From: Flavobacteriales bacterium
GTDB taxonomy: Bacteria > Bacteroidota > Bacteroidia > Flavobacteriales > BACL11
DNA length: 38,200 nt
Assembly: GCA_014381465.1 (NCBI GenBank)
Contig: JACNLP010000018.1
Location: forward strand, 1 to 38,200
Reading direction: 5' to 3'
Below, one piece after another: positions 1-38,200 of the stretch. The notes beneath the pieces are model-generated. The model was not told where the DNA came from. It saw nothing but the letters and a program-made list of their open reading frames with translations, and did not search any database. A program made the translations under genes and the position numbers. Each line of letters starts with the position of its first letter. Within the stretch, counting starts at the first letter, position 1.

Positions 1-24
1 ATCTTTCGATAACCTCCCGCTATG

Positions 25-109
25 TACCCGGGACGGGACTTGAACCCGTACGGACATAATGTCCATTGGATTTTAAGTCCAACGTGTCTACCAATTCCAC
101 CACCCGGGC
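25..109 (-). tRNA. tRNA-Leu (anticodon UAA)
   Basis: On the minus strand the ends pair as GCCCGGG with CCCGGGT (last pair G-U) to form the acceptor stem. The anticodon stem TTGGA/TCCAA encloses the loop CTTAAAA, which places UAA at positions 34-36 and so decodes UUA leucine. A long variable arm (TGGACATTATGTCCG) follows, as expected of a class II leucine tRNA. The T loop GGGTTCAAGTCCC is canonical. CCA is not encoded. The gene lies downstream of the Gly tRNA and is probably co-transcribed or reached by read-through of the hairpin between them. Confidence 0.96.
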
Positions 110-116
110 AGCTAGT

Positions 117-139
117 AAAAAATCCCTCAAAAAGAGGGA
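117..139 (-). terminator. Hairpin plus T-run after tRNA-Gly
   Basis: On the minus strand a 6-bp stem TCCCTC/GAGGGA with a five-T loop is followed by six Ts. It is shaped like an intrinsic terminator for tRNA-Gly, yet tRNA-Leu follows within a few bases, so it may instead be a partial terminator or processing hairpin. Confidence 0.55.
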
Positions 140-144
140 CTTTG

Positions 145-216
145 AGCGAGTGATGGGATTCGGACCCACGACCCTCACCTTGGCAAGGTGATGCTCTACC
201 CCTGAGCTACACTCGC
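145..216 (-). tRNA. tRNA-Gly (anticodon GCC)
   Basis: The 72-base minus-strand sequence has the acceptor pair GCGAGTG/CACTCGC. The D arm is AGCTCAGGGGTAGAGC. The anticodon stem TCACC/GGTGA encloses TTGCCAA, giving anticodon GCC. The T arm is GTGGGTCCGAATCCCAT. The discriminator base is U, usual for bacterial glycine tRNA, and CCA is not encoded. A TAAATTTG element at 228-235 gives the tRNA pair its own promoter. Confidence 0.96.
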
Positions 217-227
217 AATTGGGTCGG

Positions 228-235
228 CAAATTTA
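228..235 (-). promoter_or_regulatory. -7 element of the tRNA promoter
   Basis: TAAATTTG matches the Bacteroidota -7 consensus TAnnTTTG and lies 11 bases before the mature 5' end of tRNA-Gly. It separates tRNA transcription from mutS upstream. Confidence 0.6.
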
Positions 236-272
236 ATTAAATATTCGTTTTTGCAAAGCTCTCAAAGCTCTT

Positions 273-2870
273 TTATTTTTTACCGATATGTTTTTTTATT
301 TCGTTGAGTTTCAATAGTGCTTCAACAGGGGTAAGTGTGTTGATGTCAATATCTAAAAGTTCATCTCTTATTTGCATTAGTGCAGGGTCATCTAGCTGAA
401 AAAAGCTGAGTTGCAACTCATCTTTACTGCTAATATTTTTTGCTTTTTCACTTAAAGTTTCAGCCGAATGTGAACTTTCTAATTGTTGCATAATGGTGTT
501 TGCTCTTTTTACAATTTCTTTTGGCATGCCTGCCATTTGCGCAACATGAATACCAAAACTATGCGCACTTCCTCCTTTTTTTAGTTCTCGCAAGAAAATT
601 ATTTTTCCATCTATTTCTTTTACCGATACATTGTAGTTTTTTATTCTATCAAAAGAATTTGTCATTTCATTTAGCTCGTGATAATGTGTGGCAAAAAGTG
701 TTTTGGCTTTTGTGGGGTGCTGATGCAAATACTCAGCAATTGCCCAAGCAATGGCTACTCCATCATAAGTACTTGTTCCTCTGCCAATTTCATCTAATAG
801 AATCAAACTTCTTTCTGAAATATTGTTCAAAATACTGGCAGTTTCGTTCATTTCCACCATAAAAGTAGATTCGCCCATAGATATATTATCGGATGCTCCA
901 ACGCGAGTAAATATTTTATCGACTATGCCAATTTGGGCTGCATTAGCCGGAACGAAACAACCAATTTGGGCCATCAGCACAATAAGAGCAGTTTGCCTTA
1001 AAAGTGCTGATTTTCCTGACATATTTGGGCCAGTTATCATAATTATTTGCTGACTATTTCTGTCTAATTGAGTGTTGTTTGGAACATAACTCTCATCTGC
1101 TCTTAGTTGCCTTTCAATTACTGGATGTCTCCCTCCTTTTATAATTAAGGCTTTTCCGCTATCGATTATTGGCTTTTTATAATTGTATTTTTTGGAGATA
1201 AAAGAAAAAGAAAAAAGGCAATCTAACTGAGCAATAAGCTGGGCATTAATTTGAATGGGTGCTATATACTTTGTTAAACTTTGTACTAATTCCTGATACA
1301 ACTTTTGTTCAATCGCACTTATTTTTTCCTCAGCAGTCAGAATTTTGTTTTCATAATCTTTCAGCTCTTCTGTGATATATCTTTCGGCGCTCACCAAAGT
1401 TTGTTTTCGAATCCAATTCTCAGGCACTTTATCTTTGTATTTATTTCTAACTTCCAAATAATAACCAAACACATTGTTAAAGGAAATTTTTAAAGAAGCT
1501 ATTCCTGTTTTTTTAGTTTCTCTTTCCAAAATTTGTTGCAGAATTTCTTTTCCTGAATTAGCAATTTCTCTAAGTTCATCTAATTGTAAATTTACCCCAA
1601 CATTTATTACATTTCCTTTATTCAATAATGCTGGCGGATTGGGATGCAACTGTTTTTCTAGCTTTTCTCTTATTTGAGCGCAAACATCAATGCGTTTACC
1701 AATTTTTTTTATTGTTATTTCAGAAGAATTTTGACAAGCATCTTTTATTGGAACTAAGGCTTCTAAGGCAATTTTGAGTTGCATGCATTCTCTTGGTGAA
1801 ATTCTAGTAGTTGCTACTTTTGATATCAAGCGTTCCAAATCACCAATTTGTGAGATTTTCTCTTTTATAAGGTCCGAGAATTCATCATTCCCCATAAAGT
1901 AATCCACCACTTTTAATCGTTCATTTATGGCTTTTTCTTCTTTTAATGGTAATGCTACCCATCTTTTTAGCATTCGTGAGCCCATAGCAGAAATTGTATT
2001 ATCAAGAACTTCCACTAAAGTTTTTGCTCCTTCATTTGGGGAATGAAAAAGCTCTAAATTTCTGATTGTAAATTTATCCATCCACACATAATTTTCCTTG
2101 TCAATTCTGCTGATTTTTGCAATATGAGTGGTGTGATGATGCTCGGTTTCTTGTAAATAATGTAGGATAACTCCTGCCGCAATTTGCCCGTTTTCCATTG
2201 CTTGAATGCCAAAGCCTTTTAGCGTTGGGGTATCAAATTGTTTTTGCAAAAGTTCAGAGGAATACTCAGTATTAAACACCCAATTATCTACCCCAAAAGT
2301 ATTGTGTTTTTCGCCATAATCTTCTATGAAATCTCTTCTGTTTTCTTTTTGAAATAGTATTTCTGAGGGGTTAAAACTTTGCAAAAGTTTATCTATGTAT
2401 TCTCTGTTGCCTTCTGCAATTAAAAACTCCCCAGTTGATATGTCTAAAAAGGAAATGCCAAGATTTTTCTCCCCATAATACACAGCCGCCAAAAAGTTAT
2501 TTTGATTATTTTCAAGCACCAAATCGTTATAAGAAACTCCTGGTGTTACTAGTTCAGTAACGCCTCTTTTTACAATTTTTTTGGTGAGCTTTGGATCTTC
2601 CAACTGCTCACAAATAGCAACCCTTTGCCCTGCCCTTACTAATTTCGGTAAATAAGTATCTAAGGAATGATGCGGAAAGCCAGCCAATTCAATTTTGGAA
2701 CCTCCATTGTTTCTGGCAGTAAGCACTATACCTAAAATTTTGGATGCAATTATTGCATCTTCTCCAAAAGTTTCGTAAAAATCACCTATTCTGAAAAGTA
2801 AAAGTGCATCAGGATGTTTTGCCTTAATGCGATTGTATTGCCCCATTAGAGGAGTTTCCTTTTTTTGCAT
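273..2870 (-). CDS. mutS: DNA mismatch repair protein MutS
   Basis: MutS recognises base mismatches and small loops and starts methyl-independent or strand-directed repair together with MutL. Near the N-terminus is the mismatch-reading Phe-x-Glu motif inside [11 protein letters not shown] (F31, E33 counting from the ATG at 2868-2870). The C-terminal ATPase has the Walker A GPNMSGKS at about 614-621, the Walker [16 protein letters not shown] at about 689-703 and the helix-turn-helix tail. Length is 865 aa, normal for the family. The open frame continues six codons upstream to a TTG at 2886-2888; I prefer the ATG, which leaves [12 protein letters not shown], although the TTG form (871 aa) cannot be excluded because the promoter element at 2913-2920 lies upstream of both. 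The gene is divergent from the RNA methyltransferase. Confidence 0.97.
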
Positions 2871-2912
2871 TTTACTTTTAGTAGTCAAAAATTAATTCTT
2901 TAATATTGCCGA

Positions 2913-2920
2913 CAAATATA
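2913..2920 (-). promoter_or_regulatory. mutS -7 element
   Basis: TATATTTG fits TAnnTTTG. The predicted transcription start is near 2906, giving a leader of about 18 bases to the TTG at 2888 or 36 bases to the ATG at 2870. It nearly touches the divergent methyltransferase start. Confidence 0.55.
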
Positions 2921-2924
2921 ATAG

Positions 2925-3449
2925 ATGCGGAAGTTAAAAAATAGTGAATTGCAAAGAATAAGTGTTGAAGATTTTAAATCGGCAAAAAAAACGCCTATTG
3001 TAGTGGTATTGGACAATGTAAGAAGTGCTATGAATGTCGGTTCTGTTTTTAGAACGGCTGATGCTTTTTTGATTGAAAAAATTTATTTGTGTGGCATTAC
3101 TGCTACTCCTCCAAATAAAGAGATATTAAAAACTGCACTAGGAGCAAATGATGCTGTGGCTTGGGAATATATTAAAGAAACAAAAGATATTATCAGAAAA
3201 TTAAAAAATGAAAATCATCATATAGTTGGGGTGGAGCAAACTGAGAACGCAACTCTTTTACAAAATTTTGAAAAACCTAATAAAAAAGTAGTTCTTGTTT
3301 TTGGTCATGAAGTTTTTGGAGTAAATGAAGAAGTGATTGAACTTTGTGATGAATGTGTGGAAATTCCACAATTTGGAACAAAACATTCTTTAAATATCTC
3401 GGTAAGTGCTGGAATTCTAATGTGGGAAATGTGGCGAAAACTACAATAA
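2925..3449 (+). CDS. TrmH/SpoU-family RNA 2'-O-methyltransferase
   Basis: This is a SPOUT-fold enzyme that would methylate the 2'-OH of a tRNA or rRNA nucleotide with S-adenosylmethionine. All three SpoU motifs are visible: motif 1 LDNVRSAMNVGSVFRTADA (about 29-47, with the catalytic-type Asn and Arg), motif 2 VLVFGHEVFGV (about 123-133), and motif 3 EIPQFGTKHSLNISVSAG (about 146-163). At 174 aa it is a catalytic domain with only a short N-terminal helix, shorter than TrmH and lacking the RlmB-type N-terminal L30e-like domain, so the exact RNA target cannot be assigned. It faces mutS head to head, and its stop codon abuts the stop of the convergent OmpA-family gene with no base between. Confidence 0.93.
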   Translation: MRKLKNSELQRISVEDFKSAKKTPIVVVLDNVRSAMNVGSVFRTADAFLIEKIYLCGITATPPNKEILKTALGANDAVAWEYIKETKDIIRKLKNENHHIVGVEQTENATLLQNFEKPNKKVVLVFGHEVFGVNEEVIELCDECVEIPQFGTKHSLNISVSAGILMWEMWRKLQ

Positions 3450-5156
3450 TTATTCTATAATTTCAAAATCCACTCTTCTATTAATTTGGTGATAATCTTC
3501 TTTTAATATCATATTATCGGTGGTAAATGTATTATCCTTACCAATTGCTAAAGGATTGCTTTCTCCTTTTGTACTAACAGAAAACCTATCAGAAGATATT
3601 CCGTAAACTTTTCTAAAATGATTAACAACCTCCTGCGCTCTTTCTCTGCCTAATTTTAAATTAAACTCTTCTAATCCTATTTCATCTGTATTTCCAACTA
3701 CTTTTAATCGTAAATTTGGGTTAGATAAAAGAACTTGTGCTACAATTGCAGTTCTTACAAAGTTTGATTCAGTAACTAATGAACTAGCAGAATTAAAATA
3801 AACAGATGGAAAATAAACATCTGAGATTGTTTTTTCTCCATCTTTTCCGTCTTTTCCATTTATGCTAATACCAAAACGATTTACCATACTTCCTTTTTCG
3901 GTATTCATTTCCAAATCTTTACTATCAGGAATCCCATCTTTATCTGTATCTAATTCTTTCCCGTTTTTATCTACAATAGCTCCTCTTGTTGAAAAAGGAT
4001 CTTCATCCATATAATCAGGAACATTATCCATATCTACATCAAGTGGCTTTCCAGATCCATCTACTGCAACTCCTAAAGGTGTGTTTGTACTTTTGTCAAA
4101 CGCATCAGATACTCCATCATTATCAGAATCAATGGTTAACCCTTCAATATTGGCGTGTACATCATTAAATGTTTTATACATCTCATCTATTGGGCTATAC
4201 CAATCCATCACTTTTTTTTGTTTACCAATATGATAAATCAGTCCAAAAGAGTAAAAAGCAAAATGGTCATTCTTAATAGTAGAGTTTAATTCTTCAATTG
4301 TAGAATCCCATTTATCTGTTCTCCCTGTCCTTACTGTGATGTCAGTAAAAACATCAAGCTTATTATTTATTAAGTATTTTAAAATTATACCTTTTATAAA
4401 TACAGTTTCAGAAGAAGTTGATAAAAAATCTTTTTTAATGAGTCCTCCAAACTCTCCCTCATCAGCATAGCCATAGCTATATATGTATTTATCTGAAAAC
4501 AAATTTCGTTTTACACTATGAAAAGTGTTATAACCGATACCGAATTTTAAAAAATAAGAGAATCTTCTTTCTTTATAATTTTTAGTGTAAGATACAGCCA
4601 GATTTGTTAAATTGATAGTCAAATTCAAATCAAATTCCTTAAAATCCGCTATAAATTTTTCCCCATTTCCTTCATAAAACCCGTAAGGATCAAAGCTTGC
4701 AAATTGTACACCTTCATTTTTTCGTCTTAAACCAGCAAACTTCCCTGTAATAAACTCTGTTTGCAAATTAAAGATACTATTTAAAGATCGGTTTACTTGA
4801 ATGCTTAAAGCTGATTTTAACTCAAAAAATCCATCTGTTTTTGAAGGATACCACTCGTATTGTTTTATATCTCCAAAAAATTGAGTAATACCAAAACTCA
4901 TTCCAACGGACCATCTATTTAATTTATTCCCATAAATATCAGCTCCTGCAATAGAGTTTTGTTTTTTAATTTGCTTAGTTTTAATAGTAAAAGTATTTTT
5001 GTCCTCAATATATTTGGCTTTAATTTCCATACCAACATTAGGAATACTTTTTTTTACGGCATTTATTATTGCATTAGTAGTATCTGTATTTTGTGATTTT
5101 GCCGGAAAAATAAAACCTAAAAATATCAGAATAAAAAGAGTTAATTTTTTTGTCAT
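3450..5156 (-). CDS. OmpA-family outer membrane protein with calcium-binding type 3 repeats
   Basis: The 568-aa product starts with a signal peptide (KKLTLFILIFLGFIFPAKSQ). Residues about 40-315 are rich in alternating aromatic/polar strands that look like an outer-membrane barrel. About 340-425 carries thrombospondin type 3-like Asp-rich repeats (DSDNDGVSDAFD, DVDMDNVPDYMD, DTDKDGIPDSKD), which usually bind calcium. The last about 110 residues form an OmpA peptidoglycan-binding domain with the typical NTDEIGLEEFNLKLGRERA helix. The protein probably anchors the outer membrane to peptidoglycan; many relatives in this phylum are abundant surface proteins. A TAAATTTG promoter element lies at 5177-5184. 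Substrate or partners are unknown. Confidence 0.9.
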   Translation of the reverse strand: MTKKLTLFILIFLGFIFPAKSQNTDTTNAIINAVKKSIPNVGMEIKAKYIEDKNTFTIKTKQIKKQNSIAGADIYGNKLNRWSVGMSFGITQFFGDIKQYEWYPSKTDGFFELKSALSIQVNRSLNSIFNLQTEFITGKFAGLRRKNEGVQFASFDPYGFYEGNGEKFIADFKEFDLNLTINLTNLAVSYTKNYKERRFSYFLKFGIGYNTFHSVKRNLFSDKYIYSYGYADEGEFGGLIKKDFLSTSSETVFIKGIILKYLINNKLDVFTDITVRTGRTDKWDSTIEELNSTIKNDHFAFYSFGLIYHIGKQKKVMDWYSPIDEMYKTFNDVHANIEGLTIDSDNDGVSDAFDKSTNTPLGVAVDGSGKPLDVDMDNVPDYMDEDPFSTRGAIVDKNGKELDTDKDGIPDSKDLEMNTEKGSMVNRFGISINGKDGKDGEKTISDVYFPSVYFNSASSLVTESNFVRTAIVAQVLLSNPNLRLKVVGNTDEIGLEEFNLKLGRERAQEVVNHFRKVYGISSDRFSVSTKGESNPLAIGKDNTFTTDNMILKEDYHQINRRVDFEIIE

Positions 5157-5176
5157 ATTTTTTTATAGAATCTCCG

Positions 5177-5184
5177 CAAATTTA
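5177..5184 (-). promoter_or_regulatory. -7 element of the OmpA-family gene
   Basis: TAAATTTG (TAnnTTTG) on the minus strand, about 20 bases before the ATG at 5154-5156. Confidence 0.5.
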
Positions 5185-5279
5185 GATAAAATATTTCTTT
5201 TTATCGCACTAGTGAAAATCTTTTAAAAAATTCACAGATAAAAAACTTTTTTTGGGTGTTATCTCTAAAGTGTATTTTA

Positions 5280-5287
5280 TATATTTG
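5280..5287 (+). promoter_or_regulatory. -7 element of the OmpA/TPR lipoprotein gene
   Basis: TATATTTG followed by CCGC fits TAnnTTTG, 36 bases before the ATG at 5324. No -33 TTG at good spacing is obvious. Confidence 0.5.
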
Positions 5288-5323
5288 CCGCAAATTAATC
5301 AATAACAAAAACATAATTTTAGT

Positions 5324-6997
5324 ATGAACACAATAGGTCTTTCTAAAGCAGTTTCTATTTTGTTTTTTGGCGTTCTCATTAGCGGATGCGGATTAACAAA
5401 AATGACTAGTAAATACGATACAGTAGTTTACACAACAACTCCACCAATTTTGCAAGTACATGCCGGTAAAGTGGCAGTAAAAATTGACGGAAATATTCCA
5501 GCAAAATATTTTCATAAAAATGCAACAGTAGATTTTACCCCTGTTCTTAAAAGTGAAAACTCAGAAGTAACATTTAAAACAATTACATTGCAAGGAGAGC
5601 AGGCAAGTGGGGGGGATAAAACAATTTTTTATGATGCTGGAGGAGGATTTACTTATGAAGATAAAATAAATTATACTCCAGATATGTTAGTCTCTGGATT
5701 AGAAATAAGAGCAGTTGCAAATTTGAAAGATAAATCTGCTGCTTTGGGACCTGTTACAATTGCAAAAGGAGTAATTGCTACCTCTGAGAGAGTACAAGAT
5801 ACAGAAGAAATTGCAATAGCACATCATGGATATGAAAAGGAAACTATTTTATCAGAATTGGCTACTATTTATTTTTTGGTAAATCAAAGTACTATCAGAA
5901 CATCAGAAAAGAGTGATGAGGATATAAATAGATTGCAAGAATTTGCAAAATTGGGATACAAAACACACAGCATTGAAATAAAATCATATGCATCCCCAGA
6001 AGGAAGTGTGGATGCCAATGATAATGTATCGGAAAGAAGAAACAAAAGTACTGTCCGCTATACTAAGCAAATTTTGAAAAGATTAAAATTAGATGGCGCA
6101 TCTGATAAGGAGAAATACACTAATGTTTCTTATGGAGAAGATTGGGATGGTTTCAATAAATTGATGAAGGCCTCTGATTTAAAAGATAAAAGAAGAGTAC
6201 TTAATATTGTAAACTCTGTACAAGATCCTGAAAAAAGGGAACAAGCCATCCGTGATATGGCAGAGCTTTATGATGCTATTGATAAGAATATTTTACCTCA
6301 ACTAAGAAAAGCAGAAATTACTGTGTATTCGTATCAACCAAAAAGAACGGATCAGAACATTGCATCTCTTTCCATCTCTAATCCTGATTCTCTAGATATA
6401 AAAGAATTACTTTTCTCTGCAACACTTACAAATGATAAAACAACTAAATTGGGAATTTATAACTCTGCAATTAATTTGCATAACGATTGGAGAGCATACA
6501 ATAATATCGCAAGTATTTTCTTAGCAGAAAACAATTTGAGTGAAGCTGGAAATTGGTTAGATAAGGCATTTGAAATAAGTGGAAATAAGGCAGATGTGCT
6601 AACAAATTACGGAATTATTGCTGCACGAAAAGGGGATTTAACAAAAGCACAACAATTTTTTAATCAAGCAAATACAACCGAAAGAAACCAAGCTATTTTG
6701 GATATTCGCCAAGGTAAATACGCCAAAGCAGAAAGATATTATAGAAATACAAGTACGCATAATGCAACTTTGGCAAAACTTATGAACGGAAATTACAACA
6801 ATACTTGTAATGAAAATACTGCTGCATGTTATTATTTGAACGCTATTATTGGAGCAAGATCGGGAAATTTGCAAATGCTTACACGAAATTTATCGAAAGC
6901 AATTGCGGCTGATGCTTCTTATAAAGAAGAGGCTACAAAGGATTTGGAATTTGTGAACTATAGAGAAAATCAAGAATTTAGCACCTTAATTAATTAA
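5324..6997 (+). CDS. Lipoprotein with OmpA-like and TPR regions
   Basis: The 557-aa product begins with a lipoprotein signal: hydrophobic stretch then LISGC, so Cys22 would be acylated. About residues 35-150 form a beta-rich region of unknown type. About 180-270 resembles an OmpA-C domain (IYFLVNQSTIRTSE ... IEIKSYASPEGSVDANDNVSERR). About 375-475 looks like tetratricopeptide helices (WRAYNNIASIFLAENNLSEAGNWLDKA-type pattern). Such proteins in Bacteroidota are periplasmic, tethered to the outer membrane and bound to peptidoglycan; I cannot tie this one to a named machine. It lacks the WD40 domain of the type IX component PorE. A strong terminator follows at 7019-7052. Confidence 0.85.
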   Translation: MNTIGLSKAVSILFFGVLISGCGLTKMTSKYDTVVYTTTPPILQVHAGKVAVKIDGNIPAKYFHKNATVDFTPVLKSENSEVTFKTITLQGEQASGGDKTIFYDAGGGFTYEDKINYTPDMLVSGLEIRAVANLKDKSAALGPVTIAKGVIATSERVQDTEEIAIAHHGYEKETILSELATIYFLVNQSTIRTSEKSDEDINRLQEFAKLGYKTHSIEIKSYASPEGSVDANDNVSERRNKSTVRYTKQILKRLKLDGASDKEKYTNVSYGEDWDGFNKLMKASDLKDKRRVLNIVNSVQDPEKREQAIRDMAELYDAIDKNILPQLRKAEITVYSYQPKRTDQNIASLSISNPDSLDIKELLFSATLTNDKTTKLGIYNSAINLHNDWRAYNNIASIFLAENNLSEAGNWLDKAFEISGNKADVLTNYGIIAARKGDLTKAQQFFNQANTTERNQAILDIRQGKYAKAERYYRNTSTHNATLAKLMNGNYNNTCNENTAACYYLNAIIGARSGNLQMLTRNLSKAIAADASYKEEATKDLEFVNYRENQEFSTLIN

Positions 6998-7018
6998 GTG
7001 TAATTTTATAAAAGCTTT

Positions 7019-7052
7019 AAAAGAACCCCTTATCTTTAGGGTTCTTTTAGTT
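7019..7052 (+). terminator. Intrinsic terminator after the OmpA/TPR lipoprotein gene
   Basis: The 10-bp perfect stem AAAAGAACCC/GGGTTCTTTT (7019-7028, 7039-7048) has a 10-base loop and a U-rich tail. The sulfotransferase gene starts only 17 bases after the stem, with no clear promoter in between. Confidence 0.8.
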
Positions 7053-7064
7053 TTATAGATATTG

Positions 7065-7960
7065 ATGAGAAATATTCTTCCAAATTTTATAATTATTGGG
7101 GCAATGAAGGCCGCTACTACTTCTCTTTATACTTATTTGAAACAACATCCAGACATTTCATGTCAAAGGTAAAAGAGCCCATGTTTTTTAATAATTTTAA
7201 GCAAAAGAATAACTATTTTGTAAGGGGGCGAAAAACTAAAAAAATCACAACTTTACAGGAATACAAAACTTTGTTTAATGATGTGAAAGATGAAAAAGCA
7301 ATTGGGGAGGCTTCTCCAGGATATATTTATAATTTATCTGCTCCAATTCTAATAAAGGAAGAAATTCCTAATGTTAAAATTATTGCAATTTTAAGACAAC
7401 CTGTAAGTAGAGCTTATTCTAATTTTTTACACAGTAAAAGAGCAAACAGAGAGCCAATTGAAAAATTTGAAGATGCTTTAAATGAAGAAGAAAATAGAAT
7501 TAAGAAAAATTGGAGTCCGCTTTATCATTATAAAGAAAAAGGATTTTATTTTCAGCAATTAAAAAGGTATTTTGGGCTTTTCCCAAAAGAAAATATTAAG
7601 ATTTTGCTTTTTGATGAAGTAGTGAAAAACCCAAAAAAAGCGTGCAAAGATATTTTTAAATTTTTACAAGTAGATGATAGTTTTATTCCTAACACTAGCA
7701 AAAAAACAAATGTTTCTGGAACTCCAAAAGGACTTTTTGGTTGGCTTATTATGAAACTAAGATTTTATAATTTACTGCCGAATATACAGTTTAGCAAATA
7801 TTTACCTAACTTTTTACTTAAGCTGATTTTTAATGCTGCATATTCCAAGCCAGAAAAATTGGATGAATCATTAAAAAAAGAATTGACTAAAAAGTACTAT
7901 AAAGAGGAGATCCTTGAATTGGAAAAACTAATTGAAAAAGACCTTTCTCATTGGTTATAA
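7065..7960 (+). pseudogene. Sulfotransferase, frameshifted near the N-terminus
   Basis: Two frames together encode one PAPS-dependent sulfotransferase of about 299 aa. From the ATG at 7065 the first 31 codons read MRNILPNFIIIGAMKAATTS..., carrying the 5'-phosphosulfate-binding loop GAMKAATTSLY, and end in HPDI; the frame then hits a stop at 7170-7172. The rest continues in another frame from 7160 (MSKVKEPMFF...), including the 3'-phosphate-binding motif ILRQPVSRAYSNFLHSKR. Restoring one base just before 7160 joins the two as HPDI-x-MSKVKEP, the usual family wording. The downstream frame alone (266 aa) lacks the PAPS loop and should be inactive. It is a real pseudogene, a recent mutation or a sequencing error. 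Its 3' end overlaps the convergent nucleoside kinase by 6 bases. Confidence 0.85.
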
Positions 7961-8584
7961 ATCAATTTGATGAAGCCCCAAGCTATATGGCTTTTTGATA
8001 GCAGTAACTATTTTTTCATAAGTCCTGCTATCTTTTATAAAATCAGCATTTGTTACATCAATAATTAGAACTGCAAAACTCTTTTGTTTCTTAAAGTAAT
8101 CAAAGTATTTTTTTTGAATATTAAGCAAGTATTTATCTGAAATATTTTGCTCATAAATTCTACCCCTATTTTTAATATTTTTTTGCAAACATTGAATATC
8201 AGCATGTAAATAAACAAGTAAATCAGGTTTTGGCAAGGAAGCAAGCATAATATCGAAAAGGCGATAAAACAATTGAAGCTCATCTTTTGATAAATTGTTT
8301 TTGGCAAAAAGCCGAGATTTAACAAAGAAATAATCAGAAACTGTAAAAGAAGAAAACATTTCTTGCTCCAGAACTTCTTTAAGTTGCTTGTAGCGTTCTG
8401 CCATAAAAAAAAGTTCTAATGGAAAGGCATATTTTTCTGGCTCCTTATAAAAATTGGGCAAAAAAGGATTGTCTGCAAACTCCTCTAAAACAAGTCGGGC
8501 ATTACAATCTTCTGCAATCTTTTTCGCCAAAGAAGTTTTTCCCACACCAATATTTCCTTCAATACAAATAAAATTATATTGCAT
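7955..8584 (-). CDS. Deoxynucleoside kinase
   Basis: This 209-aa enzyme would phosphorylate deoxynucleosides with ATP in the salvage pathway. The P-loop GNIGVGKT is at residues 10-17, the substrate-side EEF motif at 34-36, SDYFFVKSRLFA at about 83-94 (the DRS-type region in the form seen in bacterial deoxyadenosine/deoxyguanosine kinases), and an Arg-rich lid KNRGRIYEQN at about 137-146. Substrate preference cannot be read safely, but the motifs fit the purine-type dAK/dGK group. Its ATG overlaps the end of folK by 11 bases, so the two are translated from one mRNA; pairing of folK with this kinase is common in Bacteroidota. Confidence 0.93.
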   Translation of the reverse strand: MQYNFICIEGNIGVGKTSLAKKIAEDCNARLVLEEFADNPFLPNFYKEPEKYAFPLELFFMAERYKQLKEVLEQEMFSSFTVSDYFFVKSRLFAKNNLSKDELQLFYRLFDIMLASLPKPDLLVYLHADIQCLQKNIKNRGRIYEQNISDKYLLNIQKKYFDYFKKQKSFAVLIIDVTNADFIKDSRTYEKIVTAIKKPYSLGLHQIDL

Positions 8585-9059
8585 ATTCCTCTACCTTTTG
8601 CGTATCCTTACACTCTTTTAATAATTCGCCTATTGTTTTATTGTATTTTGGATGCATAAAATCAGTTGCAATTTCATTTAGGGGAATAAGCACAAATTGC
8701 CGTTTGTGCAAATGGATATGCGGAATGCAAATTCCTTTTCTTTCTACAACCAAATCATTATAAAAAAGAATATCAATATCAATAATTCGCTCTCCCCATT
8801 TTTCATTTCTGATGCGCCCAATTTTATCTTCAATTTGTAACACTTTTTCTAATACTTCATCTGCCGATAAATCAGTTGTTATTTCTAAAATTTGATTCAA
8901 ATAATTATTTTGATTTTCCACTCCCCAAGGAACGCTCTCGTAAATTTTGGATTCTTTTTGAGTTGTTCCAATTTCTTCTGTTATTAGCACAATTGCATTT
9001 TGCAGAAAATTCTCTCGCTCACCCATATTAGAGCCCAATTGTAGAAAAACTATATTCAT
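8574..9059 (-). CDS. folK: 2-amino-4-hydroxy-6-hydroxymethyldihydropteridine pyrophosphokinase
   Basis: HPPK transfers pyrophosphate from ATP to 6-hydroxymethyl-7,8-dihydropterin in folate biosynthesis. The N-terminal LGSNMGER (about 8-15), the KWGERIIDIDILFYND segment with the two metal-binding Asp residues (about 89-104), and PHIHLHKRQFVLIPLNEIA (about 116-134) are the classic signature blocks. Length 161 aa is normal. A TATTTTTG promoter element lies about 20 bases upstream (9079-9086), and the gene leads a two-gene operon with the overlapping nucleoside kinase. Confidence 0.96.
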   Translation of the reverse strand: MNIVFLQLGSNMGERENFLQNAIVLITEEIGTTQKESKIYESVPWGVENQNNYLNQILEITTDLSADEVLEKVLQIEDKIGRIRNEKWGERIIDIDILFYNDLVVERKGICIPHIHLHKRQFVLIPLNEIATDFMHPKYNKTIGELLKECKDTQKVEEYAI

Positions 9060-9078
9060 TGTGAAAAAGTCTAAAACC

Positions 9079-9086
9079 CAAAAATA
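9079..9086 (-). promoter_or_regulatory. -7 element of the folK operon
   Basis: TATTTTTG on the minus strand fits TAnnTTTG and sits about 20 bases before the folK ATG. Confidence 0.45.
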
Positions 9087-9156
9087 ATAAAATTCAGAGA
9101 CTATGTTATTTTATTTATTACTTTTAGCCATCAAAAAAAGTTAATCATTTTAGAAA

Positions 9157-11751
9157 ATGAAATCCAACATACTCAGAGCGTTATACTTAGATTTCTTCAA
9201 ATCCAAACAGCATAAAATAGTTTCGTCAGCCCCAATGGTGGTTAAAAGCGACCCAACTTTGATGTTTACCAATGCAGGAATGAATCAATTTAAAGATATT
9301 TTTTTAGGTGATTCTAATCCTAAAGATTTGAGGGTAGCCAATTCTCAAAAATGTTTGCGTGTATCAGGAAAACACAATGATTTGGAAGAAGTTGGGCATG
9401 ATACTTACCACCATACTATGTTTGAAATGTTGGGAAGTTGGAGTTTTGGTGATTACTTTAAAGAAGATGCAATAAACTGGGCTTGGGAATTTTTAACTGA
9501 AGTATGTAAGCTGGATAAAAACAGACTTTATGTTACAGTATTTGAAGGGGCTAAAGAAGATGATTTAGAAAAGGATAATGAAGCGTTTAATTTCTGGAGA
9601 AAATACTTGCCTGATGATAGAATCTTGAATGGAAATAAGAAAGATAATTTTTGGGAAATGGGAGAAACAGGTCCTTGTGGTCCTTGTTCTGAAATCCATT
9701 TTGACAATAGAACTGATGAAGAAAGAGCTAAAGTTAGTGGTGCTGATTTAGTAAATGAAGACCATCCTCAAGTAATTGAAATTTGGAATTTGGTATTCAT
9801 GCAGTATAATCGTTTTGCTGATGGAAATTTAAAGACTTTACCAAATTCTCATGTTGATACTGGAATGGGATTTGAAAGGCTTGCAATGATAATGCAAGGA
9901 GTTAAGTCAAACTATGATACTGATATTTTTCAGCCAATAATTCAAACGATTGCTAAAAAAGCAAATCTGGAATATGGGAAAAATGAGGAACAAGATATTG
10001 CAATGCGTGTTATTGCTGATCATATTCGTGCAATTTCCTTTTCTATTGCTGATGGGCAATTGCCATCAAATGTAAAGGCGGGTTATGTTATCAGAAGGAT
10101 ATTAAGAAGAGCAGTGCGTTATGCTTATACTTTCTTAAATCTCAAAACTTCTTTTATGCATGAATTAGTTGATGTTTTGGCTGATCAATTAGGTGAGCAG
10201 TTTACAGAATTGGAAGCACAAAAAGATTTGATTCAAAAAGTGGTAAAAGAGGAGGAGGAATCTTTCCTTAGAACTCTAGAAGATGGTTTGAAGCGAATTG
10301 AACAATTGGTGAAAAAATCAGCCGATACTGTTTCAGGGAAAGAAGTTTTTGAACTTTACGATACTTATGGTTTTCCTGCTGATTTAACAGCTCTAATCTT
10401 GAGTGAACAAAATTTAAGTTTTAGTCAAGCAGATTTTGATGCAGCAATGCAAGAACAAAAAGACAGATCCAAGCAAGCAGGAAAAGTGGAGAAAGGAGAC
10501 TGGGAAGTTCTTATACAAGATGAAACTGAAGAGTTTGTGGGTTATAATAACCTGGAAACAGAGGTGAAAATTACTCGTTACCGAAAAGTTAAAACTAAAG
10601 ATGGAGAGCAGTTTCAAATTGTATTTAATTTAACGCCATTTTATCCTGAAGGGGGAGGACAAGTTGGTGATACGGGTATGATTGAAAATGAAAATGAATC
10701 TATCACTGTTGTTGATACTAAAAAGGAAAATAAATTAATTGTTCATTTTACGAATGAATTACCAAAGGATGTAAATGCTAGTTTTACAGCAAAGGTAAAT
10801 GCAAATGACAGAAAAGCATCTGCAAGAAATCATACAGCAACTCACTTATTGCACGAGAGTTTAAGAACTATTTTAGGAGACCATGTAGCGCAAAAAGGTT
10901 CATTGGTAAACCCAAACTATTTGCGTTTTGATTTTACTCATTTTTCTAAAATAGAAAAAACAGATTTGCAAAAAATTGAGGCAGATGTAAATGCTAAAAT
11001 TTTAGCTAATATTATTTTAGATGAGCATAATAATTTACCACTTTCTAAGGCTGAAGATTTAGGAGCTATCATGTTATTTGGCGAAAAATATGAAGATGTA
11101 GTGCGTATGATTCAGTTTAATTCTTCCAAAGAATTGTGTGGAGGTACGCATGTGAAAGCTACTGGGGAAATAGGCCTTTTTAAAATCCTTTCGGAAGGAT
11201 CTACTTCATCTGGAATAAGAAGAATAGAAGCAACTACAGGTGCTAATGCCTTAAATTATCTTAATGATAAAGAAGCTTTGTTGAATGAAATTGCTGGGCT
11301 AGTTAAAAATAAAGATTTGAAAAAAGGGGTGGAGCAGCTAATCGCAACTAACAAAACCTTAGAAAAACAAATCAATACTCTTAAAAAAGCAAATGCCGGA
11401 AATATAAAAGAGGATTTATTAAAATCAGCTATTGTGGTAAATGGCATTCGTTTTATTGCACAAGAAGTGGAAATGGATGCTGAGGATATGAAGAATGTAT
11501 CTTTTTCTCTTAGGAAAGAAGAAAACTTAGCAATGGTATTGGCTGCTAAAGTTGGCGAAAAGGCCTTGCTAACTGTTATGCTTACTGATGATGTAGTTGC
11601 TAAAGGATTTAATGCGGGAGCTATGATTAGAGAAATTGCCACAGAAATTTATGGAGGGGGTGGCGGACAAGCATTCTTTGCTACTGCTGGTGGTGCTAAC
11701 CCAAATGGAATTGCAGCAGCTTTGGAGAAATCAAAAAAAATTATTTTTTGA
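9157..11751 (+). CDS. alaS: Alanyl-tRNA synthetase
   Basis: The enzyme charges tRNA-Ala. The class II catalytic core begins at once (LYLDFFKSKQHKIVSSAPMV), with FTNAGMNQFKDIFLG and the HTMFEMLGSWSFGDYFKE block in the first 110 residues. The editing domain has zinc ligands H559 and H563 (HTATHLLHESL) and C661/H665 (CGGTH). The C-terminal DHHA1 region ends with YGGGGGQAFFATAGG. Length 864 aa matches the family, so the gene is complete. The preceding 97 bases hold a weak TACTTTTA element at 9119-9126 that differs from the -7 consensus by one base. Confidence 0.98.
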   Translation: MKSNILRALYLDFFKSKQHKIVSSAPMVVKSDPTLMFTNAGMNQFKDIFLGDSNPKDLRVANSQKCLRVSGKHNDLEEVGHDTYHHTMFEMLGSWSFGDYFKEDAINWAWEFLTEVCKLDKNRLYVTVFEGAKEDDLEKDNEAFNFWRKYLPDDRILNGNKKDNFWEMGETGPCGPCSEIHFDNRTDEERAKVSGADLVNEDHPQVIEIWNLVFMQYNRFADGNLKTLPNSHVDTGMGFERLAMIMQGVKSNYDTDIFQPIIQTIAKKANLEYGKNEEQDIAMRVIADHIRAISFSIADGQLPSNVKAGYVIRRILRRAVRYAYTFLNLKTSFMHELVDVLADQLGEQFTELEAQKDLIQKVVKEEEESFLRTLEDGLKRIEQLVKKSADTVSGKEVFELYDTYGFPADLTALILSEQNLSFSQADFDAAMQEQKDRSKQAGKVEKGDWEVLIQDETEEFVGYNNLETEVKITRYRKVKTKDGEQFQIVFNLTPFYPEGGGQVGDTGMIENENESITVVDTKKENKLIVHFTNELPKDVNASFTAKVNANDRKASARNHTATHLLHESLRTILGDHVAQKGSLVNPNYLRFDFTHFSKIEKTDLQKIEADVNAKILANIILDEHNNLPLSKAEDLGAIMLFGEKYEDVVRMIQFNSSKELCGGTHVKATGEIGLFKILSEGSTSSGIRRIEATTGANALNYLNDKEALLNEIAGLVKNKDLKKGVEQLIATNKTLEKQINTLKKANAGNIKEDLLKSAIVVNGIRFIAQEVEMDAEDMKNVSFSLRKEENLAMVLAAKVGEKALLTVMLTDDVVAKGFNAGAMIREIATEIYGGGGGQAFFATAGGANPNGIAAALEKSKKIIF

Positions 11752-11827
11752 GTTTTACCTTTTTATTATCAAGGAAAATATATATCTAAAATCTAATATT
11801 ATCTAAGCAACTCACATCTATTTTTAC

Positions 11828-11835
11828 TACTTTTG
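11828..11835 (+). promoter_or_regulatory. -7 element of the DUF4290-murA operon
   Basis: TACTTTTG followed by CCGAC fits TAnnTTTG, 19 bases before the ATG at 11855. Confidence 0.55.
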
Positions 11836-11854
11836 CCGACACTAAATTAGTTTT

Positions 11855-12478
11855 ATGGAATACAATACCGAAAGAGAGCATCTTATTATACCAGAATATG
11901 GAAGGCATGTACAAAAAATGATTGCATATGCTACAAATCTGAAAGATAAACAGGAACAGCAAAAATGCGTTAATGCAATCATAACTTTTATGGGGCAAAG
12001 AAATCCACACTTAAGAGATATTAAAGATTTTACCCACAAACTTTGGGATCATCTATTTATTATGTCGGATTTCAAGATAGATGTAGAATCTCCATACCCA
12101 AAACCAGAAAAGGAGAAGTTGGAAGAAAAGCCAGAAAAGATGGCATATCCAAAAACAAAAATTAAATTTCCTTTTTATGGCGTGAATATTGAAAAAATGA
12201 TAGCTTATGCCTGCACAATGGAAGAAGGAGAACTCAAAGAAACTATGGCTGGGATGATTGCCAATCACATGAAAAAGGATTACATCTGTTGGAACAAAGC
12301 ATTTGTTGATGATAGCACAATATTAAAACACCTTAGTCAGTTATCAGAAGGTAAAATAAAAACCCATATAGATTTTAAGCTGATTGATGATAAGGATATT
12401 CAGAAACCAAAAACCTACAAACACACAAAAAAGAAAGGTAAAAACTACAAACACAAAAAAGGATACAAAAGAAGATAA
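11855..12478 (+). CDS. DUF4290 family protein
   Basis: The 207-aa product starts MEYNTEREHLIIPEYGRHVQ and contains two internally similar blocks: EYGRHVQKMIAYATNL...QKCVNAIITFMGQ (about 14-49) and FYGVNIEKMIAYACTM...KETMAGMIANHMK (about 107-142), which suggests an internal duplication. The tail (about 185-207) is very Lys-rich and may bind nucleic acid or acidic surfaces. There is no signal peptide, so it should be cytoplasmic. Function is unknown. Its TAA is followed immediately by the murA ATG, so both are co-translated; this neighbourhood is conserved in Bacteroidota and hints at a role linked to envelope synthesis, but that is only context. Confidence 0.85.
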   Translation: MEYNTEREHLIIPEYGRHVQKMIAYATNLKDKQEQQKCVNAIITFMGQRNPHLRDIKDFTHKLWDHLFIMSDFKIDVESPYPKPEKEKLEEKPEKMAYPKTKIKFPFYGVNIEKMIAYACTMEEGELKETMAGMIANHMKKDYICWNKAFVDDSTILKHLSQLSEGKIKTHIDFKLIDDKDIQKPKTYKHTKKKGKNYKHKKGYKRR

Positions 12479-13786
12479 ATGGCTACATTTAAGGTAAAAG
12501 GAGGAATAAAGTTAAAAGGAGATTTACACCCACAAGGAGCAAAAAATGAAGCCCTTCAAGTGCTTTGTGCAGTACTACTTACTCCTGAGGAAGTCATTAT
12601 GGAAAATGTGCCTAATATCCGTGATGTAAACATACTTATTGACCTTTTGCGTGATTTAAATGTTGTAGTAAAACAGATTGATGAATCAACTTATAGCTTT
12701 AAAGCTGAAAATGTTGATATTGATTATCTTTCTTCTGATGATTATAAAGCTAAAAGCAGTAGAATTAGAGGGTCAATCATGATTGTTGGACCATTACTCG
12801 CTAGATACGGAAAAGGATATATCCCAAGACCTGGAGGTGATAAAATTGGAAGAAGAAGAGTAGATACCCACTTTATAGGTTTTGAAAAACTGGGAGCAAA
12901 ATTTATTTATGATAGCAAAGAAGAATTTTATAGAGTAACTGCTGACCAATTAAAAGGAGCAGATATGTTACTGGATGAAGCATCTGTAACGGGTACTGCC
13001 AATATTGTAATGACAGCCGTAATGGCAAAAGGGAACACAAGCATCTACAATGCTGCATGTGAGCCATATTTACAACAACTTTGCAAAATGCTTAATAGTA
13101 TGGGAGCAAAAATTACTGGTGTTGGCTCTAATCTTTTACACATTGAAGGAGTTGAAAGTTTAGATGGTTGCACGCACAAAATACTGCCTGACATGATTGA
13201 GATTGGCTCTTTTATTGGATTGGCAGCCATTACAAAATCAGAAATTACAATTAAAAATGTATGTTATGATGAACTTGGCGTTATTCCTTCTGTATTTGGA
13301 AAATTGGGGATTAAAATGGAACGCAAAGGAGATGATATTTATATTCCTTCACAAGATAGTTACGAAATACAATCCTTTATTGACGGTTCAATTTTAACAA
13401 TTTCAGATGCACCATGGCCAGGATTTACTTCTGATTTACTAAGTATTGTTTTGGTGGTTGCATCTCAAGCTAAGGGCTCTGTTCTTATTCATCAAAAGAT
13501 GTTTGAATCACGCCTTTTCTTTGTGGATAAACTCATTGATATGGGAGCTCAAATTATTTTATGCGACCCACACAGAGCTACTGTTATTGGCTTAAATCAT
13601 CAGTTTCAGTTTAAAGCTACAACCATGACTTCCCCTGATATTCGTGCAGGAGTTTCACTTTTGCTAGCGGCCCTAGCTGCTGATGGAGAAAGCACAATAC
13701 ATAATGTAGAGCAAATTGACAGAGGATACCAAAATATTGACAAACGATTAAACGCTATTGGGGCACAAATTGAGAGGATTAATTAA
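12479..13786 (+). CDS. murA: UDP-N-acetylglucosamine 1-carboxyvinyltransferase
   Basis: MurA transfers enolpyruvate from PEP to UDP-GlcNAc, the first committed step of peptidoglycan synthesis. The substrate Lys-Asn pair is K22-N23 (GAKNEALQ). The catalytic loop reads PRPGGDKIGRRRVDTHF, with Asp121 at the place of the usual Cys (Cys115 in E. coli). PGFTSDLLS and the terminal IDRGYQNIDKRLNAIGAQIER are typical. Length 435 aa is complete. Cys-to-Asp MurA enzymes are active but not alkylated by fosfomycin, so intrinsic resistance is expected. The stop codon TAA is the first three bases of a TAATTTGG repeat octamer. Confidence 0.97.
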   Translation: MATFKVKGGIKLKGDLHPQGAKNEALQVLCAVLLTPEEVIMENVPNIRDVNILIDLLRDLNVVVKQIDESTYSFKAENVDIDYLSSDDYKAKSSRIRGSIMIVGPLLARYGKGYIPRPGGDKIGRRRVDTHFIGFEKLGAKFIYDSKEEFYRVTADQLKGADMLLDEASVTGTANIVMTAVMAKGNTSIYNAACEPYLQQLCKMLNSMGAKITGVGSNLLHIEGVESLDGCTHKILPDMIEIGSFIGLAAITKSEITIKNVCYDELGVIPSVFGKLGIKMERKGDDIYIPSQDSYEIQSFIDGSILTISDAPWPGFTSDLLSIVLVVASQAKGSVLIHQKMFESRLFFVDKLIDMGAQIILCDPHRATVIGLNHQFQFKATTMTSPDIRAGVSLLLAALAADGESTIHNVEQIDRGYQNIDKRLNAIGAQIERIN

Positions 13787-13815
13787 TTTGGTAATTTGAA
13801 AATATGCTGATTTAT
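13784..13815 (+). repeat. Octamer repeat element A after murA
   Basis: TAATTTGG, TAATTTGA, AAATATGC and TGATTTAT follow one another with an 8-base period; the first octamer contains the murA stop codon. Similar elements lie at 16149, 18459 and 28791. Confidence 0.6.
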
Positions 13816-13822
13816 TCTACTA

Positions 13823-13890
13823 ACTAACAACCACAAACTAACAACCACAAACTAACAACCACAAACTAACAACCACAAACTAACAACCAA
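13823..13890. repeat. 14-bp tandem repeat (five units; two heptamers per unit)
   Basis: The unit ACTAACAACCACAA repeats with a period of 14 from 13823, 13837, 13851, 13865 and 13879, the last unit partial. Each unit is two related heptamers (AACTAAC and AACCACA). It lies between murA and the thioredoxin gene, directly after octamer element A. It has no spacers and no palindromes, so it is not a CRISPR array. Confidence 0.95.
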
Positions 13891-13905
13891 TAAACATTAA
13901 ATAAA

Positions 13906-14418
13906 ATGAAAAAGATTTTAATTGCTACATTGATATATTGTTCTATTGCTACATTAACTTCAGCACAAGAAATTGGCTTAAATATTGGAAATAAAGCACC
14001 AGAATTGGCTTATGAAAATCCTAAAGGGAAAATGTTAAAACTATCGTCTTTAAAAGGTAAATTAGTACTTATTGATTTTTGGGCAAGCTGGTGTGGGCCT
14101 TGTAGAAGAGAAAATCCAAATTTGGTAAGCGCTTATCAAAAATATACTAAGAAAAATTTCAAGCAAGGAAAAGGATTTGAAATTTATAGTTTATCTCTTG
14201 ATTCCAAGCAAAAATCTTGGGTAAATGCCATCAATAAAGACCAGCTTTTTTGGCAGTACCATGTTTCAGATTTAGGTGGCTGGCAATCGGAAGGTTCTAA
14301 AAAATATGATATCCATAGTATTCCAAGCAATGTACTGATAGATGGTAAAGGTGTAATTATTGCAAAGAACTTAAAAGGGGCTGCACTACATAGGTTTTTG
14401 GAAAATTCTCTAAAATAA
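13906..14418 (+). CDS. Secreted TlpA/ResA-like thioredoxin
   Basis: A signal peptide (KKILIATLIYCSIATLTSAQ, cut before QE) exports this 170-aa protein to the periplasm. The AhpC/TSA-thioredoxin fold shows GNKAPELAYENPKGK, then DFWASWCGPCRRENP with the redox pair C63-x-x-C66, and the cis-proline loop HSIPSNVLID at about 145-154. It would reduce or exchange disulfides outside the cytoplasm, as TlpA or ResA do; the partner (for example cytochrome maturation) is not indicated by neighbours. No promoter is clear because the upstream region is the tandem repeat. Confidence 0.9.
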   Translation: MKKILIATLIYCSIATLTSAQEIGLNIGNKAPELAYENPKGKMLKLSSLKGKLVLIDFWASWCGPCRRENPNLVSAYQKYTKKNFKQGKGFEIYSLSLDSKQKSWVNAINKDQLFWQYHVSDLGGWQSEGSKKYDIHSIPSNVLIDGKGVIIAKNLKGAALHRFLENSLK

Positions 14419-14446
14419 ATACTGACAAATTGTCTAGCATAATGTT

Positions 14447-14463
14447 TTGGCAAAGAATTTGCA
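14447..14463 (+). promoter_or_regulatory. Candidate sigma-54 promoter of grpE-dnaJ
   Basis: The sequence TTGGCAAAGAATTTGCA matches the -24/-12 consensus YTGGCACGRNNNTTGCW at all but two positions, with GG and GC at the required spacing. The predicted start is about 14474, giving a leader of about 23 bases before the grpE ATG at 14497. No TAnnTTTG element is seen in the same gap. Confidence 0.5.
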
Positions 14464-14496
14464 TTATATCCTTTTCTGAATGCAGAAAATAAAATT

Positions 14497-15000
14497 ATGA
14501 CAAAGAAGAAAACAGAAGAAAACACTAAAAAACAAGAAGTTGAAAAGGAAAAATTACAGGAAGAAAAACAATTATCCACTAAGGAGCTTTTGACTATTGA
14601 AAAAGACCAACATTTACGACTAATTGCAGAGTTTGATAATTTCAGAAAAAGAACCGCTAAAGAGAGAATTGCTCTTTTCGCTACTGCCGGACAAGACATA
14701 ATGACTTCATTACTGCCAATTTTAGATGATTTGGAAAGAGCTATTGATGCCAATAATTATGAAAAAACTCATGGAGTAGTGCTGATTTATAATAAATTGA
14801 AATCAACCTTAGAAACAAAAGGATTGAAAGAAATGAAAAATCCAATTGGAGAAGGATTGGATACGGAAATGCATGAGGCAATTGGGATGGTTCCGGCAGA
14901 AAAAAAGAAACAAAAAAACAAAATTATTGATATGGTAGAAAAAGGATATCTCTTAGGAGAAAAAGTAATCCGACATGCTAAAGTAGTGATTGCTAATTAA
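14497..15000 (+). CDS. grpE: Nucleotide exchange factor GrpE
   Basis: GrpE releases ADP from DnaK and works in the DnaK-DnaJ chaperone cycle in the cytoplasm. The 167-aa protein has a Lys/Glu-rich N-terminal coiled coil (about 1-55), then the signature [19 protein letters not shown] (about 46-64) and the C-terminal beta domain ending [39 protein letters not shown]. Length is slightly short but normal for the phylum. dnaJ follows 11 bases later, forming an operon behind a sigma-54-like sequence. Confidence 0.95.
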
Positions 15001-15011
15001 GAAAAACGAAA

Positions 15012-16136
15012 ATGTCAAAGAGAGATTATTACGAAATTTTAGGAGTTAGCAAAAATGCAGATGCTAAGCAAATAAAAAAAGCATATCGAAAATTAGCGCT
15101 TAAATTCCATCCTGACAAAAATCCTGACGATAAAGCAGCAGAGGAAAAATTTAAGGAAGCGGCAGAAGCTTATGAGGTACTAAGCAATTCAGATAAAAAA
15201 CAAAGATACGATCAATATGGTCATGCAGGAATGCAAGGTGCAGCAGGAGGTGGTTTTGGTGGCGGTGGTATGAACATGGACGATATTTTCTCTCAGTTTG
15301 GAGATGTTTTTGGTGGAGCACATCCTTTTGAAAGTTTTTTTGGTGGTGGAGCAAGAGGCAGGCAAAGGGTAGTAAAAGGCAGTAATTTGAGAATTCGACT
15401 GTCATTAAATTTGAAAGAAGTTTCTCAGGGAGTAGATAAAAAAATAAAAGTAAGTCGTTTGGTAAATGCAGCAGGAGTTACTTATAAAACATGTGGCACT
15501 TGCCATGGAAGTGGACAAGTTACGAGAATTAGTAATACCATTTTGGGGCAAATGCAGACTTCAAGCCCATGCCCTGTTTGTCATGGAAATGGAAAAAGTA
15601 TCGACAATCGACCTTCTGGAACGGATGCTAACGGTATGCTGAAAAAGGAAGAAACAGTTAAAATTACTATTCCGCCAGGGGTAGAAGATGGTATGCAACT
15701 TAAAGTTAGCGGAAAAGGAAATGCAGCTCCACTTGAAGGAATAAATGGAGATTTAATAGTTTTGATAGCAATTAAAGAGCACGATACTTTAATCCGTGAC
15801 GGACAAAACTTACACTTTGACCATTACATTAGTTTTTCTGATGCAGCACTAGGAACTACTTCTGAAATCCCAACAGTAACAGGAAAAGTAAAAATCAAAC
15901 TGGAAGAAGGAATACAATCAGGGAAAATCCTAAGATTAAAAGGAAAAGGATTACCATCAGTAAATGTTTATGGAAAAGGAGATTTACTAGTACATATAAA
16001 TGTATGGACCCCACAGAATTTACAAAAAGAAGAAAAAAAATTCTTTGAAAATTGTAAGAAATCAGATACTTTTACGCCAAAGCCAACAAGAAGTGATAAA
16101 TCATTTTTTGATAGAGTTAGAGAAATGTTTGGATAG
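15012..16136 (+). CDS. dnaJ: Chaperone protein DnaJ
   Basis: DnaJ delivers unfolded clients to DnaK and stimulates its ATPase. The J domain (1-70) has the HPD triad at 33-35, followed by a Gly/Phe region (about 71-115) and the substrate-binding C-terminal domains. Length is 374 aa. The zinc region has only two CxxCxGxG motifs, CGTCHGSG (161-168) and CPVCHGNG (187-194), where classical DnaJ has four; by alignment motifs 1 and 4 (zinc centre I) are gone and motifs 2 and 3 (zinc centre II) remain. The stretch after the second motif ([13 protein letters not shown]) has no cysteines. Co-transcribed with grpE. Confidence 0.96.
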
Positions 16137-16148
16137 GAAATGATGTGC

Positions 16149-16180
16149 TAATTTGGTAATGTGAAAATGTATCAATTAAT
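16149..16180 (+). repeat. Octamer repeat element B after dnaJ
   Basis: TAATTTGG, TAATGTGA, AAATGTAT and CAATTAAT form a degenerate 8-base period directly after dnaJ, closely matching element A. Confidence 0.5.
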
Positions 16181-16192
16181 AAAGTAAAATGT

Positions 16193-16221
16193 TGTAATCC
16201 TGAACGAATGTGAGGGAAGTC
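16193..16221. repeat. Degenerate GTCATCCTGAA-type interspersed element
   Basis: TGTAATCCTGAACGAATG followed by TGAGGGAAG resembles the start of the element at 38104 and the reverse complement of the end of the one at 20524. Only one end is recognisable. The neighbouring palindrome CTAGTAACTAG lies at 16253-16263. Confidence 0.4.
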
Positions 16222-16288
16222 GTTTTTGAACATTTTTCACAAACACAAAAAATCTAGTAACTAGTGGCTAGAAATTAATGCTTTAAAA

Positions 16289-17185
16289 ATGAATAAAAAC
16301 CTCCTTATAGCAGAAAATATTGTTAAACAATTTGGTGATTACACTGCCTTAAATCATGTAAATCTTGAAATTCCTGAGGGAAGTATTTTTGGACTCTTAG
16401 GGCCAAATGGGGCAGGAAAAACAACCTTCATGCGCATTATTAATCAAATAATAGCACATGATTCTGGCTCCCTGATTTTTGATGGTAATCTACTAAAAAG
16501 AGAAGATATTGTAAAAATTGGTTATCTTCCAGAAGAAAGAGGGCTTTACAAAAAAATGAAGGTAGGCGAACAAGCTCTTTATTTGTCAAAGCTAAAAGGA
16601 ATGCCACATAATGAGGCGCTCGAAAAACTCAAATTTTGGTTTAAAAAATTGGATATTTTGGATTGGTGGAACAAGAAAGTGGAAGAACTTAGCAAAGGAA
16701 TGGCACAGAAAATCCAGTTTGTTGTAACCGTAATCCATGAGCCAAAACTCCTTATTTTTGATGAACCATTTTCAGGTTTTGACCCTATAAATGCCGCCAT
16801 TATCCGTAATGAAATTTTGGATTTAAGTAAAAAAGGAACAACAATTATACTCTCTACTCATAGAATGGAATCAGTAGAAGAAATTTGCAACAACATTGCT
16901 TTAATCGATAAAGGAGAATGTATTTTACAAGGGAACATTGAAAAAATAAAAAATGATTTTAGAAATAATTCCTTTTTAGTAGATATACAAACAGAAAATC
17001 TTTCCCTGCCAGAGAGTTTTGAAATCATCAGTAAAGTAGAGAAAGAATATCAAATTCTTATAAAGGATAACGCTTCTGCAAATGATTTACTAAAAGCACT
17101 TTTACCAAATGGAGAAATCATTTCCTTTAAAGAGAAAATTCCAACTATGGAAGAAATTTTTATAAAAACCATTAAAAATGAATAA
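16289..17185 (+). CDS. ABC transporter ATP-binding protein (NatA-like)
   Basis: This 298-aa subunit would power the permease that follows. Walker A is GPNGAGKTT (38-46), the signature is LSKGM (134-138, a variant of LSGGQ common in this exporter group), Walker B LLIFDEP (154-160), and the switch His lies in STHRME. The C-terminal about 70 residues match the extension seen in NatA/YhaQ-type ABC-2 ATPases. Substrate is unknown; sodium efflux by NatAB is only a family-level possibility. The gene overlaps the permease gene by 8 bases, so they form one operon. Confidence 0.93.
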   Translation: MNKNLLIAENIVKQFGDYTALNHVNLEIPEGSIFGLLGPNGAGKTTFMRIINQIIAHDSGSLIFDGNLLKREDIVKIGYLPEERGLYKKMKVGEQALYLSKLKGMPHNEALEKLKFWFKKLDILDWWNKKVEELSKGMAQKIQFVVTVIHEPKLLIFDEPFSGFDPINAAIIRNEILDLSKKGTTIILSTHRMESVEEICNNIALIDKGECILQGNIEKIKNDFRNNSFLVDIQTENLSLPESFEIISKVEKEYQILIKDNASANDLLKALLPNGEIISFKEKIPTMEEIFIKTIKNE

Positions 17186-18449
17186 AATCTGGCTCATCAT
17201 AAAAAGAGAATATCTAGTAAGGGTACGGAAAAAATCTTTTATTATTATGACGATTTTAGGACCACTGCTAATGGCTGGAATTATTATTTTACCTACCTAT
17301 TTGGCCATGCAAGGCCATGATGAAAGAATCATTGCTTTACATGAGAGGGATGATTTCTTTTCTTCAAAACTTATCGATTCTGATAACTTACATTTTGTAA
17401 AAATCCCTGATCAGGAGGTCAACAGTATAAAAGCAGATTTTTCATCTACCCCTTATTATGCCCTACTTGATATTAAGGATGCTGAAAATTTTACGCTTTA
17501 CGCTAATCAGCAAGTAAGTTTGAGCGTGCAAAGTGAAATTGAGGGAAAATTATCTGATATTATCCAAAGGGAAAAACTAAAATTAGCAGGGATTGATTTA
17601 CAAATAATGGAAGGCGTTACTACTGATATAGAAGTAGAAACCATTATAATTGGAGAAGAAGGGGAAACAACTGGAAATGCAGAAGTAAGTTTCGGAATCG
17701 GTTTTATGTGCGGTATCCTTATTTATATGTTTATATTCATGTATGGCACCATGGTAATGCGTGGGGTAATTGAAGAAAAAACAAGTAGAATTGTGGAGGT
17801 AATTATTTCTTCTGTAAAGCCATTTCAGCTGATGATGGGCAAAATTTTGGGAGTTGCAATGGTGGGGCTTACCCAATTTATGCTTTGGGTAATTCTTACC
17901 CTTATTATTTCTTCTTTTGCAGAAGTACTTTTCTTTGATACTGTTACAATAGCAACAGAAAATGCAAAAATAGGAAAAGAACAATCTGTTATAATATCAG
18001 AACTCTTAAAATCCTTGGCTGGAATAAATATCCCTCAACTTATTTTCTCCTTTGTATTTTATTTTTTAGGAGGATATCTTCTTTATAGTGCCCTTTTTGC
18101 AGCAGTGGGTTCGGCAGTAGATGCAGAGGCAGATACACAACAATTTATCTTGCCAATTACTATTCCTCTTATTATTTCTTTCATTTTGATGCAGCCCGTT
18201 ATGGATAATCCGGATGGTACATTAGCTTATTGGGCATCACTTATTCCATTTACTTCTCCTATTATAATGATGGTTCGTTTACCATTTGGCGTTAGTACTT
18301 CTGAACTTGTTCTTTCCATGGTATTACTAGTAATAGGGTTTTTGGCAACCACTTTTATAGCTGGAAAAATATACCGCACTGGAATACTGATGTACGGAAA
18401 AAAAGCAAGCTATAAAGAACTATGGAAATGGATAACATATAGAGGTTAG
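17178..18449 (+). CDS. ABC-2 type transporter permease (NatB-like)
   Basis: The 423-aa membrane protein has one N-terminal transmembrane helix (about 20-43), a soluble extracytoplasmic region (about 50-170), and then five or six helices between about 172 and 400, the usual layout of YhaP/NatB-type permeases. VMRGVIEEKTSRIVEVIISSVKPFQLMMGKILG (about 191-223, the conserved ABC-2 block) is clear. It works with the overlapping ATPase as an exporter of unknown substrate. The lysine-rich end faces the cytoplasm. Confidence 0.92.
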   Translation: MNKIWLIIKREYLVRVRKKSFIIMTILGPLLMAGIIILPTYLAMQGHDERIIALHERDDFFSSKLIDSDNLHFVKIPDQEVNSIKADFSSTPYYALLDIKDAENFTLYANQQVSLSVQSEIEGKLSDIIQREKLKLAGIDLQIMEGVTTDIEVETIIIGEEGETTGNAEVSFGIGFMCGILIYMFIFMYGTMVMRGVIEEKTSRIVEVIISSVKPFQLMMGKILGVAMVGLTQFMLWVILTLIISSFAEVLFFDTVTIATENAKIGKEQSVIISELLKSLAGINIPQLIFSFVFYFLGGYLLYSALFAAVGSAVDAEADTQQFILPITIPLIISFILMQPVMDNPDGTLAYWASLIPFTSPIIMMVRLPFGVSTSELVLSMVLLVIGFLATTFIAGKIYRTGILMYGKKASYKELWKWITYRG

Positions 18450-18458
18450 AAACAAGAT

Positions 18459-18525
18459 TAATTTGGTAATTTGCTGATGCAGTAAGCAGAAATCAGGAGC
18501 TAAAACCCATAACTAACAACCAAAA
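18459..18525 (+). repeat. Octamer/heptamer element C after the ABC permease gene
   Basis: TAATTTGG, TAATTTGC and TGATGCAG (8-base period) are followed at about 18505-18525 by AACCCAT-AACTAAC-AACCAAA heptamers. The order octamers then heptamers is as in element A. Confidence 0.5.
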
Positions 18526-18724
18526 CAACAGATGGGGGGAAAAGAAATGATGAGAGAAAATCCGTAAAAGCCACTATTTTTACTCTTTCTAACTCAAAAT
18601 GTAAGCTTAAAGAAAGATAAAAATACACATCATAACATCTTGTTATTCAAAATCATAGCAACCATTTGAACAATTAAATGTTAAAAAGGTAGTTTCTTTT
18701 GTTGCTCATACTATTTGATAAGTT

Positions 18725-18732
18725 TATCTTTG
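18725..18732 (+). promoter_or_regulatory. Promoter of the major barrel protein gene
   Basis: TATCTTTG (TAnnTTTG) at 18725-18732 has a TTG at 18702-18704 about 20 bases upstream as the -33 element. The leader to the ATG at 18762 is about 22 bases. Confidence 0.65.
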
Positions 18733-18761
18733 CCCCGTATTAACCAAATAAATATTTAATT

Positions 18762-19793
18762 ATGAAAAAGAATTTACGAAACATCTTGACGCTTGCGTTA
18801 GGATTTGTAACAGTTATTGCTACTGCCCAAAGTTGGGATGCTGACTCTAGAACAAGAGTTGACATGGGTGGCGATAATGATCAGTTTACAACTGAACAAA
18901 GAATCTCTCTTGGTGCAAGCTGGGGAGGAAATGGCTGGGGTATTAATGTTAGTGGTAATGCTAACTATGACCTTGGCGGAAATGCTATTAGCTTAGATTG
19001 GAATGAAGCTTATGCTACTACTGACCTTATGGGTTATGCTACTGTAGCTATTGGTCGTCAAGCTCTTGAGTATGGAAACGGACAGTTAATCGGTGCAAAC
19101 GATTGGGCTGCTAACCCTAACACAAGAGATGGTGGTGTTTTTACTATCGCTAACGACATGATGGACCTTGATTTCGGTATTTACAATAATAATAGCGGTG
19201 CTTTGAATGAGGAAACTCAAAGTGATTATTTTGTAAATGCATCTAAATCAGATGGTGATTGGAGTGTTAACTTAACTTACATTAGTAATACTGATGAAAC
19301 TAATGCATTAGGATTAGATTTCGGTTATGCTATGATGGGTGGAGACCTTGATTTAGCTGTAAGTTATAACACAGCTACTGATAGTATTGATATGGACTTT
19401 ATGTCTTTAGGTGCTACTTACAATGTAAATGACAACATTTCTATTTCTGGTACAAGAACTACTTATGGAGATAATGGTTTCTCTTGGGGAGGTTCTAATT
19501 ATGGTGATGGAGCTGCTTCTTGGGGAACTCATGGTAATATGGGTTATTTAGGTGCTAATGATGAAGATTTATCTTTAGGTCTTACTTACGGAAGTGGTGA
19601 CTTTACATTAGGTATTGCAATGCATAAAGTAACTAATGCAAATGATGATACTTATGAAAGAAATGTTACTGAAGCTAACCTTAACTATACTATGAGCGAT
19701 AACGCTAATGTAGGTATCAGATATGCTACTGATAATAATGGTACTGCAGATGACACAAAATACATGTGGTTAACTTTATCTGTTACTCCGTAA
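18762..19793 (+). CDS. Outer-membrane beta-barrel protein, porin-like
   Basis: A signal peptide (about 1-22, ending VIATAQS) is followed by regularly alternating strands rich in Gly, Asn, Asp and aromatic residues across all 343 aa, for example AIGRQALEYGNGQLIG and LSLGLTYGSGDFTLGIAMH. The pattern suggests a 16- or so stranded porin-like barrel; the ATVAIGRQALEYGNG block resembles alginate-export or carbohydrate-porin type barrels but no firm family can be named. Codon choice is more regular (GGT, GCT, CTT) than neighbouring genes, and the gene has a good promoter and a perfect terminator, all pointing to high expression. Substrate unknown. Confidence 0.8.
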   Translation: MKKNLRNILTLALGFVTVIATAQSWDADSRTRVDMGGDNDQFTTEQRISLGASWGGNGWGINVSGNANYDLGGNAISLDWNEAYATTDLMGYATVAIGRQALEYGNGQLIGANDWAANPNTRDGGVFTIANDMMDLDFGIYNNNSGALNEETQSDYFVNASKSDGDWSVNLTYISNTDETNALGLDFGYAMMGGDLDLAVSYNTATDSIDMDFMSLGATYNVNDNISISGTRTTYGDNGFSWGGSNYGDGAASWGTHGNMGYLGANDEDLSLGLTYGSGDFTLGIAMHKVTNANDDTYERNVTEANLNYTMSDNANVGIRYATDNNGTADDTKYMWLTLSVTP

Positions 19794-19814
19794 TTAGATA
19801 AAAACACAAAATAT

Positions 19815-19844
19815 AAAAGAGCCCCTTGGGGCTCTTTTTTTTTT
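19815..19844 (+). terminator. Strong intrinsic terminator
   Basis: An 11-bp perfect stem AAAAGAGCCCC/GGGGCTCTTTT with a two-base loop and a further T-run, right after the porin-like gene. Confidence 0.92.
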
Positions 19845-19943
19845 GCATTTTATCTAGTAATAATTCTTATTTAGGAAATTAGGACTAACAAATAGCTGTT
19901 AATAACTGCAAATGGTATTTTAAGAATATAGGGCAAACATTTC

Positions 19944-19951
19944 TATCTTGC
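19944..19951 (+). promoter_or_regulatory. Possible -7 element of the small barrel gene
   Basis: TATCTTGC is close to TAnnTTTG but has one T fewer before the G. It lies 32 bases before the ATG at 19984. Confidence 0.4.
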
Positions 19952-19983
19952 AAACATTATTAATCATTTAAAAAAATAAAAAA

Positions 19984-20469
19984 ATGAAAAAAGTATTATT
20001 AACAGCAGTATTAGCAATGGGAACATTGTTTGTTTCTGCACAGGATTTCTTAGTTACTACATCTATTGAAAAAGATGCCAATGATGAGTACAGCATGGAA
20101 AGTTTTACCAATAACCTAGGTTTCGGTTACATGGTAAACGAAAAGTTTATGGCAGGTATCACAATGCAAGATGCAACTTCTGATGCTGTAGCTGATTCAG
20201 CAGGTGTAATTACTGAGTCAATTGCTTCTGAGATGCAATTATTTGGTCGTTACTACCACTCAGAAAACTTATTCGCACAACTTACAACTCCATGGGGCAG
20301 TGATGTAGAAGGTGTTTCTGCAACTGACTTAATGCGTTTAGGTGTTGGTTATTCTGTAAGTGTATGGAATGACTTAAATGTTGAGGCAAATTACTCAATG
20401 TTACTTAGTGCAGATGCTAATGAAGATAGAAAAGGGGCATTCAACTTTGGATTATCTTATAAGTTCTAA
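19984..20469 (+). CDS. Small outer-membrane beta-barrel protein
   Basis: The 161-aa precursor has a clear signal peptide (KKVLLTAVLAMGTLFVSA, cut before QDF). The mature part is about 142 aa with about eight amphipathic strands (NNLGFGYMVNEKFMAGITMQ, SEMQLFGRYYHSENLFAQL, MRLGVGYSVSVWNDLNVEANY) and ends in a terminal Phe (NFGLSYKF), the usual outer-membrane insertion signal. It resembles OmpW/OmpX-size barrels of Bacteroidota; function is unknown. It is probably a separate, well expressed unit, lying between two strong terminators. Confidence 0.8.
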   Translation: MKKVLLTAVLAMGTLFVSAQDFLVTTSIEKDANDEYSMESFTNNLGFGYMVNEKFMAGITMQDATSDAVADSAGVITESIASEMQLFGRYYHSENLFAQLTTPWGSDVEGVSATDLMRLGVGYSVSVWNDLNVEANYSMLLSADANEDRKGAFNFGLSYKF

Positions 20470-20490
20470 GAAATTAAATTCTTAGATAAT

Positions 20491-20520
20491 AAAAAAGCCA
20501 GCTTTTAGCTGGCTTTTTTT
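20491..20520 (+). terminator. Intrinsic terminator, possibly bidirectional
   Basis: The stem AAAAAAGCCAGC/GCTGGCTTTTTT (12 bp, five-base loop) ends the small barrel gene. Its A-run on the other side could also serve the convergent protease gene. Confidence 0.9.
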
Positions 20521-20523
20521 ATT

Positions 20524-20593
20524 GTCATAGCACATCTTGTTACAAGATGTGCTATCTTATCAAGTAGATTACTTCACATTCGTTTGTAATGAC
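20524..20593. repeat. GTCAT...ATGAC interspersed element with internal hairpin
   Basis: The ends are GTCAT and ATGAC. Inside is a perfect 11-bp inverted repeat AGCACATCTTG/CAAGATGTGCT (20529-20539, 20543-20553). The right part AGATTACTTCACATTCG resembles the other members of the family at 30902 and 38104. It sits between two convergent genes. Confidence 0.6.
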
Positions 20594-20609
20594 ACACTAT
20601 TTTTTGTCA

Positions 20610-22307
20610 TTAGTCAATTATGATTTTCTTCTCCACAACTCCATTATCATATATGTAGAATAGGGTTTTGTTAAATTGCTTTGGGTTTTTCACCTCTCTT
20701 CCTAAAACATCTACAATTTTTATTAATATTTTTTCTGTAGTATTTATCTCATTAAGAGTAGAAATTACAGTTGCCGAGATATTAATATTATCTAAAAATA
20801 AATTGTTCTCATAATCGTTTATATTTCTGAATTTGAGCATAAAATCATCTTCAACAGTATAATTATCCAAATTAATTATTTCCGAATTCCAATCGTTATT
20901 GCTTGAAGGAGTCCATGCAGCAGCAGTAAAAACAGGAGTAGTAGTAACTAAATTTAAACCAGATTTTTCCCATATTTTTTGCCATGTGCTTCCGCAATCA
21001 GCAGAAACCAGAATTTGCAAAGTATCCGAATAATTAGGGCTTGCAGTTGGGTCAGTCCAAAGAGCATAAGCATAGTCAAATGATAAATTAATATTATTTA
21101 AAGAAGTCAAATCCATAGGAGATAGAATCAGATCATCTACTTCTCCATTGGCTGAATAATCGGCATTATTAATGTAAATAGAAGAACTACTATTAAAGCC
21201 AGCAGTAGAAGTTATTTCCCAAGTTTTATCATTATCCGAATTATTAATACTCCAATTAGTTGGTATTGTAGCACTCTGAAAATCTTCTGTAATTGGAGGG
21301 CTAATTGGAGCACAAGGTGGTGGTGGCGGAGCACTGCCACAAAGGTTATGATTAAGTAAATTTTGTCTTGACTGATTAATGGCAGCTATCATTCTTGTTT
21401 TTTGTCCTTGAGTGAACATATTCATACAAGCATCATTAGTGTAGTCCATATAGTTCATGAACATATCTCCATCAGTATTTGTGGTATTACAAGAACTTGC
21501 ATTATGAGGAAAAGCCGGACAACCATAATTTTCTTCCTCTTGAGTTGGAGTGTCATTTACATTATCGTTTCCGCAATTTCCAAATCCTCCTCCCCATAAA
21601 TGTTCTAAATTGAGCCAATGCCCAACTTCATGTGTGGCAGTCCTTCCTTTGTTATAAGGATTTTGCACTGTTCCAATAGTTCCAAAATAACTATATCCAA
21701 TTACCACACCATCATTTTGGCCAATACCTCCAAAAGGAGGGGTAGCATATCCCAATAGCCCGCTTCCTAAATTACATACCCAAATATTCAGATAATCGGC
21801 ATTAGGCCAAGCATCTTTCCCTCCATTTGCAGCATCTTTTACAGGGTCTCCTTGCATAGAAAAAGAAGAGCTTGTTGTTTGTGTTCTAGTAATTCCGTTT
21901 GTGCTATTTCCATTAGGGTCAGTGCTTGCCAAACAAAACTCTATTTCGCAATCGGCCGCAACTGATGTCCACACAGTTGGAGTCATTATAGCATCCACAT
22001 TTGTTCTTCTAAAATCATTATTCAGCACATCAATTTGAGATTGCACCTGTGCATCAGAAATGTTTTGTTGAGGGGAGTTGTACACTACATGTACTACTAC
22101 AGGAATAGTTATTATTACTTTTTGCTGATGATTAGGATTCTCGCCTATCCACCTTAGAATATCTTTCTCTAACTTTAATCTTTCAGCTCTAATTTCAGGA
22201 TTAATTTGTTCAATTTGCTGCTGATACTCTGTTGTTCCGCATCTGTTTTGTGAAAATAATGTTGTGGTAAATAGGATTAAACTACTTAATAGGATTAATT
22301 TTTTCAT
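20610..22307 (-). CDS. Secreted M43-like zinc metalloprotease with type IX sorting tail
   Basis: The 565-aa precursor has a signal peptide (about 1-19) and a pro-region, then the metzincin catalytic domain with HEVGHWLNLEH at 226-236 (HExxH plus third His) and the Met-turn FMNYMDY about 65 residues later, typical of the pappalysin/ulilysin family. The position usually held by Gly in HExxHxxGxxH is Asn233. After a Pro-rich linker (APPPPPCAP) comes a beta-sandwich of about 165 aa, and the end (KILIKIVDVLGREV... LFYIYDNGVVEKKIIID) is a type IX secretion sorting domain. It should be exported to the surface or medium; a type IX machine must be encoded elsewhere. Substrate unknown. Confidence 0.88.
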   Translation of the reverse strand: MKKLILLSSLILFTTTLFSQNRCGTTEYQQQIEQINPEIRAERLKLEKDILRWIGENPNHQQKVIITIPVVVHVVYNSPQQNISDAQVQSQIDVLNNDFRRTNVDAIMTPTVWTSVAADCEIEFCLASTDPNGNSTNGITRTQTTSSSFSMQGDPVKDAANGGKDAWPNADYLNIWVCNLGSGLLGYATPPFGGIGQNDGVVIGYSYFGTIGTVQNPYNKGRTATHEVGHWLNLEHLWGGGFGNCGNDNVNDTPTQEEENYGCPAFPHNASSCNTTNTDGDMFMNYMDYTNDACMNMFTQGQKTRMIAAINQSRQNLLNHNLCGSAPPPPPCAPISPPITEDFQSATIPTNWSINNSDNDKTWEITSTAGFNSSSSIYINNADYSANGEVDDLILSPMDLTSLNNINLSFDYAYALWTDPTASPNYSDTLQILVSADCGSTWQKIWEKSGLNLVTTTPVFTAAAWTPSSNNDWNSEIINLDNYTVEDDFMLKFRNINDYENNLFLDNINISATVISTLNEINTTEKILIKIVDVLGREVKNPKQFNKTLFYIYDNGVVEKKIIID

Positions 22308-22324
22308 CTTATTTGTTTTTTTAG

Positions 22325-22332
22325 CAAAAATA
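22325..22332 (-). promoter_or_regulatory. -7 element of the metalloprotease gene
   Basis: TATTTTTG followed by CT on the minus strand, 17 bases before the start codon. Confidence 0.45.
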
Positions 22333-22426
22333 AATAAAAGAAAATCATTAAAATAATTATTAAAATAAAATCTTACTCATTCAAAAAAACAATTGATTTA
22401 TGTTTGTTAGAATGGTTTTGTTTTTA

Positions 22427-22434
22427 TAGATTTG
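22427..22434 (+). promoter_or_regulatory. Promoter of rplU-rpmA
   Basis: TAGATTTG fits TAnnTTTG, with a TTG at 22404-22406 twenty bases upstream as -33 element. The leader to the ATG at 22460 is about 20 bases. Confidence 0.65.
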
Positions 22435-22459
22435 CAGCCCATTTTGAAAATAAAAAATA

Positions 22460-22936
22460 ATGTACGCAATAGTTGAAATAGCAGGACAGCAGTTTAAGGT
22501 AGAAAAAGATCAACAAATTTTTGTTCACCGATTGGACTCAAAGGAAGGAGAAAAAGTAATATTTGACAATGTCCTTTTAATCGATAATGATGAAAAAGTA
22601 ATGGTTGGCGCTCCTAATGTAAGCGGTGCAAGAGTTACTGCTAAAGTTTTAGAACACCTAAAAGGAGATAAAGTAATTGTATTTAAAAAGAAAAGAAGAA
22701 AGGGTTATAGAGTAAAAAATGGCCACAGACAATATCTTTCCAAAATTGAAATACAAAAGATAGACGAAAAAACAACTACAAAAAAAGCAGTAGAAAAGAA
22801 AGCAGCAAAGCCAAAAGCAGCTGTTAAAAAAACCACTGCAAAAAAAGTAACAAAGAAAACAGCAGCTAAAAAAACAACTGCAAAGAAAACGACAAAGAAA
22901 ACAGCAGCTAAAAAAACAACTAAAAAAGCGGAATAA
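22460..22936 (+). CDS. rplU: Large ribosomal subunit protein bL21 with Lys/Ala-rich tail
   Basis: Residues 1-about 102 are a normal bL21 (MYAIVEIAGQQFKVEKDQ, VIVFKKKRRKGYRVKNGHRQ), an RNA-binding protein of the 50S subunit. The remaining about 55 residues are a histone H1-like low-complexity tail of KKTTAKK/KKTAAKK repeats, making the protein 158 aa against about 103 for most bL21. Similar tails occur in some Bacteroidota; the role is unknown but contact with rRNA is likely. rpmA follows 21 bases downstream, the usual order. Confidence 0.97.
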   Translation: MYAIVEIAGQQFKVEKDQQIFVHRLDSKEGEKVIFDNVLLIDNDEKVMVGAPNVSGARVTAKVLEHLKGDKVIVFKKKRRKGYRVKNGHRQYLSKIEIQKIDEKTTTKKAVEKKAAKPKAAVKKTTAKKVTKKTAAKKTTAKKTTKKTAAKKTTKKAE

Positions 22937-22957
22937 ATAAATTTAAACTTATAAGTT

Positions 22958-23212
22958 ATGGCACATAAGAAAGGAGCTGGTAGTAGTAAAAACGGAAGAG
23001 AGTCGCAAAGTAAACGGCTTGGAGTGAAAATATTTGGTGGGCAAGCAATTATTGCTGGAAACATTATAGTTCGCCAAAGAGGAACTGTTCATAACCCTGG
23101 AGAAAATGTAGGAATGGGAAAAGACCATACCCTTTTTGCGCTTTTGGATGGTAAAGTGAAATTTACAAAAAAAAGAAATAATAGGTCCTATGTATCGGTA
23201 GTGCCGAATTAG
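22958..23212 (+). CDS. rpmA: Large ribosomal subunit protein bL27
   Basis: This 84-aa protein lies near the peptidyl transferase centre of the 50S subunit. [20 protein letters not shown] and [29 protein letters not shown] are fully conserved blocks. The sequence begins directly with the mature form, with no cleavable N-terminal extension as found in Firmicutes. A terminator follows at 23243-23270. Confidence 0.98.
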
Positions 23213-23242
23213 GAGTTTTATTAATAAAAACAGATATGAAAG

Positions 23243-23270
23243 AACTCTTGATTTTATCAAGAGTTTTTTT
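23243..23270 (+). terminator. Intrinsic terminator after rpmA
   Basis: A 9-bp stem AACTCTTGA/TCAAGAGTT with a five-base loop followed by seven Ts in total. Confidence 0.85.
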
Positions 23271-23273
23271 ATG

Positions 23274-23281
23274 TAAATTTG
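23274..23281 (+). promoter_or_regulatory. -7 element of the serS operon
   Basis: TAAATTTG right behind the rpmA terminator and 24 bases before the serS ATG; it would drive the overlapping gene chain that ends with mgtE. Confidence 0.55.
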
Positions 23282-23305
23282 TGTCCTTTAAAAATAATTT
23301 AAAGC

Positions 23306-24571
23306 ATGTTACATATTCCTTATATTCGAGAGCATAAAAATGAAATTGTTCAACTACTTCAAATTAAAAATTTTGATGCAGCTACAATTTTAGATGAACT
23401 TCTAATAAAAGATGATAGTAGAAAAAATACCCAAAAAGATTTGGATAATTTACTATCGAAAGTTAATCAGTTTTCAAAACAAATTGGAGAGCTTTATAAA
23501 AGTGGAGAAGTACAAAAAGCAAATGATTTGAAAGAAGAATGTGCCGCAATAAAACAAGAGAGTAAAGTTTTACAAGGAAAATATGCTAGCTTAGAAAAAG
23601 ATATTCAGGATATACTGGTTCAAATTCCCAATGTGCCACACCCATCTGTACCAAAAGGAAGTTGTGATAAGGATAATAAATTGCTAAAAGAATCAGGAAA
23701 AAAACCAAAATTAATGGCAAATGCAAAACCGCATTGGCAACTCACCACTGATTATAATTTAATTGATTTTGAATTGGGAAATAAAATTACTGGTGCAGGA
23801 TTTCCTGTTTATAAAGGAAAAGGAGCACGATTGCAAAGGGCACTTATTTCTTATTTTTTAGATAAAAACACAAATGCAGGATATACAGAATACTTGCCGC
23901 CTCATTTAGTGAATGAAGCATCCGCTTTTGGAACTGGGCAACTTCCTGATAAAGAAGGGCAAATGTACCATGTAACGGAAGATAATTTATATTTAATCCC
24001 AACAGCTGAAGTACCAGTAACTAACTTTTTCAGAGATGTAATTGTGAAGGATTTTCCAATAAAATGCACTGCTTATACCCCTTGCTTTAGAAGGGAAGCT
24101 GGCTCTTATGGCAAAGATGTGAGAGGGCTTAATCGTTTGCATCAATTTGATAAAGTAGAGATTGTACAGATTCAACATCCTGAAAAATCCTATGAAACTT
24201 TGGACAATATGGTAAATCATGTAGCATCTATTTTAGATGAATTGGAGTTACCTTATAGAATTCTAAAACTCTGTGGTGGTGATTTGAGTTTTACTTCTGC
24301 TCTAACTTTTGATTTTGAGGTATATTCTGCTGGACAAGATAAATGGTTGGAAGTAAGTTCAGTATCCAATTTTGAGAGCTATCAAGCCAATCGGTTAAAA
24401 TTAAGGTATAAAGATAAAAACGGCAAAACCAAGTTTTGTCATACACTAAATGGAAGTGCTTTAGCACTACCCAGAATTTTTGCCGCTTTAATTGAGAATA
24501 ATCAAACAGAAAAAGGTATAGAAATTCCAAAGGTTTTACAAAAATATACGGGATTTGAAATAATTGAGTAA
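23306..24571 (+). CDS. serS: Seryl-tRNA synthetase
   Basis: The enzyme charges serine onto tRNA-Ser (and tRNA-Sec where present). Residues about 25-115 are the N-terminal coiled-coil arm that grips the long variable arm of tRNA-Ser. The class II core follows: TAEVPVTN (about 234-241), motif 2 CFRREAGSYGKDVRGLNRLHQFDKVE (about 256-281), and motif 3 with LNGSALALPRIFAALIENNQ near the end. Length 421 aa is complete. Its TAA overlaps the ATG of the next gene by one base. Confidence 0.98.
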   Translation: MLHIPYIREHKNEIVQLLQIKNFDAATILDELLIKDDSRKNTQKDLDNLLSKVNQFSKQIGELYKSGEVQKANDLKEECAAIKQESKVLQGKYASLEKDIQDILVQIPNVPHPSVPKGSCDKDNKLLKESGKKPKLMANAKPHWQLTTDYNLIDFELGNKITGAGFPVYKGKGARLQRALISYFLDKNTNAGYTEYLPPHLVNEASAFGTGQLPDKEGQMYHVTEDNLYLIPTAEVPVTNFFRDVIVKDFPIKCTAYTPCFRREAGSYGKDVRGLNRLHQFDKVEIVQIQHPEKSYETLDNMVNHVASILDELELPYRILKLCGGDLSFTSALTFDFEVYSAGQDKWLEVSSVSNFESYQANRLKLRYKDKNGKTKFCHTLNGSALALPRIFAALIENNQTEKGIEIPKVLQKYTGFEIIE

Positions 24572-26391
24572 TGAAAAAACTCTTGCTTTTATGCATGTTA
24601 GTAACCTCTGTTGTTTTTGCACAAAACAATCAATCACAACTTGCTTATCAGTATTATCAAAATGGAGAGTACGATAAAGCAATTTTGCTTTATAAGGAGT
24701 TAAATAAAAAAAACATTTCAACTGCTTATTATTCACCATATATTTCTTGCCTTATTAGTAATGAAAATTATAAGGAAGCTGAAAAAATAGCTTCCAAAAT
24801 GGTAAAGAAATACCCTAAAAGTTTGAACTATAAAGTAGATTTTGGCTTTCTGCAAAAAAAGAATGGAAAAAGCAAAAAAGCAAAAAAAACTTATCAATCT
24901 GCCATTGATATTTTAAGTAAGCAAACAAGCCAAGCTATTAGTTTAGGAAATGCTTTTATTATGCGAAAGGAGTATGTTTGGGCAGAAAAAACTTATCTAA
25001 AAGCACAAGAATTAAATCCTAGCTATCCTTTCCAGATGCAAATGGCTAATGTTTATAAGCAAATGGGTGATACAGAGAAAATGATTGAAAGCTATTTATT
25101 ACTAATCGCCTCTTTCCCTAATCAGAAACAAAGTGTAAAAAACAATTTGCAAATTTTTCTAAACAATGATGGTATCGAGAGTACAAAAAACTATAATACC
25201 CTAAAGAAACAGCTACTAAAATTTGTACAAAAAGAAAAATCTGGAACAGATTTTTCCGATATGCTTATTTGGCTTTTTATGCAAAACCATCAGTTTGAGT
25301 TGGCTTTTTTACAAGCAAAAGCCATTGACAAACGAATGAAGGAGGAAGGAGAAAGAATCTTTGATTTGGCAGATATTTTCCTAGATAATTCCTATTATAA
25401 TTTGGCTATTGATGCTTTTGATTACATTATTAAAAAAGGAAAGGAAAACACTTTTTATATTGATGCACACATCAATAAATTATTTGCCTACAATCAAATG
25501 ATAGAAAAAGATAGAAATACAAAAGATAAAGAAGAGCTTAATCAACTTTATTTGGATATAATTGCTAAACTAGGAAAAAACCGAAATACCATTTTATTGC
25601 TTTCCAACTATGCACATTTTAAGGCATTTTATCAGCATAATTTATTAGAAGCAGCTGAAATTTTAGATCAAGCAATGCTTATTCCGTATTTGAATAAATC
25701 GGATTTGGCAGAGTGTAAATTAGAGTATGCCGATATTATGCTTCTTAGTGGAAAAGTATGGACTTCCATTTTGTATTATTCCCAAGTAGAAAAAAGTTTT
25801 AAGGAAAATCTTTTAGGACATGAAGCAAAATTAAGGCGTGCAAAAATCGCATATTTTCAAGGAGATTTTGAGTGGGCACAAGCACAATTGGATGTGTTAA
25901 AAGCATCCACTTCCAAACTAATTGCTAATGATGCCATGAAATTATCTTTACTAATTACTGATAACTTAGGTTTGGACACATCAGAAGTTCCAATGCAAAC
26001 TTATGCAAGAGCCGAATTGCTTTTTTTTCAAAACAAATTCTCAGAAAGCATTATTACGCTTGATAGTATTTTAAATATTTATAAAGGACATAGTTTGACG
26101 GATGAAATCTTGTTTAAAAAATCTGAAATTTATCTAAAAAATGAAGAAATTGAAAAAGCTATAGCAATGCTTGAAAAAATAGAAACGGAATTTTTTTATG
26201 ATATTCTGGCGGATGATGCTATTTTTACTTTGGCAGAAATTTATCAGAAAAAAATAAAAGATAAGGAGAAGGCAAAAGCACTTTACGAAAAAATATTATT
26301 AGAATATAAAGGGAGTATTTACTCTTCTTTGGCAAGAAAGAGGTTCAGAAAATTAAGGGGCGATAATTTGGAAGAAAAACAAACTTTATGA
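24571..26391 (+). CDS. Periplasmic tetratricopeptide-repeat protein
   Basis: The 606-aa protein has a signal peptide (KKLLLLCMLVTSVVFAQ) and then almost entirely helical repeats. Typical TPR signatures are AYQYYQNGEYDKAILLYKELNKKN (about 25-48) and EKAIAMLEKIETEFFYDILADDAIFTLAEIYQKK (near the end). It should act as a scaffold for protein contacts in the periplasm; the partner is unknown. It is translated within the serS-mgtE chain (1-base overlap upstream, 4-base ATGA overlap with the DUF4286 gene downstream). Confidence 0.85.
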   Translation: MKKLLLLCMLVTSVVFAQNNQSQLAYQYYQNGEYDKAILLYKELNKKNISTAYYSPYISCLISNENYKEAEKIASKMVKKYPKSLNYKVDFGFLQKKNGKSKKAKKTYQSAIDILSKQTSQAISLGNAFIMRKEYVWAEKTYLKAQELNPSYPFQMQMANVYKQMGDTEKMIESYLLLIASFPNQKQSVKNNLQIFLNNDGIESTKNYNTLKKQLLKFVQKEKSGTDFSDMLIWLFMQNHQFELAFLQAKAIDKRMKEEGERIFDLADIFLDNSYYNLAIDAFDYIIKKGKENTFYIDAHINKLFAYNQMIEKDRNTKDKEELNQLYLDIIAKLGKNRNTILLLSNYAHFKAFYQHNLLEAAEILDQAMLIPYLNKSDLAECKLEYADIMLLSGKVWTSILYYSQVEKSFKENLLGHEAKLRRAKIAYFQGDFEWAQAQLDVLKASTSKLIANDAMKLSLLITDNLGLDTSEVPMQTYARAELLFFQNKFSESIITLDSILNIYKGHSLTDEILFKKSEIYLKNEEIEKAIAMLEKIETEFFYDILADDAIFTLAEIYQKKIKDKEKAKALYEKILLEYKGSIYSSLARKRFRKLRGDNLEEKQTL

Positions 26392-26699
26392 TTATTTATA
26401 ATGTAACTCTTAGCATTGATAAGGAGTTTGAAAAACAGTGGCTCGATTGGATGAAAACCACTCATATTCCAGATATAATGAAAACAGGATTGTTCTTAGA
26501 TTGCAAGATTAGTAGAGTACTAGCAGAAGAAGCTGGAGGGCATACTTATGCTATTGCTTATACTCTTAAAAATATGCATGATTACGAAAAATACCAAAAG
26601 GAGTTTGCAGCTAAATTGCAAGCAGAACACAGTAAAAAGTTTGCTGGGAAATTTGCTGCCTTTCGCACCCTTTTAGAAGTAGTTTACAGTTATGAATAA
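26388..26699 (+). CDS. DUF4286 family protein
   Basis: The 103-aa cytoplasmic protein (MIIYNVTLSIDKEFEKQWLDWMKTTHIPDIMKTGLF) matches DUF4286, a small ferredoxin-like, dimeric alpha-beta barrel type family common in Bacteroidota. No catalytic residue set is known. It overlaps the TPR gene by 4 bases and rsmA by 8 bases; the link to rsmA is often conserved in the phylum, but no function follows from this. Confidence 0.88.
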   Translation: MIIYNVTLSIDKEFEKQWLDWMKTTHIPDIMKTGLFLDCKISRVLAEEAGGHTYAIAYTLKNMHDYEKYQKEFAAKLQAEHSKKFAGKFAAFRTLLEVVYSYE

Positions 26700-27462
26700 G
26701 GTAAGGGCAAAAAAATATTTGGGGCAACATTTCTTAAATGATGAAGTAATTGCAAAAGCCATAACTGATTTATTAAGTGAGGACCAAAAAAAAGTGGTGG
26801 AAGTTGGTCCTGGAATGGGGGTGCTTACAAAGTTTCTTATCCTAAAAAATATAGATTTAAAATTAGCAGAAATTGACAAAGAATCTATTTTGTATCTAAT
26901 GCTTCATTATCCGCAATTAGAAAAAAATATTTTGGAGGCCGATTTTTTACGACTCAATTTGAAAGAAACTTTTGGTAATAATTTTTCGCTAATAGGAAAC
27001 TTCCCCTACAATATTTCTTCTCAAATACTTTTTTCAGTTTTCGAAAACAAAGATATTATTCCAGAAGTTGTGGGCATGTTTCAGAAAGAAGTAGCCGAAA
27101 GAATTGTAGCCAAAAAAGGAAAAAAAAGAGGAATATTGAGTGTGCTGTTGCAAGCCTATTACGATATTGAATACTGTTTTACGGTAGATGAAAATGTTTT
27201 CACGCCACCTCCAAAAGTAAAATCAGCCGTGATAAAGCTTAGAAGAAACAAGGTAAAACAACTGCCATGTGACGAAAAAATGTTTAAGCAAATTGTAAAA
27301 GCCGGATTTAATCAGAAGCGTAAAACTTTGCGAAATGCTTTAAAATCCTTTTCTTTGGAAAGTGAATTAGCACATACCGATTTACTCCAAAAAAGAGCAG
27401 AAGAATTATCGGTAGAGGATTTTATAATTATCACAAAAATATGTCAGAACAAAGAGAAATAA
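26692..27462 (+). CDS. rsmA: 16S rRNA dimethyladenosine transferase
   Basis: RsmA (KsgA) dimethylates two adjacent adenosines in the 3'-terminal helix 45 of 16S rRNA, late in small subunit assembly. Visible motifs: KYLGQHFLND (8-17), the SAM-binding VVEVGPGMGVLT (35-46), acidic E60 and D84 of the cofactor pocket, and the catalytic NFPYNIS (103-109). The C-terminal domain ends FNQKRKTLRNALKSF. Length 256 aa is normal. The end overlaps mgtE by 22 bases, an unusually long same-strand overlap. Confidence 0.97.
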   Translation: MNKVRAKKYLGQHFLNDEVIAKAITDLLSEDQKKVVEVGPGMGVLTKFLILKNIDLKLAEIDKESILYLMLHYPQLEKNILEADFLRLNLKETFGNNFSLIGNFPYNISSQILFSVFENKDIIPEVVGMFQKEVAERIVAKKGKKRGILSVLLQAYYDIEYCFTVDENVFTPPPKVKSAVIKLRRNKVKQLPCDEKMFKQIVKAGFNQKRKTLRNALKSFSLESELAHTDLLQKRAEELSVEDFIIITKICQNKEK

Positions 27463-28793
27463 CAGCCCAACTTATAGAAGAAATAAGTCAGCAAATTGGC
27501 AGTGAGGATACTGCAAAATTGCATGATTTGATAGACGATTTTCATGTGGCTGATATTGCTGAAATTCTTGATGAACTATCCTTAAAGGACGCACAATTTT
27601 TATATCAATTTATTGCAGAGGAAAAATCAGCAGAAATTCTTGTAGAACTGGATGATGATTTGCGGGAGGATTTACTTGCCGATTTAACGGCAAAAGAAAT
27701 TGCACAAGAGGTAATTGATAATTTAGAAACGGATGATGCAGCAGATGTAATTGGCGAACTTTCAGAAAAAAAACAAGAGGAAGTTTTATCCCTTATTGAA
27801 GATAAGGAACATGCAAGTGATATTTCTGATTTGCTTTCCTATCCAGAAGATTCAGCAGGTGGATTAATGGCAAAGGAACTTATCAAAGTAAACGAAAATT
27901 GGAATATTTTGCAGTGCCTTAGAGAAATGCGCAAACAAGCTGAGCATGTAAAACAAGTGCATACTATTTATGTGGTGGATAATAGTGATGTTTTGCTTGG
28001 TTCTATGTCGCTTAGAAGATTACTGCTGGCAGAAACCAATACTCCAATAAAAGAAATTATTAATAACGAAATTATTTCGGTAAAAGCAACTGAAGATGAT
28101 CAGGATGTTGCTAACATTATGAATAAATACGATTTGATTGTATTGCCGGTAGTGGATGATACAAACAAATTAATTGGAAGAATTACCATTGATGATGTGA
28201 TGGATGTAGTAAAAGAGGAAGCAGAAAAAGATTACCAAATGGCTTCTGGTATTTCGGAAGATGTAGAAGCAAGTGATAGTGTTTGGGCACTTACAAGAGC
28301 ACGATTACCCTGGCTTTTAATTGGGATGATTGGCGGTTTGCTTGGAGCAAAAGTTATAGGAGTTTTTGATATTAGAGAGAATTTTGAATTGGCATTTTTT
28401 ATACCACTAATTGCCGCAATGGGCGGAAATGTGGGCGTACAGTCGGCTGCAATTGTTGTACAAGGATTGGCAAATGATTCGTTAAAAATGGATAATATTT
28501 TTCAGAAATTAGTAAAGGAACTAGGGGTTGGGCTTTTGAACGGAATAATTTGCTCTCTTATTATTTTAGGTGCTGCCTTTGCTTTGGGCTATGGTATGGC
28601 ACTTAGTTTAACGGTAAGTATTTCTCTTTTGGCGGTAATTGTTTTTGCTGCACTTTTTGGCACTTTTGTTCCTCTTGCCTTAGAAAAATACGAGATTGAT
28701 CCAGCTTTGGCAACAGGACCATTTATTACCACAGTAAATGATGTGCTTGGATTGTTTATTTATTTTTGGATAGGACAACTACTGATGAGCTAA
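27441..28793 (+). CDS. mgtE: Magnesium transporter MgtE
   Basis: MgtE is a dimeric, Mg2+-gated channel of the inner membrane. Residues about 10-125 are the acidic superhelical N domain, 135-255 two CBS domains (SMSLRRLLLAETNTPIKEI, GRITIDDVMDVVKEEAEKDY), then the plug helix and five transmembrane helices (about 283-450) including PLIAAMGGNVGVQSAAIVVQGLA, the pore-lining signature. Length 450 aa is complete. It is the last gene of the serS chain. Its stop codon TAA is the first part of octamer element D. Confidence 0.97.
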   Translation: MSEQREITAQLIEEISQQIGSEDTAKLHDLIDDFHVADIAEILDELSLKDAQFLYQFIAEEKSAEILVELDDDLREDLLADLTAKEIAQEVIDNLETDDAADVIGELSEKKQEEVLSLIEDKEHASDISDLLSYPEDSAGGLMAKELIKVNENWNILQCLREMRKQAEHVKQVHTIYVVDNSDVLLGSMSLRRLLLAETNTPIKEIINNEIISVKATEDDQDVANIMNKYDLIVLPVVDDTNKLIGRITIDDVMDVVKEEAEKDYQMASGISEDVEASDSVWALTRARLPWLLIGMIGGLLGAKVIGVFDIRENFELAFFIPLIAAMGGNVGVQSAAIVVQGLANDSLKMDNIFQKLVKELGVGLLNGIICSLIILGAAFALGYGMALSLTVSISLLAVIVFAALFGTFVPLALEKYEIDPALATGPFITTVNDVLGLFIYFWIGQLLMS

Positions 28794-28853
28794 TTTGATA
28801 ATATACGGATTTAATAATAACCAAAAACCAATAACTAGCAACTAATAACTATT
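28791..28853 (+). repeat. Octamer/heptamer element D after mgtE
   Basis: TAATTTGA, TAATATAC and GGATTTAA (8-base period, the first including the mgtE stop codon) are followed by the heptamers AATAACC, AAAAACC, AATAACT, AGCAACT and AATAACT. Same composition order as elements A and C. Confidence 0.55.
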
Positions 28854-28857
28854 TAAA

Positions 28858-29784
28858 TTGAGAATTCTTTTTATTGATACCGTACATCCTTTTTTAAAAG
28901 ATACCTTAGAAAAACAAAACCATATTTGTGATACAGCTTATGATAAAACAAGAGGTGAAATTTTATCCATTATATCTGATTATGAAGGAATTGTTTTGCG
29001 TTCACGCATCAGTATTGATGCGGATTTTTTAAGTCAATGTCATAATTTAAAATTCATTGCAAGAGCTGGAAGTGGAATGGAAAACATAGACATAATTTCG
29101 GCAGAAAAAAGAAATATAAAATGTTTTAATGCAGGTGAAGGTAACCGGCAAGCAGTAGCAGAACATGCACTTGGAATGCTACTTTCCCTTTTTAATAATT
29201 TAAATAAATCAGACAAAGAAGTTAGAAATGGAGTTTGGGAAAGGGAAGGCAATAGAGGAATTGAGCTTGCTGGAAAAACCATTGGGATTATTGGCTATGG
29301 GAATAATGGCTCTGCTTTTGCTGAGGTTTTAAGTGGCTTTGGTGTGCAGATTTTGGCTTATGATAAATATCTTGAAAAACACAAATATCAAGCAAGTATG
29401 CAATCTATTTTTCAGCAAGCTGATATTGTAAGTTTGCATATTCCATTAACGGCTGAAACTACTTATTTGGTGGATGAAAATTACTTTAAACAATTTAAAA
29501 AACCAATTTACGTGATAAATACTGCAAGAGGAAAATGTGTGCAAACTAAGGACTTGGTTGCTGCCATGAAAGAAGGGAAAATTGAAGGTGCTTGTTTAGA
29601 TGTTTTGGAATATGAGAAATCATCCTTTGAGGACTTAACAGCAAAAAAAAACACAAAAGAAATACAATACCTAATGGATTCAGAAAAAACAATTTTAAGC
29701 CCACATATTGCTGGATGGACTAAGCAGAGTAAACTAAAAATTACTGAAGTTTTATTGGAAAAAATTAAGGGATTACTTAAGTAA
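28858..29784 (+). CDS. D-2-hydroxyacid dehydrogenase (SerA-like)
   Basis: This 308-aa NAD-dependent enzyme would interconvert a D-2-hydroxy acid and a 2-keto acid. The Rossmann motif GYGNNG is at 146-151, with catalytic Arg224 (NTARG), the Glu in LDVLE (about 251) and His283 (SPHIAGWT). It lacks the ACT regulatory domain of many phosphoglycerate dehydrogenases, so the substrate is open. The start is TTG at 28858: no ATG or GTG lies near, the next codons RILFIDTVHPFLKD match family N-termini, and the first strand would be lost with any later start. It directly follows repeat element D. Confidence 0.9.
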   Translation: MRILFIDTVHPFLKDTLEKQNHICDTAYDKTRGEILSIISDYEGIVLRSRISIDADFLSQCHNLKFIARAGSGMENIDIISAEKRNIKCFNAGEGNRQAVAEHALGMLLSLFNNLNKSDKEVRNGVWEREGNRGIELAGKTIGIIGYGNNGSAFAEVLSGFGVQILAYDKYLEKHKYQASMQSIFQQADIVSLHIPLTAETTYLVDENYFKQFKKPIYVINTARGKCVQTKDLVAAMKEGKIEGACLDVLEYEKSSFEDLTAKKNTKEIQYLMDSEKTILSPHIAGWTKQSKLKITEVLLEKIKGLLK

Positions 29785-29825
29785 ATATGGTTATTCTTAC
29801 ACTTATTCTAAAATTATACTATTAT

Positions 29826-29845
29826 TCCCTTACTAAAGGGATTTG
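29826..29845 (+). terminator. Weak hairpin after the dehydrogenase gene
   Basis: TCCCTT/AAGGGA with a four-base loop, then only three Ts. A weak terminator at best. Confidence 0.35.
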
Positions 29846-29876
29846 CTACATTATTTAGATTATTACATTAAACCTT

Positions 29877-29884
29877 TATCTTTG
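29877..29884 (+). promoter_or_regulatory. -7 element of rsgA, almost touching the start codon
   Basis: TATCTTTG ends four bases before the GTG at 29889. With the usual start about 5-7 bases downstream of this element, the mRNA would begin at or within a base or two of the start codon. Confidence 0.6.
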
Positions 29885-29888
29885 CAAA

Positions 29889-30815
29889 GTGAAAGGAACA
29901 ATAATAAAAACCACTGGAAAACGCTATACAGTAAAAACTGCAGATGGTGCAATTATTCAATCTCGTTTAAAAGGAAAATTTAGAATAGCTGGCATTAAAA
30001 GTACTAATCCTATTGTGGTAGGAGATAAAGTGGAGATAGAGCAGGAATCTGAATTATGGATGATTGTGAAATTGTGCAAAAGAAAAAATCATATTCTGAG
30101 AAAATCGGTAAATCTATCAAAGCAAACTCATGTTATTGCAGCCAATATTGATCAAGCAATTTTGATTGTTACTCTAGAGAATCCTATTACAACTACTAGC
30201 TTTATTGATAGGTTTTTGGTAGCTGCACAATCTTACGGTATAGAGGTTCTTATCATTTTTAATAAGCAAGATATTTATAATAGGCAAAAGATGCAAGAAC
30301 AAAAACAATTGCATGAAATCTATAAGAAAGTTGGTTATAATTGCATTTCCATTTCTGTTTTACAAGATGATTTGAAGGATATAATTGCTGCTATGAGAAA
30401 TAAAGTGAGTGTAATTGCTGGGCATTCGGGAGTTGGAAAATCTACTCTTATTAACAAATTACAACCCAACTTGAATATTAACACTAAAGAAATTTCGGAT
30501 ACTCATGGGCAAGGACAGCATACCACTACATTTTCTGAACTTTATGAATTAGATTTTGGTGGCTCAATAATAGACACTCCTGGTATTAGAGGGCTTGGTT
30601 TGGTTGAGATAAAAAAACAAGAGTTAGGAGATTATTTTTGTGAGTTCTTACAAAGTAAAAAGAAATGTAAATTTCATAATTGCATACATTTAAACGAGCC
30701 AGATTGTGCTGTGAAATTAGAATTAGAGAAAGGAGAGATTGCTAAAAGTAGATATGAAAGTTATTTAGGAATGTTGGAAGAAGACGAAAAGAATTATAGG
30801 ACAAACGATTATTAA
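29889..30815 (+). CDS. rsgA: Ribosome small subunit-dependent GTPase A
   Basis: RsgA checks late 30S assembly and is released upon GTP hydrolysis. The OB-fold (about 1-75) is followed by a circularly permuted GTPase: G4 NKQD (125-128) comes before G1 GHSGVGKST (178-186) and G3 DTPG (229-232). The C-terminal zinc site has C260, C265, H267 and C273. Length 308 aa. The start codon is GTG; MKGTIIKTTGKRYTVKT matches family N-termini so the GTG is convincing, and it lies four bases after the -7 promoter element, making a leaderless message likely. Confidence 0.96.
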   Translation: MKGTIIKTTGKRYTVKTADGAIIQSRLKGKFRIAGIKSTNPIVVGDKVEIEQESELWMIVKLCKRKNHILRKSVNLSKQTHVIAANIDQAILIVTLENPITTTSFIDRFLVAAQSYGIEVLIIFNKQDIYNRQKMQEQKQLHEIYKKVGYNCISISVLQDDLKDIIAAMRNKVSVIAGHSGVGKSTLINKLQPNLNINTKEISDTHGQGQHTTTFSELYELDFGGSIIDTPGIRGLGLVEIKKQELGDYFCEFLQSKKKCKFHNCIHLNEPDCAVKLELEKGEIAKSRYESYLGMLEEDEKNYRTNDY

Positions 30816-30864
30816 TTTAGAGGAGATTCTAAAATTCTGCAATCTAAAAAATAATTTAAAGCAT

Positions 30865-30895
30865 AAAAAAGCCCACCAAATTGGTGGGCTTTTTG
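30865..30895. terminator. Bidirectional terminator between rsgA and the TonB receptor gene
   Basis: GCCCACCAA/TTGGTGGGC (9 bp, one base between) flanked by six As on one side and five Ts on the other; it can terminate both convergent genes. Confidence 0.85.
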
Positions 30896-30901
30896 TTTTC
30901 T

Positions 30902-30967
30902 GTCATTCTGAATTTAATTCAGAATCTGAGAAATATAAAATAGATTCCGTATTAAGTACGGAATGAC
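30902..30967. repeat. GTCATTC...GAATGAC interspersed element (best copy)
   Basis: Perfect 7-bp terminal inverted repeats GTCATTC (30902-30908) and GAATGAC (30961-30967). Near each end is a smaller palindrome: CTGAATTTAATTCAG on the left and TTCCGTATTAAGTACGGAA on the right. It encodes nothing and lies between the shared terminator and the stop of the TonB receptor gene. Size and shape suggest a REP- or MITE-like element. Confidence 0.7.
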
Positions 30968-30973
30968 TAAATT

Positions 30974-33232
30974 TTAAAAACCTAAAGTTAGTCCTAAAAG
31001 ATAATTTCTTGTAGCTTGAGGGTAGTATCCGGCCATATTGTATCCTCTTTCACTATCTGCATTTACATAATGATTATCTAATGGGCTAGTTCCTGGAAAA
31101 GGGTCATCATTAATAAATCGGTAAACCCATGCATTATTTACATATTCATTATTAAGTAAGTTGTTTACTTGCAAACTAACCTTTGCAGTTTTGAAAATGT
31201 TACTTTTCCACTCATATGTTAATCTCAAATGATTGACTAAGTAGTCGTTTAGCATTCTGTCTTCTGATGAAGTATTGTCAATAAACTGTTCGCCAACATA
31301 CTTGCTGATGAAATCAACACTTGTGTTTTTGTCCAATTTATAGTTTAATTGTGAAGTCCAAATTACATTAGGAGAAAAAGCAATATCAGTATTTTCATGA
31401 GTAACCTCATCAACTCCCCAAGTATCCCAGTTGTCAACATGTTCAACAAAAGGAGTGACAATTTTGTTTTCACTTAAAGTCATGTTTGCTGCCCAAGTAA
31501 AGTTGTTCGTTAGCTTATAAGTTCCTTCAATCTCAATTCCTTTTCGGAATGATTCAGCAACATTTACATGTGTTCTTTCACCAACATCATTCATTTTACC
31601 TGTCATTACCAATTGGTTTTCATAGTTCATAAAATAAAGGTTTGCGCCAAAAGTCATTTTATCTCCTGTTTGCTTGTATCCAATTTCAGTGTCGTAAAGT
31701 GTTTCGTGTGTTGGGCGAGAATCAGGAGTACTTTCTGTATAATCACTTCTGTTTGGCTCTTTATTAGCTACACCAAATGAAGCATATAGTACTTGATTAT
31801 CATTAAGAGTATGGTGTAAACCAAATTTAGGATTAAAGAATTCAAGATTTATTTCTTGTTCAGCAGAGTTTCCATTAGCATCTAGTCCTTCAAAAATATA
31901 GTCAATTCTTCTTCTTTGTAAATCTAAATAAAGGTTAGTGGCATCAGAATATTTATAGTTTGCTTTTGCATAGAAATTATTGTCTGACTTTTCAGCTTTA
32001 TTCCAGTAGTATTGGTGGTTAAAATCAGCATTACTAGCGTATTGTGCCCAGATTACATTTCCGTAATGTTGCCCAGAATAACGGCTACTAGCTCCTCCAA
32101 AAATAAGATCTAAATCTCCCATTTTATGGTTAAGCGAGTAAGTAAATCCGCCAAAATCATTGTTTAACCATTTTCTTCTGATAAGGTTAGAAGTTGTAAT
32201 TGTATCGTTTCCAATAATTACATCATCCAATCCGTAAAATGATAAGGAATTTTGTCCCCAAACATAGTCGCCATTATATAATACAGAGTTGTATTCAGTT
32301 CCAACATATTGCTCGTAATATCCTTCACCATGCGTGTAGTGCCCTGCAATGTTAAAGTTTGTAACATCACTTAATTGCCTGCTGTAATGTAGTTGATAAT
32401 GCGTTTGCCCGTAATTATCCACTTCATTGTCATAGTTATAAGGATTGTAAGTTCGGTTAGAATCTAAATAATTTGAAGGTGTTCCGTACCAAGCTTGGTA
32501 GGTTCTTTCTTTTCCTGAAAATACAATTCCTTTTAGTACTGAATTATCTCCAAAGTAAGTTCCTTGTAAGTACAATGATTTTAAATCAGAAGATGCTCTA
32601 TCCATATATCCATCAGATGAAATTTTGGATAAACGCCCATCAAAAGCAAATTTACCATTCAATAGCCCTGTTCCGAACTCTACATTGTTTTTAAGAGTTG
32701 CAAAACTTCCCATGGAGTTATTTGTAGTGAAGTAAGCATCTTTTCTTAATCCGTCTGTTTTTAAGTTAACAGATGCCCCAAAAGCAGCAGCACCATTTGT
32801 TGAAGTCCCAACTCCTCTTTGAATTTGAATGTTTTCTACAGAAGAAGTAAAATCAGGCATATTTACCCACCAAACTCCTTGGCTTTCTGAATCATTCAAT
32901 GGAATGCCGTTTACGGTTACATTTATTCTTGTTGGATCCGAGCCCCTAACACGAAAACCTGTGTAACCTACTCCAGCTCCAGCATCAGAAGTAGTAACTA
33001 CTGAGGGAGTTAATGAAATTAAGTAAGGTAAGTCTTGTCCAAGATTTCCTTTTTCAATTTCAGCTTTACTAATATTGGTAAATGCAACTGGTGTTTTTTC
33101 TCCAGCTCTTAGCGCATTTACATTTACTTCAACTAACACTTTTTTTAGTGTAATAGTGTCGGTTGGCTGCCCGGCAAAACCAATAAATGGTAGAGCAAGC
33201 AGTACAGCAATGCAGTTTTTTTTGTTAAACAT
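30974..33232 (-). CDS. TonB-dependent receptor, probably for thiamine compounds
   Basis: The 752-aa outer-membrane protein has a signal peptide (about 1-21), a possible TonB box near DTITLKKVLVEV, the plug domain (about 45-160, with SVVTTSDAGAGVGYTGFRVRG and GSDPTRINVTVNGIPLNDSE), and a 22-strand-type barrel ending in a C-terminal Phe (YLLGLTLGF). It lacks the carboxypeptidase-like domain of SusC proteins. Energised uptake through TonB-ExbBD is expected. The substrate call rests on the TPP riboswitch directly upstream: thiamine-regulated TonB receptors are established in Bacteroidota. No thiamine biosynthesis gene is in the window. The nearest candidate partners are the pnuC-like transporter and kinase at 36888-38016, on the same strand but separated by about 3.6 kb. 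Confidence 0.9.
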   Translation of the reverse strand: MFNKKNCIAVLLALPFIGFAGQPTDTITLKKVLVEVNVNALRAGEKTPVAFTNISKAEIEKGNLGQDLPYLISLTPSVVTTSDAGAGVGYTGFRVRGSDPTRINVTVNGIPLNDSESQGVWWVNMPDFTSSVENIQIQRGVGTSTNGAAAFGASVNLKTDGLRKDAYFTTNNSMGSFATLKNNVEFGTGLLNGKFAFDGRLSKISSDGYMDRASSDLKSLYLQGTYFGDNSVLKGIVFSGKERTYQAWYGTPSNYLDSNRTYNPYNYDNEVDNYGQTHYQLHYSRQLSDVTNFNIAGHYTHGEGYYEQYVGTEYNSVLYNGDYVWGQNSLSFYGLDDVIIGNDTITTSNLIRRKWLNNDFGGFTYSLNHKMGDLDLIFGGASSRYSGQHYGNVIWAQYASNADFNHQYYWNKAEKSDNNFYAKANYKYSDATNLYLDLQRRRIDYIFEGLDANGNSAEQEINLEFFNPKFGLHHTLNDNQVLYASFGVANKEPNRSDYTESTPDSRPTHETLYDTEIGYKQTGDKMTFGANLYFMNYENQLVMTGKMNDVGERTHVNVAESFRKGIEIEGTYKLTNNFTWAANMTLSENKIVTPFVEHVDNWDTWGVDEVTHENTDIAFSPNVIWTSQLNYKLDKNTSVDFISKYVGEQFIDNTSSEDRMLNDYLVNHLRLTYEWKSNIFKTAKVSLQVNNLLNNEYVNNAWVYRFINDDPFPGTSPLDNHYVNADSERGYNMAGYYPQATRNYLLGLTLGF

Positions 33233-33263
33233 TTTTTTAATTTTTAGTTAACATTACACACAT

Positions 33264-33271
33264 AAAGGGGT
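33264..33271 (-). promoter_or_regulatory. Possible anti-aptamer segment of the riboswitch
   Basis: ACCCCTTT on the minus strand is the exact reverse complement of AAAGGGGT in the aptamer (about 33357-33364). It could compete with the conserved GGGGTGC strand and form the switch; no T-run follows, so control of translation is more likely than termination. Confidence 0.35.
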
Positions 33272-33295
33272 TAATGCATGTTTATTTAATGTTGA

Positions 33296-33368
33296 CTCAT
33301 TTCCCTAAAATGAATTACCACCTCAGGTTCAATGGGTATAATCTCAGCCTTTCGGCACCCCTTTTAAG
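33296..33368 (-). promoter_or_regulatory. TPP (thiamine pyrophosphate) riboswitch
   Basis: The minus strand shows the THI-element blocks in the right order and spacing: GGGGTGCC (33354-33361), GGCTGAGA, ACCC, GAACCTGAGG (33321-33330), GGTAAT and AGGGA (33302-33306). It starts just after a TATCTTTG promoter element and ends about 65 bases before the receptor's ATG. Binding of TPP would lower receptor expression when thiamine is plentiful. Confidence 0.93.
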
Positions 33369-33374
33369 ATGTGG

Positions 33375-33382
33375 CAAAGATA
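33375..33382 (-). promoter_or_regulatory. -7 element of the TonB receptor/riboswitch transcript
   Basis: TATCTTTG on the minus strand places the transcription start at about 33368, just before the aptamer. It is divergent from the element at 33420. Confidence 0.6.
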
Positions 33383-33419
33383 ATTGATTAATTCGATAAT
33401 GTAACAATTGAAAAAAATA

Positions 33420-33427
33420 TATATTTG
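33420..33427 (+). promoter_or_regulatory. -7 element of the M48 protease gene
   Basis: TATATTTG on the plus strand. A GTG lies four bases after it (33432), the same spacing as at rsgA, but that GTG is not in frame with the protease at the present repeat number. Confidence 0.5.
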
Positions 33428-33460
33428 TGCTGTGCAAAACTTTAATACAATATTAAGTAA

Positions 33461-34504
33461 GGTAATAAAACAATTCTCATTTTTGCAATACGCAATACGC
33501 AATACGCAATACGCAATACGCAAGTAATATTAGTTTTTCTTTTTAGTTCCTCCTCATCTTATTCTCAGGATTTAATTGTAGATTTAAATGGAAATGAATC
33601 TCAAGTTGAAATAATTAGCATTAGTTTTGATAAGATTAAGTACAAAAAATTAAACAATCTAAACGGACCTACATACTCTAAAAACAAGTCAAGATTATTG
33701 CTTTACCAAGAAGAAGGGAAAAAAAAGATAATTTGTAAAGATTACTTAACTAACCCTAAACCAACTCAAAATAACATTGTTCCTGTAAGTTTAAGGGAGC
33801 AGAATATAGGTTCTAATTTTGCAATAAGTTCATCAGAAAAGGAATATTTCTCAGCAATCTCTAAATCAACTATTATTGCTGGAACAGTTCATAATGAAAG
33901 GATTGATAGAATTACAGAAAAACTAATTTCCGAGTATGTTAATTTTTGCAATAAATATGGATTTTCTGGTAGAATAGAGGGTATGAATTTTCAAGTTAAT
34001 ATCTTGAATCTTGATGAGTGGAATGCATTATGTTATGCTGGAGGGCAAATATTTGTTAATTTAGGATTAATAAACGAATCAGCAAATGATGATGAGATTG
34101 CTGCTGTAATTGCACATGAAATTGCACACGCGATTTCTTGGCATACGTCTGAGAAAATATATGAGCAATATTTGGATTATTTATATCTAAATAATGCTGT
34201 AACTACAGCTTATCAATATGGAGGGACTTATTTTGGGGATAAAGTGAATAGCTTTATGTCAAACAGATTTGTATATGATTTTCTCTATCCTTTTAGTAGA
34301 GATGCGGAGACTGAAGCAGATTTGATTGGAGTTGTTATGATGGCACGAGCTGGATATAATCCATATAGTGCAATTGATGTTTGGATTGACAAACCTAGTA
34401 GGAATGAATATTATAGTACACATCCTTCTCCAGAAACCAGAGTAAATGATATATCAAATTTTATAAAGTCATTTGAATTTAAAGTATTAACTAAATATTA
34501 TTAA
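33461..34504 (+). CDS. Secreted M48-family metalloprotease; start disrupted by a heptamer repeat
   Basis: The protease frame is open from 33461 but holds no ATG, GTG or TTG before a TTG at 33698. The product clearly extends upstream of 33698: codons from 33524 read VILVFLFSSSSYSQD, the end of a signal peptide, then LIVDLNGNESQVEIISISFDKIKYKKLNNLNGPTYSKNK-like sequence shared with the next gene. The stretch before it (KTILIF) looks like the start of the same signal peptide, but is split from it by five GCAATAC repeats. The catalytic domain has AHEIAHAISWH (zinc ligands, first His codon at 34115) and the third ligand Glu in ETEADLIG, then HPSPETRVNDI. It would be a periplasmic or lipid-face peptidase. 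It may be phase-variable or broken. The next gene follows after 2 bases. Confidence 0.75.
   Translation, partial: GNKTILIFAIRNTQYAIRNTQVILVFLFSSSSSYSQDLIVDLNGNESQVEIISISFDKIKYKKLNNLNGPTYSKNKSRLLLYQEEGKKKIICKDYLTNPKPTQNNIVPVSLREQNIGSNFAISSSEKEYFSAISKSTIIAGTVHNERIDRITEKLISEYVNFCNKYGFSGRIEGMNFQVNILNLDEWNALCYAGGQIFVNLGLINESANDDEIAAVIAHEIAHAISWHTSEKIYEQYLDYLYLNNAVTTAYQYGGTYFGDKVNSFMSNRFVYDFLYPFSRDAETEADLIGVVMMARAGYNPYSAIDVWIDKPSRNEYYSTHPSPETRVNDISNFIKSFEFKVLTKYY
33485..33519. repeat. Heptamer tandem repeat (GCAATAC x5)
   Basis: Five perfect copies of GCAATAC followed by a partial GCAA. The period of 7 is not a multiple of 3, so each copy gained or lost shifts the reading frame of the M48 protease signal peptide that follows. 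Confidence 0.97.
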
Positions 34505-34506
34505 AA

Positions 34507-35259
34507 ATGAAGAAGATCTTATTACTACTACTAATGATTGTGTCAGTAAACACATTCGCACAAGATGAATTAATTTATAGAGATGGAGATACTTATGAAG
34601 TTAAGGTGATTGAAATCACAGATACAGAAGTGAAGTATAGAAAATGGAATAATTTGAATGGACCTATTTATACTGAATCTCAGTCAGAATTATTTATGCT
34701 AATTTTTGAGAATGGTGAGAAAGAAGTTTTTGAAAATGAAAATAAATCACGAAATAAAAGTAAAATTTCTACAAATGCTTTTGGTGGAGATTTTTTTAGT
34801 AGTGGCGAGTATGGAAGAAGAATGACTTCAATTAGTCCATTGCATTTAATAGGTGGTGGATTAACTACTTATCATGAGATATTTAATCAAAGGAAAACTA
34901 AAAGAAGTATAAGAATTCCTTTAATGATTTCCTTAGTTTCAGTAGATCATGATTTATATGATTATTACTATATGACAGGAGTGGATCATAAATACTACCC
35001 TACTAAACATGCAGGTAAAATAAAGGGGTATATTGGAAATTCTTTTATGGTTGGTGTAATTGTTGATGAATATATTTACTATGGTAGTAAGCGGAAAGAA
35101 ACTTGGGAAATAATTAATGAAAAATTTATTGCAGGGGTTAATTTTCATTTCACACCAAAAGTAGCGCTTGCTCTAGAAGGTGGAGTTGGTATAGGAATTG
35201 TCGGAGAAAAGTTTTATACGCCCTTTCATATAAATTTGAACTTAGGTTTCAGATATTAA
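34507..35259 (+). CDS. Barrel-like outer membrane protein with the same N-terminal domain as the M48 protease
   Basis: The 250-aa precursor has a signal peptide (KKILLLLLMIVSVNTFAQ, cut before DE). Residues about 20-75 (LIYRDGDTYEVKVIEITDTEVKYRKWNNLNGPIYTESQSELFMLIFENGEKEVF) match the corresponding region of the upstream protease. A short Lys/Asn/Ser linker leads to a C-terminal half of alternating strands ending NLNLGFRY, which looks like a small outer-membrane barrel. Starting 2 bases after the protease gene, it is surely co-transcribed. Function unknown; the shared domain suggests that both bind the same partner or surface. Confidence 0.75.
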   Translation: MKKILLLLLMIVSVNTFAQDELIYRDGDTYEVKVIEITDTEVKYRKWNNLNGPIYTESQSELFMLIFENGEKEVFENENKSRNKSKISTNAFGGDFFSSGEYGRRMTSISPLHLIGGGLTTYHEIFNQRKTKRSIRIPLMISLVSVDHDLYDYYYMTGVDHKYYPTKHAGKIKGYIGNSFMVGVIVDEYIYYGSKRKETWEIINEKFIAGVNFHFTPKVALALEGGVGIGIVGEKFYTPFHINLNLGFRY

Positions 35260-35491
35260 CTTCTGCATTATCCTAGTTGCTTCCTGAACCCTCTCATCTC
35301 CCTTCACGACAAAATAAGTGTGTCCCAAATTTTCTAATTCTTGCTTGTATATTTCAAAAAGTTCAACCCTGTCATTCGGATTTTCTCTTTGTGGGTGGGC
35401 TTCCCAAGGAATGTCTGGTTTGCATAAAAGGTAAATTCGCTTTTCTAATTTTTGTTTCTCTATTTGTTCCAAAATCCATTTATTGCTATTA
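35242..35491 (-). pseudogene. Fragment of a NadR-like kinase gene (3' end only)
   Basis: The minus strand encodes KWILEQIEKQKLEKRIYLLCKPDIPWEAHPQRENPNDRVELFEIYKQELENLGHTYFVV-like sequence, matching the last about 80 residues of the intact kinase at 36888-37427; by eye the central about 180 bases are about 90 percent identical. Homology stops abruptly at about 35491, where unrelated sequence with a stop codon follows. P-loop and core are missing, so it is non-functional. The last 15 or so residues (EATRIMQKLISET) differ from the intact copy, so this is a diverged copy or a remnant of a second kinase gene. Its end overlaps the convergent barrel gene by 18 bases. Confidence 0.8.
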
Positions 35492-35673
35492 CTCGCCTAC
35501 AGTTATAATAAGTATTATGAACTTGACACCAAAGCAATGATTGAATTAAAAAAGAATCGTTTCTTACTTAAAGTTTCTCGAATTTGTGCTTACAATCGTG
35601 AAAATATTCTCATCTTACTCATCTAGTAATTTGGATTTGTTTCTAAAAATGCTTTTTATGTAACGCAAAATTG
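35492..35673. other. Remnant sequence next to the kinase fragment
   Basis: On the plus strand an open stretch from about 35492 to a TAG at 35624-35626 encodes a Lys/Leu/Ile-rich peptide (MIELKKNRFLLKVSRIC within it). It has no convincing start and no relative I recognise; it may be the 3' end of a lost gene brought in with the rearrangement. Confidence 0.3.
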
Positions 35674-35681
35674 TATATTTG
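35674..35681 (+). promoter_or_regulatory. -7 element of the AAA_14 ATPase gene
   Basis: TATATTTG, 21 bases before the ATG at 35703. It overlaps the in-frame TTG at 35679, which therefore cannot be the start. Confidence 0.5.
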
Positions 35682-35702
35682 TTGCTTAATAAAAAGAGCA
35701 TT

Positions 35703-36896
35703 ATGAATACTTTAAGAGAAAAACACAATCTTTATATCAATAAAATTCAAACTGATTTTGTTAGAGATTACATCAATCATTTTCCTTGGGATGAGCAGCT
35801 AATTGGTATAAGAGGATCAAGAGGAGTAGGGAAAACTACTCTTTTGTTTCAGTATATAAAATCAACTTATGGTTTGTCGGAAAAAGCACTTTATATATCC
35901 TTAGATGATTTGTACTTTATTGAAAATACCCTTAGTGATTTTGCAGCTTCATTTGTGCAAAAAGGAGGTGAACATTTGTTTATAGATGAGGTGCATAAAT
36001 ATGAGAATTGGGCTATTGAAATAAAAAATATTTATGACCAATATGATGAATTAAAAGTAGTTTTTACTGGCTCATCATTATTGGAAATATTAAACTCAAA
36101 AGCCGACTTAAGCAGAAGAGCATTAGTTTTTGAAATGCAGGGATTGTCATTCCGAGAATTTTTAGCATTAAAATACGATAAACTATTTAAATCTTATGAT
36201 TTAGAGCAGCTACTAGAAGAGTCTCAGAGTATTAGTGCATTAATTAATTCAGAAATAAAACCATTACAATATTTTACTGAGTATCTGAAATCAGGTTATT
36301 ACCCCTTTTTTAAAAAGGAAAATGAATTTTATTATCAAAGATTAAGGGAAGTTGTTAGTTTAATTATAGAAATTGAATTACCTACTCAAAGGAAAATTGC
36401 AGTTTCAAAAATTAAAAAAGTGAAGCAATTGCTTTTTATCATTGCGCAATCAGTACCTTTTAAGCCAAATATTAAAAAATTATCCGAAAGAATTGGAATT
36501 ACTAGAAACACGCTTGTGGAATATCTTAATAGTTTAACGGATGCAAATTTAATACAGGATTTGAATAAAGATACTTTTGGAATAAGTCTGTTGCAAAAGC
36601 CAGATAAAATTTATTTAGAAAACACTAATCTTTCTTATGCGCTTTCATTGGATGTCCCCAATAAAGGGAACATTAGAGAGACTTTTTTTTACAATCAATT
36701 GAAGAAAAATAATTCGCTTACATACCCAGAAAAAGGTGATTTTTTAGTTAATAATAAATATTTATTTGAGGTTGGTGGTAGGAGTAAAACAGCCAAGCAA
36801 ATATCAGGGGTTAAAAATTCGTATTTAGCCTTAGATGATATAGAGTTTTCAGATGGAAAAAAGATCCCTTTATGGCTTTTTGGATTTCTATATTAG
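35703..36896 (+). CDS. AAA_14/DUF4143 family ATPase
   Basis: From the ATG at 35703 the product has 397 aa. The P-loop GSRGVGKT is at 38-45, Walker B HLFIDEVHKYENW at about 92-104, sensor 1 VVFTGSS at about 119-125. After a winged-helix-like part (LSERIGITRNTLVEYLNSL) the C-terminal region holds FLVNNKYLFEVGGRSKTAKQISG, the DUF4143 segment that resembles a nuclease-like fold. These ATPases are widespread, scattered genes with no settled function, often found in variable regions. The gene lies between a kinase-gene fragment and the intact kinase gene, and its end overlaps the latter by 9 bases; it looks inserted. Base composition is like its neighbours. Confidence 0.88.
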   Translation: MNTLREKHNLYINKIQTDFVRDYINHFPWDEQLIGIRGSRGVGKTTLLFQYIKSTYGLSEKALYISLDDLYFIENTLSDFAASFVQKGGEHLFIDEVHKYENWAIEIKNIYDQYDELKVVFTGSSLLEILNSKADLSRRALVFEMQGLSFREFLALKYDKLFKSYDLEQLLEESQSISALINSEIKPLQYFTEYLKSGYYPFFKKENEFYYQRLREVVSLIIEIELPTQRKIAVSKIKKVKQLLFIIAQSVPFKPNIKKLSERIGITRNTLVEYLNSLTDANLIQDLNKDTFGISLLQKPDKIYLENTNLSYALSLDVPNKGNIRETFFYNQLKKNNSLTYPEKGDFLVNNKYLFEVGGRSKTAKQISGVKNSYLALDDIEFSDGKKIPLWLFGFLY

Positions 36897-37427
36897 ATTT
36901 AAGATTTCTGAAATACTTTTCTCAACTCTACTCTCTCCCTCTACAACAAAATAAGTGTGCCCTAAATTTTCTAACTCTTGCTTGTGTATTTCAAAAAGTT
37001 CCTCCCTGTCGTTTGGATTTTCTCTTTGTGGGTCTGCTTCCCAAGGAATATCTGGTTTACATAAAAGGTAAATTCGCTTTTCTGATTTTTGTTTTTCTAT
37101 TTGCTCAATAATCCATTTATCGCAATTACCGTATTTGTAATTACTCCAAATTTTAATGGTGATAAGGTCAGTATCGTGTAGGGATAGTTTGTGGTTTGTG
37201 GTTTGTGGTTTGTGGTTTCCACCTTCTGACTCCTGTATTCTGTATTCTGACTTAAATTGTCCTTCTGCAATTTTAATTAAATCATTTTGATTGTATTCTC
37301 TTTCTAAATTAGTTAGAAATTCCCTTGCATACTCTTTGCTAAAAGGAATATTAAAGTGCTCGGAAAGTGCTTTGCAGACTGTTGTTTTTCCGCTACTTTC
37401 AGGGCCTGTTGCAATAATTTTAAGCAT
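36888..37427 (-). CDS. NadR-like nucleoside kinase (AAA_28 ATPase)
   Basis: The 179-aa protein from the ATG at 37425-37427 has the P-loop GPESSGKT (8-15), KEYAREFL and DTDLITIKIWSNYKYG, the pattern of the ribosylnicotinamide-kinase part of NadR. Its start overlaps the end of the pnuC-like gene by 8 bases (ATGCTTAA), so the pair is translationally coupled. The likely job is to trap an imported nucleoside-like vitamin by phosphorylation: nicotinamide riboside by family, or thiamine by the nearby TPP-controlled receptor. Between GQ and DTDL it holds about ten extra residues (ESEGGNHKPQTTNHK) encoded by heptamer repeats. The open frame extends to a TTG at 37472, which is unlikely because it lies deep inside the upstream gene. 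Confidence 0.85.
   Translation of the reverse strand: MLKIIATGPESSGKTTVCKALSEHFNIPFSKEYAREFLTNLEREYNQNDLIKIAEGQFKSEYRIQESEGGNHKPQTTNHKLSLHDTDLITIKIWSNYKYGNCDKWIIEQIEKQKSEKRIYLLCKPDIPWEADPQRENPNDREELFEIHKQELENLGHTYFVVEGESRVEKSISEILNLI
37187..37256. repeat. Heptamer repeat inside the kinase gene
   Basis: GTTTGTG occurs four times in tandem (37187-37214), followed by degenerate heptamers including two TGTATTC copies (about 37233-37247). On the coding strand this reads as CACAAAC repeats, matching the AACCACA heptamers after murA. Confidence 0.85.
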
Positions 37428-38016
37428 CTTTTGGCATAATTTTAAGCCATCTGAAATAACCAAAAATGGCAATGATAGTATAAGCTAAAAATAGGAGGGA
37501 GGTAAGGTGTAAGTCCCTGCTGAAATAAAGGTAAACCGATACAGCATCAATCACTATCCAATAGAGCCAATTTCCTAGTATCTTTTTAGCCACCATAAAA
37601 GTAGCAAAAATGGAAAATACGGTAGTAAAGGAGTCAACTAAAGGCATGGCTGCATTAGTGTAAGTGGTAAAATAAAAGCCCATTAAAAATGTAAGTATTG
37701 CACCTATTCCTAAGATGAGTAGGTGTTTGCTGCTACTCCATTCACTTATCTGTAGTTCTTGCTCTTTTTTATTCCAATGATGATAGCCGTATCCTGCCAT
37801 AAAAAGGTAAAAAACTTGCAATCCTGTTTCTGGGTAGAGTTGAGCGGTAAAACAAATATAAATATAAAGAATAACACTAATTGCTGCCGCTCCCCAGCAC
37901 CATATATTTTGTTTTGCAGCCAAAATCACATAGATAACAGAAAACAATACTGCAAAACTCTCGATAAAACTCCAGTTAAAATTGAGGTGACTAAAAAATT
38001 GAATTATTTCGTGCAT
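37420..38016 (-). CDS. PnuC-family vitamin transporter
   Basis: The 198-aa inner-membrane protein has seven hydrophobic helices: about 18-33, 38-56, 62-80, 98-116, 122-142, 146-162 and 168-188. The pattern WCWGAAAISVILYIYICF, GLQVFYLFMAGYGYHHWNK and NWLYWIVIDAVSVYLYF is that of PnuC/PnuT facilitators, which take up nicotinamide riboside or thiamine and rely on a cytoplasmic kinase to trap it. The kinase overlaps it downstream. No TPP riboswitch is seen upstream, so NR and thiamine both remain possible. A TATTTTTG element lies about 11 bases before the ATG. Confidence 0.9.
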   Translation of the reverse strand: MHEIIQFFSHLNFNWSFIESFAVLFSVIYVILAAKQNIWCWGAAAISVILYIYICFTAQLYPETGLQVFYLFMAGYGYHHWNKKEQELQISEWSSSKHLLILGIGAILTFLMGFYFTTYTNAAMPLVDSFTTVFSIFATFMVAKKILGNWLYWIVIDAVSVYLYFSRDLHLTSLLFLAYTIIAIFGYFRWLKIMPKDA

Positions 38017-38026
38017 AAAGTTGAGT

Positions 38027-38034
38027 CAAAAATA
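38027..38034 (-). promoter_or_regulatory. -7 element of the pnuC-kinase operon
   Basis: TATTTTTG on the minus strand, giving a leader of only a few bases before the ATG at 38016. Confidence 0.5.
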
Positions 38035-38044
38035 CGAATTTGTA

Positions 38045-38052
38045 TAAGTTTG
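38045..38052 (+). promoter_or_regulatory. Possible divergent -7 element at the window edge
   Basis: TAAGTTTG fits TAnnTTTG on the plus strand, but no gene follows within the window. Confidence 0.3.
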
Positions 38053-38103
38053 CACAGAAAATTAGACTTTAGTATTAAAATATTAGATAATTAATAAAAA
38101 ATG

Positions 38104-38134
38104 TTGTCATCCTGAATAAATTAAAGGATCTTGT
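38104..38134. repeat. GTCATCCTGAA-type interspersed element, one end
   Basis: TTGTCATCCTGAATAAATT followed by AAAGGATCTTG matches the left ends of the elements at 30902 and 16193. The other end is not visible. Confidence 0.5.
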
Positions 38135-38200
38135 TTTTAAGCATTGCTGTGTTCAACTGATAAATGCAACACAATATTTATTTAGTTTTTCTCGGGGACT

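Follow-up and report, generated by a model that had tools for sequence, protein, structure and literature searches.

What a tandem array of seven-nucleotide units is doing in frame inside a conserved metabolic enzyme, and how it came to be there, is the question raised by an AAA_28 kinase gene from a Flavobacteriales genome of 1,976,464 bases in 85 contigs. The window analysed here is the entire 38,200-bp contig (G000:C6) carrying that gene. The nearest named relatives of the source genome are MAGs of uncultured Flavobacteriales, presumably marine, judging from their isolate names. We consider it quite probable that the array belongs to a dispersed class of heptamer arrays, all fitting the template ACYANNA, that it is a coding copy situated in a permissive loop of the kinase, and that it is a tolerated filler which brings a risk of frameshift and amounts to no demonstrated switch.

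The heptamer array and the kinase loop

The kinase gene and the parts of its array are located as follows.

36888 to 37427, minus strand: AAA_28 P-loop kinase gene (179 aa, PF13521) that carries the array; a predicted thiamine kinase
37217 to 37251, minus strand: block 1 of the array, GTCAGAA TACAGAA TACAGGA GTCAGAA GGTGGAA (sequence; lag-7 test)
37189 to 37216, minus strand: block 2 of the array, four perfect ACCACAA units of the ACYANNA class (TRF; pattern search)
37182 to 37188, minus strand: ACTATCC directly after the array, in line with the fourth unit of the relatives' loops

Read on the coding (minus) strand from 37251 to 37189, the two blocks form nine full tandem heptamers (63 bp). 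The first four units of block 1 match NNCAGRA, for which we call it the CAGRA block, and the very first GTCAGAA is native sequence that is also present in the array-free kinase of a related genome, G012. TRF reports GTTTGTG x4.6 at 37187-37218 and CTGTATT x2.4 at 37233-37249. Over the 70 bp from 37187 to 37256, 46 of 63 positions are identical at lag 7, and no other region of the window has a stronger period 7; 20,000 shuffles average 20.3 identical positions and never exceed 33. The tandem in-frame array of the original prediction is thus upheld, whereas its count of about ten heptamers is not, there being nine full units of which the first is native. When the loop was recoded synonymously 5000 times, the observed lag-7 identity was never attained; the periodicity of the array therefore exceeds what the encoded protein forces. 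An assembly artefact was considered and judged improbable, as the 63-bp array is shorter than an ordinary read and the array class occurs on many contigs.

The encoded protein scores 99.1 bits (E 4.1e-28) against PF13521, far above the cut-off of 27, and its earlier assignment as an AAA_28 kinase is confirmed. Its loop from GQ to DTDL comprises 27 residues, mostly encoded by the array, and is between 10 and 16 residues long in 28 other aligned kinases (10 in 12 of the 28). The loop is indeed unusually long, as had been claimed, although by 11 to 17 residues relative to these kinases rather than by about ten. An AlphaFold prediction built on 41 aligned kinases has a mean pLDDT of 91.4, with the two blocks of residues 61-80 at 67 and 54 and the remaining blocks at 87 or more, and puts the array loop between a helix (47-63) and a strand (81-84). 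The original suggestion of modelling the loop in the NadR kinase fold was followed in this model, in which the loop is predicted to be disordered on an intact NadR-like fold. The top structural match is the NadR kinase 6gyf (Z 20.8, 2.0 A, 169 residues), with 1lw7 at Z 17.7. Taken together, the ribosylnicotinamide kinase domains of NadR (6gyf/6gye, 8x7f and 1lw7) match with Z 17.7-20.8 over 157-169 residues and share the Walker A and the DTD-type motif; in contrast to NadR, the kinase here has no adenylyltransferase domain, shows 22-25% identity, lies in a thiamine-type context and carries the loop insert. Consistent with the missing adenylyltransferase domain, the match to the NadR model TIGR01526 covers model positions 168-323 of 325 and reaches 68.9 bits, below the cut-off of 341.15. 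As to NR-binding residues, the portion of the structure source (PMC7221760) consulted presents the canonical kinase site without substrate.

Outside the loop, dN/dS between this kinase and that of G012 is 0.095, indicating a kinase under constraint. The frame is at stake in any change of copy number: in silico, loss of 1, 2 or 4 units or gain of 1, 2, 4 or 5 units gives products of 81-121 residues, and steps of three heptamers preserve the frame. The expectation that a copy change would shift the frame and cut off the kinase thus holds for changes that are not multiples of three and fails for steps of three.

The same loop in related kinases

Across a wider set of 65 kinases with a measurable loop (the window's own included, 15 more without the anchor being left out), loop length ranges from 10 to 39 residues, the values for L091 and L107 being overstated because the anchor fell too early. 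In the distant kinase L094, a loop of 39 residues shows no period 7. Six close relatives (L003, L005, L006, L007, L009 and L074) have 16 residues in the corresponding loop, and its 3' flank is similar; the 16-residue loops of L029, L030, L108, L116, L119 and L126, which are without the heptamer register and the flank, were excluded from these six. The extra 28 nt of the six relatives fall in ACYANNA register, as in L009 (ACTAACA ACTAACA ACAAACA ACTATCT), and the ACTATCC at 37182 to 37188 aligns with unit four of these loops (ACTATCC or ACTATCT in L003, L009 and L074). The ACYANNA score exceeds that of synonymous recodings in L003 (p 0.0024), L009 (p 0.0024) and L074 (p 0.0074), three tests that are not independent since the loops are homologous; it is marginal in L006 (p 0.049) and not above synonymous recoding in L005 and L007. 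The non-significant relatives look as expected if the array has decayed in them. In all six loops the third unit alone has an in-frame TAA/TAG position, and this position reads AAG, AAA, CAA or CAG; L003, L009, L074 and L006 retain an off-frame TAA or TAG in both units before the third. To judge from these alignments, loss of the in-frame stop is the minimum for gene survival, and it points to changes that the frame imposed on the array.

The same-site inserts of the six relatives and the long loop of L094 indicate that this is an old and permissive site, at which heptamer arrays appear to come and go. The proviso attached to the original prediction, that relatives might reveal an old ordinary loop, is therefore partly borne out: none of the 28 aligned kinases has a 27-residue loop, and the same-site insert of the six relatives is heptameric in three, marginally so in one and not in two. 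Two further kinase matches are incomplete or perhaps broken. In a same-genus genome the contig begins inside the kinase (L028 / L083 start, G001:C60:1), about 50 nt downstream of the array position, and the 5' half of the gene was not found elsewhere in the G001 genome. The match at G004:C3:155388-155882 contains four stop codons (one TAG and three TAA), and the gene may be broken.

The closest kin of the window kinase is that of G012 (tree support 100/99), whose loop has 10 residues. The two agree at all of the 12 nt that immediately precede the array and at 30/30 nt in codons 5-15 after DTD. The flank between is mosaic: in the six codons before DTD, the window kinase agrees with L003 at 15/18 nt and with G012 at 8/18. 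The window loop is 51 nt longer than that of G012 and 33 nt longer than that of L003. It looks like an exchanged patch, and either the window kinase would have gained it from a long-loop kinase, or G012 would have gained a short one. The loop types were also tried as clades of the kinase tree, which is not supported: all groups together require 6 changes, where shuffling gives a mean of 6.4, on a tree whose inner branches are mostly weakly supported.

We propose that an older 28-nt ACYANNA array occupied the same loop site in the relatives, and that a G012-like kinase received this patch or kept a patch that G012 lost, the direction of exchange being tentative. The array would then have been homogenised and lengthened to give ACCACAA x4 plus the CAGRA block, probably via slippage or unequal exchange in seven-nucleotide steps. 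A junction other than a complete heptamer would keep its net length a multiple of three, and purifying selection on the kinase would retain frame-preserving, stop-free versions of the array alone.

A dispersed class of heptamer arrays

The window contains three further heptamer arrays, two of which belong to the ACYANNA class.

13823 to 13892, plus strand: intergenic ACYANNA array of ten units, 13 nt ahead of the start codon of a thioredoxin-like gene
28820 to 28847, plus strand: intergenic ACYANNA array of four units, upstream of a 2-hydroxyacid dehydrogenase gene
33485 to 33523, no strand assigned: GCAATAC x5.6 array outside the ACYANNA class (TRF)

ACCACAA is one of many heptamers fitting ACYANNA, others being ACTAACA, ACTAGTA, ACTAATA and ACCAATA. 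In the array at 13823-13892 it alternates with ACTAACA and is a rotation of CACAAAC, the unit that had been noted as common to the kinase and this array; that correspondence is correct. The genes on either side of it are 119 nt apart here and abut without a gap in G014; those around the array at 28820-28847 are 64 nt apart here and likewise abut in G024. Both arrays are preceded by similar AT-rich leaders (13790-13822 and 28794-28819), maybe further decayed heptamers.

Three consecutive ACYANNA units have 70 matches at 24 places in the source genome (counted from rows), and the reversed pattern has none. Among 52 family genomes, 7 contain four consecutive units, the source genome having 46 matches and no other genome more than 4 (reversed pattern 0/52), and exact ACCACAA x3 occurs in one of the 52, namely the source genome. 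At the level of the order, 48 of 196 genomes contain four units and 36 (counted from rows) contain the reversed pattern, so that the template appears only modestly specific among heptamer arrays there. In 594,884 sampled bases of the source genome we counted 12 ACYANNA arrays of at least three units, the kinase copy being the sole coding one; the other 11 are intergenic in that they overlap no ORF of at least 90 codons. Eight of these 11 lie in sense orientation upstream of a gene start, two are antisense and one lies between convergent genes (one-sided p 0.055 for 8/10). Among arrays of at least four exact copies in a 314-kb sample of the source genome, three have period 7, one has period 14 and none has period 5, 6 or 8-13; three of the four sit in the window. 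A 360-kb sample of G012 contains no array of at least four exact copies at periods 4-15. About 1.48 Mb sampled from five relatives, G012 among them, contain no degenerate period-7 array, and the exact ones there amount to two short runs in G014. With period-7 arrays nearly missing from these samples, array growth in ancestors is an assumption of the proposed course. A perfect AACACGC x8 array outside the ACYANNA class lies at L043:9309-9364.

The CAGRA block was also tried as a member of this class and rejected, the three-unit NNCAGRA pattern occurring nowhere else in the source genome; half of the kinase array is therefore not accounted for by the ACYANNA class. As a class of its own the block is weak, the four-unit pattern occurring in 8 of 196 order genomes against 4 for the reversed control. 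A 29-nt stretch around it (37224-37252) is identical at G085:C145:2632-2660, in another family of the same order, which may be coincidence given so small a vocabulary of units. No match to the 26-nt block was found in a scan of viral contigs, and a plasmid search with the array returned short matches to 21 records, Nostoc included, none of which covers 80% of the query. The five unit types of the kinase array (ACCACAA, GTCAGAA, TACAGAA, TACAGGA and GGTGGAA) are stop-free in every frame as tandems, a property of 14 of the 32 possible ACYANNA units, and none of the 11 sampled intergenic arrays is open in all three sense frames.

The array is a known kind of repeat in an unusual place. Heptanucleotides were the commonest category in most genomes in a 2007 survey (Mrazek 2007, as cited in PMC4679880), tandem heptanucleotides of Calothrix are cited in PMC4692102, and the latter, in the part consulted, states that no detailed literature on heptameric repeats existed as of 2015. 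To the extent described in these two sources, bacterial heptanucleotide repeats resemble the arrays reported here in having an exact 7-base unit and many dispersed arrays, mostly intergenic (here in the sample), and in being patchy among relatives with no mobile element visible; in contrast, the kinase copy lies inside a conserved metabolic enzyme, in frame and with all units stop-free. Heptamer repeats of Bacteroidetes and Cyanobacteria often precede start codons, and some lie in ORFs, mostly at protein ends (MacGregor 2015, PMC4679880, as excerpted). The TAACTGA repeats of Beggiatoaceae, Cyanobacteria and some Bacteroidetes, as they are presented there, likewise include arrays upstream of start codons, have other heptamers mixed in within Bacteroidetes and place a few copies in ORFs, chiefly towards the ends of the proteins. 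They differ in that the units here are ACYANNA (ACCACAA, ACTAACA), often mixed within one array, and in that the coding copy is mid-protein, in a loop; none of the five unit types of the kinase array is TAACTGA or a rotation of it.

Three other explanations have to be weighed against that of a tolerated filler, which presumes the absence of a function. A selected long polar linker, of which the DNA repeat is a by-product or a matter of chance, would make this an ordinary hydrophilic loop. Such a loop would agree with the predicted disorder, with the 10 to 39 residues seen at the site in 65 kinases and with the existence of a long loop without period 7 (L094), but the lag-7 identity was reached by 0/5000 synonymous recodings and 0/20,000 shuffles, and ACCACAA recurs in the intergenic arrays of the source genome; we regard this explanation as unlikely. 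The heptamer-coded segment might instead bind a partner or tune the kinase, with the array supplying heritable variation, which would suit both the arrays at the same site in several lineages and the independence of loop types from the kinase tree. Its sequence, however, is not conserved between loop types, its pLDDT is low and the closest kin, G012, has a 10-residue loop. Moreover, from the general topology of P-loop kinases the segment, which precedes the strand ending in DTD, is expected at the far end of the sheet, on the face remote from the active site. A functional loop therefore seems quite unlikely to us.

Heptanucleotide repeats drive phase variation in other bacteria, HMW1A of Haemophilus influenzae reportedly being an example, and slippage of the ACCACAA units could in the same way reversibly toggle the kinase and with it vitamin salvage. 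The truncation in silico by copy changes other than multiples of three is what such a contingency locus would require, and the start of the G001 contig within the kinase, some 50 nt past where the array would lie, could reflect variation there. On the other hand, no more than four units are perfect, the 16-residue loop is kept in six relatives, some of them with decayed repeats, and the dN/dS of 0.095 denotes constraint. The product is a salvage enzyme and no surface antigen, and losing it is expected to be costly where, as in this family, neither ThiE nor thiamine pyrophosphokinase (TPK) was found (see below). The probable role of the kinase gene further lowers the chance of a switch, which we regard as very unlikely at this locus. 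With the array taken as a tolerated filler, the locus illustrates that dispersed, usually intergenic heptamer arrays can persist in a conserved enzyme, given a permissive loop, stop-free units and a change in the unit with the in-frame stop. The series at the same site, from no array through a degenerate array to a fresh one, lets the birth and death of such arrays be asked about.

Genomic context and a candidate thiamine kinase

The neighbours of the kinase gene that bear on its substrate are listed below.

37420 to 38016, minus strand: Pnu-family vitamin transporter gene, overlapping the kinase start (PF04973, E 1.3e-54)
33285 to 33372, minus strand: TPP riboswitch upstream of the TonB receptor gene (RF00059, 41.4 bits, gathering score 54.3, E 8.9e-6)
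30974 to 33232, minus strand: TonB-dependent receptor gene, a predicted thiamine receptor (PF07715, E 2e-11; synteny)

The arrangement recurs among the relatives. A Pnu homologue is present in 34 of 57 kinase loci and immediately precedes the kinase in 32 (all except L086 and L094). A TonB-receptor homologue is present in 29 of the 57, downstream of the kinase except in L119. All 20 loci taken for the riboswitch search, namely the window and 19 of the 29 kinase-TonB loci (eight close relatives, L085 and ten distant ones), have a TPP riboswitch match between the kinase and the TonB gene, 5 of them at or above the gathering score and 15, the window's included, below it with E values of 9e-7 to 0.013. 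The location of the riboswitch suits it to regulating the TonB gene. It was found in none of ten loci without a TonB match, five of which have a Pnu gene, and the context is therefore silent on thiamine for those kinases.

ThiL is over cut-off in 19 of 23 family genomes; by the same measure ThiE is found in none of the 23 (G021 has two sub-threshold matches), and TPK in none. The AAA_28 kinase has a match in 21 of the 23 (not in G003 and G016), three of these matches being incomplete or broken (stop codons in G004, two pieces in G006 and the contig end in G001). The substrate of ThiL is thiamine monophosphate, which in the absence of ThiE should be supplied by a thiamine kinase. Among 14 genomes from other families within this order, all 8 without ThiE have the kinase, as does 1 of the 6 with ThiE (Fisher p 0.003, a value that ignores phylogeny, several of the 14 being incomplete MAGs). 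The exception, G038, has its kinase match in a 738-codon frame and possesses a pyrophosphokinase.

The riboswitch, TonB and Pnu context and the presence of ThiL without ThiE and TPK lead us to predict that the kinase phosphorylates thiamine. As a candidate thiamine kinase it would act on vitamin B1 more probably than on nicotinamide riboside; the label of vitamin kinase given in the original prediction fits, with the genomic context pointing to thiamine rather than nicotinamide riboside. Two observations on the sequences speak for nicotinamide riboside and would count against thiamine: the transporter passes the nicotinamide riboside transporter PnuC model TIGR01528 (85.1 bits, cut-off 42.45), and the best NCBIfam matches of the kinase, although below cut-off, are NadR models. 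A thiamine kinase in organisms where neither ThiE nor TPK was found would, if true, supply a missing pathway step of B1-auxotrophic Bacteroidota. More tentatively, and with some doubt on our part, we suggest that a NadR-like (AAA_28) thiamine kinase bridges uptake and ThiL in these bacteria, and that its loop has been repeatedly rebuilt from dispersed heptamer arrays passing between lineages as a small recombination patch. No AAA_28 thiamine kinase is named in the titles and abstract openings of the open-licence papers listed by literature searches. The nearest known systems are the OMthi-pnuT-tnr3 thiamine uptake operons with TPP riboswitches in gut Bacteroidetes (PMC5613172), which, as outlined in that source, share with the present locus a TonB receptor, a Pnu-type transporter, a TPP riboswitch and a thiamine-activating enzyme (predicted here). 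They differ in that the AAA_28 kinase here replaces tnr3 and the riboswitch lies between the kinase and the TonB gene.

The distance from the kinase to the TonB start is 173-202 nt in six relatives, 854 nt in G012 and 3.65 kb here (33233-36887). Two features of this insert could be placed precisely.

35281 to 35492, minus strand: relic of the kinase 3' end, 87% identical to 36918-37129
35679 to 36896: AAA_14/DUF4143 ATPase gene

Besides this relic and the ATPase gene, the insert contains an M48 peptidase and an ORF that has no Pfam or NCBIfam match.
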